From Solirubrobacteraceae bacterium (GTDB taxonomy: Bacteria; Actinomycetota; Thermoleophilia; Solirubrobacterales; Solirubrobacteraceae), in assembly GCA_029263125.1 (NCBI GenBank), contig JAJCYD010000035.1:62001-126000 (forward strand): a stretch of DNA of 64,000 bases. Reading direction: 5' to 3'. The notes under the pieces are model-generated. The model was not told the origin of the DNA. It was given only the letters and a program-made list of their open reading frames with translations, and ran no database searches. Positions 1 to 64,000 of the stretch are shown here, in pieces; position 1 is the first letter of the stretch, and each line of letters starts with the position of its first letter. The translations under genes were made by a program, and so were the position numbers.

Positions 1-970
1 GCACCTCGGTCTGCGGGCTGCCGGCGACCGTCAGCGCGGCGAAGACGCCCAACAGCGTCGGCCCGCTCATGTCCGAGCGCAGCGACTTCGGCGCCGCCCA
101 GCCGATCAGCGGCAGGCGCACGAACGCGAACGGCGACAGCAGCCGGCGCTTCATCGAGCTGATGACCTTCTGCTGGCGCCGAGCGCGCGTCAGGTCGTTC
201 TCGTTCTTGGCGCACTCGTTCTTGCGCGTGCGAGCCAGGGCCAGGGCCTGCTTGCCGTCGATGTGGCTCTTGCCGGCCGGCAGGCGCAGGGTGTAGCCGC
301 CGTTGCGAAAGCCGCCGTTGATGCGCGAGACGACGCAGCTGCCGCGGTAGGTCACGCCGCCCATCGCGTCGATGAGGTCGGGGAAGTTCTCGAAGTTCAC
401 GACGACGACGTGGTTGACGTCGACGCCGGTGTAGTTCTCGACGGTCTGCGTCGCCAGCGCCGTGCCGCCGAAGGCGAACGCCGCGTTGATCTTGTCGCGC
501 CCGCGGCCGGGGATGTCGACGATCGTGTCGCGCGCGATCGACAGCCGGCTGTTCGCGCCCCCACCCACGCGCATAAGCATGATCGAGTCCGAACGGCCGG
601 TCGTCGTCTGCGCTCCCGGCTCCTTGGTGCCCTCGCGGCGCTGGTCGGAGCCGAGGACGAGGATGTTGCTGGCCGAGAAGGGCGGAAGGCCAGAGCCGCC
701 GAGCAGCTGGTTGGCATCGTCGCCGATGCTGCCCTGCTGGATCTGGGCGCTGATCAGGAAGGCAAGCAGGCCGACGAGAATCCACAGGCCGGCGAGGCCG
801 AGCACCCAGCGTGCGATGCGCCCGCCCGACCAGCCTCGACGCGGACGCCGCGGGCGTTTGTCCTCGCGCAGGGGCGTGAGGTCGCTGCCCTCGCCGCGCG
901 AGAACCACGACGTGCGGGAGCGGTAGACGCGGTACTCGGGGCCGTCCTCTGGTTGCGTGGGTGGCGGCAT
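1..970 (-). CDS. LytR-CpsA-Psr (LCP) family protein, C-terminus beyond the window
   Basis: Reading the reverse strand from an ATG at 970 gives an uninterrupted frame that runs off the window after about 323 residues. A basic cytoplasmic stretch is followed by one membrane segment near residues 52-75 (WVLGLAGLWILVGLLAFLIS). Then comes the LCP core: NILVLGSDQR, GRSDSIMLMRV, LSIARDTIVDIPG, and a later LALARTRKNE. LCP proteins transfer lipid-linked glycopolymers to peptidoglycan on the outer face of the membrane, and the SD/R and RD residues that bind pyrophosphate-lipid are present. It is divergent from the glucokinase gene with only 23 bp between starts, so the promoters must overlap coding sequence. 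Family is confident; the polymer is unknown. Confidence 0.88.
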   Translation of the reverse strand, partial: MPPPTQPEDGPEYRVYRSRTSWFSRGEGSDLTPLREDKRPRRPRRGWSGGRIARWVLGLAGLWILVGLLAFLISAQIQQGSIGDDANQLLGGSGLPPFSASNILVLGSDQRREGTKEPGAQTTTGRSDSIMLMRVGGGANSRLSIARDTIVDIPGRGRDKINAAFAFGGTALATQTVENYTGVDVNHVVVVNFENFPDLIDAMGGVTYRGSCVVSRINGGFRNGGYTLRLPAGKSHIDGKQALALARTRKNECAKNENDLTRARRQQKVISSMKRRLLSPFAFVRLPLIGWAAPKSLRSDMSGPTLLGVFAALTVAGSPQTEV

Positions 971-993
971 GCCGGGCTGTATGGTGGCCGATC

Positions 994-1968
994 GTGTCTT
1001 CGGGCTGCGTGATCGGGGTCGACCTTGGTGGCACGAAGCTCCTCGCCGGCGCGGTCGATCCCGCGTTGAACGTCCACCATCGTGCGACGCGTCCGGCCCG
1101 CGGGGACGACCAGGCGGAGGTGCTCGACACCGTCGTGGCGGCGGTCTGTGAGATCCGCGACGCGATCGAGGGCGCGTCGGGCACCGTCGAGGCGATCGGC
1201 ATCGGGATCCCCTGCCTGATCGACGCCGAGCGCGGGGTCGCGGTGATGGCCGTCAACCTCCCGATCGCCGACGTCCCGTTCGGTGACCTGCTGGCCGAGC
1301 GCATCGGTCTGCCGGTCTTCGTCGACAACGACGCCAACGCGGCGATGCTCGCCGAATGGCGCTTCGGCGCGGCCTTCGGCGTGCGCGACGCGGCCCTGCT
1401 GACGCTCGGCACGGGCATCGGCGGCGGCCTCGTAATCGGCGGAGCGCTGCAGCGCGGCAGCCAGGGCGCGGGAGCCGAGATCGGGCACATGGTCGTCCAG
1501 GCCGACGGGCCGCGCTGCCAGGGCAACTGCCCCAACCGCGGCTGCCTGGAGGCGATGTGCTCGGGGACGGCGCTCGTGCGCGAGGCGCGCCGTCTCGCCC
1601 AGGAGCGCCCGGACTCCGGGCTGGGGCGAGCGCTCGCCGATGGCCGCGAGATCAGCGGGCCGCTCGTCACCGAGCTCGCCCACTCGGGCGATGCCGCGGC
1701 GATCGAGGCGCTGGCGCACATCGGCGGCTGGCTCGGCGTCGGCATCGCGAACCTCGTGAACATTCTCAACCCCGACATCGTCGTGATCGGTGGCGGCGTG
1801 ATCGCCGCCGGCGAGCTGCTGCTGGAGCCCGCACGCGCCGTCGTCGCCGAGCGCGCGCTGTCGCCGTCCAAGGAGCACGTGCAGATCGTTCCGGCCCGCT
1901 TCGGGGCGGAGTCGGGCATGCTCGGCGCCGCGGCACTGGCGCTGGACGGCATCGGGACTCCGGCATGA
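994..1968 (+). CDS. ROK-family glucokinase
   Basis: Predicted ATP-dependent hexokinase of the ROK family, 324 residues from a GTG at 994. The N-terminal phosphate-binding motif IGVDLGGTKLLAG begins near residue 7. The sugar-binding/catalytic segment VFVDNDANAA follows, and the ROK zinc motif appears as CQGNCPNRGCLEA (three or four cysteines). A second nucleotide motif, IVVIGGGVIAAG, lies near the C-terminus. The length is typical of actinobacterial glucokinases. An upstream in-frame GTG (961) would add a tail lacking family similarity and overlap the divergent gene. The stop overlaps the rsmI start (ATGA), so the two are probably co-translated. Glucose as substrate is by family; other ROK kinases use mannose or N-acetyl sugars. 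Confidence 0.85.
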   Translation: MSSGCVIGVDLGGTKLLAGAVDPALNVHHRATRPARGDDQAEVLDTVVAAVCEIRDAIEGASGTVEAIGIGIPCLIDAERGVAVMAVNLPIADVPFGDLLAERIGLPVFVDNDANAAMLAEWRFGAAFGVRDAALLTLGTGIGGGLVIGGALQRGSQGAGAEIGHMVVQADGPRCQGNCPNRGCLEAMCSGTALVREARRLAQERPDSGLGRALADGREISGPLVTELAHSGDAAAIEALAHIGGWLGVGIANLVNILNPDIVVIGGGVIAAGELLLEPARAVVAERALSPSKEHVQIVPARFGAESGMLGAAALALDGIGTPA

Positions 1969-2801
1969 GGGGCCGCCTGGTCGTCTGCCCGACGCCGATC
2001 GGCAACCTCGAGGACATCACCCTGCGCGTCCTGAGCGCGCTGCGCGACGCGACCGTCATCGCGTGCGAGGACACGCGCCGCACCCGCGTGCTGCTCGAGC
2101 GCTATGGGGTGTCGGCGACGCTCGTCAGCTACCACGAGCACAACGAGAGCGCTCGCGCCGCGCAGCTCGTCGAGCGCATGCACGCGGGCGATGTCGTCGC
2201 GCTCGTCTCCGACGCGGGCACGCCGCTGGTGTCGGACCCGGGGTTCGTGCTCGTGCGGGCGTGCGTCGCCGCCGGCCTGGCGATCGAGGTCCTCCCGGGC
2301 CCCAGCGCCGCGATGTCCGCGCTCGTCGCGAGCGCGCTGCCAGCGGACACCTGGCGCTTCGTCGGCTACCTGCCGCGCAAGCGCGGCGACCTCACCGCAG
2401 TGGCATCCGCGGCCGAGACGATCGTCGCCTTCGAATCGCCCAATCGCGTGGCGGCATCGCTTGGCGCGCTGGCGGCGATCGACCCGCAGCGCCCGGTGGT
2501 CGTCTGCCGCGAACTGACCAAGCTGCACGAGGAGATCGTGCGCGGCTCGGCGTCCGAGTTGGCCGAGCGCTACGCGGACACCCCCCCGCGCGGAGAGGTC
2601 GTGCTCGTCATCGGGGGCGCCCCGGAGGCAGAGCCCGAGCTCGCGCCCGCGCTCGACGCACTGCGCCGCCTGGTGGACGCGGGCGCCAAGCCGCGCCCTG
2701 CGAGCTCAGTCGTCGCGTCGTTGACGGGCGTCAGGGCCAACGCCCTGTACCGCGCGCTCGTGGCCGATGAGGGCGATGACGCGCTAGCGTCGGGGCCCTG
2801 A
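1965..2801 (+). CDS. rsmI: 16S rRNA (cytidine1402-2'-O)-methyltransferase RsmI
   Basis: SAM-dependent tetrapyrrole-methylase-fold enzyme that 2'-O-methylates C1402 of 16S rRNA. Visible hallmarks are the N-terminal VVCPTPIGNLEDITLR, the ACEDTRRTRVLL segment, the glycine-rich VSDAGTPLVSDPG, the LPGPSAAMSAL loop and FVGYLPRK. The C-terminus carries the ELTKLHEE and GEVVLVIGG elements. Length 278 residues, normal for the family. It starts at an ATG overlapping the upstream glucokinase stop and its own TGA overlaps the next ATG, so it sits in the middle of a translationally coupled trio. Confidence 0.95.
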   Translation: MRGRLVVCPTPIGNLEDITLRVLSALRDATVIACEDTRRTRVLLERYGVSATLVSYHEHNESARAAQLVERMHAGDVVALVSDAGTPLVSDPGFVLVRACVAAGLAIEVLPGPSAAMSALVASALPADTWRFVGYLPRKRGDLTAVASAAETIVAFESPNRVAASLGALAAIDPQRPVVVCRELTKLHEEIVRGSASELAERYADTPPRGEVVLVIGGAPEAEPELAPALDALRRLVDAGAKPRPASSVVASLTGVRANALYRALVADEGDDALASGP

Positions 2802-3415
2802 TGCGCCTCTACCGTGCGAACTTCTCGACGAACGCCGAGCGCGTGGCGCTCGCGCTCGCTCACAAGGGCATCGAGGTCGATTCGACGTACATCGACTATG
2901 CGGACCGCAGCGAGGTGGAGCGCGTCAGCGGGCAGGGGCTCGTGCCGGTACTCGTCGACGGCGACACGGTCGTGACGGGATCGGTGCGCATCATGGCCTG
3001 GATCGACGATCTCGTCCCGGCGCCGCCGCTGTTTCCGCCCGACGACGCGCGCTATGCGGAGATGATGATCTTCATCGAGTGGTTTGACAGGGTGTGGAAG
3101 GTCGCACCGACGCGCATTGCCGCCGAGATCGAGGCCGAGCACCCCGACCACATGGTCGTCATCGCGCTGGGCAGGGAGATGCGGACGATGCTGGAGGGCT
3201 TCGAGTCGCTGCTCAGCGGGCGCAAGTTCCTGATGGGCTCCGAGCTGTCGGCAGCCGACTGCGCGGTGTTCCCGTTCGTCAAGTACGCGGCGGGCCGGGA
3301 GCCCGCGGACAACGAGCCCTTTCACCGCGTGCTCGACGAGTACCAGGAGCTCGACGACGACCTCATGCGCGTGCGCTCGTGGATCAAGCGGATCGACGCC
3401 CTGCCGAGGGCGTGA
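2801..3415 (+). CDS. Glutathione S-transferase-like protein
   Basis: A 204-residue protein with a thioredoxin-like N-terminal domain (MRLYRANFSTNAERVALAL, then GLVPVLVDGDTVVTGS where a cis-proline VPVL motif is expected). It is followed by an all-helical C-terminal domain containing LMGSELSAADCAVFPFVKY, matching the GST N-capping/hydrophobic staple region (SxAD). The usual catalytic Tyr/Ser is not obvious; Ser9 or Asn11 are candidates. Actinobacteria mostly use mycothiol rather than glutathione, so the thiol cofactor is uncertain. The ATG overlaps the rsmI stop by one base. Confidence 0.75.
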   Translation: MRLYRANFSTNAERVALALAHKGIEVDSTYIDYADRSEVERVSGQGLVPVLVDGDTVVTGSVRIMAWIDDLVPAPPLFPPDDARYAEMMIFIEWFDRVWKVAPTRIAAEIEAEHPDHMVVIALGREMRTMLEGFESLLSGRKFLMGSELSAADCAVFPFVKYAAGREPADNEPFHRVLDEYQELDDDLMRVRSWIKRIDALPRA

Positions 3416-3466
3416 GCTCACGGTGCTGACTGCGGTGAGCGCGGTCAGGGCGTAGTGTGCGGCGGC

Positions 3467-3979
3467 ATGGATGCCTACCTGGCCGTCGTCAGCAAGCGCG
3501 AGGTTCGCAAGTACGACGAGCGACCCATCGACGATGAGGTCAAGCGGCGGATCCTCCAAGCCGGGCGAGTCGCCGGCAACTCCAAGAACCGCCAGGCCCG
3601 GCGATTCGTCGTGCTGCGCGACCCCGAGCTCGTTCGCCGCACGGCCGACTGCGTGTACGAACCCGACAACGTGCTCGGCGCCGCGCTCGTCGTGGCGATC
3701 GCGGTCGGCAAGAAGGGCCCGACGGCGTTTGACGCCGGGCGCGCCGCGCAGAACATGATGCTCGCGGCCTCAAACGACGGGATCGGATCCTGCCCCAACG
3801 GCATCTCCGACCACGACGCCCTGCGCGAGATCGTCGGACACGGCGACGACGAGCAGGTCGCGACGGTGCTCACCTTCGGCCATCCGGCGACGCCGCGCGA
3901 TCCGCAGCGGCTCTCGGCGCAGGAGTGGATCGACCGCGCCGACCGCAAGCCCTACGAGGAGATCGTGCAGGAACGCTGA
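3467..3979 (+). CDS. Nitroreductase-family FMN oxidoreductase
   Basis: A 170-residue protein with the nitroreductase signature: REVRKYDERPIDDEVKRRIL at the N-terminus (FMN phosphate-binding arginines), AGRVAGNSKNRQARRFVVL, the central FDAGRAAQNMMLAASNDGIGS, and a C-terminal VLTFGHPATPRD glycine-hinge segment. Such enzymes are dimeric NAD(P)H-dependent flavoproteins; the substrate cannot be deduced. The ATG at 3467 is preferred to an upstream in-frame GTG at 3455 because the family homology starts immediately after it. A strong hairpin follows the stop. Confidence 0.82.
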   Translation: MDAYLAVVSKREVRKYDERPIDDEVKRRILQAGRVAGNSKNRQARRFVVLRDPELVRRTADCVYEPDNVLGAALVVAIAVGKKGPTAFDAGRAAQNMMLAASNDGIGSCPNGISDHDALREIVGHGDDEQVATVLTFGHPATPRDPQRLSAQEWIDRADRKPYEEIVQER

Positions 3980-3983
3980 GCGG

Positions 3984-4014
3984 GGCGCGCGCAATGCGCC
4001 GAGTGGCGCGCGCC
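3984..4014 (+). terminator. Hairpin after the nitroreductase gene
   Basis: Perfect 9-bp inverted repeat (GGCGCGCGC at 3984-3992 with GCGCGCGCC at 4006-4014) with a 13-nt loop, five bases after the nitroreductase stop. There is no U-tract (the sequence continues CATTGTGAAAAG), so this is a probable but not classical intrinsic terminator. Confidence 0.5.
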
Positions 4015-4074
4015 ATTGTGAAAAGAGACGCACGCGAGCCCTGATCGTCACGGCGGTGGTCGAGTATCGGACGC

Positions 4075-4905
4075 GTGGCCCGACTCGCGATCTCGCTGCT
4101 CGTGCTGCTGGGCGCGGCGCCGTCCATTGCGCAGGCCCGCTCCTGGCGAGCGCCGGTCGATGGTCCGCTGCTGCGGGCATTTCAGCTTGGAACCGATCCC
4201 TACGCGGCCGGCCAGCACCGCGGCGTGGACCTCGGTGCGCCGCCGGGGTCCACGGTGCGCAGCGCATGCGGCGGACGGACGACGTTCGCCGGTCGCGTCC
4301 CCCGCGGCGGGCTGACCGTCGCGGTGCGCTGCGGTTCGTTGATCGCCACCTACCAGCAGCTCGGCGCGAGCGCCCTGCGCGGCGGGCAGGCCGTGGTCGC
4401 GGGCGCGCGGGTCGGCGAGGTCGGGCATTCGCGCGATCCACGCACGCCGGCCGCGCACGTCCATCTCGGCGCACGGGAAGCGGCGACCGGTGACTACGTG
4501 GACCCGCTCACGCTCTTCGGCGCGGGCCGTCCGGTCCTCCCGCTCGCGCCGCCCGTCCGGCACGGGCCGCGGAGCCTGCCGGTGCGCCCGGCGCCGCCGC
4601 TGCCGCGATCGGTGCCGCGTGGCTCGCCCGTCGGCGTCGTTCCGGCGGCTCGGCGGGCGCCGGCCCGGACGCCTCGCACAGCCCCGCTGGGTCGCGCGCC
4701 GTCGCCGGCGCTGCCTCGCCGCGCTCCGCTCGAGCACCCGGCGACGCCGCTTCGAGCGCCTCGTGGGGCGGTCGAACCCGGCCGGGCGCCACTTGTGGTC
4801 TGGCTGGGTCTCGCAAGCGTCGGTATCGCGCTGCCGGTGGGCAGCGTGCTGACGCTCCGCAGCCGCCGGCGAGCGCGGCGCGACGCCGTCCTCGCGACCT
4901 CATGA
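4075..4905 (+). CDS. Secreted M23 (LytM-type) metallopeptidase with C-terminal membrane anchor
   Basis: A 276-residue protein starting at GTG with a signal peptide (residues 1-22, ending AQA). The M23 domain shows zinc ligands in HRGVDLGAP (HxxxD) and a downstream HVHLG. The expected family chain GVDL...G(x)V...TYQQL is also visible. Residues about 150-240 form a Pro/Arg/Ala-rich linker, followed by one membrane segment (LVVWLGLASVGIALPVGSVL) and a basic tail. The layout suggests a periplasmic/cell-wall domain tethered at its C-terminus. M23 enzymes cut peptidoglycan cross-links or act as amidase activators. The linker is low complexity and will be poorly conserved. Confidence 0.85.
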   Translation: MARLAISLLVLLGAAPSIAQARSWRAPVDGPLLRAFQLGTDPYAAGQHRGVDLGAPPGSTVRSACGGRTTFAGRVPRGGLTVAVRCGSLIATYQQLGASALRGGQAVVAGARVGEVGHSRDPRTPAAHVHLGAREAATGDYVDPLTLFGAGRPVLPLAPPVRHGPRSLPVRPAPPLPRSVPRGSPVGVVPAARRAPARTPRTAPLGRAPSPALPRRAPLEHPATPLRAPRGAVEPGRAPLVVWLGLASVGIALPVGSVLTLRSRRRARRDAVLATS

Positions 4906-4937
4906 GGGTGGGACCCACCGGTACCCTGATGCGTTCG

Positions 4938-6437
4938 ATGAGCTTCTACGTCACGACCCCGATCTACTACGTCAACGCGGCCCCGCACCTGGGCCACGCG
5001 TACTCCACGATCGCCGCCGACGTGCTCGCGCGCCACATGCGCCAGCGCGGCGAGGACGTCTTCTTTCTGACGGGCACCGACGAGCACGGCGAGCCCGTCG
5101 CGCTCGCCGCCGAGCGCGAGGGCGTCACGCCGCAGGAGCTCGTCGATCGCAACGCCCCGCACTTCATCGACCTCATGCCGCGGCTGAACGTCTCCAACGA
5201 CTTCTTCATTCGCACGAGCGACGCCGAGCACCAGGCGTGCGCGCAGGAGGTGCTCAGCCGCATCCGCGAGAACGGCCACGTCTACGAGGGCGTCTACGAG
5301 GGCTGGTACTGCCCGCGCTGCGCGGACTTCAAGACCGATGCCGAGGCCGGCGAGGACAACACCTGCCCGATCCACCGCACCGCGCTGGTCCGCGAGAAGG
5401 AGCCCAACTACTTCTTTCGCCTGTCGGCCTTCCAGGAGGATCTCGTCCGCCTGTTCGACGAGCAACCGGACTTCGTCATGCCCCGCCATCGCTACAACGA
5501 GGCGCGGTCCTTCATCGAGTCCGGCCTGCAGGACGTGTCGCTGAGCCGCTCGACGTTCACCTGGGGCGTGCCGGTGCCGTGGGATCCCGAGCACGTCTTC
5601 TACGTCTGGTTCGAGGCGCTGCTGAACTACTACACGGCGCTCTCCTACGCCACGCCCGGCGAGGATCTCACCGAGCGCTTCTGGCCGGCGCAGTTTCACA
5701 TCATCGGCAAGGACATCCTGAAGTTCCACACCGTCTTCTGGCCCGCGATGCTGCTGGCGGCGGGGCTGCCGCTGCCCAAGCACATCTTCGTCCACGGCTT
5801 CCTGCTGATCGGCAAGGACAAGATGGGCAAGTCGGCGGGCAACGCGATCGATCCGTTTCAGATCATGGACGAGTACGGCACCGACGCGCTGCGCTTCTAC
5901 CTCATGCGCGAGGTGTCCTTCGGCCACGACGGCGCCGTCTCCGAAGAGGGCTTCAAGGCGCGCTACGAGGCCGAGCTGGCCAACGGCCTGGGCAACCTCG
6001 CCAGCCGCACGATCGCGATGGTCCATCGCTACCGCGACGGCACGGTGCCCGGCTGCCCGCTGGACGAGGAGCTTGCCGCCGAGATCGACGGCGCGGCCGG
6101 CGAGGTCCGCGAGCTGCTCGACGTCGCCGATCTGACCGCCGCCGGCGATGCCATCTGGCTGCGCGTGCGCCGGCTGAACCGCTACGTCGAGGAGCAGGCT
6201 CCGTGGACGCTGGCCAAGGACTCCGACCGCGCGGAGGAGCTCGATCGAGTGCTCGCCTCGCTCGCCGAGGGGCTGCGCGTCGTGGCCGTCCTGTTGCACC
6301 CCTGGCTCCCCGAGAGCGCCGACACGCTGCTCGCCGCGCTCGGCGCACCGGACCTGGCGCTGGATGGCGCGCGCATGGTACCCGGGAACCTCGGCGCGAT
6401 CTCCACGCTGCAGCCGCTGTTTCCCAAGCAGCGGTGA
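4938..6437 (+). CDS. metG: Methionyl-tRNA synthetase
   Basis: Class I aminoacyl-tRNA synthetase charging tRNA-Met. The protein starts MSFYVTTPIYYVNAAPHLGH, with the HIGH motif as HLGH. The zinc-binding insertion is visible (WYCPRCADF ... NTCPIH), the KMSKS loop is KDKMGKSAGN, and the anticodon-binding helical domain ends near residue 500. This is the shorter form without a C-terminal EMAP/Trbp domain. The start at 4938 is preferred over in-frame ATGs at 4902 and 4929 because conserved sequence begins at residue 2. The stop overlaps the tatD GTG start, coupling the two. Confidence 0.96.
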   Translation: MSFYVTTPIYYVNAAPHLGHAYSTIAADVLARHMRQRGEDVFFLTGTDEHGEPVALAAEREGVTPQELVDRNAPHFIDLMPRLNVSNDFFIRTSDAEHQACAQEVLSRIRENGHVYEGVYEGWYCPRCADFKTDAEAGEDNTCPIHRTALVREKEPNYFFRLSAFQEDLVRLFDEQPDFVMPRHRYNEARSFIESGLQDVSLSRSTFTWGVPVPWDPEHVFYVWFEALLNYYTALSYATPGEDLTERFWPAQFHIIGKDILKFHTVFWPAMLLAAGLPLPKHIFVHGFLLIGKDKMGKSAGNAIDPFQIMDEYGTDALRFYLMREVSFGHDGAVSEEGFKARYEAELANGLGNLASRTIAMVHRYRDGTVPGCPLDEELAAEIDGAAGEVRELLDVADLTAAGDAIWLRVRRLNRYVEEQAPWTLAKDSDRAEELDRVLASLAEGLRVVAVLLHPWLPESADTLLAALGAPDLALDGARMVPGNLGAISTLQPLFPKQR

Positions 6438-7183
6438 TCGACAGCCACACGCACCTGCACGTCTGCAAGCCCGACGACGGCGCGCTCGTGGCAGCGGCAG
6501 TCGACGCCGGCGTGCGGCGCATGCTGACGGTCGGCACGACCGCCGCGAGCTGCCGCGAGGCACTCACGGCCGCCGAGCGCTTCGATGAGGTCTTCGCGGC
6601 GATCGGCCGCCATCCCAACGACGCGACGGGCTTCGACGACGCCGGCCTCGACGATCTGCGAGCGCTCGCCGAGCATCCGCGCTGCGTGGCGATCGGCGAG
6701 ACGGGCCTGGACTACTACCGCGACCATGCGCCGCGCGAGGACCAGCTGCGAGCCTTCCTCGGGCAGATCGAGCTGGCTCGCGAGACGGACAAGCCGCTCG
6801 TCATCCACACGCGCGCCGCCGAGGACGACACGATCGACACCCTGCTCGCGCACGCCGGCGGCGTCGACGTGATCCTGCACTGCTTCACGATGGCCGCTCG
6901 CCTGGACGAGTGCCTCGCACAGGGCTGGTGGATCTCCTTCGCGGGCAACGTCACCTACGGCTCCGCCGCCGACCTCGCCGACGCCGCGACGCGCGTTCCC
7001 GACGACCGGCTGCTCGTGGAGACCGACGCGCCCTACCTCACCCCCCAGCCCGTTCGCAAGCAGCGCAACGAGCCGGCGTTCGTCACCCACACCGCGCGCT
7101 TCATCGCCGAGCGCCGCGCCATCGCCTACGAGCAGCTCGAGGCGATCGTCGAACGCAACGCGGCGGCGCTGTTCGGATGGTGA
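6434..7183 (+). CDS. tatD: TatD-family metal-dependent hydrolase (DNase)
   Basis: A 249-residue amidohydrolase-fold protein with the TatD signature series: IDSHTHLHV (HxH metal site), AIGETGLDYYRD (Glu ligand), KPLVIHTRAAEDD (His ligand), LHCFTM (His ligand), and VETDAPYLTP (Asp ligand). TatD enzymes are exonucleases/3'-phosphodiesterases acting on DNA and in quality control. The GTG start overlaps the metG stop, an order (metG-tatD-rsmA-ispE) seen widely in Gram-positive bacteria. Confidence 0.93.
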   Translation: MIDSHTHLHVCKPDDGALVAAAVDAGVRRMLTVGTTAASCREALTAAERFDEVFAAIGRHPNDATGFDDAGLDDLRALAEHPRCVAIGETGLDYYRDHAPREDQLRAFLGQIELARETDKPLVIHTRAAEDDTIDTLLAHAGGVDVILHCFTMAARLDECLAQGWWISFAGNVTYGSAADLADAATRVPDDRLLVETDAPYLTPQPVRKQRNEPAFVTHTARFIAERRAIAYEQLEAIVERNAAALFGW

Positions 7184-8040
7184 GCCGCGACGCATCGCCA
7201 CCGCCGAACACGGCCGGCCAGCCCAGTCAGCCCAGCCTGCGCCGCATGCGCGAGTTCGGCGTGCGGCCAAAGCGCGAGCTCGGCCAGAACTTCCTCATCG
7301 ACTCCAACATGCTCGGCGTCATCGAACGCGCCGCCGAGCCGGCATCGACCGACACCGTGCTGGAGATCGGCGGCGGGCTCGGCGTGCTCAGCGAGCATCT
7401 CGCGCCGCTCGTGGCGCACCTGCACGTCGTCGAGCTGGACCGCGGGCTGCAACCCGCGCTGCGCGACGCGATCGATCCGTTTCATAACGTCACGCTGCAC
7501 ATCGCCGACGCGATGCGCCTGGACCTGCGGGCGCTTGACCCGGCACCGACGAAGGTCGTCGCGAACCTTCCCTACGGCATCGCCGCCGGGGCGATCCTGC
7601 GCACGATCGAGGAGCTGCCCGCCGTCGAGCTGTGGGTGGCGATGGTCCAGAGGGAGGTCGGTGAGCGCTTCGCCGCGCCGGCCGGCAGTGGGGCCTACGG
7701 CGTGCCGTCGGTGATCGCGCAGCTCGCCTGCGACGTGCGCGTGCTGCGCGGGGTGTCGCGCAACGTCTTCGCCCCGGTCCCCAACGTCGACTCGGTGCTC
7801 GTCGAGCTGCGACGCAGTGGCCCGGCCGCGCCGCAGGCGCTTCGCGATCTCGTCGGCGCGGCGTTCGCGCACCGGCGCAAGGCCCTCGCGCGCTCGCTGG
7901 CGCTGGCGCCCGACGCCGCGGTGGACGTGCGCCAGCGAGCGCGGGCGGCGCTCGAGGAGATCGGCCATCGGTCCGACGTGCGCGCCGAGCGTCTCTCTGC
8001 GCAGGACTTTCGCCTGCTGCATGAGAAGCTCAGCGCATGA
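7177..8040 (+). CDS. rsmA: 16S rRNA (adenine1518-N6/adenine1519-N6)-dimethyltransferase
   Basis: KsgA/RsmA dimethylates A1518 and A1519 in helix 45 of 16S rRNA late in 30S assembly. Motifs: PKRELGQNFLID, the SAM-binding VLEIGGGLGVLSEHL, VELD, and the catalytic NLPYG (motif IV). PNVDSVLVEL and FAHRRKALARSL follow in the C-terminal domain. 287 residues from the ATG that overlaps the tatD stop; an adjacent GTG (7180) is also possible. A short Pro/Gln/Ser-rich N-terminal extension precedes the conserved domain. The stop overlaps the ispE start. Confidence 0.95.
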   Translation: MVSRDASPPPNTAGQPSQPSLRRMREFGVRPKRELGQNFLIDSNMLGVIERAAEPASTDTVLEIGGGLGVLSEHLAPLVAHLHVVELDRGLQPALRDAIDPFHNVTLHIADAMRLDLRALDPAPTKVVANLPYGIAAGAILRTIEELPAVELWVAMVQREVGERFAAPAGSGAYGVPSVIAQLACDVRVLRGVSRNVFAPVPNVDSVLVELRRSGPAAPQALRDLVGAAFAHRRKALARSLALAPDAAVDVRQRARAALEEIGHRSDVRAERLSAQDFRLLHEKLSA

Positions 8041-8918
8041 ACGTCCTGACGAGCCGCGCTCGGGCGAAGATCAATCTCTGCCTTTTCATCGGACCGTCGC
8101 GTCCCGACGGCCGGCACGAGATCGTGACGCTGATGGACTCCCTGGAGTTCTGCGACGACGTCTCGATGACGGTCGGCCCCCCGGACCTGGCGGCCGACGA
8201 GGTCGTCTGTCCCGGCGTCGACGGACCGAATCTCGCGGCCGCTGCGCTGCAGACCTTTCGCGAGCAGACCTCGTGGGACGGCCCCCCCGTGCGCCTGGAG
8301 ATCATCAAGCGCATCCCGGTGGCGGCCGGCATGGCGGGGGGATCGGCCGATGCCGCTGCCGCGCTGCGCCTGGCGGCTGAGGCCGCGGGCCTGGATGATC
8401 GCCGCTGGCTGGAGGACATCGCCGCGGGTCTCGGCGCCGACGTGCCCAGCCAGGTGCGCGGCGGGCTCGTGCTCGCGACCGGCATCGGCGCGCGCCTGCG
8501 CCCGCTGGAGGACCACCTCGAGTACTCGGTCGTGGTCCTTCCGGTCGGTGCCGAGCTGCGCGCTGCAGCCGTCTACGCCGAGGCCGACCGCCTCGGCCTC
8601 GGACGCGACGCGCTGGGCCTGGCCCGTGCCCTGACGCGCGTGCAGGCGGCGCTGTCGGCGGAATCGGTGCTCGACCGCGTCCACAACGACCTGCAGGACG
8701 CCGCACGATCGCTGTGTCCCGCCATCGACGGAGCGCTCGAAGCGGCGCTGGGCAGCGGGGCCGACCACGCGGTCGTCTCGGGCTCGGGTCCCACGGTGCT
8801 GGGCCTCTTCATCGAGGACGGCCATCGCGAACGCGCCGGCGAAGCCCATGCCGCGCTGACCGCGTCGGGTCGCACTCCCGCGCCGATCCTCACGCGACCG
8901 GCGGGCGCCGTCGTCTGA
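8037..8918 (+). CDS. ispE: 4-diphosphocytidyl-2-C-methyl-D-erythritol kinase
   Basis: GHMP-superfamily kinase of the MEP isoprenoid pathway, phosphorylating the 2-OH of CDP-methylerythritol. The substrate loop ARAKINLCLFI is at the N-terminus. The GHMP ATP motif IPVAAGMAGGSADAAAAL is near residue 90-108, GLGADVPSQVRGG follows, and the C-terminal glycine motif is VVSGSGPTVLGLF. Length 293, normal. The ATG overlaps the rsmA stop and completes the coupled metG-tatD-rsmA-ispE operon. Confidence 0.94.
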   Translation: MNVLTSRARAKINLCLFIGPSRPDGRHEIVTLMDSLEFCDDVSMTVGPPDLAADEVVCPGVDGPNLAAAALQTFREQTSWDGPPVRLEIIKRIPVAAGMAGGSADAAAALRLAAEAAGLDDRRWLEDIAAGLGADVPSQVRGGLVLATGIGARLRPLEDHLEYSVVVLPVGAELRAAAVYAEADRLGLGRDALGLARALTRVQAALSAESVLDRVHNDLQDAARSLCPAIDGALEAALGSGADHAVVSGSGPTVLGLFIEDGHRERAGEAHAALTASGRTPAPILTRPAGAVV

Positions 8919-8964
8919 GCAGTCGGACCACCGATCGTCCTGGATCTACGGCACAATCCACGTC

Positions 8965-9189
8965 ATGAACGCCTCTGAGGTCAGCATCCTCGTCGCGACG
9001 ATCTGCGGACTGGGCATCGTCGCTGCGTTCATCGCGCTGATCGCCTATCCGGCATGGATGTCCTACAGCAGGACCTGGGAGCGAGTCGCGGCCAGCTTCC
9101 TGTCGCTGTTCGTGTTGCTGTCGCTGGTGCTCGTGGGCGCCTTGGGTGGTGCGGCCATCGCGTACTACTGGGACAGCATTGCGGCGTAG
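8965..9189 (+). CDS. Small two-helix membrane protein
   Basis: A 74-residue protein with two hydrophobic segments (about residues 8-32 and 43-68) separated by a short polar linker YSRTWERVAAS. No recognisable family from sequence alone. It lies 46 bp after ispE and ends 3 bp before the PucR gene, so it could be co-transcribed with the latter. Coding is supported by codon usage, spacing and the membrane pattern only. Confidence 0.6.
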   Translation: MNASEVSILVATICGLGIVAAFIALIAYPAWMSYSRTWERVAASFLSLFVLLSLVLVGALGGAAIAYYWDSIAA

Positions 9190-9192
9190 CCT

Positions 9193-10434
9193 ATGACGAT
9201 GACAAGCCCCGCTGAGAGGACGCCGGGGCTCGACCTCACCGCACTGGATGCGATCACCGAGGCGGTCGAATCGGGCGCTGGGCTCCCGGATGTCGTCCGC
9301 GCGGCGGCTCGGGCGCTGCAGGCCAGCCTCGTCTTGATGGACCGCACGGGATCGGTCCTGGCCGTCGCCGCCCGCTCGCCCGCCGACGAGCGTTCGCTGC
9401 TCGACGGCGCCACTGGCGTCCACACGCTGGATCTGCGGGTCGCCGACGTGTCGGTGGGGCAGCTTCGGATGCGCGCGCGGGCCCAGACAACCGGACCCGC
9501 GCTCGTGCGTCTCGTCACGACGCTCGTCGCCTCGGAGGTCGAGCGCGTGCGGGCGCCCGCGCGGGCGTCGCAGGACGCGTCGACGGCCTTCCTGCGCGCC
9601 CTGCTCTCACGTGACATCACCGATGGCGGCGAGCTGGTCGCACGCGGTGATGATCTCGGCATCGATCTCGCCGCCGGCGGCAGCATCCTCGTCGCTCGCG
9701 CGCACGCGCACGTCCCGACCGAGGAGGGCTGGCGGCCGCGCGTACTCGCCACCGCCGAGCGCGGCGCCCGGGCGGTCGTCGTGAGCACGATCGTCGCGCC
9801 CGCCGAAGGCGAGTCCACCGCCGCCGAGATCGTGCTGCTGGTCCCCGGCGGCGACCAGACACTGGCCAAGCGGGCCGCCGAGAGCGTGCTGCGCGAGCTG
9901 CAGGCCAGTCTGCCGGGGCATTCCTTCGCGCTCGGCCGCAGCCGCGTCGCCGAGGATCCCACGGATCTGCATCGCGCCGGCAACGAGGCGCTGCTGGCGG
10001 TCAACGTCGCCGAGGGCGACGAGGAACATCCACTGCTCGCCTTCGAGCAGACGGGGGCCTACCGCCTGCTGCTGTCGGCGATGAGCGAAGATCCCGCGGA
10101 GCTCCAGCGCTTCTACGCCGAGACCGTGGAGCCGCTCGTCGCCTACGACGACCAGTACGAAACCGACCTCGTGCGCACCGTCGAGGCGTTCCTGGACAAC
10201 GACGGAAACGTCGCCGGCACGGCGCAGAAGCTCTTCACGCACCGCCACACAATCCGCTACCGCCTGGAGCGCGTGCGCGAGCTGTCGGGCCTGGACGTCG
10301 GCTCGACGGACGGTCGGGAGAAGCTCTCGCTGGGATTGAAAGCGATGCGCGTGCTCGGCGTCGCAGCGCCCAGCGGGCCGGCCACCGAGCCCGGCACCGG
10401 CGCCGGGCGCGTCCCCCGCCGCGGCAGCACCTAG
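9193..10434 (+). CDS. PucR-family transcriptional regulator
   Basis: A 413-residue cytoplasmic regulator. The C-terminal about 60 residues carry the PucR helix-turn-helix: TVEAFLDNDGNVAGTAQKLF, then HRHTIRYRLERVRELSGLDV. The centre (about 150-300) resembles the GGDEF-like/CdaR middle domain, and the N-terminal part looks like a GAF-type sensor region (ASLVLMDRTGSVLAVAAR). PucR/CdaR proteins typically activate purine, sugar-acid or amino-acid catabolic genes; the effector is not evident. It is 19 bp upstream of a purine-nucleoside phosphorylase-type gene, which makes purine salvage a reasonable but unproven target. Confidence 0.85.
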   Translation: MTMTSPAERTPGLDLTALDAITEAVESGAGLPDVVRAAARALQASLVLMDRTGSVLAVAARSPADERSLLDGATGVHTLDLRVADVSVGQLRMRARAQTTGPALVRLVTTLVASEVERVRAPARASQDASTAFLRALLSRDITDGGELVARGDDLGIDLAAGGSILVARAHAHVPTEEGWRPRVLATAERGARAVVVSTIVAPAEGESTAAEIVLLVPGGDQTLAKRAAESVLRELQASLPGHSFALGRSRVAEDPTDLHRAGNEALLAVNVAEGDEEHPLLAFEQTGAYRLLLSAMSEDPAELQRFYAETVEPLVAYDDQYETDLVRTVEAFLDNDGNVAGTAQKLFTHRHTIRYRLERVRELSGLDVGSTDGREKLSLGLKAMRVLGVAAPSGPATEPGTGAGRVPRRGST

Positions 10435-10453
10435 CGACTAGGATCCCCGCCGC

Positions 10454-11248
10454 ATGCGCATCGGCATCCTCACCGGGTCGGGCACCTACGCCCTGCCCGG
10501 CATCGAAGCCGATGGCGAGCCGGAGCTCGTCGAGACCCGCTTCGGCTCGGCGCCGGTCACGACCGGGCGTTTCGCCGGCGTCGACGTGCTGCACGTCTCG
10601 CGCCATCGCAGCGGGCACGAGCTGCTCTCCAGCCAGGTCACCCACCAGGCGAACATCGCGGCGCTGAAAGAGAAGGGCGCAGACGCGATCCTGTCGGTCA
10701 CGGTCTGCGGAGCGCTCGAGCCGGACCTCTCGCTGGGCAGCCTCGTCGTCTTCGACGAGCTCTTCTTCCTCTCCAACCGCCTGCCCGACGGATCGACCTG
10801 CACGCTGTTCACCGAGCCCGGCGAGCCCGGCCGGGGGCATTGGATCTTCGAGCAGCCGTTCTCCCAGCCGCTGCGCCAGGCGCTGATCGACGGCGCCCGC
10901 GAGTCCGGCTTCCACGTCCGCGACGGCGGCTGCTACGGCCATGTCGATGGACCCCGCTTCAACACGAAGACCGAGATCCGGATGCTGCGCAACCACGGCG
11001 TGACGGTCGTCAGCCAAACCGCGGGGCCCGAGACGGTGCTCGCTGGCGAGGCGGGGATCCCCTACGCGCTGCTCGCCTACGCGACCGACTACGCCAACGG
11101 GATCAAGGCCGAGGCGACCCCGGTCGACGAGCTCATCCGCCTGATCGGCGCGAGCGGCGAGACGTTCGCCACCACGCTCGCCGCGGCTGTGCCGAAGATC
11201 GACGCCAACGCGCTGTCACAGACCGGCACGTTCTTTCGCTTCGACTGA
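10454..11248 (+). CDS. MTAP/PNP-family nucleoside phosphorylase
   Basis: A 264-residue phosphorylase of the trimeric PNP/MTAP class that splits purine nucleosides with phosphate. Motifs: ILTGSGTYALPG, HVSRHRSGHELLSSQVTHQANIAAL (phosphate and ribose contacts), SVTVCGALEPDLSLGSLVVFDE, and YGHVDGPRFNTKTEIRML. The base region SQTAGPETVLAGEAGIPYAL and a late ATDYAN complete the set. 5'-methylthioadenosine is the more likely substrate by similarity to bacterial MTAP-like proteins, but guanosine/inosine is possible. Confidence 0.85.
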   Translation: MRIGILTGSGTYALPGIEADGEPELVETRFGSAPVTTGRFAGVDVLHVSRHRSGHELLSSQVTHQANIAALKEKGADAILSVTVCGALEPDLSLGSLVVFDELFFLSNRLPDGSTCTLFTEPGEPGRGHWIFEQPFSQPLRQALIDGARESGFHVRDGGCYGHVDGPRFNTKTEIRMLRNHGVTVVSQTAGPETVLAGEAGIPYALLAYATDYANGIKAEATPVDELIRLIGASGETFATTLAAAVPKIDANALSQTGTFFRFD

Positions 11249-11260
11249 CTCTTGGACTGA

Positions 11261-11522
11261 CTATCCGGCGGCCGCGCGCACGCTGACGAGCTCCAGCAGA
11301 GCGTCGATGATCCGGCCGTTGCCGTCCTCGAACGGGGCGGGATCCGGGTCCTCGCGCATGTGGCGCCTTGCGTGCCGCGTCAGATTCCATTCGCGGTCGA
11401 TCAGCACACGCCCGCCGGCGCCCTCGAGGATCTCCTCGCAGACCGGCACGTGCGGCGTCATCTCCGTTGTCGGCACCATCCCGTTGGGTGCGACATTGAT
11501 GATCAGCGCCTGGGGGCTCACT
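11261..11522 (-). pseudogene. Short frame with a BKACE (DUF849)-like N-terminus, probable gene remnant
   Basis: On the reverse strand, just downstream of tRNA-Gln, a GTG-started 87-residue frame begins SPQALIINVAPNGMVPTTEM and continues TPHVPV. This closely resembles the first strand and loop of beta-keto acid cleavage enzymes (BKACE, DUF849). The rest (about 50 residues, WNLTRHARRHMREDPDPAPF ...) does not continue the barrel, and the family is normally about 280-300 residues. Most likely an internally deleted remnant joined to other sequence, though a small functional protein cannot be excluded. Confidence 0.4.
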
Positions 11523-11590
11523 CGGCGCGACAGACCAGAGATGTCGTCACTCAGCGGAGTCGCCGGGAGATCGCGCGTTCCCCGAATCCA

Positions 11591-11662
11591 TTGGGGAGCC
11601 AGGATTTGAACCCGGTCTTTGTGGACCAAAACCACACGTGCTGCCGAATACACCACTCCCCA
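11591..11662 (-). tRNA. tRNA-Gln (anticodon UUG)
   Basis: The reverse strand folds as a 72-nt tRNA. It has a perfect 7-bp acceptor stem (TGGGGAG with CTCCCCA), anticodon stem TGTGG/CCACA with loop TTTTGGT (anticodon TTG) and T-arm with the invariant GGTTCAAATCC. The discriminator base is A and CCA is not encoded. The UGGGG acceptor start is typical of tRNA-Gln. Confidence 0.95.
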
Positions 11663-11766
11663 GAATTCGGGCGCATGGCCCGACGACAGATTAGATGACC
11701 GATTCCGATTCGTGCACCCGCGGGCCCACGCATTCGGAATCCATCATCGAGTCGTAGGATGCCCCG

Positions 11767-13143
11767 ATGCCAGATCTCATCGTCGTCATCCTCGCCGCCG
11801 GTCAGGGCACGCGCATGCGCTCGACGCTGGCGAAGATGCTGCACCCCATCTGCGGCCGGCCGCTGGTGGAGTGGCCGATCGTCGCCGCCCGGCGGGCCGG
11901 TGCGAACAGGATCGTGGTCGTCGACGGGCCGGCCGACACCCTCGACGGCCAGCTCCCCGACGGCGTGACGCGCGTAATCCAGCCGGTCGCCAACGGGACC
12001 GGCGGCGCTGTCCAGGCGGCGGCGGGCGAGATCGGCGATGGCGCCACCGTCGTCGTGCTGCCCGGCGACGCGCCGCTGATCACCGCGGAGGCGATCGAGG
12101 CGCTGGTGCGCGCCCATGCCGCCGGTGACGCCGCCGCCACGATGGCGACCATGGTCCTCGGGGACCCCACCGGCTACGGCCGCGTCGTGCGCGACGAGCA
12201 CGGCCAGGTCGAAGGGGTCGTGGAGACCAAGGCCGGAGGCGACGCCACCCCCGAGCAGCTGCAGATCCGCGAGGTCAACAGCTCGATTTTCGCCTTCGAC
12301 GCAGCCGCGCTGAAGGGCGCGCTCGGCGAGCTGCGCGCCGACAACGCCCAGGCCGAGCTCTACCTGCCCGACGTCCTGCCGGCACTGCGGGCGGCGCATC
12401 ACCCGATCGCCGCGTTCGTCCTCGACGATCCCGACCTCGCGCTCGGCGTCAACGATCGCGTGCAGCTCGCCCAGGTGCGCGCGATCGCCCAGCAGCGCAT
12501 CCACGACGCCCACGGCCGCGCGGGCGTCACGATCGTCGACCCGGCCTCGACGGTCATCGAGGCCGACGTGCAGCTCGGCGAGGACACGGTCGTCGAGCCG
12601 AGCTCGTTCCTGCGCGGCGCGACCCGCGCCGGCCGCGGCTGCCGGATCGGCCCGCTCACCACGCTGATCGGCGCCACGCTGCACGACGAGGTGACGATCC
12701 CGCACTCCTACGTCGTCTCGGCCGAGATCCGCAGCGGCGCGACCGTCGGGCCGTTCGCCTACCTGCGTCCCGGGACGGTCCTGCGCGAGCGCTCGAAGGC
12801 CGGCACGTTCGTGGAGATCAAGAACTCCGACGTCGGGGCCGGCACCAAGGTCCCGCACCTCTCCTACATCGGCGATGCCGACATCGGCGAGGACACCAAC
12901 CTCGGCGCCGCCACGATCACCGCCAACTACGACGGCGTCGCCAAGCACCGCACGACGATCGGCGATCGCGTGAGCACCGGCGTGGACACGACGCTCGTCG
13001 CCCCCGTGGCGCTGGGCGACGACGTGTTCACCGCGGCCAACTCCGCGATCACCCGCGACGTGCCCGCCGGCGCCTTGGGCATCGCTCGGGGGCGTCAGAC
13101 GAACATCGACGGGTACGCCGATCGCAAGCGTCCCGACGGGTAG
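11767..13143 (+). CDS. glmU: Bifunctional glucosamine-1-phosphate N-acetyltransferase / N-acetylglucosamine-1-phosphate uridyltransferase
   Basis: Makes UDP-GlcNAc for peptidoglycan. The N-terminal pyrophosphorylase domain starts VVILAAGQGTRMRSTLAKML and contains the QPVANGTGGAVQAA and VLPGDAPLI motifs and the EVNSSIFAF loop. From about residue 250 a left-handed beta-helix of hexapeptide repeats follows. It includes the acetyltransferase signature residues in RPGTVLRERSKAGTFVEIKN, LSYIGDADIGEDTNLGA and ANYDG. Total length 458 residues, normal. It is followed after 22 bp by prs, a common glmU-prs pair. Confidence 0.96.
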   Translation: MPDLIVVILAAGQGTRMRSTLAKMLHPICGRPLVEWPIVAARRAGANRIVVVDGPADTLDGQLPDGVTRVIQPVANGTGGAVQAAAGEIGDGATVVVLPGDAPLITAEAIEALVRAHAAGDAAATMATMVLGDPTGYGRVVRDEHGQVEGVVETKAGGDATPEQLQIREVNSSIFAFDAAALKGALGELRADNAQAELYLPDVLPALRAAHHPIAAFVLDDPDLALGVNDRVQLAQVRAIAQQRIHDAHGRAGVTIVDPASTVIEADVQLGEDTVVEPSSFLRGATRAGRGCRIGPLTTLIGATLHDEVTIPHSYVVSAEIRSGATVGPFAYLRPGTVLRERSKAGTFVEIKNSDVGAGTKVPHLSYIGDADIGEDTNLGAATITANYDGVAKHRTTIGDRVSTGVDTTLVAPVALGDDVFTAANSAITRDVPAGALGIARGRQTNIDGYADRKRPDG

Positions 13144-13165
13144 TGGCACTAGACTGCCTCACTCG

Positions 13166-14188
<1,023 letters not shown>

Positions 14189-14222
14189 CCATACCCCTCG
14201 ATTAGCAGGGAGTTCCTGTCAG

Positions 14223-14242
14223 ATGCTCACGAGGTGCTAACG
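14223..14242 (+). repeat. Candidate integrase arm-type sites near attL
   Basis: ATGCTCACGA (14223-14232) and TGCTAACG (14235-14242) both recur at the other end of the element (22069-22078 and 22059-22066). Their position just inside each att repeat fits arm-type sites for the tyrosine integrase. Function is inferred from placement only. Confidence 0.45.
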
Positions 14243-14745
14243 GGAGCCGGCACGTCTAGGAGCTTCCGCGGCGCCCAGCGACCTCGCAGCCTCCGCGGAT
14301 TCAGGATCGCCTCGTGCTCGCCGCGACATTCGGCGTCGGAGATCACCGCGAGCAGCATCGTGCGTGGCACCTCGACCTCGAAGACGGCGGCCGGGAAGCC
14401 GAACAGCGCGCTGCGGTGCGCGAACCACTCGGCCTTATCGCGCTCCCACGTCCACGAGAAGCCGCGAGCGCGTTCGCGTGCCGCGCCGCGGTACAGCGTC
14501 AAGGACGACGGTGGATCAAAGGCGCCGTCATCGGTGACGAATCCCGTCGCGTCGAACATCTCAAGCCAGTGGCGGTGACCGAGCGAAGCCGGCCACTCCG
14601 CGGCCTGCCAGGTCGAGAGAATCCACTCGCGGAGCGTCGCGACGTCGATCTCGCGCCCGTACCAAGCGCGATACAGGCGCTCGGGCTGATCGTTGCGACC
14701 GATGATCTCCATCTTCTCCACGAAGCCGGTGACATTCGGGCTCAT
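14227..14745 (-). CDS. Putative ADP-ribosyltransferase-fold protein, satellite cargo
   Basis: A 172-residue protein whose C-terminal half shows the R-S-E layout of ADP-ribosyltransferases. Arg86 lies in SLTLYRGA, Ser97 in GFSWTWERDKAEWFAHR, and an ExE pair (Glu143, Glu145) in RGEHEAIL, with the strand VFEVEVP between. The N-terminal about 80 residues (LYRAWYGREIDVATLREWIL) are unassigned. The ATG overlaps the integrase stop (ATGA), so it is last in the leftward integrase operon and lies next to attL, a typical position for satellite cargo. It might modify a host, phage or competitor target. Catalytic assignment rests on motif spacing and is unverified. Confidence 0.6.
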   Translation of the reverse strand: MSPNVTGFVEKMEIIGRNDQPERLYRAWYGREIDVATLREWILSTWQAAEWPASLGHRHWLEMFDATGFVTDDGAFDPPSSLTLYRGAARERARGFSWTWERDKAEWFAHRSALFGFPAAVFEVEVPRTMLLAVISDAECRGEHEAILNPRRLRGRWAPRKLLDVPAPVSTS

Positions 14746-15848
14746 GCGAGCGCCGTCGCGATCCGCTCGGCCGCCAGCTCGTCGGACTGCGGAAGCAGGT
14801 GCGCGTACGTCGACAGGACGGTCTTGGCGTCGTCGCCCAAGCGCGCGGCCACGATGTGAACCGGCACGCCGGCCGTGAGCGCGAGCGTCGCGCTCGTGTG
14901 TCGCAGGATGTGCAGCGACCCCGAGGTCAGGCCGGCCGCCTTGCGATGCGCCGCGAACCACTGCGTGAGGCGCTGCGGGTGGATCGGTCCGCCGAGCGCG
15001 TCAGCGAACACGAGATCCTGGTCGACGTAGCCATCGCCCGCGAGCGACCGCTCCACGAGCTGCGCGGCACGATGGGCACGCAACGGCTCAACGGTCGCGG
15101 CGTCCAGCGCCACAGTTCGCCGTGACCGGCTGGACTTTGGCGGGCCGAACGTCGCCCCGCCGCGCGTCGGCACGAGCTGCTGCTCAACCGACAGCCGCGC
15201 GGCGTCGAGGTCCAGTGCGCGCCACGTCAGGCCGGCGAGCTCGCCACGACGCATGCCCGTCGTCGCGGCCAGGCGCCACAACGCGAACCAGCGGTCCTCG
15301 CGCACCTGGTCGAGGAAGCGGCGCAGCTCGCCGGCCGTCCACGCGGTCGCTCGCGAAGCGCCACGCGAAGGCGGGTCGGCTTGGCGCGCGACGTTACGCG
15401 GAACGCGCCCCCATCGCTCAGCATCGCGCAGCGCACGGCCGAGCACCGCGTGAACGAGTCGCCGCGTCGCGACCGACAGGCCCGCTCGCTCGAGGTCGGC
15501 GTAGAGGCCGTTCAAGTGGCCGCCAGAGAGCGCCTGCAGCCGTGTCGCGCCGATCTGCGGCACGACGTACAACCGGATGACGGATCGGTAGCGCTCCACG
15601 CTCAGCGGCCGTAGCGTCGCCTCGATTGCCGGCATCCACTCGTCAAGCAGGAACGCGCCCAGCGTCAACTTCGACGGACTGGAATACGTCGACGCGTCGA
15701 TGCGCCCCAGCGCGTCGGTGAGGTACCGCTGAGCCTCTCGCTTGGTCGCGAAGCCGCCCCTGCTGCGCTGGCGGCGCTTGCCGTCCGGAGACGGCTCGTC
15801 ATACACGACCGTCCACGACGCGCCGCGCTTGTGTACATGGCCGGTCAT
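14742..15848 (-). CDS. int: Tyrosine-type site-specific integrase
   Basis: A 368-residue phage-type tyrosine recombinase. The N-terminal arm-binding region has GGFATKREAQRYL, followed by a SAM-like core-binding domain (LGAFLLDEWMPAIEATLRPL ...). The catalytic domain carries Arg in TTGMRRGELAGLTW, HILRHTSATL (HxxR), a later His region, and the nucleophile Tyr in LSTYAHLLPQ. It should recombine attP with the attB in the prs 3' end. Start and stop overlap the neighbouring genes (ATGA at both ends), so it is the middle gene of a three-gene operon. A degraded relative of its last 50 residues lies at 23080-23230. Confidence 0.95.
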   Translation of the reverse strand: MTGHVHKRGASWTVVYDEPSPDGKRRQRSRGGFATKREAQRYLTDALGRIDASTYSSPSKLTLGAFLLDEWMPAIEATLRPLSVERYRSVIRLYVVPQIGATRLQALSGGHLNGLYADLERAGLSVATRRLVHAVLGRALRDAERWGRVPRNVARQADPPSRGASRATAWTAGELRRFLDQVREDRWFALWRLAATTGMRRGELAGLTWRALDLDAARLSVEQQLVPTRGGATFGPPKSSRSRRTVALDAATVEPLRAHRAAQLVERSLAGDGYVDQDLVFADALGGPIHPQRLTQWFAAHRKAAGLTSGSLHILRHTSATLALTAGVPVHIVAARLGDDAKTVLSTYAHLLPQSDELAAERIATALA

Positions 15849-16537
15849 TGGCTTTTGTCCTCTCGACGTAGGAGTGCGCGCGCTTTCTCGGTGAGCTGGC
15901 CACCCGCCCTACCCTTTGGCGGCCGAGTGAGCAGCTCCCGCCCCCGCGCGACGTGCAGCAGATCGCGCACGTAGGTCGGCTCATAGGTGCCCTCCCAAGC
16001 CTTGCTGAGCGTGTCAGCAGCCGCTACGACGGGCTTGCGGCTGCCCCGCTCGATCGCGGCAACGTACGCAGCTGCGACGAGGGCGTAGAAGCGGTCGTCG
16101 CGACCGCTGCTGCCCGGACGTCGCGACGAGGCGATCGAGGCCTCGCTGAGGCCTGCTGGCATCCACTCGTCCTCGGGGGGTATGCCGCTTAGGGTTTCGT
16201 ACGCGAAGTGAAACGCTTCTCCAAGGTGGACCGTGCGCAGCGCCCGCGAAGTCAGCCCACCAGGGGGCGTGGAGCGTTCTGGCGGTGCGGCGCCACCTCC
16301 GACGATGGCCCAAACCTCCGGATTAGTGATCGCCCGATGTGTAGCCCAATCGTCGGACTTCACATCGTTTAGGTGCTCGTCAACTCGCGGCACGATCCGA
16401 AGTTCCGCGACGACGAGATGCTCGTCTTGGACTGTGAAGCGAACAAAGCTCGACCAGTCGTCGCCGAGAGGGAGCACGACCCACACCCCGCCCGATTCGA
16501 GGCTGACGCTGGTAAAGGGGTGCCGCTTTGGTGCCAT
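15845..16537 (-). CDS. Conserved satellite protein with C-terminal HTH-like region, upstream of integrase
   Basis: A 230-residue protein, first gene of the leftward operon, starting within the left arm of the inverted-repeat operator. The N-terminal about 100 residues look like a beta-rich domain (VSLESGGVWVVLPLGDDW, LVVAELRIVPRV). The C-terminus (FYALVAAAYVAAIERGSRKP, then ELLTRPPKGRAGGQLTEKAR) resembles the helix-turn-helix tail of actinobacterial element proteins of the DUF6214 type. It may be a DNA-binding accessory factor for excision or control. No catalytic motif seen; the family link is from memory of its layout and only moderate. Confidence 0.6.
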   Translation of the reverse strand: MAPKRHPFTSVSLESGGVWVVLPLGDDWSSFVRFTVQDEHLVVAELRIVPRVDEHLNDVKSDDWATHRAITNPEVWAIVGGGAAPPERSTPPGGLTSRALRTVHLGEAFHFAYETLSGIPPEDEWMPAGLSEASIASSRRPGSSGRDDRFYALVAAAYVAAIERGSRKPVVAAADTLSKAWEGTYEPTYVRDLLHVARGRELLTRPPKGRAGGQLTEKARALLRREDKSQ

Positions 16538-16629
16538 CTCCGATAGCGTACCACGCCATCGGAGCTATCGCGAGAACCGTGACACCGTAGACAATAGTCC
16601 CGATGGCGTGCCACGCTATCGGAGATGGC
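16533..16629. promoter_or_regulatory. Twin palindromic operator between the divergent satellite operons
   Basis: The arms 16533-16562 and 16600-16629 form a 30-bp inverted repeat with two mismatches and a 37-bp spacer. Each arm itself contains an imperfect dyad (CGATAGCGT-N3-ACGCCATCG in the left arm). The arms overlap the start codons of the leftward HTH-like gene (16537) and the rightward repressor-like gene (16625). A regulator bound here would control both promoters, as in a lysogeny-type switch. Which protein binds is inferred. Confidence 0.7.
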
Positions 16630-16867
16630 AACCGCGATAGAACATCTGCTGGAAGACGCGCGCCGGCGTCGCTCACTGCCGCCGCCGGCAGTACGGCGGA
16701 TGCTGCGCGAGCGTGCAGGACTCGCCCAACGCGAGATCGCCGACGCGCTAGGCGTCGGCCGGACGGCCGTCACGCGCTACGAAACCGGCGCCCGCGACCC
16801 TCGCGGCCCGCTCAGGCTCGCGTACGTCGACCTGCTCGAACAGCTCGCCGCCGGAGATCAGCAGTGA
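16625..16867 (+). CDS. XRE-type HTH protein, candidate satellite master repressor
   Basis: An 80-residue protein with a single Cro/CI helix-turn-helix: VRRMLRERAGLAQREIADAL, GVGRTAVTRYETGARDPRGP. It begins inside the right arm of the operator repeat and heads the rightward operon, so autoregulation is likely. The small size with no dimerisation or sensor domain is notable; Stl-like master repressors of staphylococcal islands are larger. The GTG of the next gene overlaps its stop. Confidence 0.8.
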   Translation: MATAIEHLLEDARRRRSLPPPAVRRMLRERAGLAQREIADALGVGRTAVTRYETGARDPRGPLRLAYVDLLEQLAAGDQQ

Positions 16868-17142
16868 CCGCCCTCGCGGAAATGCCGGCCGTGCTGACGA
16901 TCGAGGAAGCCGCGACGGTGCTGCGCATCGGACGCGGCGCGGCCTACGAAGCCGCCCGATCCGGCGAGCTGCCGTCCGTGCGGATCGGACGCACGCTGCG
17001 TGTCCCACGCCACGCGCTCGAAACGATGCTCGGCATCGAGCCGGGCGACGTTGGCCCTTCTACGAGCGAAGCCACCGGCGCTGATTCCGATGGCTTCGCG
17101 AAATCGGCCGGTGGAGCGGCCGGGAATGCTCTCTCAGGGTAA
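16864..17142 (+). CDS. AlpA/Xis-like excisionase, helix-turn-helix
   Basis: A 92-residue protein with the MerR-like winged helix of excisionase/AlpA proteins: LTIEEAATVLRIGRGAAYEA, SGELPSVRIGRTLRVPRHAL. The C-terminal 30 residues are a disordered Gly/Ser/Ala tail. In satellites such proteins activate excision or the replication module. It overlaps the upstream repressor-like gene (GTGA) and the downstream primase by 17 bp. Confidence 0.82.
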   Translation: MTALAEMPAVLTIEEAATVLRIGRGAAYEAARSGELPSVRIGRTLRVPRHALETMLGIEPGDVGPSTSEATGADSDGFAKSAGGAAGNALSG

Positions 17143-18070
17143 CCCACCCATCGGCATCCCGCCGGCCGACGCTCTGCGGCTGTACCTCGCCGCGATCGCC
17201 GGCAATGAGCCGCACAGCTCGATGATCGAGCTTCGGTGGCGCGAGCGACCGGGCCAGCCGATGCACAGCCAATTCCTGTTCGCGCAGGCACCGAAGGCGA
17301 TCATCGAGCGTGTTGCGGCGCTCGCGACCCGCGGCGACGTCTATGCGGGCGCCGCGCCGCGCACACGGTCGCGCGGCACCGCCGACGCCGTCGAGCGAAC
17401 GTGGACGTTGTGGGTCGACCTCGACACGGCCGACGCCGTGCAGCGGCTCGACGCCTTCACGCCGCGCCCGTCGATCGTCTTGCTGACCGGCACGGCCGGT
17501 CATGCGCAGGCGTTGTGGCCGCTGCGCGCGCCGCTCGCGCGCGAGCATGTCAAGCGTGCCAATCGTCGCATCGCGCACGCCGTCGGCGGCGACCTGAACG
17601 CGACGGACGTCGCGCGGATCCTGCGCGTGCCGATGACGAGCAACCACAAGCACTCGCCGCCGATCACGGTCGAGTGTGTGCGGCTTGATCTCGCGGTCTA
17701 CACCCCCCGCGAGATCGTCGGCGACCTCGCCGACGCTCCGACCAAGGCGGCTGCGACGTCCGTCCGTCCGCATGACGACCGGGCGGACCCGCTGCTCACG
17801 ATCTCGCCGACCGTCTACGTTTCCGCGCTCCTCGGCGTCGAGCCCGGCCGTGACGGCAAGATCGCGTGCCCCTTTCATGACGATCGCTCGCCCAGCTTGC
17901 ATGTGTACGACGCGCCCGAGCGAGGATGGCGCTGCTACGGCTGCGAGCGCGGCGGCAGCATCATCGACCTTGGCGCGGCGCTCTACAGCATCGAGCCCCG
18001 CGGCCGCGGATACCACGAGATCCGCCGACGCCTCGCCTGCGACCTGCTCGGCTCGGAGAGCGCAGCGTGA
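17126..18070 (+). CDS. Replication primase: AEP-like domain plus CHC2 zinc finger
   Basis: A 314-residue protein. Residues about 20-200 resemble the RepB/primase-polymerase (AEP) fold: WTLWVDLDTADAVQRL (acidic DxD), SIVLLTGTAGHAQALWPL, and GDLNATDVARILRVPMTSNH. These are followed by a DnaG-type CHC2 zinc finger near residues 245-285 (ACPFHDDRSPSLHVYD, WRCYGCERGGSIIDL). No helicase domain is attached, so a host or separate helicase would be needed. The ATG at 17126 overlaps the excisionase gene and precedes all conserved sequence; the stop overlaps the next GTG. Confidence 0.8.
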   Translation: MLSQGNPPIGIPPADALRLYLAAIAGNEPHSSMIELRWRERPGQPMHSQFLFAQAPKAIIERVAALATRGDVYAGAAPRTRSRGTADAVERTWTLWVDLDTADAVQRLDAFTPRPSIVLLTGTAGHAQALWPLRAPLAREHVKRANRRIAHAVGGDLNATDVARILRVPMTSNHKHSPPITVECVRLDLAVYTPREIVGDLADAPTKAAATSVRPHDDRADPLLTISPTVYVSALLGVEPGRDGKIACPFHDDRSPSLHVYDAPERGWRCYGCERGGSIIDLGAALYSIEPRGRGYHEIRRRLACDLLGSESAA

Positions 18071-19122
18071 GCCCGCTGGCCGCCGACGATCCGCGTCGTC
18101 CCGACCTCGAAGCGATCGCCGCTGGCCAGGATCGGCCGGCCGGGCTGCGCAAGGGCTCCGCGCTCCTGTCGCCGCCGCCCTCGTCGGGCGGCCCGCCGGC
18201 GTCGCGGCACGCGTGGATCACCGAGACGCTGCGACTGCCCGCCGCCGTCGTGCGCATCCAGCGCTTCGGCGTGTCCAGCGAAACGCCTGTCGTGCTCACG
18301 CTCGCCGATGGCCGCGACGTGCGGTTCGCCCGAGCGGCCGACATGTTCGACCGCTCGCGCCTCGTGCAAGCTGTCGTGCTGCAGATCAGCGCTGACGGCG
18401 GGCACCTACCGAGCTTCAGTCTGGCGGACGCGCAGGACTTCGCGCAGGTCGCGATTCGGGCATGCGAGGAGGCCGAACACGACGACGAGCGCGAGGCCGC
18501 CGGCAGTTGGCAGGACGCCTTTCGGCGGATCTGCGTCACCGTCGACCACGGCAGCTACGACGACGCCGCAGCCCGCTGGGATGCTCTGCGATGGCTGACG
18601 AATCACGCGCCGTTCGACCCGGCCGATTACCGGGTCTCGGGTGGCAGCGAGACGGCCGCGCCACCTCAGCTGATCTGGGCGGACGGTTCGTCATTCGTGC
18701 GCGTCCTTGACGTTGAGCGCTTCGTCCGCGGGCTCGGCGTACAGATCGGCGCTCAGCAGCTCATCCCGCGGATGCGCGAGGCCGGCTGGTCGCGTCGCCT
18801 CGTCGACGCTCGCCGGCCCGGCGTCGGGCGCGACCGAGGGTCTGACGATCGCGTCCGCGCGTCCGTGTTCATCATCCCCACGGAGAGCGCCAACGCGCCA
18901 GAACAGGTGGTGTCCCGGAGTGTCCCCGTCGGAGACAACGCGCACCCGCGTGCGCCCGCGCGTGAGATGGCCCCGGGACAGTCCGGGACACATCGCGAAT
19001 CCCCCGTGAATGCTGGGAAACAGGCAGTCCGGGACACATCGGCAGTCCGGGACACATCGGCTGACGGTCCGCCGGTCGCCACCGAGGCCGGATCACGCGA
19101 CCCGCGGAGGACGACGGCATGA
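18067..19122 (+). CDS. Unknown satellite protein downstream of the primase, possible replication or initiator protein
   Basis: A 351-residue protein starting at a GTG that overlaps the primase stop. It has a Pro/Ser-rich start and a central helical region with several conserved-looking Trp residues. Near residues 215-265 there is a winged-helix-like stretch (VRGLGVQIGAQQLIPRMREA, GWSRRLVDARRPG). No Walker motif or nuclease motif was found, so it is not an obvious helicase. The last 60 residues are disordered and include a six-residue repeat (AVRDTS twice), encoded by the 18-bp tandem DNA repeats. Position suggests a DNA-binding replication partner of the primase; this is inference. Confidence 0.55.
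   Translation: MSPLAADDPRRPDLEAIAAGQDRPAGLRKGSALLSPPPSSGGPPASRHAWITETLRLPAAVVRIQRFGVSSETPVVLTLADGRDVRFARAADMFDRSRLVQAVVLQISADGGHLPSFSLADAQDFAQVAIRACEEAEHDDEREAAGSWQDAFRRICVTVDHGSYDDAAARWDALRWLTNHAPFDPADYRVSGGSETAAPPQLIWADGSSFVRVLDVERFVRGLGVQIGAQQLIPRMREAGWSRRLVDARRPGVGRDRGSDDRVRASVFIIPTESANAPEQVVSRSVPVGDNAHPRAPAREMAPGQSGTHRESPVNAGKQAVRDTSAVRDTSADGPPVATEAGSRDPRRTTA
18911..19059 (+). repeat. Iteron-like repeats, candidate satellite replication origin
   Basis: An 18-bp unit GCAGTCCGGGACACATCG is repeated in tandem at 19024-19041 and 19042-19059, with a third copy (one mismatch) at 18978-18995. The core TCCGGGACA also occurs inverted at 18911-18919, and a partial CCGGGACA lies at 18973-18980. 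The location just after the primase module resembles satellite origins. Because the unit is a multiple of three and encodes a peptide repeat, a protein-level origin is a rival explanation. Confidence 0.5.
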
Positions 19123-19568
19123 AGCACAACGACCTCCAGCGATGCGCATGCGGACGCGCATGGATCGCCCCCACGTTCACGAACTGCATGCGCTGCCAGC
19201 TCGCCGCCGACCGCGCAGCGACCGCGGCGCACGACCCCGACGCCCCAGCCCGCGCCGATCGAACACGACCAACCCCCGACCCCCGGAGTCACGACATGAA
19301 CGACGTCCTATGGACCGCCGACGAAATGTCAGGCGCCTACCGCGATGCTCTCGCGATGGCACTCGCTGGATATCGCGAAGACGGCGAAGCCGTCGCCGCG
19401 ATCTGGAGCGGCACACCGAACCACCAGGCTCTGGTCTTCACGCTCAGCCGCCTTCCCGCGCTGATGATCCGCGCCGTCAGCGCACGCAGCGGCCCCATGC
19501 TCGATCCCGAGGAGGTCTTCGAGGGCCTGCTCCGCGACCTGCCATACGACATCCCACAGGAGGGCTAA
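19119..19568 (+). CDS. Small satellite protein with N-terminal zinc ribbon
   Basis: A 149-residue protein. The first 30 residues hold two CxC/CxxC pairs (RCACGRAW and NCMRCQ) as in a zinc ribbon, and residues 30-58 are a Pro/Arg linker. The C-terminal 90 residues are acidic and helical (WTADEMSGAYRDALAMAL, DPEEVFEGLLRDLPYDIP). The ATG overlaps the previous stop. An in-frame ATG at 19296 could give the C-terminal domain alone. It lies directly before the scaffold gene; function unknown. Confidence 0.55.
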   Translation: MKHNDLQRCACGRAWIAPTFTNCMRCQLAADRAATAAHDPDAPARADRTRPTPDPRSHDMNDVLWTADEMSGAYRDALAMALAGYREDGEAVAAIWSGTPNHQALVFTLSRLPALMIRAVSARSGPMLDPEEVFEGLLRDLPYDIPQEG

Positions 19569-20011
19569 TGACCGACCAGACCACCAACAGCAGCACGACC
19601 GACGACGCGACAGACGCCGCGAAGACTGACGAAGGCAAGCCGCCCGCCGACAAGGGCGCCGACGAGATGTCCGCCGGCGGGCGCAAGGCCCTCGACTCGG
19701 AGCGCCAGGCCCGCCGCGACGCCGAACGCCGCGCCACCGAAGCGCAGGAACGCGCCGACCGCCTCGAACGCGGCGAGCGCGTCCGCACCATCGCCGTGGA
19801 CAAGGGCCTGACGCCAGCTCAGACAGCGTTCCTGACGGGCACGACAGCCGACGAGCTGGCCGCATCCGCTGACGAGCTGCTCGCCGCGTTCGCGCCCGCA
19901 GACGCCGACGAGCCACGCCGCCGGCCACGCGAGCACCTGACGAGCGGCAACAACCCTTCTGGACAGCCGACGAACATGGGCGCCGTCGCCGACGACGTGA
20001 TGCGACGGTGA
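19568..20011 (+). CDS. Putative capsid scaffolding protein
   Basis: A 147-residue, highly charged protein. The N-terminus is acidic and low complexity (TTDDATDAAKTDEGKPPADK). A predicted coiled coil follows (DSERQARRDAERRATEAQERADRLERG), then a small conserved region (AVDKGLTPAQTAFLTGTTAD) and a disordered tail. This size, composition and position immediately before the capsid gene are characteristic of phage scaffold (DUF4355/gp6-type) proteins. The ATG overlaps the upstream stop by one base. Confidence 0.75.
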   Translation: MTDQTTNSSTTDDATDAAKTDEGKPPADKGADEMSAGGRKALDSERQARRDAERRATEAQERADRLERGERVRTIAVDKGLTPAQTAFLTGTTADELAASADELLAAFAPADADEPRRRPREHLTSGNNPSGQPTNMGAVADDVMRR

Positions 20012-20206
20012 CCGCCGACGCGGGCGATACGCTGACGATGTCAGGCGCGGTGCGATGCCCGCCCGGCGCGCAGCATCAGGACATCGGTCGCCGCGACGGC
20101 ACCGCCTCTGCGATGGAGGAGTCCGCACCCATGAGTCGCCCGCGATCCGCGCCCACGCTGGCCGCGGACTCACGGTGACCGCACCTCCATCGAAAGGTCA
20201 CACCAG

Positions 20207-21097
20207 ATGCCCGTCCTAACGTCAGCACCCATCAGCAACCTCGCGGTCGAGCTGCTGCGACGTAGCCTTGTTCTTGTCGGCACCGTAAGCCGCGTCCCGG
20301 CGCCCGAGTACAGCGGCCCCAGTGGCGGCGTCGTCACCCTCCGCGTCCCAACGCCACGCACAGCAAACGAACAGGCCACGGCCGGCAGCGTCATCACCTA
20401 CAGCGACCTCGACGAGGTGCCCGTCGCCGTCACCGTTCGCCACTTCTACGATGCGTGCAGGGTCTCCGACGAGGATCTTTCGATGGCGATCACCGACTTC
20501 GGACGAACCGTCCTGCTGCCCCAGGTTGCCGCGGTCGCCGAGCGCGCCGAAGACGAGATCGCCGCCGCCATGAACGGACTCGCCGCAGACGCCACGATCG
20601 AATGGGCCGCCGCCCCGAACGTCGACGCCGACCTGGCGACCGTGCTCGCGGCGCGCGAGCGCCTCGCCATCGACGGCGTCCCTGCCGGCAGCCGCTACCT
20701 CGCCGTGGCCCCCGACATCGCGACCCGCCTGCTCAGCGTCCCGATGCTCGTGCGCGCCGACGAACGCGGCCAGACGAACGCGCTCGACGAAGCGATCGTC
20801 GGCAGGATCTACGGGCTGACGGTCGTCGAGTCCGCGGCGCTCGACGCCGGAAGCGCCATCGCGTATCACCAGTCAGGGTTCGCGTTCGGCTCGATGCCGC
20901 CCGTTTCGCCGCCCGGCGGCGTCGACAGCACGACCGCCAGCGACGGCGGCGTCAGCCTCCGTCACCTGTTGGCGTTCGACGCGACGAGGCTCGCGACCGG
21001 CTCAGTCGTGAGCGTGTTCGCCGGCGCCTCCGTCGTGACCGACGACGAAGCCGGCACAACGCACAACCGCGCGATCAGGATCGATACCGGCGCGTGA
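20207..21097 (+). CDS. P22 coat-like major capsid protein
   Basis: A 296-residue protein resembling P22-type phage coat proteins of the HK97 fold found in actinobacteria. It has an N-terminal helix, then GVVTLRVPTPRTANEQATAG, a TVRHFYDACRVSDEDLSMAI segment, a long spine-like helix, the RYLAVAPDIATRLLS strand, DEAIVGRIYGLTVVESAAL and a C-terminal SVVSVFAGASVV strand. A Shine-Dalgarno-like GAAAGG precedes the ATG. The 195-bp gap before it contains no convincing gene (a 46-codon frame at 20038-20178 lacks support). There is no protease gene nearby, consistent with P22-type assembly. Confidence 0.78.
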   Translation: MPVLTSAPISNLAVELLRRSLVLVGTVSRVPAPEYSGPSGGVVTLRVPTPRTANEQATAGSVITYSDLDEVPVAVTVRHFYDACRVSDEDLSMAITDFGRTVLLPQVAAVAERAEDEIAAAMNGLAADATIEWAAAPNVDADLATVLAARERLAIDGVPAGSRYLAVAPDIATRLLSVPMLVRADERGQTNALDEAIVGRIYGLTVVESAALDAGSAIAYHQSGFAFGSMPPVSPPGGVDSTTASDGGVSLRHLLAFDATRLATGSVVSVFAGASVVTDDEAGTTHNRAIRIDTGA

Positions 21098-21141
21098 TGA
21101 CACCTTCCTCGGCCGCGCGAAACCGTGTCCGCGCGCTACCA

Positions 21142-21181
21142 GCGCCCGCTGTCTGTTCACTCTCTTTCGGACAGCGGGCGC
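21142..21181 (+). terminator. Terminator-like hairpin after the capsid gene
   Basis: Perfect 12-bp inverted repeat (GCGCCCGCTGTC at 21142-21153 with GACAGCGGGCGC at 21170-21181), 16-nt loop, 45 bp after the capsid stop. It could attenuate transcription between the capsid and terminase genes. No U-run follows. Confidence 0.55.
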
Positions 21182-21371
21182 GTCCGAGGACCGCCACGAA
21201 TCACAAGAACACGACGAGCAATCGTCGACGCGTCGCAGTCGACGCGCATCGCCGCAGACCACGCCCGCCCGGGGTGGGGAGAGCCCGGAAGCCCCTCGCG
21301 ATCTCCGACCGGAGACTTAGCGTCTCAGATCTTGCCTGCGCATGGGTCCCGTTTTTCCCGGAGGCGGTTTC

Positions 21372-21749
21372 GTGGCTGAGCGCGGCCGCCTGAAGGCGCC
21401 GCCCGGACTCGCGAAGTCCGGGCGGGCGCTATGGGCGGCGGTCTGCGCCGGCTTCGAGTTGCGCGAGGACGAGCGACAGGCGCTCGTCGCCTCGTGCCGG
21501 ACCCTCGACGAGCTGGCACGGCTTGAGGCGGAGCTGGCGGGCGCGCCCGTCATGACCGCGGGAAGCAAGGGTCAGGAGCGCGTGAATCCGCTTTTCACCG
21601 AGGTCCGCTCGCATCGCCTTGCCCTGAAGGCGATGCTGGCGGCGGTCGGCCTGACGGATGCCGACGCGGATCGGCTCGCAGGCGCGGCGCGTTCGAGCGC
21701 GGGGCGCAAGCTGGCCGCGCAGAGATGGAGCCATGGCTCGGCGGCGTAA
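21372..21749 (+). CDS. P27-family-like small terminase subunit
   Basis: A 125-residue protein starting at a GTG seven bases after a strong GGAGG. Its layout matches P27-type TerS: APPGLAKSGRALWAAVCAGF, LREDERQALVASCRTLDEL, ARLEAEL, then a loop ending in RVNPLFTEVRSHRLALKAML. TerS selects the packaging (pac/cos) site. In satellites a private TerS redirects the helper large terminase to satellite DNA, and no large subunit lies nearby. An in-frame ATG at 21342 would add ten residues but lacks a ribosome binding site. Confidence 0.75.
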   Translation: MAERGRLKAPPGLAKSGRALWAAVCAGFELREDERQALVASCRTLDELARLEAELAGAPVMTAGSKGQERVNPLFTEVRSHRLALKAMLAAVGLTDADADRLAGAARSSAGRKLAAQRWSHGSAA

Positions 21750-21963
21750 CGACGATCCCACCGCGACGCCGAAGGACTCGGCGGCGTGGATGCGTGACGT
21801 CGCCCGGTACCTCGTCAGGCTGCACGGCGAGCACGTCGAGGCGTGGGAGGTCGAGGCGATGTCGGACGTCGAGCTGCGCGAGCTGGCCGAGCGCACGCCC
21901 GGCTGCGCGACGGCGGTTCAGTATCTCGCCGAGATCGCAGCGCTGGCGGGCGGGCCGCAGTAG
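21733..21963 (+). CDS. Small protein overlapping the terminase gene, unknown
   Basis: A 76-residue protein whose ATG lies 17 bp inside the terminase gene. It is acidic and helical (DSAAWMRDVARYLVRLHGEH, DVELRELAERTPGCATAVQY), with no membrane segment or known motif. Last gene before attR; possibly a head/DNA-packaging accessory or a regulator. Overlap and codon bias support coding. Confidence 0.55.
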   Translation: MARRRNDDPTATPKDSAAWMRDVARYLVRLHGEHVEAWEVEAMSDVELRELAERTPGCATAVQYLAEIAALAGGPQ

Positions 21964-22058
21964 GCCCGGTGCGCGGCCCAAGTAGCAGAGGGGACCCGGG
22001 TCCCCTCTGGCCACGAGTAGGCCACCTTGCGGCGAGCGGGCGCTCGCCGGGTACCGTT

Positions 22059-22078
22059 TGCTAACGAAATGCTCACGA
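22059..22078 (+). repeat. Candidate integrase arm-type sites near attR
   Basis: TGCTAACG (22059-22066) and ATGCTCACGA (22069-22078) repeat the sequences found just inside attL. The segment from 21964 to 22192 holds no gene; it also contains several copies of ACGGGCC/GGGCCAT-type words, fitting a recombination arm region. Confidence 0.45.
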
Positions 22079-22192
22079 ACGCGTTAGCACGGGCCGTCAC
22101 GGGCCATCACTGACGGTTGCCGGTTCGCCGTGATCTCCCTGCAAACCGGGCACTTCCCGACACGGGGCGATACGGGCCGACATGGGGACCAA

Positions 22193-22223
22193 AGAATCAG
22201 CTGTTCTAGGCATACCGCTCGAT
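22193..22223 (+). repeat. attR, right copy of the element's direct repeat
   Basis: AGAATCAGCTGTTCTAG (22193-22209) matches the prs 3' end exactly. The 31-bp match has two mismatches. Sequence after it (to about 22265) still resembles what follows attL in a degenerate way, suggesting a second element end starts here. Confidence 0.82.
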
Positions 22224-22452
22224 GACAAGGTGTTCTGTGCTCGATGCCCACGAGACGCCAACGCGGGCTGAAGTCGCGCCGGGCCCGCCCTCGCCGTTCC
22301 GTCCTACGACGAGAGGAGACTCCGCGCTTCGCCCATTTACCAACGTCGCCCGGCTGGCACCGGAGCGGCGTTCGAAATCACGATGACTGTGGTGTCGAGT
22401 CAGCGATGTGGAGATCGAAAGACTCGCACGGCGGTCGGACGGAGGACCAGCC

Positions 22453-22710
22453 GTGAGCAGCGATGACCAGGTGCATCCCAAGCGAAAGGACAACCCGGCC
22501 CAGGAGTTCATCTTCGTCGGAGACAAGAAGTTGAAAAAGCTTCAGAAGGACGCTTGGGCGGCAGGATGGTGGGCCGAGAAGAAGAAGAACGGGATCATGT
22601 GGCTCGCCCCGGATTGTGCCGGGCAGGTCATGCTGCACGGCTCGAGCAGCGACCATCATGCGTTTGACAACGCGCTCGCCGCGTTTCGCAAGGCCGGCCT
22701 GCAGGTCTGA
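22453..22710 (+). CDS. HicA-like small protein
   Basis: An 85-residue protein starting at a GTG eight bases after GGAGG. The C-terminal 55 residues follow the HicA/dsRBD-like pattern: LKKLQKDAWAAGWWAEKKKN (helix and first strand), GIMWLAPDCAGQVMLHGSSS, DHHAFDNALAAFRKAGL. HicA toxins cut mRNA using a conserved His, and His-containing turns are present here. No HicB-type antitoxin follows; the next gene is unrelated in sequence. It lies in the tandem remnant region beside the satellite. Toxin function is inference. Confidence 0.55.
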   Translation: MSSDDQVHPKRKDNPAQEFIFVGDKKLKKLQKDAWAAGWWAEKKKNGIMWLAPDCAGQVMLHGSSSDHHAFDNALAAFRKAGLQV

Positions 22711-22731
22711 ACGCCATATGCCGGTCTGTGG

Positions 22732-22760
22732 TTGACATACGCGTACGATGGGCAGACGAT
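22732..22760 (+). promoter_or_regulatory. Possible promoter before the 22779 gene
   Basis: A consensus -35 TTGACA (22732-22737) is followed after 17 bp by GACGAT (22755-22760), a weak -10. It lies between the HicA-like gene and the next frame. Such a consensus -35 is rare in this GC-rich background; support is by pattern only. Confidence 0.3.
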
Positions 22761-22778
22761 GGAAGCATGGGAGCCACG

Positions 22779-23063
22779 ATGAGCGAGTACCGGGACTGGA
22801 AGATCACGCTGCCGTTCGCTGTGCGCGCGGGAGACACGAGCGGCGCGATGACCGAAGCACTGTTTGACGCTGCACTGGAGCACGCGCCGTCGGAGGCCGC
22901 CGGGCTGACGGTACGCGCGGATGCGAGTCTCGGGAGGGTCTGGATCGTCTTCACGCTCGTCAACGCATCGCGCGGGTTAGCCGACGAAGTGGCGAGTTCT
23001 ATGCTCAAACGGGTGGCCGACTCGGTGCTCGCTGGCGACGACGCCTGCGTTTCCGCCGCGTAG
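22779..23063 (+). CDS. Hypothetical protein after the HicA-like gene
   Basis: A 94-residue protein (ATG at 22779 after GGGAG; an alternative ATG lies at 22767). It alternates strands and helices: YRDWKITLPFAVRAGDTSGA, a helix (MTEALFDAALEHA), SLGRVWIVFTLVNASRG, then a C-terminal helix. This is a ferredoxin-like pattern without a recognised family. The stop is next to the integrase remnant on the opposite strand. It could be a partner of the HicA-like protein, but nothing beyond adjacency says so. Confidence 0.45.
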   Translation: MSEYRDWKITLPFAVRAGDTSGAMTEALFDAALEHAPSEAAGLTVRADASLGRVWIVFTLVNASRGLADEVASSMLKRVADSVLAGDDACVSAA

Positions 23064-23079
23064 CTCGACCCGACGCTGA

Positions 23080-23230
23080 CGAGCGCAGCCGCGACCCGCT
23101 CGGCGGCCCGTTCGTCGCTCTGCGGCAGCAGGTGTGCGTATGTCGACAGCAGCGCCGTCTTCGCGTCGTCGCCCAGGCGGGCGGCCACGATGTGTACCGG
23201 AACGCTGGCCGTGAGCACGAGCGTCGCACT
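23080..23230 (-). pseudogene. Integrase 3' fragment (remnant of a second, related element)
   Basis: The reverse strand encodes SVPVHIVAARLGDDAKTA, LLSTYAHLLPQSDERAAERV and AAALVS, nearly the same as the last 50 residues of the intact integrase at 14742-15848 (including the Tyr nucleophile) but with a one-codon insertion. Similarity stops abruptly at about 23230. The 23231-23455 stretch beyond it shows no gene. This looks like the surviving tail of a second integrase gene. Confidence 0.75.
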
Positions 23231-23455
23231 CCGACGGTTCGCCTGCCGGCGCGAGGCATCATTGCGGCATCCCCCTGCTCGACGGCCACTCCAACCCGAC
23301 GATCTTCGGCGCCCGCCGGACCAATCGATTCGCACGAAAAGCCCGCCCACGCGTCCACGCTTCCGGCAACAGTCTCAGCCGCAAGCAGGCCGCCACCAGG
23401 CATCCTCGGGCTCGTTGGCCAAGAATCGGGCTGCCCTCACCACGGCCGGTGTTGA

Positions 23456-23761
23456 ATGAGTAGCCCCGCTGTCGAACTCATGCAGCGCCTCGGGCTCTCC
23501 GACGACGAGCTATGCGAGGTGCTGGCGGTCGATCCGATCTCCGTGATCACGGGCGAGCTGGACCACCGGCCGGAGCTGGCGATCCTGCTCGACCTCACCG
23601 CGGAGGCGGCGCAACGCGTCGGAGACGGCGTGCTGCGCAGCTGGGTACGCCGGCGCGGTCGCGACGACGCCCCGATCGAGCACCTGCGCGCGCGCGACTT
23701 CGGCGCCTTCGAGGATGACCTGGAGCTGTTGGAGCGTCGCGGCTTCGTGATCGGCGGCTGA
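23456..23761 (+). CDS. Hypothetical protein, possibly Xre/MbcA-type antitoxin-like
   Basis: A 101-residue acidic protein. The first half looks helix-turn-helix-like (LMQRLGLSDDELCEVLAVDP, ISVITGELDHRPELAILLDL). The second has a helix with SWVRRRGRDD and then APIEHLRARDFGAFEDDLEL, reminiscent of the C-terminal domain of ParS/MbcA antitoxins (PLEWL...G..E.V..LL). No matching RES-domain toxin gene is adjacent. It marks the return to non-element DNA or the last gene of the remnant. Confidence 0.5.
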   Translation: MSSPAVELMQRLGLSDDELCEVLAVDPISVITGELDHRPELAILLDLTAEAAQRVGDGVLRSWVRRRGRDDAPIEHLRARDFGAFEDDLELLERRGFVIGG

Positions 23762-23862
23762 CACGGTCAGACATCCGTCCAGCGCTCGGCGCCGGTGCGT
23801 CACGCTGCGATCAACCGCCGGGGCGCCGGGTGTTCCAACGGCGCGCGGTGCTCCGGCGGCGA

Positions 23863-24138
23863 CTACTCGAGCTCGGGGCGCTTCTCGCCCGGCCAGATGC
23901 CGGTCAGCCACGCAAAGCCCTTGGCTCCGCTGCGGTTGACCAGCGCCTTGGTGACCGAGAACGTCGCTCCCTGCACAGCTGCCGCGCCGAGCACCTGGCC
24001 CCACGAGGCCTCCAGCGTCGTCGCCTTGGGCGGCTCCCGATCGTCGATGTGGCCCCAGACCTGATCGAAGACCTGGCGCGCGAGCATTCCGGCCGCGATG
24101 CCGATGATGATGCCGAAGGGTTTGTAAAGAAGCTTCAT
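23863..24138 (-). CDS. DUF4235-family membrane protein
   Basis: A 91-residue protein matching the DUF4235 pattern of actinobacteria: MKLLYKPFGIIIGIAAGMLA (membrane helix), QVFDQVWGHIDDREPPKATT, EASWGQVLGAAAVQGATFSV (second helix), and NRSGAKGFAWLTGIWPGEK. Function of the family is unknown. Divergent from the 24200 gene with about 60 bp between. Confidence 0.85.
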   Translation of the reverse strand: MKLLYKPFGIIIGIAAGMLARQVFDQVWGHIDDREPPKATTLEASWGQVLGAAAVQGATFSVTKALVNRSGAKGFAWLTGIWPGEKRPELE

Positions 24139-24199
24139 ATGTGCGCCAGCGTACCCCGACTACGTCACAATGAGGCCGAACCACTTGCGGAGGCTGACA

Positions 24200-24898
24200 A
24201 TGGACCAGGCCGACGATCTTCTCCAGCGTGCACTGCTCGATGCAGAGGCCTGCGCTTCTGTGGCTCTGAAGGTGAGTGACCTGCCGTTGTCAGACGCCCT
24301 GACGGTCATCTTCCATGGCCGCCGCGACCTCGGCACGCTGCAGACCTACGTCGCGCACGGCGGCCGGGCGGCCGGGTCGGCGGTCGCCGCCTCGGAGTTG
24401 CTGCGCGTCCCCTGCGACCTCGACCTCGCCGACGCGTCCTCGCGCCAGGAGGCCGAGGAGCTCTACGAATCCCAGGCTCGGGCGCTGCGCGACGCGATCG
24501 TCGCGGCCGACACGGTGCTCGCCGTGTGGGCCAAACCGCTGGCGGCCGTGACCGGCAACGACGTCGAGCTCGAGCGCTCGATCGAGCTCAGCGTGCGCCT
24601 CCCGGCAGCCCGACTGACGCCGGTCGCCCTCACCGCTCCGGAGCGGCGGATGCTCGTCGCCGCCGTCTGCGGCGCACGCACGCTCGCCGAGGGCCGGCCG
24701 CCGATGGGCATCGTCTGCGCGCAGCAGGACCTCGCCCACATCTACCAGCTGTCCGACGATCCGGAACGCTGCCTGGAGGACTTCGAGCAGCGCGCGGCAG
24801 CGCACGCGCGCCATCTCGTCGAGCGCCTCGACCACCAGGAGGCCTCCGTTCAGCGCTTCCTGGAGCTCAACGGCGACGAGTTCCACCCGACGGGGTGA
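24200..24898 (+). CDS. Hypothetical protein, helical
   Basis: A 232-residue protein, mostly alpha-helical and acidic, with no signal peptide. The ATG at 24200 is chosen because GGAGG lies six bases upstream; an earlier ATG at 24170 lacks one. Segments such as ADDLLQRALLDAEACASVAL and LSVRLPAARLTPVALTAPER give no family. It is closely followed (10 bp) by the next gene. Confidence 0.55.
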   Translation: MDQADDLLQRALLDAEACASVALKVSDLPLSDALTVIFHGRRDLGTLQTYVAHGGRAAGSAVAASELLRVPCDLDLADASSRQEAEELYESQARALRDAIVAADTVLAVWAKPLAAVTGNDVELERSIELSVRLPAARLTPVALTAPERRMLVAAVCGARTLAEGRPPMGIVCAQQDLAHIYQLSDDPERCLEDFEQRAAAHARHLVERLDHQEASVQRFLELNGDEFHPTG

Positions 24899-24908
24899 GA
24901 ATGGGGGC

Positions 24909-25346
24909 GTGAAGCGCGCCCTCCCGATCGCCGTCGCCGTCGTCGCGTTCCTGGCGATCACCGTCATCGCGACGCGCTGGATCGGCAACGACACCGCCGA
25001 GCGCGCGGACGTCGAGCGTCTGCTCGAGGCTCAGCTCGCCGGCGACCCAGCCGCGATGCTCGACATCCTCGACTGCCCCGACGAGGCCTGCCGCGAGCTC
25101 GTTGCCGGCAACGCCGCGCGCATGCGGGGCTCCGGCGACCTGAAGATCGCGCTCTATCAGTCCCAGACGGCCCACGCGCTGCGCTCGCGCACGAAGCCCA
25201 CGCGCGTCGTGTGGTTCACGCGGCCGCAGGAAACGGTCGTGCAGTGCGTCCTGGTGCGACGCACCGGGAACGTGCTGGCCGGAGCGTCCGTTAGCCTGCT
25301 GCGCCTCAGCGCTCCGCTGATCGATCGCGAGTCGAGCTGCCCGTAG
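24909..25346 (+). CDS. Membrane-anchored or secreted hypothetical protein
   Basis: A 145-residue protein with a hydrophobic N-terminal segment (ALPIAVAVVAFLAITVIATRW) that could be an anchor or uncleaved signal. A small exported domain has three cysteines in a cluster (DILDCPDEACRELV, later VQCVL) and a C-terminal SSCP, suggesting disulfides. Begins ten bases after the preceding gene, probably the same transcript. Function unknown. Confidence 0.55.
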   Translation: MKRALPIAVAVVAFLAITVIATRWIGNDTAERADVERLLEAQLAGDPAAMLDILDCPDEACRELVAGNAARMRGSGDLKIALYQSQTAHALRSRTKPTRVVWFTRPQETVVQCVLVRRTGNVLAGASVSLLRLSAPLIDRESSCP

Positions 25347-25384
25347 GCAACTCTGCCGCGCCGCTTGTGTTGGCCTCAACGACT

Positions 25385-27262
25385 ATGCGCATTCTCCGCC
25401 GGCTCATGATCCCGATCGCGTTGCTCGCCAGCGCGGCGTGCGTGCCGGCCGCATCGGCGGCCGACGGCATCTCCCGGGGGTCGCTCTACCGCGACGCGCC
25501 GGACAACCGCTACCTGCTCGGCGGGGACTGGCTGTTTCGCCTCGACACCGCCGGCAAGGGCCTGGAGCAGCGCTTCCAGCGCCAGACCTCCAAGGCGGGC
25601 TGGTCGACGACGAAGGTCCCCAACGCGTGGAACGCCGGCGACAACTCGGTCGCCTCGATGCTGGGCACGGTCGGCTGGTATCGCAAGGACTTCCGGCTGC
25701 CCGACGCTCGCAGCCGGATGGACTGGCTCGTGCGCTTCGAATCGGTCAACTACCGCTCCAGGATCTGGCTCAACGGCAAGCCGATCGGCCGCAACACCGG
25801 CGCCCATCTGCCCTTCGACCTGCGCCTGCCCCGCTCCGTGCTCAAGCGCCGGGGCACCAACCGCCTCGTCGTGCGCGTCGACAACCGCCGCCTGCGCACG
25901 GACTTCCCGCCATCGGGACTGACCGGATCCGGCGATCCGGCGGGCGGGTGGTGGAACTACGGCGGCCTGCTGCGCGAGGTCTACCTGCAGCGCGTCGACC
26001 GCGTCGACATCTCGACGGTGCTCGTGCGCCCCGAGCTTCGCTGCAGCACATGCGCCGCAAGCGTGCTGATGCGCCTGACCGTCCGCAACTACTCCTCGAA
26101 GTCCAGCCGCGTGAGCGTCAGCGGGCGCTTCGGCACCAAACGCGTGCGCTTTCCCGCCAAGCGGGTCAAGGCGCGGGGGTTCGCGAGCTTCACGCGCCGC
26201 GTGCGCATCGCCAAGCCGCGGCTGTGGTCTCCGGCCTCGCCCTACCTCTACACGGCGCGCTTCACCGTCCGGTCGGGCGGCCGCAAGGCGGTCGGGACGC
26301 GACTGCACAGCGGCATCCGTTCGATCAAGGTCGTCGACGGACGGCTGCTGCTCAACGGGCGCCCCCTGTCGTTGCGCGGCGTAGGGCTGCACGAGGACGA
26401 CCTCGTGACCGGTGCGGCGATCAACAGCGCCAGGCGAGGCCAGATCGTCGAGCAGGCGAAGGAGCTCGGCGCGACGGTGATCCGCGCGCACTACCCGCTG
26501 CACCCCGAGATCCATGAGCTGGCAGATCGTCGCGGCCTGTTCATCTGGTCGGAGATCCCGGTGTACGCGATCAAGACCCGGTACCTCAAGCGCCTGGAGG
26601 TCCGCAAGCTCGCCGCGCGCGAGCTGGAGGACAACATCCGCGCCAACCAGAACCACCCGTCGGTCATGCTGTGGTCGGTCGGCAACGAGCTGTCGGCGCG
26701 TCCGGGCCCCGTGCAGGGCGACTACATCCGGCGTGCCGCCAAGCGAGCCAAGGACCTCGACCCGACACGACCCGTGGGGCTCGCCGTCGCCGGCTACCCG
26801 TCGGCCGGCTGCCGCCCGCAGTACGCGCCGCTGGACGTCGTCGGGATCAACGAGTACTTCGGCTGGTATCCGGGACCCAACGGCCAGATCGCCGACCGCG
26901 ACAGTCTCGCCGACTACCTCACCGACGTCCGCAAGTGCTATCCGAAGAAGGCGATCTTCGTGTCGGAGTTCGGAGCGGAGGCCAATCGCGACGGTCCGGT
27001 CGAGGAGAAGGGAACCTTTCAGTACCAGCAGGACTTCGTGAACTACCACCTCGCGATCCATGGCTCCAAGCCGTGGCTCAGCGGCTCGATCTACTGGGCG
27101 CTGCAGGAGTTCCGCGTCCGGCCGAACTGGGATGGCGGCAACCCGCGCCCCAACTCACCGATCCATGAGAAGGGGCTGCTGCGCTTCGACGCGACCAAGA
27201 AGCCGGCATGGTTCGACGCCCAGCGCCTGTTCGCCGGCACGAACCAACTCGGCGCGCGGTAG
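25385..27262 (+). CDS. Secreted glycoside hydrolase family 2 enzyme
   Basis: A 625-residue protein with a signal peptide (residues 1-25, ending ASA). The jelly-roll sugar-binding domain (FESVNYRSRIWLNGKPIGRN) is followed by an Ig-like domain and a TIM barrel. In the barrel the acid/base Glu is in MLWSVGNELSAR (about residue 436) and the nucleophile Glu in IFVSEFGAEA (about 528). These are GH2 hallmarks (beta-galactosidase, beta-glucuronidase, beta-mannosidase). RGVGLHEDD near residue 340 matches the barrel entry. The C-terminal beta-domain is short. Exact sugar unclear; glucuronidase-like by length. ATG at 25385 fits the signal peptide better than an upstream TTG at 25367. Confidence 0.88.
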   Translation: MRILRRLMIPIALLASAACVPAASAADGISRGSLYRDAPDNRYLLGGDWLFRLDTAGKGLEQRFQRQTSKAGWSTTKVPNAWNAGDNSVASMLGTVGWYRKDFRLPDARSRMDWLVRFESVNYRSRIWLNGKPIGRNTGAHLPFDLRLPRSVLKRRGTNRLVVRVDNRRLRTDFPPSGLTGSGDPAGGWWNYGGLLREVYLQRVDRVDISTVLVRPELRCSTCAASVLMRLTVRNYSSKSSRVSVSGRFGTKRVRFPAKRVKARGFASFTRRVRIAKPRLWSPASPYLYTARFTVRSGGRKAVGTRLHSGIRSIKVVDGRLLLNGRPLSLRGVGLHEDDLVTGAAINSARRGQIVEQAKELGATVIRAHYPLHPEIHELADRRGLFIWSEIPVYAIKTRYLKRLEVRKLAARELEDNIRANQNHPSVMLWSVGNELSARPGPVQGDYIRRAAKRAKDLDPTRPVGLAVAGYPSAGCRPQYAPLDVVGINEYFGWYPGPNGQIADRDSLADYLTDVRKCYPKKAIFVSEFGAEANRDGPVEEKGTFQYQQDFVNYHLAIHGSKPWLSGSIYWALQEFRVRPNWDGGNPRPNSPIHEKGLLRFDATKKPAWFDAQRLFAGTNQLGAR

Positions 27263-27307
27263 TCACCACCGCCGGGCGACGGGCGTCCGCTACCCTTCGC
27301 CGTCGCC

Positions 27308-27970
27308 ATGGCATCCCAGAGCACGAAGCTAGCCATCTCGCCACGCACCCCGGAGGGGTCGCGCTCCACGCGCCGGCTGCGCCGCAGCGGTCGCGTTCCC
27401 GGCGTGCTCTACGGCGGTGACGGCCAGCCGGTCGCGTTCAGCGTCGACGCGCGCGAGCTGCGCAGCGCCCTTGCCGCTCAGGGCGCGGTGCTGGACGTCG
27501 TCGACGGCGACTCCGCCACGCCGGCCGTGCTCCAGAGCGCCCAGTATCACCCCGTTCGGGGCGAGACCATGCATGTCGATCTCCTGCGCGTCAACCTCGA
27601 CGTCGCGATCCACGCCGTCGTGGCGCTGGAGCTGCTGGGCGTCGACCAGGCCCCCGGCGTCAAGGAGGGCGGCACGCTCGAGCACATCACTCGCGAGCTG
27701 AACATCGAGGCGCTGCCGACGGCGATCCCCGAGTCGCTGACCTGCGATGTCTCGATGATGCAGATCAACGACACGATCACGCTCGCCGACGTTCCGGTGC
27801 CCACAGACATCACGCTGCTCGATGATCCCCAGGAGACCGTCGTCGCCACGTTGTCGCCGCCGCGCCTGGAGAGCGAGGATGACGAGATCGAGTCCGAGAC
27901 CGAGCTCGTCGGCGAAACGGCCGGTGAAGACGCGCCCACCGCGGACGCCTCCTCCGGCGACTCAGACTAG
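27308..27970 (+). CDS. rplY: Ribosomal protein bL25, Ctc/TL5 type
   Basis: A 220-residue two-domain bL25 that binds 5S rRNA. The N-terminal domain has SRSTRRLRRSGRVPGVLYGG and the VLQSAQYHPVRGETMHVDLL region. The C-terminal TL5 domain holds the EGGTLEHITRELNIEALPT motif and DVPVPTDITLLDDPQETV. A disordered acidic tail of about 35 residues ends the protein. This longer form is often called the general stress protein Ctc. It stands 9 bp before pth, a classical ctc-pth pair. Confidence 0.93.
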   Translation: MASQSTKLAISPRTPEGSRSTRRLRRSGRVPGVLYGGDGQPVAFSVDARELRSALAAQGAVLDVVDGDSATPAVLQSAQYHPVRGETMHVDLLRVNLDVAIHAVVALELLGVDQAPGVKEGGTLEHITRELNIEALPTAIPESLTCDVSMMQINDTITLADVPVPTDITLLDDPQETVVATLSPPRLESEDDEIESETELVGETAGEDAPTADASSGDSD

Positions 27971-27979
27971 GCCGGCGCA

Positions 27980-28564
27980 TTGCGGCTGTCGGGTCGCGGT
28001 TCCGGGGCGCCGATCGACTGGCTCGTCGTCGGCCTCGGCAACCCCGGCTCGCGCTACGCCGGCACGCGCCACAACATCGGCTTCGAGGTCGCCGCGGCGC
28101 TCGCACGGCGCTGGGACCTTCCCCGGGCCACGTCCCGCTTCAACGGGCTGCTCAGCGAAGGACGCACCGGGCCGGGAGGCCCGCGCGTCGCGGTGCTCCT
28201 ACCCCAGACCTACATGAACGACGCGGGGCGTTCGGTCGGGCCCGCGCGCGGCGCCTACAAGCTCCAGCTCGAACGGGTGCTCGTCCTGCACGACGAGATC
28301 GACCTGCCGTTCGGGGAGGTGCGCACCCGGCTCGGCGGCGGCCTGGCCGGGCACAACGGGTTGAAGTCGTTGAAGGCCGAGCTCGGGGGTCCCGGCTTCG
28401 CACGCGTGCGAATCGGCGTCGACCGCCCGGGTGCGACGGATCCGGAGACGGTCTCCGCATACGTCCTCGGCGCCTTCGCCGAGCAGGGCGACGACGTCGC
28501 AGACCTCATCGCACGGGCCGCATCCGCTGCCGAGACGATCGTGCTCGGCCAGCGCACGCTGTAG
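27980..28564 (+). CDS. pth: Peptidyl-tRNA hydrolase
   Basis: Releases tRNA from stalled peptidyl-tRNA. Motifs: LVVGLGNPGSRYAGTRHNIG (catalytic His), LLPQTYMNDAGRSV, VLHDEIDLPFGEV (catalytic Asp), GGLAGHNGLKSL and FARVRIGVDRP. 194 residues. The only in-frame start before the conserved region is TTG at 27980, so a TTG start is assigned. It follows rplY by 9 bp. Confidence 0.94.
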   Translation: MRLSGRGSGAPIDWLVVGLGNPGSRYAGTRHNIGFEVAAALARRWDLPRATSRFNGLLSEGRTGPGGPRVAVLLPQTYMNDAGRSVGPARGAYKLQLERVLVLHDEIDLPFGEVRTRLGGGLAGHNGLKSLKAELGGPGFARVRIGVDRPGATDPETVSAYVLGAFAEQGDDVADLIARAASAAETIVLGQRTL

Positions 28565-28680
28565 CGCCGGGCAGCGGCCGACCGGACGTTCTCCCGGCCG
28601 GCCTCCCGCACCATTCGAGTCGCCGCCCGCGGCACCTACACTGACGCCCGGCCACGCCCCGCGCGGTCACTTCGCCTGCG

Positions 28681-31600
28681 ATGTCACTGCGCCCACTTCT
28701 CAGCCACTTCACCGACGACCCCGGCGGCGCGTCGCTCGCGCGCGACGGTGGCAGCGCGTTCGTCTCGGCGTCGCTGCGCCCGTACGTGCTGGCGGCGCTC
28801 GCCGACGAGGATGCGGCACGACCGACGCTCGTCGTCGCCGGCGACGACCGCCAGGCGCGCGACCTGGCCGCCGACCTGGGCGCCTGGCTGCATCCGCGCC
28901 AGGTGCGCTTCTATCCCAGCCGCGGAGTCGCCTACGAATCGCATCTGACGCCACCGCCGCATCTCGTCGGCCTGCGCGTCGCCGCGCTGGATGCCCTGCT
29001 CGACGGCGACGCGGCGCGCGGCGACGCCCCGGTCGTCGTCGTGTCAGCCGTCGCGCTGAGCGAGAAGGTGCCCGATCCGCAGCTGCGCCCGCATTCCTTC
29101 ACGCTGCGAGTCGGCGAGCTGCTGGACCTGCAGGAGTGCATGGCCGACCTCGTCGCAGCCGGCTACGAGCGCGTCGACCAGGTCGAGGACCGCGGCCAGT
29201 TCGCCGCGCGCGGAGGCCTGCTGGACATCTATCCGGCGACGGAGGACCGGGCCGTGCGCGTCGACCTCTTCGACATCGAGATCGAGTCGCTGCGCTGGTT
29301 CTCGACGTTCACCCAGCGCTCGCTCGGCGAGACGACCGAGGTCGAGATCGCACCGGCGGCCGAGCTCGCCGCCGAGCACCGCGAGCTCGCGGAGATCGCC
29401 TCGATCCAGCTCCGCGACGACGAGTCCGAGCGCCCCGACGTCGCGGAGCTGCTGCCGGTGGAGCGCTTCGGCGCGTTCCTGGACCTCGCCCCCGGCGCGG
29501 CGGTGCTGCTGGCGGCCGAGGAGGAGATCGCGCCCGCGCTCGCAGACCACTGGCAGGACGTCTGCGCGGCCTTCCACGACGACGACGCCCACCACCTCTA
29601 CGTCTCCCCGGAGGCGATCACCGCCGCGCTCGACGGCCGCGCGCGGGCCAGGCTCAGCTCCCGTGACGCCGACCAGCCGCTGGAGTTCCGCGCGCAGGCG
29701 CCCGATCTCGCCGCGCGGTCGCTGAAGGAGGCCGAGCCCGAGCTCGAGAAGCTCGTGCGCTCGGGCTACCGCACGGTCGTGGCATGGGCCACGCGCGGCG
29801 AGGGCGAGCGCGCGGCCTACAACCTCGGGCGCCTGAAGGCCTCATGGCTGGGGGAAGGCGACCCACCGGGCATCCAGAACCCGCTGCGCTTCGCATCCGT
29901 GCGCCTGCGCGACGGCTTCATCGCCGCAGGACTCAAGCTCGCCGTGCTGCCCGAGCACCGGCTCTTTCGCCGTCGCCGCCAGGAGCGCACCGGCGGCCGC
30001 GACCATGCGGCCCGCCGCCGCGGCGCGCTGCGCTCCTTCGCCGACCTGCGCACCGGCGACATCGTCGTCCACGAGGACCACGGCATCGCGCGATTCGCCG
30101 GCTTTGAGTGCAAGACGGTCGCGGGCGTCACCCGTGACTACCTCTACCTGGAGTACCAGGGCGACGACAGGGTCTTCGTCCCCTCCGACCAGCTCGCGAA
30201 GATCAGCCGCTACGTCGGCGCCGGCGGCGCGCACCCACCGCTCTCAAAGCTCGGAGGGCGCAGCTGGGAGACGATGAAGTCCCGCGCTCGCCGCGCCGCG
30301 CAGGAGCTCGCCGGGGAGCTGCTCAACCTCTACGCCGAACGACGACGCCGCACGGGCCTGTCGTTCCCGCCGGACTCCGACTGGCTGCGCGACTTCGAGG
30401 GTGCGTTCCCCTACCAGGAGACCGCCGACCAGCGCGAGGCGATCGAGCTCGTCAAGGTCGACATGGAGTCCGAGCGCCCGATGGACCGGCTGATCTGCGG
30501 GGACGTCGGTTACGGCAAGACCGAGGTCGCGCTGCGCGCCGCCTTCAAAGCCGCCGACGCCGGCAAGCAGGTGCTGATGCTCGTCCCGACGACGATCCTC
30601 GCCCAGCAGCACTACGGCACCTTCGCCGAGCGCCTGAAGGACTACCCGTTCACGATCGAGCAGGTCAGCCGCTTCCGGCCGGCCGCCGAGCAGAAGGCGG
30701 CCATCGCGGGCTTCGCGGCCGGCTCGGTGGACATCCTCATCGGCACGCACCGGCTGCTCAGCCGCGACGTCCGCGCGAAGGAGCTCGGACTGATCGTCGT
30801 CGACGAGGAGCAGCGCTTCGGGGTCAAGCAGAAGGAGCTGTTGCGCCAGCTCAAGCTGCGCGTCGACGTCATCTCGATGAGCGCCACGCCGATCCCGCGC
30901 ACGCTGCAGATGTCGCTGGCGGGCGTGCGCGACATCTCGGTCATCGAGACGCCGCCGGAGGGCCGCAGGCCCGTGAAGACCTACGTCGGCGAGTACGACG
31001 AGGAGCTCGTCAAGCAGGCGCTCGTGCGCGAGCACGCCCGCGGCGGACAGGCATTCTTCCTGCACAACCGCGTCGAGTCGATCGACGAGACCGCCGAGCG
31101 CCTGCGCGGCCTGTGTCCCGCGATGCGCTTCACCGTCGCCCACGGGCAGATGGAGGACAAGGTGCTCGAGCAGCGGATGCTGGGCTTCCTGCGCGGCGAC
31201 GCCGACGTGCTCGTCTCGACGAGCATCATCGAGTCGGGAATCGACATCCCGCAGGCCAACACGCTGATCGTCGATCGCGCCGACGTCTTCGGCCTGTCCC
31301 AGCTCTACCAGATCCGCGGGCGCGTCGGGCGCAGTCGCGAGCGCGCCTACGCGTACCTGCTGTACCCCAGCGCGGCGGCGCTGACGTCCGAGGCTGCGCA
31401 GCGCCTGTCGGCGCTCAGCGACTACACCGAGCTCGGCGCGGGCTTCAAGATCGCGATGCGCGACCTCGAGCTGCGCGGCGCGGGCAACCTGCTCGGCGAC
31501 GAGCAGTCCGGCCACGTCGCGGCACTCGGCTTCGAGCTGTACATGCAGATGCTCGACGAAGCGGTCGCCGCGGCGGACGAGGCGGCAGGCGAGGATGCGA

Positions 31601-32055
31601 CCGAGCTCCCCGAGCCGGTGCGGATGGACGTCAACGTCGACGCCTACGTCCCGTCCGACTACATCCCCTACGAGCAGGCGAAGATCGACGTCCATCGCCG
31701 TGTCGCGGGGGCGGTCGACGTCGCGGATCTCGAGCTGCTGCGCGACGAGCTCGACGACCGCTTCGGCGAGCTGCCCCAGCCGATGTCCAACCTCATCGAC
31801 CTGCAGCGTGCGCGCATCAAGCTCGGTCAGGCCGGTGCGACGGCGGTGAGCTTTCGCGGGGGACGGCTGGCGGTGACCCCGATCGAGTTGGACTCCGCGC
31901 GGGCCAAGCGACTACGGGCGCAGATCCCCGGCGTGCTGTACGAATCGGGTAAGAGCCAGCTGTCGCTGCGCGTCCCCGACGACCCCCTGCAGCGCTTCCC
32001 CGCGGTCGTGCGCGCGGCGGACATCCTGCTCGCCGTCAAGCGTGAAGCTGCGTGA
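28681..32055 (+). CDS. mfd: Transcription-repair coupling factor
   Basis: A 1124-residue ATPase that removes stalled RNA polymerase and recruits UvrA. The N-terminal UvrB-homology/UvrA-binding module (residues about 1-350) contains QVRFYPSRGVAYESH. The RNA-polymerase-interacting CarD-like domain starts DLRTGDIVVHEDHGIARFAG. RecG-like helicase motifs follow: GDVGYGKTEVALRAAF (Walker A, near 610), VVDEEQRFGVKQKE (DEEQ, near 706), SMSATPIPRTL, STSIIESGIDIPQAN and QIRGRVGRS. The C-terminal TRCF domain is present. Length is typical. Confidence 0.97.
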   Translation: MSLRPLLSHFTDDPGGASLARDGGSAFVSASLRPYVLAALADEDAARPTLVVAGDDRQARDLAADLGAWLHPRQVRFYPSRGVAYESHLTPPPHLVGLRVAALDALLDGDAARGDAPVVVVSAVALSEKVPDPQLRPHSFTLRVGELLDLQECMADLVAAGYERVDQVEDRGQFAARGGLLDIYPATEDRAVRVDLFDIEIESLRWFSTFTQRSLGETTEVEIAPAAELAAEHRELAEIASIQLRDDESERPDVAELLPVERFGAFLDLAPGAAVLLAAEEEIAPALADHWQDVCAAFHDDDAHHLYVSPEAITAALDGRARARLSSRDADQPLEFRAQAPDLAARSLKEAEPELEKLVRSGYRTVVAWATRGEGERAAYNLGRLKASWLGEGDPPGIQNPLRFASVRLRDGFIAAGLKLAVLPEHRLFRRRRQERTGGRDHAARRRGALRSFADLRTGDIVVHEDHGIARFAGFECKTVAGVTRDYLYLEYQGDDRVFVPSDQLAKISRYVGAGGAHPPLSKLGGRSWETMKSRARRAAQELAGELLNLYAERRRRTGLSFPPDSDWLRDFEGAFPYQETADQREAIELVKVDMESERPMDRLICGDVGYGKTEVALRAAFKAADAGKQVLMLVPTTILAQQHYGTFAERLKDYPFTIEQVSRFRPAAEQKAAIAGFAAGSVDILIGTHRLLSRDVRAKELGLIVVDEEQRFGVKQKELLRQLKLRVDVISMSATPIPRTLQMSLAGVRDISVIETPPEGRRPVKTYVGEYDEELVKQALVREHARGGQAFFLHNRVESIDETAERLRGLCPAMRFTVAHGQMEDKVLEQRMLGFLRGDADVLVSTSIIESGIDIPQANTLIVDRADVFGLSQLYQIRGRVGRSRERAYAYLLYPSAAALTSEAAQRLSALSDYTELGAGFKIAMRDLELRGAGNLLGDEQSGHVAALGFELYMQMLDEAVAAADEAAGEDATELPEPVRMDVNVDAYVPSDYIPYEQAKIDVHRRVAGAVDVADLELLRDELDDRFGELPQPMSNLIDLQRARIKLGQAGATAVSFRGGRLAVTPIELDSARAKRLRAQIPGVLYESGKSQLSLRVPDDPLQRFPAVVRAADILLAVKREAA

Positions 32056-32069
32056 CGCCGCGTGGCCGC

Positions 32070-32090
32070 AGACGCATGAAGCTGGCGTCT
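32070..32090 (+). terminator. Weak hairpin after mfd
   Basis: AGACGC (32070-32075) pairs with GCGTCT (32085-32090) around a 9-nt loop, 14 bp after the mfd stop and followed by TGCTCGTG. Short stem and no true U-tract, so only a possible terminator. Confidence 0.3.
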
Positions 32091-32166
32091 TGCTCGTGTG
32101 AAGGTGCGATGAAGCACGGCCGGGGTGGCGCTGTGGCGCAGACTCGTTGGCTATGATCGCCGCTTC

Positions 32167-33300
32167 GTGATCATCTCTCGTCGTATTCCAGCGCTCGGCG
32201 CTTTTTTTGTGGCCGCGGCCGTCGTGGCCGGGTGTGGCAACTCCGTGCCGGGCAATGCCGTCGCGCGCGTCGACGACGCGTCGATCACCAAGGTCGACTT
32301 CGACCGCTGGTTCGACGTCGCCGCCTCAAGCAACCCCGCCGGCAAGACCGACTACTCGCCGCCGGACTTCAAGGCGTGCATCGCCAGCAAGACGAAGACC
32401 GCGCCCAAGCCGGCCAAGGGTCAGCCCGCGACGACCGACGAGCAGTACAAGGCGCAGTGCAAGCAGGAGTACGAGCAGCTGCGCGACCAGGCCCTACAGT
32501 TCCTGATCCTCGAGAAGTGGGTCGCAGGCGAGGCCAACGACCAGGGCATCGACGTGCCCGCCAAGGAGTTCCAGACCGACTACGAGAAGGCCAAGAAGGA
32601 CGCCTTCCCGAAGGAGGCGGACTTCAAGACGTTTCTCGAGCAGTCGGGCATGACGGTCGCGGACGCCCGCTTCCAGGTGGCGTTCAACACCGTCTACACG
32701 AAGCTTCGCGAGAAGGCGATCAAGGGCGCCGAGAAGGTCACCGACGCAAAGATCGCCGAGTTCTACGACAAGAACAAGGAGCGCTTCGCCCAGCCTGAGA
32801 CCCGCGATGCGCGCGTCGTGCTCACCAAGACCAAGAGCAAGGCCGATGCAGCCGTGAAGGCGCTCAAGAGCGGCGACAAGTTCTCGGCGGTGGCCAAGCG
32901 CTACTCGATCGATCCGGCCTCCAAGGACCGCGGCGGAGCCCTCCCCGGCATCGCCAAGGGCTCGCAGGAGAAGACCTTCGACGACGCGCTCTTCGGCGCC
33001 AAGAAGGGCGAGCTGCGGGGCCCCGTCAAGGTCCAGTTCGGCTACTACGTGTTCAAGGTCCAGAAGATCACGCCTGCCGAGCAGCAGTCCCTCAAGGATT
33101 CCAAGGCGGCGATCAAGCAGGAGCTCGAGGCCCAGGCCCAGAAGGCCGCCGACGACAAGTTCAACGCCGCGCTTCGCAAGAAGTGGAAGGCCAAGACGAG
33201 CTGCCGAGAGGGCTACGTCATGGACCAGTGCAAGAACGCGCCGAAGGTCGAGACCACGGCGCCGACCGATCAGGTCCCGCAGCAACCGCCGCCCCAGTAG
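32167..33300 (+). CDS. PrsA/SurA-like peptidyl-prolyl isomerase lipoprotein
   Basis: A 377-residue lipoprotein. Signal segment with lipobox VAGC near residue 23 (start GTG at 32167; an upstream GTG at 32125 would lengthen the signal). The SurA-like N-terminal chaperone region (VARVDDASITKVDFDRWFDV) is followed by a long Lys/Ala-rich helical domain. A parvulin (PpiC) rotamase domain begins about 220: ETRDARVVLTK, FSAVAKRYSIDPASKDRGGA, LFGAKKGELRGPVKVQFGYY. It probably assists folding of exported proteins at the outer membrane face. Disordered Pro/Gln tail. Confidence 0.88.
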   Translation: MIISRRIPALGAFFVAAAVVAGCGNSVPGNAVARVDDASITKVDFDRWFDVAASSNPAGKTDYSPPDFKACIASKTKTAPKPAKGQPATTDEQYKAQCKQEYEQLRDQALQFLILEKWVAGEANDQGIDVPAKEFQTDYEKAKKDAFPKEADFKTFLEQSGMTVADARFQVAFNTVYTKLREKAIKGAEKVTDAKIAEFYDKNKERFAQPETRDARVVLTKTKSKADAAVKALKSGDKFSAVAKRYSIDPASKDRGGALPGIAKGSQEKTFDDALFGAKKGELRGPVKVQFGYYVFKVQKITPAEQQSLKDSKAAIKQELEAQAQKAADDKFNAALRKKWKAKTSCREGYVMDQCKNAPKVETTAPTDQVPQQPPPQ

Positions 33301-33351
33301 CTGACGGGTTCAGGCCGCGACCCACGCGAAGGCCAATACCCTTCGCGCCTG

Positions 33352-35282
<1,931 letters not shown>

Positions 35283-35339
35283 CACGGGGGATCGCGTGCG
35301 CGGGCAGGAGCACCCGCCTTGGAAGCGAACATCCAGGCC

Positions 35340-35630
35340 ATGGCCGTGCGCGTACGCTGGGACCGGGTTGGCCGTTTCGCGCTCCTGCTCGTGGGCGTGC
35401 TGCTCGTGTGCCTGTACGTCAACCCCCTGCGCACCACGATCGCGACGATGCAGGAGGCGAAGACCAAACGCGGCGAGGTCGCCGAGCTGCAGCGCGAGCA
35501 GGCCTCGCTCGTGCGCCGGCGCGGCGCGCTGACGCGCTCGGGCAGCGTCGAGATCGAAGCGCGGCGCCTGGGGATGGTGCGCCGCGACGAGCGGGCCTAC
35601 GTCGTCAAGGGCCTGCCCGACGCCAGGTAG
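35340..35630 (+). CDS. DivIC/FtsB-like septum formation initiator
   Basis: A 96-residue bitopic protein: short cytoplasmic start, membrane helix (GRFALLLVGVLLVCLYVNPL), then a coiled coil (TMQEAKTKRGEVAELQREQA) and the family ending SGSVEIEARRLGMVRRDERA (EieR-lGmv). It belongs to the septal FtsL-FtsB/DivIC-FtsQ complex. Position after eno is the classical one. The ATG at 35340 is preferred to TTG at 35319. Confidence 0.87.
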   Translation: MAVRVRWDRVGRFALLLVGVLLVCLYVNPLRTTIATMQEAKTKRGEVAELQREQASLVRRRGALTRSGSVEIEARRLGMVRRDERAYVVKGLPDAR

Positions 35631-35640
35631 CCTGCGAGCG

Positions 35641-35961
35641 GTGGCTGACCGCTTCGAGACGGCGCTTGAGCAATGGCATCAGGGTGAGCGGCGCATCGCA
35701 GGCGCGCCGCCCGAGCAGCGCCCGGCGCTGGAGGCCGTCGTGAGCAGCATCGAAGCCGAGCTGCGCCGACGGCTGGGCGGAACCTTCACGACCGATGAGC
35801 TGACCGACCTCTACGAGCGGGGAACCGACTGGTGCACGGACCTCGCGGCCGATGTCGCGCCCGGAGCGCCGTGGGCGTGGGACGCCCGCACGGTCGCAGA
35901 CAGCGCGTTCCTACGCTACGTGCGCGACGCCCGCGACTTCGCGGGCGGCCGCCGCACCTAG
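35641..35961 (+). CDS. Conserved hypothetical protein downstream of divIC
   Basis: A 106-residue soluble protein (GTG start), ten bases after the DivIC-like gene. It is helical and acidic: RFETALEQWHQGERRIAGAP, RPALEAVVSSIEAELRRRLG, then WAWDARTVADSAFLRYVRDA. No known domain recognised. Tight spacing suggests it belongs to the mazG-eno-divIC transcript. Confidence 0.6.
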   Translation: MADRFETALEQWHQGERRIAGAPPEQRPALEAVVSSIEAELRRRLGGTFTTDELTDLYERGTDWCTDLAADVAPGAPWAWDARTVADSAFLRYVRDARDFAGGRRT

Positions 35962-35989
35962 ATCTCTGGGGCCATCCGGCCAGCGGTCG

Positions 35990-36574
35990 TCAGTTGTCGC
36001 TGGTACCACTGCGACGAATGACGATCTGATCCTCCTCGATCGACACCTCGACGGGACGGTGCCCCGCCCAGTGCTCGGCGTAGACCGCGTTGTCGGCGAC
36101 CGCGGGATCCAGCCACAGGCCGTAGCCATCGTCGCCGTGGTCGAAGGTGCCCTCGAGCGTTGAGGACGCCGATCGCGAGCCGGCGCGGCCTCGTCCGCCG
36201 CGGCGGCCGCGGCGGCGCGTGCCGGTCCGGGCAGGCGCGTCGTCTGCGTCCTCCGCGTCCTCTCCCGCCTCGGCGCGGCGGGCGGCCTCCTCGGCCTTGA
36301 GCTGTTCCTCCTCGGCCTTGCGCGCCTCGGCGGCTTCGAGCTCGGCGGCGACGAGCGCATCGTCCTCGGCACGCAGGTCGATCTCGGCGTCGAAGTCCAC
36401 CGCCGGCGCATCGCCGCTGTCCGCCTCGGCGGGCGTCAGGTCGTTGTCGCGCTTGAAGGTCTCGATCTGCTGGACGGTCGCCTCGAGCTGGTGAGCGATC
36501 CAGGCGTCGGTGCGGCCTTGGCGGACCCAGCCGCGAATCTGATTGAGATGTGGGCGCAGAGAACGTCGAGCCAT
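35990..36574 (-). CDS. Conserved hypothetical protein with HTH-like start, charged middle and C-terminal domain
   Basis: A 194-residue protein. Residues 1-45 look like a small helix-turn-helix (SLRPHLNQIRGWVRQGRTDA, WIAHQLEATVQQIETFKRDN). Residues 70-130 are Glu/Ala-rich coiled and then an Arg/Gly basic patch (TGTRRRGRRGGRGRAGSRS). The last 55 residues form a compact domain (LEGTFDHGDDGYGLWLDPAV ... EVSIEEDQIVIRRSG). The basic Arg-Gly patch could bind RNA or DNA. No function can be assigned. Confidence 0.6.
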   Translation of the reverse strand: MARRSLRPHLNQIRGWVRQGRTDAWIAHQLEATVQQIETFKRDNDLTPAEADSGDAPAVDFDAEIDLRAEDDALVAAELEAAEARKAEEEQLKAEEAARRAEAGEDAEDADDAPARTGTRRRGRRGGRGRAGSRSASSTLEGTFDHGDDGYGLWLDPAVADNAVYAEHWAGHRPVEVSIEEDQIVIRRSGTSDN

Positions 36575-36706
36575 CGGCGCGAGACCTTACAAGAAGCCGG
36601 CTCGCGACCTCTGTGGCAGAGCCTGTATCGTGCCTCCGGCTGCGGAAGTGTTGTCAATGCACCAAGAACATGATGAGTGGACTTGGCGACAAGGAGGGTA
36701 GCCCGC

Positions 36707-36928
36707 ATGCTGGTCCTGACACGAAAGTCCAACCAGAGCATCATGATCGGCGACGACATCGAGATCACCGTCTTGTCGATCATGGGAGAGAAGGTCCGTA
36801 TCGGCATCCAGGCGCCGCGGGAGATCCCCGTCTTCCGCAAGGAGGTCTACCTGGAGATCCAAGCCGAACGCGGAGAAGTGCGCGCCGCCGGTCCCGTGCA
36901 GGAAGCGCTGGACAAGCTCAGCACGTAG
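36707..36928 (+). CDS. csrA: Carbon storage regulator CsrA
   Basis: A 73-residue post-transcriptional regulator with the complete CsrA fold: [53 protein letters not shown]-contact residues are conserved (Leu4, Arg6, Arg/Ile near 43-46). A strong AAGGAGG ribosome site begins near 36690 and itself carries the GGA that CsrA binds, so autogenous repression is plausible. It stands alone, with no fliW or flagellar gene in this window. Confidence 0.93.
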
Positions 36929-36962
36929 CGCGGACCCGTCGGCCGCGGACGTGGGCCATCCA

Positions 36963-37208
36963 TCAGCCCATGACGACGTAGAGCGTCTGGAACATCGCGA
37001 CGGTCACGATGACCGCCGTCGCGATGAGCACCAGCACGAGCACGACGAAGCGAGCCGTGCCGCTCTTGTGGGTCTGATCGATCCTGCGCTGCTGGGAGCG
37101 CAGGGTTGCCTGGCGCCGCAGCGACTCTCGCCGCACGCGATCCTCGTGTGTCTCCTCGTGAAACGCACGCTCGAACTCCGCAAGGGACTGTCGCATCCGG
37201 GTTGCCAT
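36963..37208 (-). CDS. Small membrane protein with N-terminal coiled segment
   Basis: An 81-residue protein: basic/acidic helical N-terminus (MRQSLAEFERAFHEETHEDR, VRRESLRRQATLRSQQRRID) and one C-terminal membrane helix (FVVLVLVLIATAVIVTVAMF). Tail-anchored topology likely. Convergent with csrA. Function unknown. Confidence 0.65.
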   Translation of the reverse strand: MATRMRQSLAEFERAFHEETHEDRVRRESLRRQATLRSQQRRIDQTHKSGTARFVVLVLVLIATAVIVTVAMFQTLYVVMG

Positions 37209-37261
37209 GCGTTACGGAGCGTAGCCCAAATGCGGGCGCGCGTGACCGGTGGGTATCGGCG

Positions 37262-37384
37262 TCAGCGCCCACCGCGCGCCGCCGCCGCCCACAGGCCGGC
37301 CTGCCGTTCGCGGACGCAGCCGGCGAGGTGATGAAGCGATCGGCGAACGCGTTTTGTCGCGAACGTCAGCGGCACCGCAAAGCC
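37262..37384 (-). pseudogene. 3' remnant of a thermonuclease (SNase) gene
   Basis: The reverse strand encodes GFAVPLTFATKRVRR, then CVRERQAGLWAAAARGGR and a stop, matching the end of the intact thermonuclease at 52551-53078 (GFAVPLTIPPNVRY ... ARDEQAGLWAPS). DNA words such as GTCAGCGGCACCGC and CCCACAGGCCGGCCTG are shared with that gene. The 5' part is missing: the GH39-like gene's stop codon abuts the fragment. A truncated duplicate is the simplest explanation. Confidence 0.65.
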
Positions 37385-37386
37385 CC

Positions 37387-38778
37387 CTAACGCGTGCGCG
37401 TGACGCCGACCGACTGGCTGGCGGTTAGCCCGGCCGCGTCGAATGAGGTGGCCGTGACGGTGTGGGCGCCGTAGGCGGTGCTGGAGGAGACCCTCCAGGT
37501 GCTCGAGTACGGGGCGCTCGTGTCGGTCGCGATGAGCTTCCCGTCGAGCAGGAACTGGACCTTGCTCACGGCCGTGTCGTCGGAGGCGGTGGCGGCGAAC
37601 GAGAGCTTCTTCCGAAACGACCCCCCAGCCGTCGGGGAGGTCAGGTTCACGGCCGGTCCCAGGTGGGTCGTCACCGGCACGGACTTCTGGGCGATGTAGT
37701 TCGCCACGGCGTTACGCGCCGGCTTGGCCGAGAAGTCGACGCGCATCAGCCCGAGGTTCGCCACCCAGGTGCCCGGGGCGGGACCGAGCCACGCGTCGTC
37801 GCGCAGGGCATAGATCATCTGTACGGGCACCCACGGATAGCGCTGATCGACGCGGCGCAGGGCGCGCACGAGATAGTCGGACTGCTGGCTCTCGGTGACG
37901 CACCACGAGCACGAACCGGTCGAGTAGCCCATCTCCGTGATCCACACCGGCTTGCCGGTATCGCCGCGTGCGTCGGCCACCGCGCGGATCTCCTCGATGC
38001 CGCAGAGCGCGCCGATCGCCTTGCGGCCCGGGCTGCCGGGCTCGTCCCAGCACGAGTCGGGATCGGCGGCCATCGTGTACGGGTGCACGTTCAGCGCGTC
38101 GAAATAGCCTCCGCCGCCGGCCGTGTAGATCTGCTCGAGGTAGCGCCAGTCGTTGGACGACAGCCCGCCCATGAGCACCGTGGCGCCGGGGTCGGCCGCC
38201 TTCACCGCCGCGTAACCGGCCTTCAGCAGCACCACGTACTCGGCGGCGTTCGGGCCCGACGGCCAGAACTGGGCGTAGTTCGGCTCGTTCCAGATCTCGA
38301 AGGTATGGACGCCCTTGGCCTTGTAGCGGTTGACGACGTAGCGCACGAAGTCGGCGTAGTCGGCAACGTTCGCCGGCTTCCAACTGCGGTTCCAGCTCCA
38401 GTCCGTCCAGGTGCCGGTGCAGCGCCTGGCAGGATCGGCGGAGGCCCAGCAGGGCGCACCGTCGATGGTCAGGGCGACGTTCAGACCTCGGGCCCGGGCC
38501 TTGTCGACGGCCGCGTCCCACTCGGGAAACCACCAGCTGTTGTACTGCCCCTTGCCGTCGAACTCGCCGTCGGCCCAGCTGATGCTCTGGTGGACCCAGC
38601 CGGCACCGAGCGAGGCCGCCTCGGACACGGTGCGATCCATCGTCGTGCGCGAGACGCCCCACGTCAGATCGGAGTTCAGGCCGATGGAGGCGGCCTGGGC
38701 CGGACCGGCTGCGCTTGACGCGGCGGCGAGTGCGGCCAGTGCGGCGAAGACCGTGCAGAACAGGTGGCGGGTGCGCAT
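37387..38778 (-). CDS. Secreted GH39/clan-A-like glycoside hydrolase with C-terminal Ig-like domain
   Basis: A 463-residue protein: signal peptide (1-30, ending AQA) and a TIM-barrel domain with the acid/base Glu in FEIWNEPNYAQFW (about residue 163) and the nucleophile Glu in VWITEMGYS (about 281). Around residues 370-463 there is a Big-type Ig domain (VNLTSPTAGGSFRKKLSFAA ... LDGKLIATDT). WNEP..W and TE(M/F)G are clan GH-A signatures. The start is the ATG preceding a clear signal peptide. It faces the polysaccharide cluster, so processing of that polymer is plausible; the substrate is unknown. Confidence 0.8.
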   Translation of the reverse strand: MRTRHLFCTVFAALAALAAASSAAGPAQAASIGLNSDLTWGVSRTTMDRTVSEAASLGAGWVHQSISWADGEFDGKGQYNSWWFPEWDAAVDKARARGLNVALTIDGAPCWASADPARRCTGTWTDWSWNRSWKPANVADYADFVRYVVNRYKAKGVHTFEIWNEPNYAQFWPSGPNAAEYVVLLKAGYAAVKAADPGATVLMGGLSSNDWRYLEQIYTAGGGGYFDALNVHPYTMAADPDSCWDEPGSPGRKAIGALCGIEEIRAVADARGDTGKPVWITEMGYSTGSCSWCVTESQQSDYLVRALRRVDQRYPWVPVQMIYALRDDAWLGPAPGTWVANLGLMRVDFSAKPARNAVANYIAQKSVPVTTHLGPAVNLTSPTAGGSFRKKLSFAATASDDTAVSKVQFLLDGKLIATDTSAPYSSTWRVSSSTAYGAHTVTATSFDAAGLTASQSVGVTRTR

Positions 38779-38903
38779 GCGTAACCGGATCGGCACGTCC
38801 ACAGATCGGCACGATCGGGCGAACCCCGACACGGACGGCCGTTCGAGCAGCCCCCCGGGTTCGGCAGCCGAAAACAAATGATCGTACGAGGCGCGCCGGA
38901 TAC

Positions 38904-40913
38904 TCAGCCCCCGACGCGCGCGCGGACCCGGCGCGCGAACTCGGCGTCCGCGTAGGCCTGGGACATCGGCTGCCCGCGCCGCAGCCGCTTGATCGCATCC
39001 TCGATCAGCAGCTCCCGCGGGTTGCGTTGCGCCGCCTGCGCGAGGGCTCGCGCGGCGGCCGGCTCGGCGCGCGCGGCTCCCGCGGCCAGCCCCAGCTCGA
39101 AGCGCGCGAGCCAGTCCGACGCGTCGCGCTCGACCGCCCGCGCGAAGTACCGCTGCGCGCGCCGCGGATCGCCCGCGCGCAGCGCGATCGTCCCGGCGAT
39201 CAGCAGCGGGCGCAGCGCGAGCGGGTTGAGATCGGCGGCGCGGTCCAGGCGGGACAGCGCGACGGCGGGCCGGGTCTCGGCGGCGGCGCGGTCGGTGTCG
39301 CGCTGGGACAGCCACAGGACGCCGAGCAGGCCGAGGCAGGCGACACCGGCGGCGGCGGCGATGACGACGCGGCGCTTGCCGCCGCGCACCCCGGCATCGT
39401 CTTCGGCGGTCGCGGCTGCCGAGCGTACGCGCAGCGCGGCGGCGACGGCGAGGAAGCCCAGGCCGGCGCCGCTGAGCGCGGGGAACTCCCACAGCCAGTC
39501 GACCGAGCCCTGCGCGAGCCACACGATCGCCGGAAGGACGAGCGCCCCCGCAACCCGACGTTCGTGCGGATCGCCCGGGCGCAGGGCGGCGAAGGTCGCC
39601 GCCGAGAGGGCGACGAGCAGCAGCAGCAGGCCGACCGCCCCCGTGCCGGACAGGACGCGCAGCGGCAGGCTGTGCGTCCAGCGCGGCTCCTCGTAGCTGC
39701 GCCGCTCGCGGATGTACGCCGCCGCGAAGTTGTCCTGGCCGGCACCGGTCAGCGGATGGTCGCGCCACACGTCGACCGCGACCCGCCAGAAGTCGTAGCG
39801 GTTGCCGCCCAACCCGCCGCCGAAGCGCGATCCGCCCGTGGCGGGCTCGGCGCGCAGCTGCGTGAAGGCCTGCCACGCCGTGTCGAGGCGCGCGCGCGGA
39901 TGGCCGTCGGTGGCGACCGTCCCGGCGGCCGCGGCGGCGATCAGCGCCCCGGCGGCGAGCGCGACGCCGACCGCCCGGCCGCGGCGGCGCAGGCCGGGCG
40001 GGATGAGACGTGCCGCCCCTGCAGCCTGGGCCGCGGCGACGACGCCGGCCACCGCAGTCGAGCACAGCACGATTCGCCACACCGCCCGGCCCAACGCATC
40101 CTCCAGCCCCGGTCCGGCCGCCGCGTCGAAGACGTCGAGCAGGACCGGCAGGGCGAGGGCGACGCCGATCGCGGCCGGCAGCGACCAGAGGGCGACGCGC
40201 AGGCGCTGCGGCTGGACTGCCAGCGCGACGAGCAGGACGACGGGCAGCGTGAACAACCAGCCGCGGCTCTGGCCGAGCAGCGCGAGGCTGAGCAGCAGCG
40301 TGGCCGCCCCCAGCGCGAGCCCGCGCGGGATCGGGCGCAGGCCTGGCCGTGCTGCGAGCACGATCGCCGGCAGCCCCGCAGCCGTCCACAGCGCGGCGGT
40401 CGCGTTCGGATAGCCGGTCGGCTCCGCGAGCCGGCCGTCGATGAGCAGCTCGAGCGACGTGTCGCCGAGCAGGCGCACGAGGGTGACGACGGCGACCGCG
40501 GTGACCACCAGCACCCACAGGGCGAGCACCGTCTCGGCGTTGCGCGGGCGCCAGGCCAGGATCCCCAGCGCGAGGCACACAGCGACGTAGACGAGCGTCC
40601 GCGCCGAGCCCTCCAGCGCCAGCCAGGGGGCCTCGGCCCAGGCGATCGACGCCAGCGACCACGCGAGGTAGGCGCACAGCGCGGTGGCCGCGACCTTCGC
40701 CGCCCCGGAGGCAGGGGTTGGCGCCGGGCCGCGTCCGATCACCACGGCGATCGCCGTCCCCACGATCGCCAGGCCGCCGAGCAGCCAGTCGGCCGGCGCG
40801 TAGCCACCGCCGTCGGCCGTCCACCAGGCGAGCACCGCCAGCACGACGAGTGCGGGCACAACGGGGGCGAGCGCACGGGCGGCGAAGGTAAGGTGCTCAC
40901 GACCGCGTGTCAT
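38904..40913 (-). CDS. O-antigen polymerase/ligase-like (Wzy_C) membrane protein with TPR tail
   Basis: A 669-residue polytopic membrane protein with about 11-13 hydrophobic segments. The Wzy/WaaL signature region is DVWRDHPLTGAGQDNFAAAY with downstream SYEEPRWTHSLPLRVLSGTG (HS/N-x-x-L type). The C-terminal about 140 residues hold TPR-like helices (LNPLALRPLLIAGTIALRAG, DPRRAQRYFARAVERDASDW). Such proteins polymerise or transfer lipid-linked glycans outside the membrane. ATG at 40913 taken; a longer frame extends upstream but overlaps the divergent gene. Confidence 0.8.
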   Translation of the reverse strand: MTRGREHLTFAARALAPVVPALVVLAVLAWWTADGGGYAPADWLLGGLAIVGTAIAVVIGRGPAPTPASGAAKVAATALCAYLAWSLASIAWAEAPWLALEGSARTLVYVAVCLALGILAWRPRNAETVLALWVLVVTAVAVVTLVRLLGDTSLELLIDGRLAEPTGYPNATAALWTAAGLPAIVLAARPGLRPIPRGLALGAATLLLSLALLGQSRGWLFTLPVVLLVALAVQPQRLRVALWSLPAAIGVALALPVLLDVFDAAAGPGLEDALGRAVWRIVLCSTAVAGVVAAAQAAGAARLIPPGLRRRGRAVGVALAAGALIAAAAAGTVATDGHPRARLDTAWQAFTQLRAEPATGGSRFGGGLGGNRYDFWRVAVDVWRDHPLTGAGQDNFAAAYIRERRSYEEPRWTHSLPLRVLSGTGAVGLLLLLVALSAATFAALRPGDPHERRVAGALVLPAIVWLAQGSVDWLWEFPALSGAGLGFLAVAAALRVRSAAATAEDDAGVRGGKRRVVIAAAAGVACLGLLGVLWLSQRDTDRAAAETRPAVALSRLDRAADLNPLALRPLLIAGTIALRAGDPRRAQRYFARAVERDASDWLARFELGLAAGAARAEPAAARALAQAAQRNPRELLIEDAIKRLRRGQPMSQAYADAEFARRVRARVGG

Positions 40914-40999
40914 GACAGGCCCGCGTTGGGTCTCGCGCCCGTCGACCTCATGCCCGCCGCCCGCCCACCGAACGTGCCCCGCACCGTGCGGATGAGAGC

Positions 41000-42028
41000 A
41001 TGAGCGCCGCGCGCCCACCGTCCACCCGGGCGGTCGTCGGTGACCACGGCGGGGACTGGAAGCTGTACGTCAAGGGCACGCTCGCGGGACGGTTGGCCGC
41101 CGTCGCATGGCGCTGGCGCGTCGCGCCCCGGCAGGCCGTGCGGGCGTGGCTCGCGCACCGCGGCGAGGTCGCCGGCAGGACCGCTGCGCAGCCGCGCGAG
41201 CGGCGCCCGGTGGTGTTCGTGATCATGGCCGGCCAGGGCGAGGGGCAGGGACTCGACGACGTGCTCGCGAGCATCGTGCGGTGGGAGGGGCCGGACGCCG
41301 CGGTCGTCGTGCTCGACGACGCCACGACCGACTGCCGGGCGGCGCGAATCCGGGCGATCGCGCCCGATGCCGTCGTCCTGCGCAATCGCTGGCCGTGCGC
41401 GCGACCGCCCTACCAGTACACGTCGATCGCCCGCCTGCTGCGGGAGGCAAGAAGGCGCTTCGACGCCGACGTCGTCATCAAGCTCGACACCGACGCGCTG
41501 CTGACCGGCCCGGGCCTTGGCGCGGCCGCGGCCCGGGTGTTCGCCGAGCACCCGCAGGTCGGCCTGCTCGGGACCGTCCAGCAACCCCGTTACGACCTGT
41601 GGGTGCTGCAGCGCGAGCGGCGCGGCGGTCGCGCGGTGCGCCGGTTGCACGACGCGGCGCTGCGGCACGGCTACGACGGGCGCAAGGCGCACGGCGGCGT
41701 CTACGTCCTCTCCCGCGCGGCGCTCGACCGCCTCGCGGCCGACGGCTGGCTGGACTGGCGCCCGCCCGTGTGGACGCTGCTGAATGAGGACGCGTGCGTC
41801 GGCCTCGGGGTGTGGGCCTGCGGCCTGTCGATCGGGTGGCCTGGCGGCGACGACGACGCGCCAACTCGCAGCGTCAGCCACGAGATGCCGATGGTCAAGG
41901 AAGCCGTGCGCCCGGCAGGGGTCCTCGCGGTGCACTCCGTGCGGCGCGGACTGGCGGGCGAGAACGAGGCGGAGGTGCGCCATTTCTTCGGCGTCGAGCG
42001 TAGAGCGTCATCGGGCGCAGGGCCATAG
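41000..42028 (+). CDS. Glycosyltransferase-like protein, GT-A fold
   Basis: A 342-residue protein. The central GT-A-type Rossmann region runs from VVFVIMAGQGEGQGLDDVLA to DAAVVVLDDATTDCRA, with a nucleotide-sugar/metal DxD motif in VVIKLDTDALLTGPG. GYDGRKAHGGVYVLSRAALD follows as the acceptor-side loop. No membrane segment. Starts just downstream of the divergent Wzy-like gene and its stop overlaps the next gene's GTG. Likely acts on the polysaccharide's lipid-linked precursor. The exact GT family is not recognised. Confidence 0.65.
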   Translation: MSAARPPSTRAVVGDHGGDWKLYVKGTLAGRLAAVAWRWRVAPRQAVRAWLAHRGEVAGRTAAQPRERRPVVFVIMAGQGEGQGLDDVLASIVRWEGPDAAVVVLDDATTDCRAARIRAIAPDAVVLRNRWPCARPPYQYTSIARLLREARRRFDADVVIKLDTDALLTGPGLGAAAARVFAEHPQVGLLGTVQQPRYDLWVLQRERRGGRAVRRLHDAALRHGYDGRKAHGGVYVLSRAALDRLAADGWLDWRPPVWTLLNEDACVGLGVWACGLSIGWPGGDDDAPTRSVSHEMPMVKEAVRPAGVLAVHSVRRGLAGENEAEVRHFFGVERRASSGAGP

Positions 42029-43173
42029 TGGCCGGCGCGGGGCGGTCGATCCTGCAGGTCCTGGAACCGCCGGAGGGCGGCGTTCCGCGGACCGTCATGT
42101 GGCTGGCGCCCGGCCTGCTGCGCCGGGGCTGGGACGTCCAGGTCGCGACGCGCCCGGAAAGCTCGATCCGCGCCGGCCTTGAGGCAGGGGGTGTGCCGGT
42201 GCATCTCCTGCCGATCGCGCCCGGCGCGCGCGGTGGCGTCGGGGCGATCGGAGCGCTGCGGTCGCTCGATCGCCGCGGGGGCTTCGACCTCGTCCACGCA
42301 CACAGCAGCTGGGCCGGAGCGGCCGCGCGGATCGCGCTGCCGGCCGCACACCGGATCGTGTACTCGCCGCACTGCTTCGCGTTCGTCGGCGGGTTCTCGC
42401 GCGCCCAGCGCGCGATCGCCTGGAGCACCGAGCAGGCGCTCGTCGCCCGCACGCACCGCTTTGCGCTCACCGGAGCGTGGGAGGCCGACGTCGCCCGTCG
42501 CCTGCTGCGCGGGACGCGCGGGCGGGTGCGCCTGCTGCCCGGCTCGCCGCCCCCGCTGGCGGGAATGCCTGCCGACCCCGCGCTGCGGGAGTTCGCCGGC
42601 GGCGCGCCGCTGGCCGGATTCGTCGCGGCGCTGCGACCGCAAAAGGATCCGCTCGCGCTCGTCCGGGCGGCTGCCTCGCTGGCCGCCGCGGGCCGGCTGC
42701 CGGGGAAGATCGCGATCGTCGGCAACGGGCCGCTGCGCGACGAGGTGGCGCGAGCGATCGAGCACGCGGGGATCGGCGACCGCGTCCGGCTCTTTGCGTT
42801 CGCCGGGGAGAGCGAGCCCTACCTGCGGGCCCTCGATCTCGTCGTGCTGCCGTCGCTCTGGGAGGCCTATCCACTCCTGCTGCTCGAGGCGTTCGCGTGC
42901 GGCACGCCGGTGCTGGCGACCGCCGTCGGCGGCGTCGCGGAGATGCTGGAGGACGGCCGTGCCGGTGGGCTCATCGCGCCCGGCGACCCCCCCGCGCTCG
43001 CCGAGGCGCTTGTGTCGGCGCTGCTCGACGCGGAGGCGCGAGCGGCGTGGGCGCGAGCGGGGAGCGAGCGCCTGATCGCCCACCACGGCGTCGAGCGCAT
43101 GCTCGACGCCGCCGAGGCGCTCTACGAGGACATGCTGCGGACGTCGCGAAACCGCGCGCCGGATGCGCGATGA
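42028..43173 (+). CDS. GT4-family glycosyltransferase
   Basis: A 381-residue GT-B retaining glycosyltransferase. N-terminal acceptor domain (LQVLEPPEGGVPRTVMWLAP, DLVHAHSSWAGAAARIAL); the C-terminal GT4 domain has GFVAALRPQKDPLALVRAA, KIAIVGNGPLRDEV, VLPSLWEAYPLLLLEAFACG (the E-x7-E motif) and TPVLATAVGGVAEML. Cytoplasmic. Its GTG overlaps the upstream stop by one base. Confidence 0.88.
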   Translation: MAGAGRSILQVLEPPEGGVPRTVMWLAPGLLRRGWDVQVATRPESSIRAGLEAGGVPVHLLPIAPGARGGVGAIGALRSLDRRGGFDLVHAHSSWAGAAARIALPAAHRIVYSPHCFAFVGGFSRAQRAIAWSTEQALVARTHRFALTGAWEADVARRLLRGTRGRVRLLPGSPPPLAGMPADPALREFAGGAPLAGFVAALRPQKDPLALVRAAASLAAAGRLPGKIAIVGNGPLRDEVARAIEHAGIGDRVRLFAFAGESEPYLRALDLVVLPSLWEAYPLLLLEAFACGTPVLATAVGGVAEMLEDGRAGGLIAPGDPPALAEALVSALLDAEARAAWARAGSERLIAHHGVERMLDAAEALYEDMLRTSRNRAPDAR

Positions 43174-43215
43174 TCGCCGCGTGATGCGATGCAACGACCA
43201 CGGCGAGGGCCGGTC

Positions 43216-44616
43216 ATGACGCCCCATGACGTCCTTCAGATGATCTGGCGCCGCCGCCGGCTGGCGCTGCTGACGGCGGCATCGTGCTTCGCCGTCGTCA
43301 TCGCGCTCGTCGCCGTCCTGCCCCGCAGCTACCGCGCGACGGCGACCCTGGTCGCCAATGCGCCCGGCTCCGATGCCGGCCTGGCAGACCAGTACGCGCG
43401 CACCTATGCGGCGCTCGCGGGCAACCCGAACGTCGCCCAGCAGGTGCGGACCAACCTGCGCTTCACGATCTCGCGCCGATCGCTGCTGGAGCACATGTCC
43501 TTCATCCCGGTCGAGCGTACGCAGCTGATCGAGATCTCGGCCGAGTTTGGCACGGCGGCACGGGCCCAGACCGTCGCGAACACCTACGCGACGGTGTTCG
43601 CCCGCCGCGCGCAGGAGCGAATCGGCGCCAACACGCTGCGGATCAGCGAGCTCGCCAGCCGACCGGCCAATCCCGTACGGCCCAACCCGCCGCTGTACCT
43701 CGGCTTCGGCGCGATCCTGGCCTTGCTGCTCGGCGGGGGAGCCGCGCTGTTGCGCGATGCCCTCGATCGCCGTGTGCGCGTCGACACCGCCGACCTGTCG
43801 CTGCACAGCGCCCCGATCGCCGGACGCATCCCGGCCGGCAAGCAGGGCCGCGACGAGCTGGTCGCCGATGCCTATCGGCTGCTGCGGGCGACGCTGGACA
43901 TCCAGGACGCGGGCGATCGCGGCTCGGTCGCCGTCGTGACGGGCACGACCACGCAGGAGGACGCCGCCGCGGTCGCCATCGGCTTCGCCGCGGTCGCCGC
44001 CGCCGACGGCGAGAGCGTGGTCCTGGTGGAGGCCGACCTGCGTCGGCCCGGGCTCCATGCCGGCCTTGCGGCGCTGGGTTCCGGGCGCCGCGCCGAGGTC
44101 GGACTCGCCGAGTACCTCGCCGACGCAGCGTCCTCGACCGCCGTCGTGACGCGCGATCCGGCGGTGGAAGGGCTGCGCGTCGTGTGGGCGGGCGGCGGTG
44201 GGACGCCGCTCGCCGGACGTGCGGCCAGCGAGCGGTTGCGGACCTTGGTGCAAGCACTGTCGCTGCGCTTCGACCGCGTCGTGATCGCCGCGCCGCCGGT
44301 GTCGGTCGGGGCTGACACCGCGATGCTCGCCGAGCTGGGCAACGCGACGCTGCTCGTCGTCGACGCGCGCGCCACGGTCGACGAGATCGCGCGCTTGCAG
44401 CTCGAGCGGCTGCGCACGTTCCATGCGCCGGGGCTGGCAGTCGTGGTCGTCAACGCGTCGGTGCGCAAGGAGGAGGCGTACTACCAGGACGCGGCTCGCC
44501 GGCACGGGCGGGTCCGGGGCGACCGCGCCGCGCGGGGTCCCTCGCACAAGGCGAAGCTCCGAGCCGGCTCGGACGAGGACACGACCGTCCGGCGCCCGGA
44601 CGACGCGAGCGCCTGA
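43216..44616 (+). CDS. Wzz/BY-kinase-like polysaccharide co-polymerase with degenerate P-loop
   Basis: A 466-residue protein. N-terminal Wzz domain (membrane helix about 17-36; periplasmic region; second helix about 160-178). The cytoplasmic ATPase-like domain has Walker A as VVTGTTTQEDAA (about 240-251), lacking the GKS/T lysine. It keeps a Walker A'-like VEADLRRPGL (271-280), and the C-terminus is Lys/Arg-rich. The catalytic P-loop is thus probably non-functional, unlike active BY-kinases. It likely regulates chain length. ATG at 43216. Confidence 0.8.
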   Translation: MTPHDVLQMIWRRRRLALLTAASCFAVVIALVAVLPRSYRATATLVANAPGSDAGLADQYARTYAALAGNPNVAQQVRTNLRFTISRRSLLEHMSFIPVERTQLIEISAEFGTAARAQTVANTYATVFARRAQERIGANTLRISELASRPANPVRPNPPLYLGFGAILALLLGGGAALLRDALDRRVRVDTADLSLHSAPIAGRIPAGKQGRDELVADAYRLLRATLDIQDAGDRGSVAVVTGTTTQEDAAAVAIGFAAVAAADGESVVLVEADLRRPGLHAGLAALGSGRRAEVGLAEYLADAASSTAVVTRDPAVEGLRVVWAGGGGTPLAGRAASERLRTLVQALSLRFDRVVIAAPPVSVGADTAMLAELGNATLLVVDARATVDEIARLQLERLRTFHAPGLAVVVVNASVRKEEAYYQDAARRHGRVRGDRAARGPSHKAKLRAGSDEDTTVRRPDDASA

Positions 44617-44618
44617 CC

Positions 44619-46028
44619 ATGGCGGCCGGCGCCGTGCGCCAGGCGGGGCCGTCGGTGGCGGCGGTCGCGCTCGCCGCGCTGTGCATCGTGGCCCTGCACG
44701 AGGGCCGGCTGGGGCTTGTCGGCGTCGCCGTCATGGGGCCGCCCGCGCTCCTCGCGCTCGCCGCGCGACCGGAGCTGGGCCTGGCGGCGCTGCTCGCGGC
44801 GACCCCGCTGATGGGGGTGGCGCTGTCCGTCGCGGACAGCTCGGTGCCATTGCTGCGCATGGCGCTCCCGCTGCTCGCGCTGTGGGTCCTGCTGCATGGG
44901 GTCGTGCTGGCGCACGGCGGTTCGCGGCCGCCGGCACCGGCCCGCACGCTCGTGTTGGCCGTCGTCTTCGTGCTCGCCGTGATGGTCGCCTCGGCGATCG
45001 GCGCGGTGGAGCCGCTGGGCACCCTACGCTTCCTGACGGAGTTCGCGACCGCGGTCCTCGCGTTCTTCGCGGCGCTGCAAATCGCCGAGCGGCGCAACGC
45101 GATCGAGGTCGTGCTGGCAGGCGCGCTGACCGGGCTGGCGCTGGCGGCGGGGCACGGCCTGCTCCAGGCACTGACCGGCACGGCCGACGGCGGCGGGATC
45201 TACGTCGGCGCCGAGGCCGTCGAGCGGCTGCGGTCGTTCTTCCCGCATCCGAACTTCTACGCGGCGTACCTCATGGTGCTGCTGCCCGTCGCGGTCGCGG
45301 TCGTCGCGACGCGCGCGTTCGGGACGTGGCTGCGATGGCTCGGGCTGTTCGCCGCGCTGCTCGCCGTTCCCGCCCTGGTACTGACCTACAGCCGGGCGTC
45401 GATCGTCGGCCTGGCGGCGGGTGCGTTCGTCTGGCTCGTGCTGTTGTGGCCCAGGAAGACGATCGCCGTCGCCACGGCGCTCGCGCTACTGACGCTGATC
45501 GTCGCCCCCGGAACGGTGGCGGGGCGCTTCGACGCCGACACCGGGTCCGCCGACCTCGCGCTCAGGTCCGGGATCTGGCGCGGCGCGCTGGACGTGGCGA
45601 CGCAGCATCCGCTGCTCGGCGCCGGGATCAGCAACTTCCCGTTCGCCTACGCTCGCACGCCGGCGGTCGAGGCGCCGGCCGCCAACCGGCCGTCGATCCC
45701 CGAGGTCGGCGGCGACGAGCTTCCGCCGACCGCCCACAACATCTACCTCAACGTCCTCGCCGAGCAGGGGATGCTCGGGCTGGTCGCGTTCGGAGTCCTC
45801 GCCGGCGCGATCGTCTGGACGTTGCGCGACGGGCGCCGCGCGCGCGATCCCCGCACGCGCGCGCTGTGCGCGGGCGTCGGCGTGGCCGTCATGACGTGGG
45901 CGGTGGCCGGGATGCTGGACACGATCCCGTTCTCGCAGGCCGCGATCGCGCTGTTTGCCCTGATCGGGCTCGCGGCGGCGGCGAGCTGGCGCGACGCCCC
46001 GGCCGGGCACGCCGAGACGACCGGCTGA
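44619..46028 (+). CDS. O-antigen polymerase/ligase-like (Wzy_C) membrane protein
   Basis: A 469-residue polytopic membrane protein with about 11 hydrophobic segments. The Wzy_C core loop contains GLGRSGIWRGALDVATQHP-like sequence, visible here as SGIWRGALDVATQHPLLGAG, followed by ISNFPFAYART and PPTAHNIYLNVLAEQGMLGL (the NxYL ending of the family). It probably polymerises repeat units exported by the flippase two genes downstream. It begins two bases after the Wzz-like gene. Confidence 0.85.
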   Translation: MAAGAVRQAGPSVAAVALAALCIVALHEGRLGLVGVAVMGPPALLALAARPELGLAALLAATPLMGVALSVADSSVPLLRMALPLLALWVLLHGVVLAHGGSRPPAPARTLVLAVVFVLAVMVASAIGAVEPLGTLRFLTEFATAVLAFFAALQIAERRNAIEVVLAGALTGLALAAGHGLLQALTGTADGGGIYVGAEAVERLRSFFPHPNFYAAYLMVLLPVAVAVVATRAFGTWLRWLGLFAALLAVPALVLTYSRASIVGLAAGAFVWLVLLWPRKTIAVATALALLTLIVAPGTVAGRFDADTGSADLALRSGIWRGALDVATQHPLLGAGISNFPFAYARTPAVEAPAANRPSIPEVGGDELPPTAHNIYLNVLAEQGMLGLVAFGVLAGAIVWTLRDGRRARDPRTRALCAGVGVAVMTWAVAGMLDTIPFSQAAIALFALIGLAAAASWRDAPAGHAETTG

Positions 46029-46043
46029 GGCGGCCCGCGCGCC

Positions 46044-47162
46044 GTGCCCAAGGTCCTGCACGTCTTCGAGCCGTCCGACGGGGGAGTGGCCGAGCACGTG
46101 CGCCTGCAGGCGCACGGCGCGGGCGAGCTGGGCTGGCAGGTGGCGTGCGTCGGCCCGGAGTCCGGCGAGTCCGTCGACGCGATCGCGGCGGCGGGCACGG
46201 AGCTGTCGCGACTGCCGTTCGGACCCGGCCTCGGCCGGCCCGTGCGGGATCTGCGCCTCGTCGGGCCGCTCGTGCGGATCATGCGCGCCAGCCGCGCCGA
46301 CCTCGTCCACACGCACAGCACGAAGGCGGGCATCGCCGGCCGCCTCGCGGCGCGGGTGACCGGGCTGCCGGTCGTCCATTCGCCCCACGCCTGGCCGTAC
46401 ACGGGGCCGATCGGCCGTCCCCGGCGAGTGTTCGCGATCGGCGTCGAGCGCGCGCTGAATCCGCTCACGACCGACGTGATCTGCGTGTCCGAGCACGAGC
46501 GGCGGGCGGCGCGCCACGCCGGGTTCGCGCCCGAACGCGTGCATCTCGTGCGCAACGGCTGCCCACCCTGCGGTCCGGCTGAGCCCGCCGCCGAGCTCGG
46601 CGCGCTCGGGGCCGGAGCCGCGGGGCTCGTCGTCACGTCGCTGTCGTCGTTTCGGCCGTTCAAGCGCGTCGACGTGTTCATCGACGCCGCCGCGCGCATC
46701 CTTGCGGCGGCGCCCGGCGCACGCGTGGCCGTCGTCGGCACCGGTCCACTGGAGGCCGAGCTCGCGACGCAGGCGCGTCGGCTTGGCCTGCTCGGCGACT
46801 CGCGCTTTGCGTTCGTGGCGTTCGCGCCACCCGCGGAGCGCTACCTGCACGCCAGCGACGTGCTGGTGAACTCGTCGGACTCCGAGAGCCTCTCCGTCGG
46901 GCTGCTGGAGGCGCTCGCGTGCGGCGTGCCCCAGGTCGCCACCGATGTCGGCGGCAGCGGCGAGGCGGTCACGCGCGAGACCGGCGCGCTCGTGCCCCCC
47001 GGAGACCCCGCGGCGCTGGCGGCACAGGTCGTCGAGCTGCTCGCCGACGCGCCCCGCCGCGCGGCGATGGCCGAGGCGTCGCGGGACCGCCACCGCAGGC
47101 TTTTCGGCGTCGAGCGGATGGTGGCCGAGACCGTCGACGTCTACGCCGGCGTGCTGGGATGA
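46044..47162 (+). CDS. GT4-family glycosyltransferase
   Basis: A 372-residue GT-B glycosyltransferase (GTG start). N-terminal: VLHVFEPSDGGVAEHVRLQA, DLVHTHSTKAGIAGRLAARV; the Rossmann linker has VICVSEHERRAAR. The C-terminal GT4 domain: FRPFKRVDVFIDAAARIL, VAVVGTGPLEAELA, VLVNSSDSESLSVGLLEALA (E-x7-E motif) and CGVPQVATDVGGSGEAV. Its stop overlaps the flippase start (ATGA), coupling the two. Confidence 0.9.
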   Translation: MPKVLHVFEPSDGGVAEHVRLQAHGAGELGWQVACVGPESGESVDAIAAAGTELSRLPFGPGLGRPVRDLRLVGPLVRIMRASRADLVHTHSTKAGIAGRLAARVTGLPVVHSPHAWPYTGPIGRPRRVFAIGVERALNPLTTDVICVSEHERRAARHAGFAPERVHLVRNGCPPCGPAEPAAELGALGAGAAGLVVTSLSSFRPFKRVDVFIDAAARILAAAPGARVAVVGTGPLEAELATQARRLGLLGDSRFAFVAFAPPAERYLHASDVLVNSSDSESLSVGLLEALACGVPQVATDVGGSGEAVTRETGALVPPGDPAALAAQVVELLADAPRRAAMAEASRDRHRRLFGVERMVAETVDVYAGVLG

Positions 47163-48607
47163 GCAGCTCGGGGGCGCGGCTGCTGCGCAGCGCGGCGCTG
47201 CGGATCGGGCCCGAGATCCTGACGCGACTGGCAGGCTTCGTCCTGCTCATCGCGCTGGCGCGCACGCTCGGGCCGACCGAGCTCGGCGAGTACGCGATCG
47301 CGGTCGCGTTCGCCATGATCCTGTGGTCGGTCGCCGGGCTCGGGATCGACCGCCTGGCGATGCGCGAGGTCGCCCGCGACGCGCAGGCGGCCCGCACGCT
47401 CGTCTGGGACATGAGCGCGCTGAAGGCGCTGTTCGCGGTGAGCGGGACGGCGCTGTTCGTCGGGGGGATCTGGCTGGCGGGGATGTCCGATCGCATCCAG
47501 CTGCTCGTCGTGCTGGCGGGGATGCGCGTCACCGTGTCGCTCGTGACGGTGAGCGTCTTCAGCGTCTTCCAGGGGCTGGAGCGGATGGAGCTGTACGCGC
47601 GGCTGATCATCCCGATCCGCCTCGGCGTGATCGCCTCTCAGCTGCTGGCCCTCGCGCTGGGCGGTCACGCGGTAGCCGTGATCGCGGCCGAGCTCGCGGC
47701 GGAGCTCGTGGCGCTGCCGTGCGCCTATCTCGTCCTGCGGCGCGCCATCGCACCGCTGCCTGTCCGCGTCGCGCCGCGAGGATGGCCGCGGCTCGTGCGC
47801 CAGACGGCGCCGTTCGGGCTGCAGGAATCGCTCGGTGTGCTCGTGTTCCGGATCGACGCGATCCTGCTTGGCATCCTCGCGACGAGCGCCGCCGTCGGGA
47901 TCTACAGCGCGGGCTACCGCCTGCTGGAGGCGGTCCTGTTCGTCGTGTACGCGCTGGCGGCGGCCGCGCTGCCGTTGTTCGCGACGCTGCAGCGCGGCGG
48001 GTCACCGTCGCTGGAGCGCGCGCTCGGGCTGTCGCTGCGGGTCGGCATCATGCTCACGACGCCGGTGGCGGTGGCGCTGTGGCTCCTGGCCGGACCCCTC
48101 GTCGACGCACTCTTCGGGCCGGCATACGCCGGCACGGCCGGCGTCCTGCCGTGGCTGGGGTTCGCGCTCGTCGCGATCGCCGCCGGCCACATCGCCGGGA
48201 CGCTCGTGGTCGTCCGCCTGCCCGGGCGCGTGGCGGTCGCCCTGACCGCGAGCGCGCTGGCGTTCAACGTCTCACTGAACATCGTGCTCATCTCGCTGTA
48301 CGAGGCGCGTGGGGCGGCGGCGGCGACGCTCGCCACCGAGGTCGCGGTGGCGATCGCCGCCGTCCTGCTCGCGCGGCCGCTGATCGGCCGCCTGGCGCTT
48401 ATCCCGGTCGTGCGTGGATCGCTCGTCGCCGGCGCGCTCATGGCGGCGGTCACGGCGCTGCTGGCCGACCACCTCCTGCCGGCACTCCTCGCCGGGGCGG
48501 CGACGTACGCCGTCGCGCTCGCGGTGGTCGAGCGCAGCGCGCTGCGCGGCGCGGGCGCGCTGCTGCGCGAGGCGATGTCGCCGAGCGTCGCACGCGGGCC
48601 GCTGTGA
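47159..48607 (+). CDS. Wzx-like polysaccharide flippase
   Basis: A 482-residue polytopic protein of the MOP/MATE fold with about 12-14 membrane helices. The N-terminal ILTRLAGFVLLIALARTLGP and ELGEYAIAVAFAMIL segment is the usual Wzx opening. Later GLQESLGVLVFRIDAILLGI and AAVGIYSAGYRLLEAVLFV are conserved in O-antigen flippases. Moves lipid-linked oligosaccharide units across the membrane to the polymerase. Coupled to the upstream GT by start-stop overlap. Confidence 0.9.
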   Translation: MSSSGARLLRSAALRIGPEILTRLAGFVLLIALARTLGPTELGEYAIAVAFAMILWSVAGLGIDRLAMREVARDAQAARTLVWDMSALKALFAVSGTALFVGGIWLAGMSDRIQLLVVLAGMRVTVSLVTVSVFSVFQGLERMELYARLIIPIRLGVIASQLLALALGGHAVAVIAAELAAELVALPCAYLVLRRAIAPLPVRVAPRGWPRLVRQTAPFGLQESLGVLVFRIDAILLGILATSAAVGIYSAGYRLLEAVLFVVYALAAAALPLFATLQRGGSPSLERALGLSLRVGIMLTTPVAVALWLLAGPLVDALFGPAYAGTAGVLPWLGFALVAIAAGHIAGTLVVVRLPGRVAVALTASALAFNVSLNIVLISLYEARGAAAATLATEVAVAIAAVLLARPLIGRLALIPVVRGSLVAGALMAAVTALLADHLLPALLAGAATYAVALAVVERSALRGAGALLREAMSPSVARGPL

Positions 48608-48614
48608 GCCCGCG

Positions 48615-49571
48615 TCAGGGCAGCTCGTGCAGCCAGGCCGGCGCGAGCGGGCGCGCGCCGGCCGCCTCGCGGCCGCGGGCCGACGGCGCCCCCGGCTCGA
48701 CGAGCGCGAGCGCCGCGCGCACGAGACCCCCGGGCACGTCGCCGTGACGGGCTCCGCCGAGGTAGGTCCGCGCCGCGGCGATGCGCTTGCCGCCGCGCCG
48801 CTGCGACCCCGCCGTCCAGCGGGCGAGCCACGGGATGTCGATCTGCGCGCCCGACGCGCGGTGCTTGGCGGCGAGCGCCTCGCCCTCGGCGATGACGACG
48901 TGCCCGGCGATGACGCTCAGACCCTCACCGCGGCGCACGAAGGCGACGAGCGGGTCGGTGACCGCGGCCGCCGGCCGGTGGGCCAGGCGCAGCCATAGGT
49001 CCCAGTCGGAGATGACGGTGAACGCCCCGTCGAAGCCCCCCGCGGCACGCACGAGCTCCGTGCGCGCCAGGACGCTGGAGCCGCCGCCGGGCACGCAGTT
49101 GCGCCGGCGCAGCAGCGCGACGAGCTCATCGGGCGGGGGGGCGGGCTCGATGTCCTGCGGGCGCATGTGCTCGTCGACGACGAGCGCCGCCCCATACGTC
49201 CAGTCGGCTCCAGCCGTCGAGGCGGCGTCGAGCTGGGTGCGCAGCTTGTGGGGGGCCCAGAGATCGTCGTGGTCGAGGAACGCGACCCAATCTCCGCGCG
49301 CGTGCGCCAGCGCGTGGTTGCGCGCGGCGGCCTGGCGGCGCGGCCGTTCGTGACGCACGACCCGCAGACGGGGCTCGTCCGCGAACGCCGCGCCGAGTTG
49401 TCGCGCCAGGGGGACGTCCGAGCCGTCGTCGACGACGATGACTTCGACCGTGACGTCGCGCTGCGCGAGCGCGGCGGCCACCGATCGCCGCACGTCGGGC
49501 CAGCCGTCACGGCACGGAACGAGGACGCTGACCTCGGGGACGGCGTGTCCGGTGGGGACGCGGGGCGGCAT
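48615..49571 (-). CDS. GT2-family glycosyltransferase
   Basis: A 318-residue GT-A inverting transferase: VSVLVPCRDGWPDVRRSVAA, TVEVIVVDDGSDVPLARQL, AARNHALAHARGDWVAFLDH (the DxD, HDD in LDHDDLWAP). FTVISDWDLWLRLAHRPAAA carries the acceptor/catalytic region. Cytoplasmic. On the opposite strand from the preceding genes, its stop is 7 bp from that of the flippase. Confidence 0.88.
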   Translation of the reverse strand: MPPRVPTGHAVPEVSVLVPCRDGWPDVRRSVAAALAQRDVTVEVIVVDDGSDVPLARQLGAAFADEPRLRVVRHERPRRQAAARNHALAHARGDWVAFLDHDDLWAPHKLRTQLDAASTAGADWTYGAALVVDEHMRPQDIEPAPPPDELVALLRRRNCVPGGGSSVLARTELVRAAGGFDGAFTVISDWDLWLRLAHRPAAAVTDPLVAFVRRGEGLSVIAGHVVIAEGEALAAKHRASGAQIDIPWLARWTAGSQRRGGKRIAAARTYLGGARHGDVPGGLVRAALALVEPGAPSARGREAAGARPLAPAWLHELP

Positions 49572-49639
49572 CGCACCGCAAGGGTACGGGTCAACCCTCG
49601 CACGCCAGGCCTGTCACCCGGTATAGCTTGCGCCGTGCG

Positions 49640-50422
49640 GTGCGTGAGGGATTGACCTTGACGGGGACTTGGCGGGCGGCTCTGGGCGCAGCGGGCGTCG
49701 CCTGTGTCGCGGCGCTGGCGAGCGGCTGCGCGACAGAGGAGAAACCCACGGCGAGGACGCTCGCCGTGCCCAAGGCGCGTGAGACGCCGCTGACCGCGGT
49801 GCGCGATCTGCGCGTGATCGTCAAGGCGCGCAGTTGCGAACGCATGGCCGACCGCTGGCACAGCGCCAACGGCCCGCTGGACGACGGCACGTGCTTCTAC
49901 CTGTTCCGGCGGCTGGGCACGTTGCACGCGCCGGTCATCTCGGCCCGCGGGACCGGCTTGGCGGTGAGCTTCGCCGCACCCGGGGGGTCCGGGCGCCGCA
50001 GCGTCGTGATGGCGCTCGACACGTCGCGCACATGGCGGGTGCTCATGGTGCTCGACATCGATCGCGGCCCGATTCCCGACCCGGCCGAGGTCGATCGCCG
50101 CGCGCGCGCCACGCTCGATGCGATCGTCGACAACAGCTGCCCCCGCGTCGTCGCGCTCGCACACCGCGATATCGGGATCGCTGCCGCCGGCTCACCCGAG
50201 CAACGCTGCCAGCAGGTGCTGACCAGCGACCTCGCGCTGGCCCTCTCGGTGCGGCCGGAGTACCGGCTGCAACCGCGGGGACGCGGCCGCAACTTCACGA
50301 TCTACGCGCTCGACCTCGGCGAGAGCGGCTACTTCACGGTGCTGATGGCGCGCACACCGCTCAGGCGCGTCCCGGGTCGCCCGGTCGTGCAGCGCTTCAC
50401 GACAGCCGTCCGAGCTCGCTGA
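49640..50422 (+). CDS. Putative lipoprotein of unknown function
   Basis: About 260 residues. Signal segment ends in a lipobox (LASGC), followed by a mature part with a PTART linker and a mixed alpha/beta domain. Cys residues (CERMAD, GTCFYLF, SCPRVVALAH, QRCQQV) may form disulfides. Two copies of a similar strand pattern (VSFAAPGGSGRRSVVMALDT; NFTIYALDLGESGYFTVLMA) hint at an internal duplication. Several starts are possible (TTG 49628, GTG 49640, TTG 49658); the GTG is taken. Function unknown. Confidence 0.6.
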   Translation: MREGLTLTGTWRAALGAAGVACVAALASGCATEEKPTARTLAVPKARETPLTAVRDLRVIVKARSCERMADRWHSANGPLDDGTCFYLFRRLGTLHAPVISARGTGLAVSFAAPGGSGRRSVVMALDTSRTWRVLMVLDIDRGPIPDPAEVDRRARATLDAIVDNSCPRVVALAHRDIGIAAAGSPEQRCQQVLTSDLALALSVRPEYRLQPRGRGRNFTIYALDLGESGYFTVLMARTPLRRVPGRPVVQRFTTAVRAR

Positions 50423-50442
50423 GCGGGTGCGTCCCCTCGGCC

Positions 50443-51900
50443 TCATGGCTTGGCGCGAGCGTGCCGGACTAGCGCGGGCACGGTCAGCAGCAGGATCTTC
50501 AGGTCCAGCCAGAAGCTCCAGTTCTCGATGTAGTCGTTGTCCCAAGCGACCCGGTCGGGCAGCGAGCTCTCGCCACGCAGGTCCTTGATCTGCGCCCAGC
50601 CAGTCAGCCCCGAACGCACGCGGTGGCGATCGCCGTAGCGATAGATGCGCTCCGAGAGCAGGCGCGCGTAGGCGACCCGCTCGGGGCGCGGCCCGATGAG
50701 CGCCATGTCGCCGCGCACGATGTTGAACAGCTGCGGCAGCTCGTCCAGCGACCAGCGACGCAGCCTGATTCCCACCGGCGTCGAGCGGTCTGGCCCCGGC
50801 GCGCCGCCTTCGGTCCCGAGCGTCGCGGCGAGCCAGTGGGTGTCGACGTGGCCATCGACCTCGGGGTCACCGTGCATCGTACGGAACTTCAGCAGCTCGA
50901 ACTCGTGTCCGTCGAGGCCGACGCGCGGCTGGCGGAACAGCACGGGCCCCGGGCCCGAGCGGCGCACGGCGATCGCGATCGCCAACAGCAGCGGGCTCAG
51001 GACGACGAGCGCCGCGGCGGCGACGATCCGCTCGAGCGCGTACTTGCAGGCGATGGCGACGCCGCCCGGGCGGGCGTGGCGCTGGGACAGCAGCGCGTAT
51101 CCACCGAGACGCTCGACGTGGACACGGGTGGTGAGATCCTCGAAGAGGCGCGGCACGATCAGCACCTCGACGCCGCGACGGGCGAGGGCGCGCACGGTCC
51201 CGGCGATCTCGTGATCGCGGCGGTTGGGAAACGCGACGATCACGCAGTCGACCGAATGCGCCTCGAGGATCGCCGTGAGGTCGTCGACACCGCCGAGGCG
51301 GGGGAGGGCGAGCGCGTCGTCGCCCTCGGGCGGCTCGTCGTCGACGAAGCCGATCGGCATGAGACCAAGCGACGGCATCGCCTGCAGGCGGCGCGCAATC
51401 GTCTGACCGACGTCGCCCGCTCCGACGATCAGCGTCCGCGAGCCGATCACCTCGCCGGCCCGTAGGCGGCGCAGGGCGAGCAGGCCGCCGATGTGCGCCG
51501 AGACCAGGTAGGTCGCCGTGAAGAGCCACAGACGGACGATGCGCGAGGCCAGGTCGGGCTCGGCGCCCAACGCGGTGCGCAGGGAGAGCGTGGCCATCGC
51601 CGCGACCGCGGTCACGGCGATGATGGTGGCGATGAGGTCCAGGCCGCCGCGGCGCTGACGCCAGCCATACAGCCCGCGCGTGGACAGGCCGGCCATGACG
51701 GCGCAGGCGTACGCGGCCGACCACCCCAGCGGGACGTGGCCGAAGCTGCTGGGCAGGGTGCGCTCGAGCGTGATAGCGGCGAGGACCGCAATCACGTCGA
51801 GAGCGGCCAGCATGCCGCCTGCCGACCACCGGCTGCGCCAGGTCGGCTCGGCGTTCACCCCTGATCGATCGTCGGCTCTGCGCACGACGCTGATGCCCAT
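50443..51900 (-). CDS. Polyprenyl-phosphate sugar-1-phosphate transferase (WbaP/EpsL type)
   Basis: A 485-residue initiating transferase. Membrane helices occupy the first about 130 residues, a CoA-binding-like Rossmann region (LIVGAGDVGQTIARRLQAMP) the next part, and the C-terminal bacterial sugar transferase domain the end. The signatures there are KYALERIVAAAALVVLSPLL, VGLDGHEFELLKFRTMHGD, SLDELPQLFNIVRGDMALIG and GPRPE, plus GLTGWAQI. It adds the first sugar-1-phosphate to undecaprenyl phosphate, starting synthesis of the polysaccharide encoded by the preceding genes. Confidence 0.92.
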   Translation of the reverse strand: MGISVVRRADDRSGVNAEPTWRSRWSAGGMLAALDVIAVLAAITLERTLPSSFGHVPLGWSAAYACAVMAGLSTRGLYGWRQRRGGLDLIATIIAVTAVAAMATLSLRTALGAEPDLASRIVRLWLFTATYLVSAHIGGLLALRRLRAGEVIGSRTLIVGAGDVGQTIARRLQAMPSLGLMPIGFVDDEPPEGDDALALPRLGGVDDLTAILEAHSVDCVIVAFPNRRDHEIAGTVRALARRGVEVLIVPRLFEDLTTRVHVERLGGYALLSQRHARPGGVAIACKYALERIVAAAALVVLSPLLLAIAIAVRRSGPGPVLFRQPRVGLDGHEFELLKFRTMHGDPEVDGHVDTHWLAATLGTEGGAPGPDRSTPVGIRLRRWSLDELPQLFNIVRGDMALIGPRPERVAYARLLSERIYRYGDRHRVRSGLTGWAQIKDLRGESSLPDRVAWDNDYIENWSFWLDLKILLLTVPALVRHARAKP

Positions 51901-51934
51901 GGTGAACGCTCGGTTGTCGACCGCCGGTCCGCGA

Positions 51935-52303
51935 TCAGGCCGGGCGGCGTGCGACCTGGCGCACGCTCATGCCGACCAGCACCAGCACCAGCCCGCCGCC
52001 GACGAGCGCCAGCAGGTCGAGTCCGGTGAACGGCAGGGCGGCCGAGTCCTTCGAATCCAGGACGACATTCGCCGGTGCGACGGCACTTGCGGCCTCGACC
52101 CCGGCCTGGTCGGCCGCAACCGTTGGCCCAGGCAAGCCCTGGCCCGAGACCACGACTCCTTGTCCCCCATACGCGTCCTGTGACGCACCGGCCCGCAAAT
52201 CGGCCGATGCCGGGGAGGCGAGAGACAGCAGCACTGCCATCGTGGCTACGACTGCGAAAGACTTGGTGATCATCCGTTCGCGCATTCCGTCCCTGACTTT
52301 CAT
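51935..52303 (-). CDS. Small exported protein with LPFTG sortase-type tail
   Basis: A 122-residue protein: signal peptide (about 1-35, ending ASA), a short Gly/Ser/Gln-rich mature part, then LPFTG, a hydrophobic stretch (LDLLALVGGGLVLVLVGMSV) and a basic end (RQVARRPA), i.e. a complete cell-wall sorting signal. It should be anchored to the wall by a sortase, none of which is seen in this window. ATGs at 52303, 52285 and 52273 are possible; 52285 has the better AGGGA ribosome site. It lies 35 bp from the sugar transferase. The 52304-52550 stretch upstream shows no gene. Confidence 0.72.
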   Translation of the reverse strand: MKVRDGMRERMITKSFAVVATMAVLLSLASPASADLRAGASQDAYGGQGVVVSGQGLPGPTVAADQAGVEAASAVAPANVVLDSKDSAALPFTGLDLLALVGGGLVLVLVGMSVRQVARRPA

Positions 52304-52550
52304 TACTCGATTGACAGCGACCGCTGCCGCTGCCCCCTGGCCTCGACTTCAGGCCCGCCCAAAGACTCCATTTTCAGGTGGCGCGAGTATAAGGCCACGT
52401 TCGGGGAAAAGATAGGGCCCGATGAGTACCCGTTCGGCGTGGCGCGAAACAGCGGATACGGCTGCTTGACGATCCCCCGGATGTCCGATCGCCGCATCCC
52501 TGGCGCTGCGCGCAGCGTCGCTCGATCGGGATCGTGAACGGCATCCCGCA

Positions 52551-53078
52551 TCAGCTCGAGTCGCGTGTTCGCCCGTTGCAGGTTGAAGGCGCCCACAGGC
52601 CGGCCTGCTCGTCGCGGGCGCGGCTCGCGAGCACTTGAAGACGAGTCGCGTAGCGGACGTTCGGCGGGATCGTCAGCGGCACCGCGAAGCCCTCGTCCAC
52701 GAGCAGTTCGTTGAAGGAGCGCCCGTCGGGCAGCGACAGATAGATCAGGGTGCGCCCGTACCGGTCGCGCGGCTCCACGTCGCGCTGGATCCGCACACGC
52801 AGTCCGGCTCTCAGGGTGCTCTTGGCGAACTCCCACGCCTCGGCGCCGAAGCACTCGCGGCGGCCGGAGACCTCCGGGGTGTCGACGCCGATCAGGCGGC
52901 TCGTGCCCGCCGAGCGCAGCACCACCGTGTCGCCGTCCACCACGCGCACCACGGTGTCGGTGGTCGCCGGCATGCGCGCAACGCTCGGCGTCGGGTCGGT
53001 CGCGGCGCCGGGCCTGATGCTGGCGACGATCGCCACGCCGAGCAGCAGCAGCGTGAGAAAGGCGTAGCGCTTGGGCAC
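52551..53078 (-). CDS. Thermonuclease (staphylococcal nuclease family), exported
   Basis: A 175-residue protein with a signal/anchor segment (AFLTLLLLGVAIVASI) and the SNase fold: TVVRVVDGDTVVLRSAGTSR (first Asp), RLIGVDTPEVSGRRECFGAE (Asp and catalytic Glu), RDRYGRTLIYLSL (catalytic Arg), and GFAVPL. A calcium-dependent extracellular nuclease of DNA/RNA is expected. A GTG start at 53078 is preferred; an upstream frame would make an N-terminus without signal logic. A decayed 3' copy occurs at 37262-37384. Confidence 0.88.
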   Translation of the reverse strand: MPKRYAFLTLLLLGVAIVASIRPGAATDPTPSVARMPATTDTVVRVVDGDTVVLRSAGTSRLIGVDTPEVSGRRECFGAEAWEFAKSTLRAGLRVRIQRDVEPRDRYGRTLIYLSLPDGRSFNELLVDEGFAVPLTIPPNVRYATRLQVLASRARDEQAGLWAPSTCNGRTRDSS

Positions 53079-53213
53079 CGCCACGACGCTACGCCGGTGC
53101 GCCGCAACAGTGTCGCGCCGTCGCAGATTCGGCGCAGCGGCGTGCTCGGTGGGCAACGATCGTCACGATCGCGTGACAGGTCGTTGTGGGCGGTCGGCGG
53201 GTAGCCTGCGGCC

Positions 53214-54335
<1,122 letters not shown>

Positions 54336-54364
54336 GACTCCGGCCGCTCCGTAGAATCGAACGC

Positions 54365-55186
54365 ATGTCCCAACCCGACCTCTTCGTCGTGTGCAAGAAC
54401 TGCCAGGCGGAGGTCAGCCCGTACATCACCGAGTGCCCGTACTGCGGAACGCGCCTGCGCAAACGGGCACCGAAGATCGAGCGCCCGGACGCTCCGCCGG
54501 CCAAGCCCCCCAAGCGCTCCCGCCGAGCCGGGACGCGCGGTCGGGCAAAGCAGCGAGGCGGTACGAGCACCCCGCGATCGTCGAGTGCCAAGCCTGGATT
54601 GGGTCGCCTGCGCGGCGGCGAGATCCCCGGCATCCGCGGCGACGAGGACGCAAAGCCCTGGGCGACGATCACGCTCGTCGCGCTGTCCTTCGGCGTCTGG
54701 TTCCTGCTCGTCTTCTACGCCGTGCCAAACCTCGCGCTCAGCGCACTGGACGGCGAGCCGTGGCTGTATCTCAGCGCGCCGCTGCTCAACGACGGCACGG
54801 CCGCGCAGCTCGCCGCGGTCGTCGGGCTCGGCGTCTTCGGATGGCAGCTCGAGCGCCGGCACGGGCCGATCGCCGTCGTCGCGCTGTTTCTGCTGTGCGG
54901 GCCCGCCGCACTGGCGATCGCGGTGTCGATCACCCCCGGCACGCTGGTCTTCGGCAGCCACGGCGCGGCGCTCGGGCTGCTGTGCGCATGGCTGGTCCCG
55001 GCGCTCATCGCGCGGAGCGGTCGCAGCGGCGACGACGACGTCGACCTGCTCGGCGTGCTCGTCATCGCCGTCGTGCTGCTGATGGTGCCGGTGCTCTCGC
55101 AGGGCAGCGCCCTCGTCGGCGTGATCGGCGCCGGCCTCGGCGCGCTCGCAGGCTTGGCGCTCGCAGGCCTGAGGCCCGCACGGTGA
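54365..55186 (+). CDS. Zinc-ribbon, rhomboid-like membrane protein, probably catalytically dead
   Basis: A 273-residue protein. An N-terminal zinc ribbon (VCKNCQAEVSPYITECPYCG) is followed by a basic linker and six-seven membrane helices from residue about 100. The rhomboid-like segment is FGSHGAALGLLCAWL where active enzymes have GxSG; the serine position is a His. No catalytic His (HLxG) is seen in the last helix (ALVGVIGAGLGALAGL). Thus an inactive rhomboid-like family member is likely. Its stop overlaps the next gene's GTG. Confidence 0.65.
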   Translation: MSQPDLFVVCKNCQAEVSPYITECPYCGTRLRKRAPKIERPDAPPAKPPKRSRRAGTRGRAKQRGGTSTPRSSSAKPGLGRLRGGEIPGIRGDEDAKPWATITLVALSFGVWFLLVFYAVPNLALSALDGEPWLYLSAPLLNDGTAAQLAAVVGLGVFGWQLERRHGPIAVVALFLLCGPAALAIAVSITPGTLVFGSHGAALGLLCAWLVPALIARSGRSGDDDVDLLGVLVIAVVLLMVPVLSQGSALVGVIGAGLGALAGLALAGLRPAR

Positions 55187-55533
55187 CCACGGAGGACGCG
55201 TACACCGCCGCCGAGGTGGACGCGGCCGTCCAAGCGCTGTCGGACCCTGACCGCTTCGGGCACGCGCAGGAGATCGTCACCCATGCCGCGCCCGGCCTGC
55301 AGCGCGTGCTCGGCTCGGCCCTGCAGGCCGGCGGCTGGTTCGGCGAGGCGCACGAGGCCCAGCTGCAGCAGGTGGCTCAGACCGACGACGAGACCGAGCG
55401 CATCCGCGCGATCCACGCGCTCGTGGCGGAGGAGACGCGCCTGGCGATGCTCGTCGGCGTCTCCGTCGGCTTCGAGCTGGCCCGCGAGCTCGCTGCTCGC
55501 CGCGACACCAACTCTCAAGGGAGCCAGTCATGA
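55183..55533 (+). CDS. Conserved hypothetical protein
   Basis: A 116-residue helical soluble protein (GTG start overlapping the preceding stop): VDAAVQALSDPDRFGHAQEI, VLGSALQAGGWFGEAHEAQL, VAEETRLAMLVGVSVGFELA. No known domain seen. Coupled (ATGA) to the downstream Lrp-type gene, so the three genes from 54365 form one operon. Confidence 0.6.
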   Translation: MTTEDAYTAAEVDAAVQALSDPDRFGHAQEIVTHAAPGLQRVLGSALQAGGWFGEAHEAQLQQVAQTDDETERIRAIHALVAEETRLAMLVGVSVGFELARELAARRDTNSQGSQS

Positions 55534-55805
55534 CGCACGCGATCGTGCTCGTCGAGGCCGAAGGAGATGTGATGTCCACGCTCGGCGGAACGCTGGCGGA
55601 GGTCGAGGGCGTGCGCGAGGCCTACTCGGTCACCGGCGAGTGGGACTTCATCTGCATCGTGCACGTCGCGCGCCACGAGGACCTCGCGAGCGTCGTCACC
55701 GGGCGGATCTCGACGATGCAGGGCGTCGCGCGAACCCACACGATGGTCGCCTTCGAGGCGTTTTCACGTCACGACCTGGAGGCCATGTTCTCGATCGGCG
55801 AGTAG
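55530..55805 (+). CDS. Lrp/AsnC-type RAM-domain protein without DNA-binding domain
   Basis: A 91-residue protein made only of the Lrp/AsnC ligand-binding (RAM) fold: HAIVLVEAEGDVMSTLGGTL, GVREAYSVTGEWDFICIVHV, VVTGRISTMQGVARTHTMVA. Stand-alone RAM proteins form decamers or octamers and may sense amino acids. Its 3' end overlaps the convergent metallophosphoesterase gene by 37 bp. Confidence 0.87.
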   Translation: MTHAIVLVEAEGDVMSTLGGTLAEVEGVREAYSVTGEWDFICIVHVARHEDLASVVTGRISTMQGVARTHTMVAFEAFSRHDLEAMFSIGE

Positions 55806-56893
55806 ACGAGCCGCGGAAGGACCGAGCGCCTGCGAGGGGACCGGACGTCGACGCCGAGCATGCGCGCGAGATCGGCGTCGTCGCAGTCGTCCAGCAGCGG
55901 CCGTAGCAGCACGTCGCCGCCGGTGGCACGCAGCACCGAGCCGGGCCACGCGCTCTCGCGGTAGGACGAATGGTTGCGGGCCCGCTTGTCCCACACCCAC
56001 GACCCCGAGTTGAACACGCGGTGACGGCCGTCCGCCGTGGCGGCGGCGTCCAGCGACACGTGGGTGTGACCGACCACGACGGTGCCCGGCTGGATCTCGA
56101 GGTTGCGACACATCGCCGCGATCGCGTCGAGGACCCGCGCGGTCGGAGCGTCCTGTGCGGCCATCAGCTCCCGCGCCGGGCCGCGATCGGCCAGGGCATG
56201 GGCCGCGCGAGCGAGCGGGCGGGTGGCGCGGCGCGGCGCGCGCGCGATCGCCGCGGCATGGTGCAGCCATCGCTCCACGCGCTGCTGCGCTCGCCTGCCC
56301 GACGGCAGGTTGGCCATCTCGTACATCAGCTCATAGAGGGGCGATATGAGGCTTTCGTAGTCGGCGACGGTCAACCGGTCGGTTCGCGCGTCGGCGCCCG
56401 TGAGCGTCCACGCGAGGCGATCCATGAGCCGCCAATCCGATGAGGCCATGTGCGCGGCCACATAGTGACCGTGGGTGATCCGCATGCCGTCCAGCTCGCA
56501 CAGCGGATAGCTGGCGATGACGTCGGCGTCCGGGCACAGCGCGCGCAGCAGCCGCTCGGCGGGCGTGACGCGAAAGGCCTGCGGCGCCGGCAGGCCGAGC
56601 ACGTCGCAGAAGCGGCGCTCGTCGCCGGCCAGCGACACCAGGTGGTGGTCGTGGTTGCCGACGACGTAGTGGACGCGGCCGACATGGTGGTTGACGAGGC
56701 GCAGGAACGGACGCGCCGCGCTGACCGCGTCCTCCAGCGACGCGAACACGAGCTCCAGCAGATCGCCGTTGATGACGACCTCATCCGCCCAGGCGAGCTC
56801 GGGCTCCAGGCGCTCCAGCGCGGCGGGCGAGCGCAGCAGATCGTCGCCGGAGCCGAAATGCAGATCGGAGATGATGAGCCGACGAATTGCCAT
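55769..56893 (-). CDS. Metallophosphoesterase (calcineurin-like)
   Basis: A 374-residue protein with all dinuclear-metal motifs: LIISDLHFGSGDD (D-x-H), VVINGDLLELVF (GD), YVVGNHDHHLV (GNHD), RITHGHYVAA (H) and VVVGHTHVSLDAA (GHxH). The middle (about 165-250) is an all-helical insertion. Substrate unknown; UDP-diacylglucosamine hydrolase-like or general phosphodiesterases share this core. Convergent and overlapping the Lrp-type gene by 37 bp. Confidence 0.88.
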   Translation of the reverse strand: MAIRRLIISDLHFGSGDDLLRSPAALERLEPELAWADEVVINGDLLELVFASLEDAVSAARPFLRLVNHHVGRVHYVVGNHDHHLVSLAGDERRFCDVLGLPAPQAFRVTPAERLLRALCPDADVIASYPLCELDGMRITHGHYVAAHMASSDWRLMDRLAWTLTGADARTDRLTVADYESLISPLYELMYEMANLPSGRRAQQRVERWLHHAAAIARAPRRATRPLARAAHALADRGPARELMAAQDAPTARVLDAIAAMCRNLEIQPGTVVVGHTHVSLDAAATADGRHRVFNSGSWVWDKRARNHSSYRESAWPGSVLRATGGDVLLRPLLDDCDDADLARMLGVDVRSPRRRSVLPRLVYSPIENMASRS

Positions 56894-57005
56894 CGTGGTT
56901 GCTAGATCGACCCCTGGGCGGCGAACATTGAGCGCGGAGGCCCGGCGCCTCAGCCACGTGTCCGTGCCAGCCTCCTCGACGGGGCGCGGACGTCAGAATG
57001 GCCGC

Positions 57006-57665
57006 ATGTCCGTCGTCAAGCCCCAGTACGGCCCAACGCTGCCCGCGCTCGTCGCCCGCCTTCCGCGGTTCTGGCGCGCGGCGGTCATCGTCCTCGGCGC
57101 CGTGCTCGTCGCCGGCGCGATCGTGGTCGCGCTGCGCTCACGCTCCGAGGAGAACGCGGTGATCGTACGCGGTCCCGCGACGTTCAACCTCGTCTACCCG
57201 CGCGGATTGCAGCGCACGTCGCCACCGGATGCCCTGCTCGCCCTGCGCCGCGAGCGCCCCAGCGGCCTGTTCCTGGATTCCTACGTCGTGCGGCCGCTGA
57301 CGCTTCCGGCCTACCGCGGCGCGGTCGGCGGCCTGCTGCCGGTGTACGCCACCGGATACCTGAAGACCTTGCGCCGGCGCTACGCATCCGCGCGGCTGGA
57401 GCTCGAAGGACGCACCCGGATCAACAACGCGATCGGCTATCAGGTCGTGCTGCGTGCCAAGCGGGGACCGCGCACCCTCTACGTCCGCCACCTGCTGCTC
57501 GTCCCCGAGGCCCCCGACGGCGTTCGCCAGGGCGTCGTCATCGAGATCGAGGCGACACCGGCGTCGGGCGCGCCCAACGCCATCGGCGCCGGCAACGCCG
57601 GTCCGCTGAAGACCGCCCTGAGGTCGTTTCGCTTCGGCACGTCGCGCACGGGCGGCGAGCAGTGA
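57006..57665 (+). CDS. Membrane-anchored conserved hypothetical protein
   Basis: A 219-residue protein: cytoplasmic start, one membrane helix (AAVIVLGAVLVAGAIVVAL), then an exported domain of alternating strands (TFNLVYPRGLQRTSPPDALL, LFLDSYVVRPLTLPAYRGAV, NNAIGYQVVLRAKRGPRTLY). No catalytic motif seen. The stop overlaps the csaA start (GTGA), so both belong together. Function unknown. Confidence 0.6.
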   Translation: MSVVKPQYGPTLPALVARLPRFWRAAVIVLGAVLVAGAIVVALRSRSEENAVIVRGPATFNLVYPRGLQRTSPPDALLALRRERPSGLFLDSYVVRPLTLPAYRGAVGGLLPVYATGYLKTLRRRYASARLELEGRTRINNAIGYQVVLRAKRGPRTLYVRHLLLVPEAPDGVRQGVVIEIEATPASGAPNAIGAGNAGPLKTALRSFRFGTSRTGGEQ

Positions 57666-57991
57666 TCGAGATCGCCGACTTCCACCGCGTCGAGATGCGG
57701 GTCGGGCGGATCCTCGCTGCCGAGGAGTTCCCCGAGGCGCGGCACCCGGCATGGAAGCTTCGCATCGACTTCGGGCCCGATCTGGGCGAGAAGCGCTCGT
57801 CCGCGCAGATCACGAACTACACGCGCGAACAGCTCGAGGGCAGCCTGGTCGTCGCCGTCGTGAACTTCCCCCCACGGCAGATCGGTCCCGTGCGCTCAGA
57901 GGTGCTGGTGCTCGGAGCGGTGTCGGACGTCCACCCCGTGCTGCTCGTGCGACCGGACGCCGGATCGCAGCCGGGCGACCGGGTCGCCTGA
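57662..57991 (+). CDS. csaA: CsaA-like tRNA-binding-domain protein
   Basis: A 109-residue stand-alone OB-fold tRNA-binding protein: FHRVEMRVGRILAAEEFPEA, PAWKLRIDFGPDLGEKRSSA, QITNYTREQLEGSLVVAVVN, FPPRQIGPVRSEVLVLGAVS. CsaA acts as a chaperone-like/tRNA-binding factor linked to export in Bacillus. Dimer expected. GTG start overlapping the upstream stop. Confidence 0.9.
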   Translation: MIEIADFHRVEMRVGRILAAEEFPEARHPAWKLRIDFGPDLGEKRSSAQITNYTREQLEGSLVVAVVNFPPRQIGPVRSEVLVLGAVSDVHPVLLVRPDAGSQPGDRVA

Positions 57992-58005
57992 GCCCTAGTG
58001 GTTCG

Positions 58006-59580
58006 TCAGCCGCCCCGCGCCGCGCGGCGCGTGCGGCGCAGGATCTCGGCGCGCAGGCGCTTGATGCGCGTGACGGTCTTGGCTACCGCGCCGCCTGTGC
58101 CGGCGGCGGCCGGCGTGGCGTCGGCTGGCGTGGCGGCCGCCGGCGTGGCGTCGGCGTTCGCGGCGGGCTTCGGCGGTGCGGCGGCAGGCTCGCCGGGGCT
58201 CTCCTCGACAGCCGACGGACCCGCCGTCACCGGCTTGGAGGACGGGGTGTCCGGAGCGGTCGAGCTCGAGGTGGGAGCGGCGACGCCGCCGGTCTTCGGG
58301 GGAGCCTCGGCGCTCTGCTCCTGGCCCTTGGCGTCGGCGGGGTCGACGGGCGTGCCGGTTGCGGCGGCGTCAGGCGTGCTCGCCCCGGCCGCGTCGACCT
58401 TGGCCTCGGACTCGGCGATCGGCGCCGGCTTCGTGGACGTCGCCGCCGAGCCGGCGACCGCCGGCTTGGCGGCGGCCGGCTTGGCCTTCGGAGCGCTCGC
58501 GGGCTGTTGGGCGGAGGCGACGACCTCCGGCTCAGATGCAGGCACGGGCGCGGGCGCGGACCTGGCCGACGAGGTCGCGGCCGCAGCGGGGAGCTTTGTC
58601 TGCACGTGCTTGACCTCGACCGCGCCGGCCGTGACGATCGCGGCCGCCGCGAGGCCGGCCGCCGTCTTCGTGGCGATCGTGCTGATGCCTGCGGTCATGG
58701 CGCTCGTGCCCCCGCCGGCGGCGACCGTCGCGGCAGCGGCGCCGGCCGCACCGCCCGCGCTGGCCGAGGCCGTCATGCCGAACTGCGCCAGCAGCGCCTT
58801 CTTGAGCAGCAGCAGCGGAGCCACGGGGAACACGGCTGCGAGCGCCTTGTTGGCGTTGCGAAGCTGCGACTTGAAGCCCTGGCAGCGCTCGCACGACCGC
58901 ACGTGGCGCCGAGCGGGTGCCGTCGAGCGCCGGAGCCCCTCAGCGACCTCGCCGAGCTCCTCGCGCACGTCCTCGCACGACAGGTGACGTGCTTCGGAGG
59001 CTTCGGCAAGCGAGACACGAGCGCGCACCAGCAGCGACTTGACCGACGGGATCGTCGTCTCCATCGCCTCGGCGATCTGCTCGTATGACAGCGCATCGAT
59101 CTCGCGCAGCAGCAGCGCGGTGCGCTGCGTCTCGGGCAGCTCCTGCACGTCGGCGATCAGCAGCCGGAACTCTTCACGCTTGTGGACCTTGTCGGCCGTC
59201 GTGACGCCACCCTCGGAGAGGTGCACGTCCATCGAGTCGACGCCGATCGCCTGCACGCGGCGCAGGTGGTTCAGCGAGCGGTTGCGCGCGATGCGGTAGA
59301 GCCACGGACGAACGTTGATCGGACGGTCGTCGGCGAGGATCGCGTTGAAGGATGCGGCGAAGACCTCCTGCAGGATGTCCTCGGCGTCCTCGCGCGAGCC
59401 CAGCATGTGGCGGCAGAAGGCCAGCAGCCGCGCTTGGTAGCGCGCCACGAGCGCCTCGAAGGCCCCGTGGTTGCCGCGGCGCACGAGCGCGATGAGCCGC
59501 TCGTCGGATTGCAGGCGAAACAGCGGGGTCGGACCCCGCATGCCGATCGGGACCGGATGCTTGAGTGCTGAGGCTTCCAT
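58006..59580 (-). CDS. ECF sigma factor fused to an anti-sigma-like zinc motif and a membrane/Ala-Pro-rich tail
   Basis: A 524-residue protein. Sigma region 2 (DERLIALVRRGNHGAFEALV, DAEDILQEVFAASFNAI, RPWLYRIARNRSLNHLRR) spans about 27-110. Sigma region 4 (LPETQRTALLLREIDALSYE, IAEAMETTIPSVKSLLVRAR) spans about 140-190. Residues about 200-240 resemble a ZAS/zf-HC2 anti-sigma motif (H-x3-C-x2-C in RRHVRSCERCQGF). A hydrophobic stretch follows (about 290-320, TKTAAGLAAAAIVTAGAVEV), then a long Ala/Pro/Ser tail ending in basic residues. Normal ECF proteins are about 180-200 residues, so the extension is additional. Confidence 0.85.
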   Translation of the reverse strand: MEASALKHPVPIGMRGPTPLFRLQSDERLIALVRRGNHGAFEALVARYQARLLAFCRHMLGSREDAEDILQEVFAASFNAILADDRPINVRPWLYRIARNRSLNHLRRVQAIGVDSMDVHLSEGGVTTADKVHKREEFRLLIADVQELPETQRTALLLREIDALSYEQIAEAMETTIPSVKSLLVRARVSLAEASEARHLSCEDVREELGEVAEGLRRSTAPARRHVRSCERCQGFKSQLRNANKALAAVFPVAPLLLLKKALLAQFGMTASASAGGAAGAAAATVAAGGGTSAMTAGISTIATKTAAGLAAAAIVTAGAVEVKHVQTKLPAAAATSSARSAPAPVPASEPEVVASAQQPASAPKAKPAAAKPAVAGSAATSTKPAPIAESEAKVDAAGASTPDAAATGTPVDPADAKGQEQSAEAPPKTGGVAAPTSSSTAPDTPSSKPVTAGPSAVEESPGEPAAAPPKPAANADATPAAATPADATPAAAGTGGAVAKTVTRIKRLRAEILRRTRRAARGG

Positions 59581-59687
59581 GGTTGCCGGACGGCGGAACT
59601 GCGTTGCCGTCAGTGCTTCAACCCCGAAACGACGTGGGAGTTCCGCGTTTGGGCTCCCATCAGGCTAGCGACCCGACGGATGTTCGA

Positions 59688-59773
59688 TGCCCGGGGCGGG
59701 ATTCGAACCCGCAAGCTCTTGCGAGCCAGCGGCTTTTAAGGCCGCCTGCCTGTGCCGATTGGGCCACCCGGGC
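59688..59773 (-). tRNA. tRNA-Leu (anticodon UAA)
   Basis: 86 nt on the reverse strand. Acceptor stem GCCCGGG pairs with CCCGGGC, anticodon stem GCGGC/GCCGC has loop CTTAAAA (anticodon TAA), a long variable arm (TGGCTCGCAAGAGCTT) follows, and the T-arm has GGGTTCGAATCCC. The discriminator is A; CCA not encoded. The long variable arm and UAA confirm Leu. Confidence 0.95.
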
Positions 59774-59818
59774 GCGCGCGTCATCCTACGGCCGCGCGCC
59801 CGGGTCGTTGATGCCGAG

Positions 59819-60799
59819 CTACCTGCGGAACCGCTTGAGCTTGGACTTGAACGTCTTGTAGGCCTTGCGCGGCTGCCCGTTCTTCTCGACGAGGCCGGCG
59901 TCGAAGCGGTCGCAGTCCGAGCCGAACCAGTTGTAGGAGTACAGCCGCTCGATGTCCTTGTCGTACTTCTTGGCGCGATCGAACATGAACTTCGTGCGGT
60001 TGGACTGGCGGGTCTTGTTGCACGACAGGCTGCTGACCTTCGCCGCGCCGCCGGTCTCGGTGTACCAGAACTTGGCCCGCCGGTTCTTCTTGCGGACTGC
60101 CCTGATGATCCGCCTCGTGCCCGGGTACTTCTTGAAGCTGGTCGACTTCGAGCGCTTGGAGTCCCCAAGCTTGCGATTGACCTCGGAGTAGTTGTGGATC
60201 CCGACGATGACCTTCGAGCTGCGCCCAGAGGAGCCCGCATAGCGCAGCCAGCGCGCGATGTAGCTCTCCACGCCCCGCTGATCGAGCACGTCGAGCGCGA
60301 CGATCTTGCAGCCCTTGCACCTGGACTTCATCGCCTTGTAGAACTGCGCCGCCCGCTTGGGATTCTTTGTGGTCGGCTGGGACTTGTGGTTGGCCTCGTT
60401 CCAGACACCCCAATCCTTGACGCCGAACGGCTTGTAGCGCTTGATGAGCGCGCCGACCTTGGACTTGTAGGCCCTGAGGCTCGGCAATGGCCTTCTCGGA
60501 GAGCTGTTGATGTCGTCGGTCGAGATGTGCATCAGGACCTTGACCTTGGCGCCCAGCGCGGCCTTGACGAAGTCGTCGGCCTTCGCGAGCTGGTCGGCCT
60601 GATCGATCGCGTTCCACTCGATGAAGTAACGCGTCCGCTTGAGCTTGAGCGACTTCCAGTTGGCATCCGCGAACATTCGCGGGCTCTGATCGCCGATGCC
60701 CACGGCGACGTTGACCTTCTTGGACTTCGCGACGGCATTGCCCGGAATGGCCGCAACACCGACGGCCACCAGCAACGTCACGAGCAGGCGAACTTTCAA
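59819..60799 (-). CDS. Secreted TIM-barrel glycosidase-like protein (clan A)
   Basis: A 326-residue protein with a TTG start seven bases after AAGGA, and a signal peptide (1-24, ending AVA). A small basic Lys-rich barrel domain shows the acid/base Glu in WGVWNEANHKSQP (about residue 135) and the nucleophile Glu in FWYTETGGAAKV (about 246). Both are clan GH-A signatures. It shares its motif layout with the GH39-like protein at 37387. Very Lys/Arg-rich. Substrate unknown. Confidence 0.75.
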   Translation of the reverse strand: MKVRLLVTLLVAVGVAAIPGNAVAKSKKVNVAVGIGDQSPRMFADANWKSLKLKRTRYFIEWNAIDQADQLAKADDFVKAALGAKVKVLMHISTDDINSSPRRPLPSLRAYKSKVGALIKRYKPFGVKDWGVWNEANHKSQPTTKNPKRAAQFYKAMKSRCKGCKIVALDVLDQRGVESYIARWLRYAGSSGRSSKVIVGIHNYSEVNRKLGDSKRSKSTSFKKYPGTRRIIRAVRKKNRRAKFWYTETGGAAKVSSLSCNKTRQSNRTKFMFDRAKKYDKDIERLYSYNWFGSDCDRFDAGLVEKNGQPRKAYKTFKSKLKRFRR

Positions 60800-60910
60800 G
60801 GTTTCGGATCCTTTCAGCGAGGGAAGGCTGCAAGGCACCTATCGGCAGGGCGCCAGACGGGCTCAAGCGTAGCCGGGTCGGGCACCGCGCGCGGCAGACA
60901 TCCGTGGCCG

Positions 60911-61603
60911 TCAGGCGGCACGCGCTCTACGCGCTCTACGCGCGCTGTGAGCGCCGATCGCGTCGACCAGCATCGATGCGAACCGCTCATCGCCCGTGAT
61001 CGTCAAGGCCTGCATGTCAGCGCCTGGGCCAAGGGCCGCGATCCAGTCGCCCTGGGTGCCGCTGATATGGCATGTCGCCTGCTCCGTCTCGCGTTCGGTG
61101 ATCTCGACCGCGCCGTGTCCCACGGTCAGCGTGTAGTGCCGCGTCGTCGTCTCGTCGACGATCACCGTCATGTGAGCGTCGCCGCTCAGGCTTGCCGGCG
61201 GCTCCACCAGACCCGGCGCGATGCGCAGGATCGCGCCGATGTCAATGGCCTCGGACTCGCGCGGTGGGGTCCATGCCCAGTCATAGCCCCAGCGAGCGAG
61301 GGCCCCAAGGACCGGCAACAGCTCCTTGGAGCGCATGGTCAGCTCGTAGTCGACGCGCGGCGGCACCTCGCGGTAGCGCTGGCGCGTGAGCAGGCCGCCG
61401 GCGACCATGCGGTTCAGTCGCGATCGCAGCTGCTCGGTCGAGATGCCGGGCAGAACGCGCTGAAGCTCGACGAAGCGGCGCGGCCCGGCGGCGAGGTCTC
61501 GGACGATCAGCAGCGTCCACTTGTCCCCGACGAGATCCAGAGCTCGGGCATCCGGAGCCCACTGGTCGTACGGGTGTCGCTTCGGATTGGGTGTGGCAGG
61601 CAT
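60911..61603 (-). CDS. HxlR-family transcriptional regulator with C-terminal SCP2-like domain
   Basis: A 230-residue protein. The HxlR winged helix occupies residues about 15-105 (VGDKWTLLIVRDLAAGPRRF, ELQRVLPGISTEQLRSRLNR, LLTRQRYREVPPRVDYELT). The C-terminal 100 residues look like an SCP2/sterol-carrier type sensor (MTVIVDETTTRHYTLTVGHG ... CHISGTQGDWIAALGPGADM, then LTITGDERFASMLVDAIG). Divergent from the 61805 enzyme gene, so it could control it. ATG at 61603 is favoured; a far longer upstream frame overlaps that gene and is not credible. Confidence 0.85.
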   Translation of the reverse strand: MPATPNPKRHPYDQWAPDARALDLVGDKWTLLIVRDLAAGPRRFVELQRVLPGISTEQLRSRLNRMVAGGLLTRQRYREVPPRVDYELTMRSKELLPVLGALARWGYDWAWTPPRESEAIDIGAILRIAPGLVEPPASLSGDAHMTVIVDETTTRHYTLTVGHGAVEITERETEQATCHISGTQGDWIAALGPGADMQALTITGDERFASMLVDAIGAHSARRARRARAA

Positions 61604-61804
61604 CGGAGGTCGCTCCGTCTTGTCCAGCGGGCGCATGACGCAACTCGCAGCCGGGATAGTCGTCCTTTCGCCTTCGGTCTGCAGCTTTCGTGTCCCATTC
61701 GCCCAGATATTGGATCGTTGCCGACAGGAATTGGAGCGGATGGTCGCGGAAGGTCTGACGTCGGTGCGAGCTGCCAGCGTCCGCTTTCGGGGTAGGAACT
61801 CCGG

Positions 61805-63496
61805 GTGTCTTCTTCTGACATCCCCCCGGCGCAGTCCGCCACAGCGCTGCCCGCACCCGAGATCGTGGCCGGTGGCGACCTCGTCGCACGACAGCTGAAG
61901 GCGCACGGCGTCAGCACGCTCTTCACGCTGTCGGGAGGCCACCTGTTCGCGATCTACGCCGGGTGCCGCGCGCAGGGGATCGCCATCGTCGATGTCAGGC
62001 ACGAGCAGTCCGCGGCATTCGCCGCCGAGGGCTGGGCGAAAGTCACCCGCCGGCCAGGCGTCGCCGCGCTGACGGCGGGCCCCGGGGTCACCAACGGGAT
62101 GAGCGCGATCGCCTCCGCCCAACAGAACCACTCGCCGATGCTTATCCTCGCCGGGCGCGCTCCAACGATGCGCTGGGGCCAGGGATCGCTGCAGGAGATC
62201 GATCACGTCCCGTTCGTCGCTCCGCTGGCGAAGTCTGCCGTCACCGCTCCGAGCACCAACGCGATCCCCGCGCTGATCGACGCGGCGCTCGCGGCAGCGG
62301 TAGCGCCGCACGGCGGCCCGGCGTTCGTTGACCTGCCGCTGGATGTCGTCTTCGCCGAGGGATCCACGACGCCGACGCCGACGCCGGTGCCAACGCCCGA
62401 CCCGGGCGGAGGACCGTGCGCCGACGGCGCCTCACTCGACGCGGCCGTGGCGCTGCTGCGCCACGCGCGCAGGCCGGTTGTGATGGCAGGCACCGACATG
62501 TACTGGAGCCATGGCGAAGACGCCCTGCGCGCGCTCGTGGAGGAGCAGCGGATCCCGGTCCTGCTCAACGGCCTCGCACGCGGGTGCATCCCGGCCGACC
62601 ACGAGCTCTTCTTCTCTCGCGCGCGAGGCGAAGCGCTGCGCGAGGCCGACGTTGCGCTTCTCGTCGGCGCCCCGATGGACTTTCGCCTGGGCTTTGGCGA
62701 TGCGTTCGGCGAGTCGACGCGCATCCTGGCGATCGATCGCGTGCGACCACGGCTCGATCCCCCACGCGAGGCCGCCGCGCGACTGTACGGCTCGATCGCG
62801 ACGACGCTCACTGAGCTGCGCGGCGCGACGCCCGCCGGGGGTGGTCGCGCCAGGGAGGCCTGGGTGGCGCGGCTGCGGACCACAGAGAGCGCACTGCGCG
62901 ACGGCGAGCGCGTCCATCTCGGCGACGACCGCGCACCGCTTCATCCGATGCGCGTGTACGCGGAGCTGCGCGGGCTGCTGGATCGCGACGCGATCGTGAT
63001 CGGCGACGGCGGCGACTTCGTCTCCTACGCCGGCCGCATGATCGATTCCTACGAGCCTGGCTGCTGGCTTGACCCCGGCCCCTTCGGCTGCCTGGGCGCC
63101 GGTCCGGGCTACGCACTGGCGGCCAAGCTCGCCCATCCGGATCGCCAGGTCGTGCTGCTCCTCGGCGACGGAGCGTTCGGCTTCAGCTCAATGGAGTTCG
63201 ACACGCTCGCCCGGCATGGCGTCGGGATCGTCGGGATCGTCGGGAACAACGGGATCTGGGGGCTGGAGAAGCACCCGATGCAGGCGCTGTACGGGTACAC
63301 GGTCGCCGCCGACCTGCGGCCCGAGACCCGCTATGACCTCGTCGTCGATGCGCTCGGCGGCCATGGCGAGATCGTGCGCACCCCAGCGCAGCTGCGGCCG
63401 GCGCTCGTGCGAGCCTTCGAGGCTGACCGGCCGGCGCTCGTGAACGTGCTGACCGATCCCACCGTGGCCTATCCGCGGCGCTCGAACCTCGCCTGA
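61805..63496 (+). CDS. Thiamine-diphosphate enzyme, acetolactate synthase-like
   Basis: A 563-residue protein (GTG start) with three ThDP-enzyme domains. The N-terminal Pyr domain has [16 protein letters not shown] and [20 protein letters not shown] (catalytic Glu), and [20 protein letters not shown] follows. The middle domain contains a Pro/Thr linker and [20 protein letters not shown]. The C-terminal PP domain carries the ThDP motif ([19 protein letters not shown] to NN in [14 protein letters not shown]). This group includes acetolactate synthase, oxalyl-CoA decarboxylase and sulfoacetaldehyde enzymes; the precise reaction cannot be assigned. Confidence 0.85.
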
Positions 63497-63567
63497 AACA
63501 CCGAGCCCGGATTCACCGATGATCGTGGATGCGAGCTGAGGCAGCGCTCCAGAGGGCCGAAGAACGC

Positions 63568-63599
63568 GGAAGCCGCCCCCAGGGGAAAGGGCGGCTTCC
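63568..63599 (+). terminator. Hairpin after the ThDP-enzyme gene
   Basis: GGAAGCCGCCC (63568-63578) pairs perfectly with GGGCGGCTTCC (63589-63599), 10-nt loop. A strong 11-bp stem, 71 bp after the stop and followed by TGATG. Probable terminator for the gene ending at 63496. Confidence 0.55.
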
Positions 63600-63821
63600 T
63601 GATGTCGGCCCTGACAGGATGGCAGGGGATACGTACCTAACTGGGCCTATGAGGCGGCCGCGGGCGGGAGGCGCCGATCGAACGGCGATACCCGGGGCCT
63701 ATGGGGGCCGAAGCGGTTACCCATTGCTGGGTCCATCCCTCGGCACACGTCGTATCGGCAGGTGCGGCGCAGACCTTTAGGGCACGATTCGCGCCCGCGT
63801 CGAGCCGGCCCTGCGCCGTCG
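63600..63821. other. Non-coding stretch with short repeats, no gene recognised
   Basis: Between the hairpin and the Ppx/GppA gene stop. Contains GGGCCTATG twice (63643-63651, 63695-63703), a small stem CGCCG/CGGCG around ATCGAA, and G-rich runs. No credible reading frame, tRNA or tmRNA was found. It may be a structured RNA or simply intergenic. Confidence 0.3.
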
Positions 63822-64000
63822 CTAGGCGGGCAGGCTGCCGGACGCGAGCGACATGGCCGCGCCACGCAGGATGTCGTGCTCGGAGACCTCGACTCGGTCG
63901 AGCCCGAAGGCGCGCATCGCCTCGATCAGCATCGCCATCCCGGCGACGATCGTCGGGGCGCGATCGGGGTGCAGGCCGACGACCTCGCGGCGCTCGTCGT
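63822..64000 (-). CDS. Ppx/GppA phosphatase, C-terminal end only
   Basis: Reading in from the window's right edge on the reverse strand gives a 58-residue C-terminus ending GSLPA-stop. REVVGLHPDRAPTIVAGMAM and LIEAMRAFGLDRVEVSEHDI match the end of the exopolyphosphatase/guanosine pentaphosphatase fold (GL-p-RA--IvaG; vse-glreGa). The rest lies beyond the window. Confidence 0.78.
   Translation of the reverse strand, partial: DERREVVGLHPDRAPTIVAGMAMLIEAMRAFGLDRVEVSEHDILRGAAMSLASGSLPA

What the first reader, a model, noticed from the sequence alone, without database searches (positions are those of the whole stretch)
58006..59580. ECF sigma factor that carries its own anti-sigma-like zinc motif and a membrane tail
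After sigma regions 2 and 4 comes an H-x3-C-x2-C motif like that of ZAS anti-sigma factors, then a hydrophobic stretch and about 200 residues of Ala/Pro-rich sequence. It could be a self-inhibited, membrane-tethered sigma factor released by a signal. No separate anti-sigma gene is adjacent.
Basis: partly seen in the sequence, partly recalled or inferred. Interest (0 to 1): 0.5.

Follow-up and report, generated by a model that had tools for sequence, protein, structure and literature searches.

The report
Sigma factor with built-in membrane anti-sigma
An actinobacterium encodes a gene switch (an ECF sigma factor) that carries its own predicted zinc-finger inhibitor, a weakly predicted membrane anchor and a long floppy tail in one protein; such fusions are already known in other actinobacteria, but this one belongs to a conserved, multi-copy family found mainly in Solirubrobacterales.

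Summary
A hydrophobic helix follows the zinc domain. A second, strongly conserved but only marginally hydrophobic Ala-rich segment (300-326) is the likelier membrane anchor, followed by about 200 Ala/Pro/Thr/Ser-rich residues without a recognised domain. No anti-sigma gene is adjacent. Five further copies of this design lie in the same genome (one recognised by motif and layout only), and orthologues lie near tRNA-Leu(UAA) in 17 of 20 loci scanned. Upstream, an ECF-type promoter core, AACT-N16-GT(C/T), stands before 23 of 26 orthologues and suggests autoregulation; no second strong site was found genome-wide. The best mechanism is a one-protein sigma/anti-sigma switch, probably released by proteolysis. 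Published groups ECF48/52/53 have this design, so it is a new member of a known kind; unlike ECF52 it lacks the carbohydrate-binding domain, and its sigma part does not align by BLASTP with an ECF52-like protein. Zinc binding, membrane insertion, inhibition and release are untested.

The parts
58006..59580 (-). ECF sigma factor gene with fused anti-sigma-like domain, membrane-like segment and tail (524 aa)
   Evidence: ORF and translation; Pfam; orthologues
59251..59451 (-). sigma region 2 (residues 44-110)
   Evidence: Pfam Sigma70_r2 E 4.7e-15; AF2 helices, pLDDT mostly > 90
59011..59148 (-). sigma region 4 (residues 145-190)
   Evidence: Pfam Sigma70_r4_2 E 1.2e-13; AF2
58831..58983 (-). 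anti-sigma-like zinc domain, helices H1-H3 (residues 200-250) with ligands C202, H226, C230, C233
   Evidence: invariant ligands in 41 of 41 rows; AF2; VIA-align RslA Z 4.6, DdvA Z 2.7; hhalign with L111 anti-sigma prob 94
58882..58905 (-). H226-x3-C230-x2-C233 motif
   Evidence: sequence, alignments
58771..58821 (-). hydrophobic helix after the zinc domain (residues 254-270), probable counterpart of anti-sigma helix 4
   Evidence: AF2 helix, pLDDT about 66; hydrophobicity
58684..58770 (-). variable Gly/Ala/Ser linker (residues 271-299)
   Evidence: majority fraction 0.48
58603..58683 (-). conserved Ala-rich hydrophobic segment, putative membrane helix (residues 300-326)
   Evidence: majority fraction 0.76 against 0.35 for the tail in 14 orthologues, the window included; insertion energy marginal
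58009..58602 (-). low-complexity Ala/Pro/Thr/Ser tail, basic C-terminus in this protein (residues 327-524)
   Evidence: composition and lack of conservation; no Pfam domain
59620..59644 (-). ECF-type promoter-like site GGAACT-N16-GTT, beginning 64 bases upstream of the start codon
   Evidence: AACT-N16-GT(C/T) in 23 of 26 orthologues, at most 2 of 26 at any other spacing from 11 to 21, shuffles mean 0.17, max 2
59688..59773 (-). tRNA-Leu (UAA), conserved neighbour of the gene
   Evidence: ARAGORN; within about 2 kb in 17 of 20 loci scanned and in 5 of 5 genus loci
57662..57991 (+). neighbouring tRNA_bind-domain gene, convergent; not an anti-sigma factor
   Evidence: Pfam PF01588 E 2.3e-11

Best explanation
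It is a one-protein sigma/anti-sigma switch. The N-terminal ECF sigma (regions 2 and 4) is held by its own C-terminal class-I, ZAS-type anti-sigma domain and by the hydrophobic helix behind it. A flexible Gly/Ala linker leads to a single membrane helix at residues 300-326, and the Ala/Pro/Thr/Ser tail lies outside the cell. [quoted passage not shown] Shown by sequence: fusion, invariant ligands, conserved membrane-like segment, conserved promoter core, paralogues and orthologues. Inferred: zinc binding, inhibition, membrane insertion and topology, proteolytic release, recognition of the promoter by this sigma, and the nature of the signal.
For: Sigma domains. Four ligands invariant in 41 of 41 rows (selection told under Tried and rejected), spaced C-x(21-24)-H-x3-C-x2-C. 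AF2 bundle, block pLDDT 90-97 over 201-250 (domain alone). RslA (Z 4.6, 61 residues) and DdvA (Z 2.7) are the top two of five VIA-align entries. hhalign with the free-standing ZAS anti-sigma L111 of the same genome: probability 94 over 50 columns with all four ligands aligned. The same genome uses separate sigma/ZAS gene pairs elsewhere, L111 and L113. Segment 300-326 is conserved (0.76) between a variable linker (0.48) and a variable tail (0.35). Promoter core in 23 of 26 orthologues and 7 of 12 genes of the paralogous clade 2. ECF52-like proteins carry the same order of parts (L139, L140), and a truncated SCO4117 was taken by its authors and by the review to support release from the extension (passages of PMC5826349 and PMC8999054).
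Against: Membrane helix energy is marginal (+2.1; median +1.8 of 31 proteins) with recalled parameters; for this protein 5% of 60 composition-preserving shuffles of the region score as low, and the median over the 31 is 8%. Net charge is positive on the N-terminal flank in 23 of 31 rows, but in the window protein it is +1 on both flanks, so the orientation is not settled. AF2 leaves 272-337 below pLDDT 50, and with pTM 0.43 says nothing firm on whether the zinc domain contacts the sigma part. A profile of the zinc domain finds no anti-sigma among PDB sequences; Foldseek's first match is an unrelated phage baseplate protein (E 1.8) and its RslA matches have E 5 to 7.8. A second anti-sigma of the genome, L113, aligns over 21 columns only (prob 59). 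No other strong promoter site was found: the extended motif occurs exactly once, at the sigma gene itself, in 3 of 4 genomes, and GGAACTT-N15-GTT hits only 3 and 2 places in G003 and G006 (reversed-pattern controls 2 and 1). No sensor domain was found in the tail.
Confidence: 0.6

Rival explanations
1. A soluble self-regulated sigma factor: the zinc domain inhibits and senses (redox or metal) in the cytosol, while the Ala-rich segment and the tail are a disordered or self-associating extension and not a membrane anchor.
For: Marginal insertion energy and shuffles sometimes as low; AF2 shows no helix at 300-326; a short ZAS anti-sigma exists in the same genome (L111, 77 aa), and cytoplasmic ZAS anti-sigmas are often linked to redox sensing (passages of PMC7406223).
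Against: The segment is conserved in position and sequence (0.76), and is far more hydrophobic than the tail (median 1.8 against 5.4). ECF52-like L139 has a clearly hydrophobic stretch at the same place (by eye).
Confidence: 0.25
2. The zinc domain no longer inhibits; the sigma is controlled at the level of its own transcription, and the C-terminal extension only places it at the membrane or shortens its life.
For: Relatives L056, L061 and L091 keep sigma, a hydrophobic segment and a tail but have no HxxxCxxC; L005 and two genus orthologues have no extension at all; the gene's own upstream site is strongly conserved.
Against: All four ligands are invariant in 41 of 41 rows while the rest of the domain falls to as little as 21% identity.
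Confidence: 0.15
3. The conserved upstream element is an ordinary promoter or operator of this gene read by another factor, not by this sigma. (This rival concerns the autoregulation step only.)
For: Many orthologues show TGCTANNNTGT(C/T) inside it, which also fits an extended -10 of the housekeeping sigma (my reading; consensus recalled); no second strong site in the genomes searched.
Against: Five of five genus orthologues keep GGAACTT and GTT at the exact spacing without TGCTA; the same core and spacing stand before 7 of 12 genes of the paralogous clade 2.
Confidence: 0.3

Closest known systems
ECF52 group (SCO4117 of Streptomyces coelicolor)
   Same: ECF sigma, then zinc finger, membrane helix and Pro-rich tail in one protein (published description); in the ECF52-like L139 and L140 also a hydrophobic stretch and a Gly/Ala linker between zinc finger and membrane helix (sequence by eye; zf-HC2; hhalign prob 91)
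   Different: L139/L140 end in an NPCBM carbohydrate-binding domain (E about 3e-27), absent here; BLASTP of the window protein with L139 aligns no sigma part; here several paralogues per genome, against one ECF52 in S. coelicolor
ECF48 and ECF53 groups (Actinobacteria)
   Same: Review passage: C-terminal zinc finger (likely ZAS) and one to two membrane helices fused to the sigma, expected to be regulated by proteolysis
   Different: Not compared: no sequence of either group was fetched
Class-I ZAS anti-sigma factors (RslA; RsrA, ChrR and RsiW recalled)
   Same: Zinc ligands and a three-helix bundle plus a fourth helix; RslA is the top VIA-align match
   Different: Here in cis with the sigma factor, not a separate protein
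IutY of Pseudomonas putida (ECF243)
   Same: Sigma fused to its anti-sigma and released by proteolysis, shown experimentally (review passage)
   Different: Iron-starvation cell-surface signalling for a siderophore; no receptor partner was looked for or seen here

Membership tests
ECF sigma factors | sigma regions 2 and 4 without region 3 | tested here: met
   Pfam region 2 and region 4 families only; TIGR02937 sigma70-ECF 74.7 bits, cut-off 42.9, the only one of the 25 listed models above its cut-off
Class-I / ZAS anti-sigma domain | H-x3-C-x2-C plus an upstream ligand at the start of helix 1 | tested here: met
   C202, H226, C230, C233 invariant in 41 of 41 rows
Class-I / ZAS anti-sigma domain | anti-sigma fold | tested here: inconclusive
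   RslA and DdvA are the top two of five VIA-align entries, but Z is 4.6 and 2.7; zf-HC2 below cut-off for this protein, E 0.2
Class-I / ZAS anti-sigma domain | binds zinc and inhibits the sigma | not testable with these tools
   experiment needed
ECF52 | zinc finger after the sigma domains | tested here: met
   ligands; divergent zf-HC2; hhalign with L139 prob 91
ECF52 | transmembrane region | tested here: inconclusive
   conserved but marginally hydrophobic segment
ECF52 | proline-rich C-terminal extension | tested here: met
   last 179 residues 28% Ala, 15% Pro
ECF52 | C-terminal carbohydrate-binding (NPCBM) domain | tested here: not met
   none in this protein nor in 8 of 8 relatives or paralogues scanned; present in L139 and L140
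ECF52 | sigma domain of the ECF52 group | tested here: inconclusive
   BLASTP aligns no sigma part with L139; L139/L140 stand on a branch of length 2.6, but one clade with this family is not rejected, p-AU 0.398; no ECF52 model held
ECF48 / ECF53 | group-specific sigma sequence (ECF group HMMs) | not testable with these tools
   models not held; classification paper not held

The most novel reading that the evidence does not exclude
Solirubrobacterales evolved a family of all-in-one sigma switches, several per genome, in which the extracellular part is only a disordered Ala/Pro/Thr tail: not a ligand receptor but a strand lying in or through the cell wall that reports wall state or tension, with cleavage at the conserved Ala-rich membrane segment releasing an autoregulated sigma whose main promoter is its own gene.
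Probability: 0.12. Interest if true: 0.6.

Novelty: new member of a known kind. Interest (0 to 1): 0.38.

Why it matters
Fused sigma/anti-sigma proteins have hardly been studied: the review calls IutY the only experimentally characterised case of proteolytic release and SCO4117 the best understood of ECF48/52/53 (passages). A conserved single-gene locus with a defined candidate promoter makes the self-inhibition idea testable with one protein and one reporter. Relatives without the zinc motif and a paralogue without any extension are natural controls.

Tried and rejected
A separate anti-sigma gene next door: none seen. zf-HC2 as a curated hit in this protein: below cut-off. PDB sequence search with the zinc-domain profile: three weak hits, none an anti-sigma. 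Whole-model fold search: the 50 rows shown of 268 are sigma factors or complexes with one, because the sigma part fills the list. Regulon search by pattern: G003 3 hits (reversed control 2), G006 2 (control 1), own genome 19 with the looser pattern against 17 in the reversed control; among at most three ORFs read per hit, the only ones alike between genomes were the sigma gene itself, plus one other ECF gene at about 31% identity. Extended motif in four orthologue genomes: exact hit only at the sigma gene in three; in G175 three one-mismatch hits, one of them its own gene (reversed control 4 in G172, 1 in G175). Tree question whether the fusion arose once, with or without ECF52: not decided (p-AU 0.432 and 0.398; without the bare paralogue 0.133). 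ECF group classification: models and papers not held. No paper held 'ECF sigma factor' together with 'Solirubrobacter', nor 'ECF', 'sigma factor', 'anti-sigma' and 'Thermoleophilia' together; the library lacks most subscription papers, so this does not show that the family is unpublished.

Rows dropped: of the 80 loci, 46 were read and 34 were not; of the 46, 40 hold HxxxCxxC and went into A3. The six without are L040 and L067 (cut off by a contig end), L066 (a record named Patescibacteria), and L056, L061, L091 (complete, without the motif). L030 was left out of A4. L058, L059 and L070 have no identified start codon; L058 and L059 are therefore missing from clade 3 (11 of 13). L024 and L106 have the same upstream sequence, as do L045 and L110, so the promoter counts include near-copies. 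The promoter pattern was first seen in the alignment of 19 of these upstream regions, so its count in clade 1 is partly circular. With the first, stricter pattern it was 17 of 21 in clade 1, 3 of 10 in clade 2 and 0 of 13 in the rest; the looser core was chosen after L002 and L110 of clade 2 had been seen. The five genus orthologues and the spacing control were not used to find it.

Full report
What is there. The ORF at 58006-59580 (minus strand) is a 524-residue protein. Pfam finds sigma region 2 at 44-110 and region 4 at 145-190, and no other kind of family. NCBIfam calls it an ECF sigma factor at superfamily level; the other 24 models listed lie below their cut-offs. Behind region 4 stand C202, H226, C230 and C233. 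In an alignment of the window with 40 homologous proteins (identity 26-84%), all four are invariant. The 40 rows were chosen for HxxxCxxC, so the independent result is C202. Its distance to the histidine is 22-25 positions in all 40.

Is it an anti-sigma domain? AlphaFold2 on residues 1-345 gives four helices after the sigma part, at 202-213, 221-229, 231-250 and 254-270; block pLDDT is 90-97 over the first three and about 66 in the fourth; pTM is only 0.43, so the packing of the domains against each other is not informative. Three helices plus a fourth is the layout of class-I anti-sigma domains (recalled; the three-helix bundle and helices 1 and 4 as contacts are in passages of PMC7406223). 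The domain modelled alone was compared with the PDB. Foldseek finds nothing significant: its first match is a phage baseplate protein (E 1.8), and three of its five matches are RslA chains. VIA-align, on 23 chains, puts RslA first (Z 4.6, 61 aligned residues) and the membrane anti-sigma DdvA second (Z 2.7). These scores are weak on their own. A profile comparison with the 77-residue ZAS anti-sigma of the same genome (L111, overlapping the end of its own sigma gene) aligns 50 columns including all four ligands (probability 94); a second anti-sigma (L113) aligns only over 21 columns (probability 59). Pfam zf-HC2 matches 22 of 40 homologous segments at E <= 1, best 9.4e-4, and the window's own segment at 0.2 over the whole model. 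Taken together the domain is most likely a divergent ZAS domain.

Membrane segment and tail. There are two hydrophobic stretches. The one right behind the zinc domain (FPVAPLLLLKKALLA) corresponds to the fourth helix and carries two lysines. The second, 300-326, reads ATKTAAGLAAAAIVTAGAVEV at its core. In 14 orthologues (window included) the majority residue is held by 0.76 of the rows there, against 0.82 and 0.83 in the sigma regions, 0.69 in the zinc domain, 0.48 in the linker before it and 0.34-0.35 in the tail after it. So it is probably functional, and the most natural reading is a membrane helix with the tail outside. The caveat is real: with insertion-energy parameters recalled from memory its score is +2.1, the family median (31 proteins) +1.8, a canonical anti-sigma helix of the same genome -1.1, and the tails' best segments 5.4; composition-preserving shuffles of the region reach the observed value in a median of 8% of draws, 5% for this protein. 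The N-terminal flank is net positive in 23 of 31 rows, but in the window protein both flanks are +1. AlphaFold2 gives no confident helix there. The tail has no Pfam domain, no cysteine in this protein and little conservation.

Relatives. The same genome holds four further copies whose zinc domain matches the family profile strongly (L002, L003, L004, L007) and a more divergent one, L006, recognised by motif and layout but not listed by the profile search. One more paralogue, L005, has no extension (185 aa) and lies near clade 2 in the tree, with weak support. Within the genus, full orthologues were found in 5 of 6 other genomes; the sixth, 77% complete, shows only a partial match. In 61 genomes of the class (own included), 31 have a zinc-domain match at E <= 0.001, among them 7 of 7 in the window's family and 4 of 4 in another family of the order, each with E below 1e-20; elsewhere the matches are weak except in G013 and G060. 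In 118 genomes of the phylum 24 match at 1e-5; outside the class the best is 1.6e-9. Record titles of the close relatives name Solirubrobacterales, Solirubrobacteraceae, Thermoleophilaceae, Conexibacter and Patulibacter, or only the phylum. The locus is syntenic: tRNA-Leu(UAA) lies within about 2 kb in 17 of 20 loci scanned and in 5 of 5 genus loci. Complete relatives L056, L061 and L091 keep sigma, a hydrophobic segment and a tail but have no zinc motif; they form a separate, fully supported branch.

Promoter. Aligning upstream regions showed a block CGCAACT...TGCTACGGTGTC in many orthologues. The common core is AACT-N16-GT(C/T), the geometry of ECF promoters (-35 AAC, -10 GTC/GTT; recalled). 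With 120-base upstream regions it occurs in 23 of 26 orthologues of clade 1 at spacing 16, in at most 2 of 26 at any other spacing from 11 to 21, and in 0.17 (max 2) of dinucleotide shuffles; in 7 of 12 genes of the paralogous clade 2; in 0 of 11 of clade 3 and 0 of 6 others. A stricter first pattern gave 17 of 21, 3 of 10 and 0 of 13. The window's genus carries GGAACTT-N15-GTT in 5 of 5 orthologues; the window itself has GGAACTC. This supports positive autoregulation. Against it: genome-wide searches find practically no second strong site, and TGCTANNNT inside the block could also be an extended -10 of the housekeeping sigma.

Comparison with the known. Passages of two papers were read on this point, after a search listing. 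[quoted passage not shown] The review groups ECF48, ECF52 and ECF53 of Actinobacteria as C-terminal fusions with a zinc-finger domain and one or two membrane helices, expected to be regulated by proteolysis, and says IutY is the only case so characterised experimentally (PMC8999054). My profile found two such proteins in large genomes of the phylum, L139 and L140: sigma region 2, zf-HC2 (above cut-off in L140 only), NPCBM at the end; upstream of L139 an ORF reads like a TetR regulator (by eye), and SCO4117 lies downstream of the regulator gene atrA (that AtrA is of the TetR family is recalled). I call them ECF52-like; their identity rests on these features. The window protein has the same order of parts but no NPCBM, and BLASTP aligns no sigma part with L139. 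A tree of sigma domains neither shows nor rejects a common origin. It therefore works like ECF52 but is not filed as ECF52; ECF48 and ECF53 could not be compared.

Verdict. The kind of protein is known; the Solirubrobacterales family, its copy number, its variants and its conserved promoter are what this analysis adds.

Noticed in passing
L005:1576-2133:-; L147, L148: A paralogue of the same family has no C-terminal extension and ends in HAA in all three genomes read. The review mentions a C-terminal di-alanine for the orphan sigma AntA in its section on regulation by proteolysis (passage), so control by degradation may have replaced the fused inhibitor.
   Followed up: partly
L056, L061, L091: Related sigma factors with a hydrophobic segment and a low-complexity tail but no zinc motif: possibly tethered sigma without the inhibitor domain.
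   Followed up: partly
window 59688-59773: tRNA-Leu(UAA) stays near the sigma gene, but its strand relative to the gene differs: same strand in the window and 5 of 5 genus loci, opposite in 13 of the 17 other loci that have it.
   Followed up: no
L146 (G022:C1:959000-963500): A further relative with the zinc motif whose tail, by eye, holds two cysteines and a long charged stretch between Pro-rich parts; start codon not determined.
   Followed up: no
L111, L113: The same genome has ordinary sigma/ZAS anti-sigma gene pairs, one short (77 aa) and one with hydrophobic segments (173 aa).
   Followed up: yes
window 59819-60838: Upstream neighbour on the same strand, 339 aa with a hydrophobic N-terminus, no Pfam hit; ORFs with similar C-terminal ends lie beside the orthologues in L150 and L151 (by eye).
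   Followed up: no
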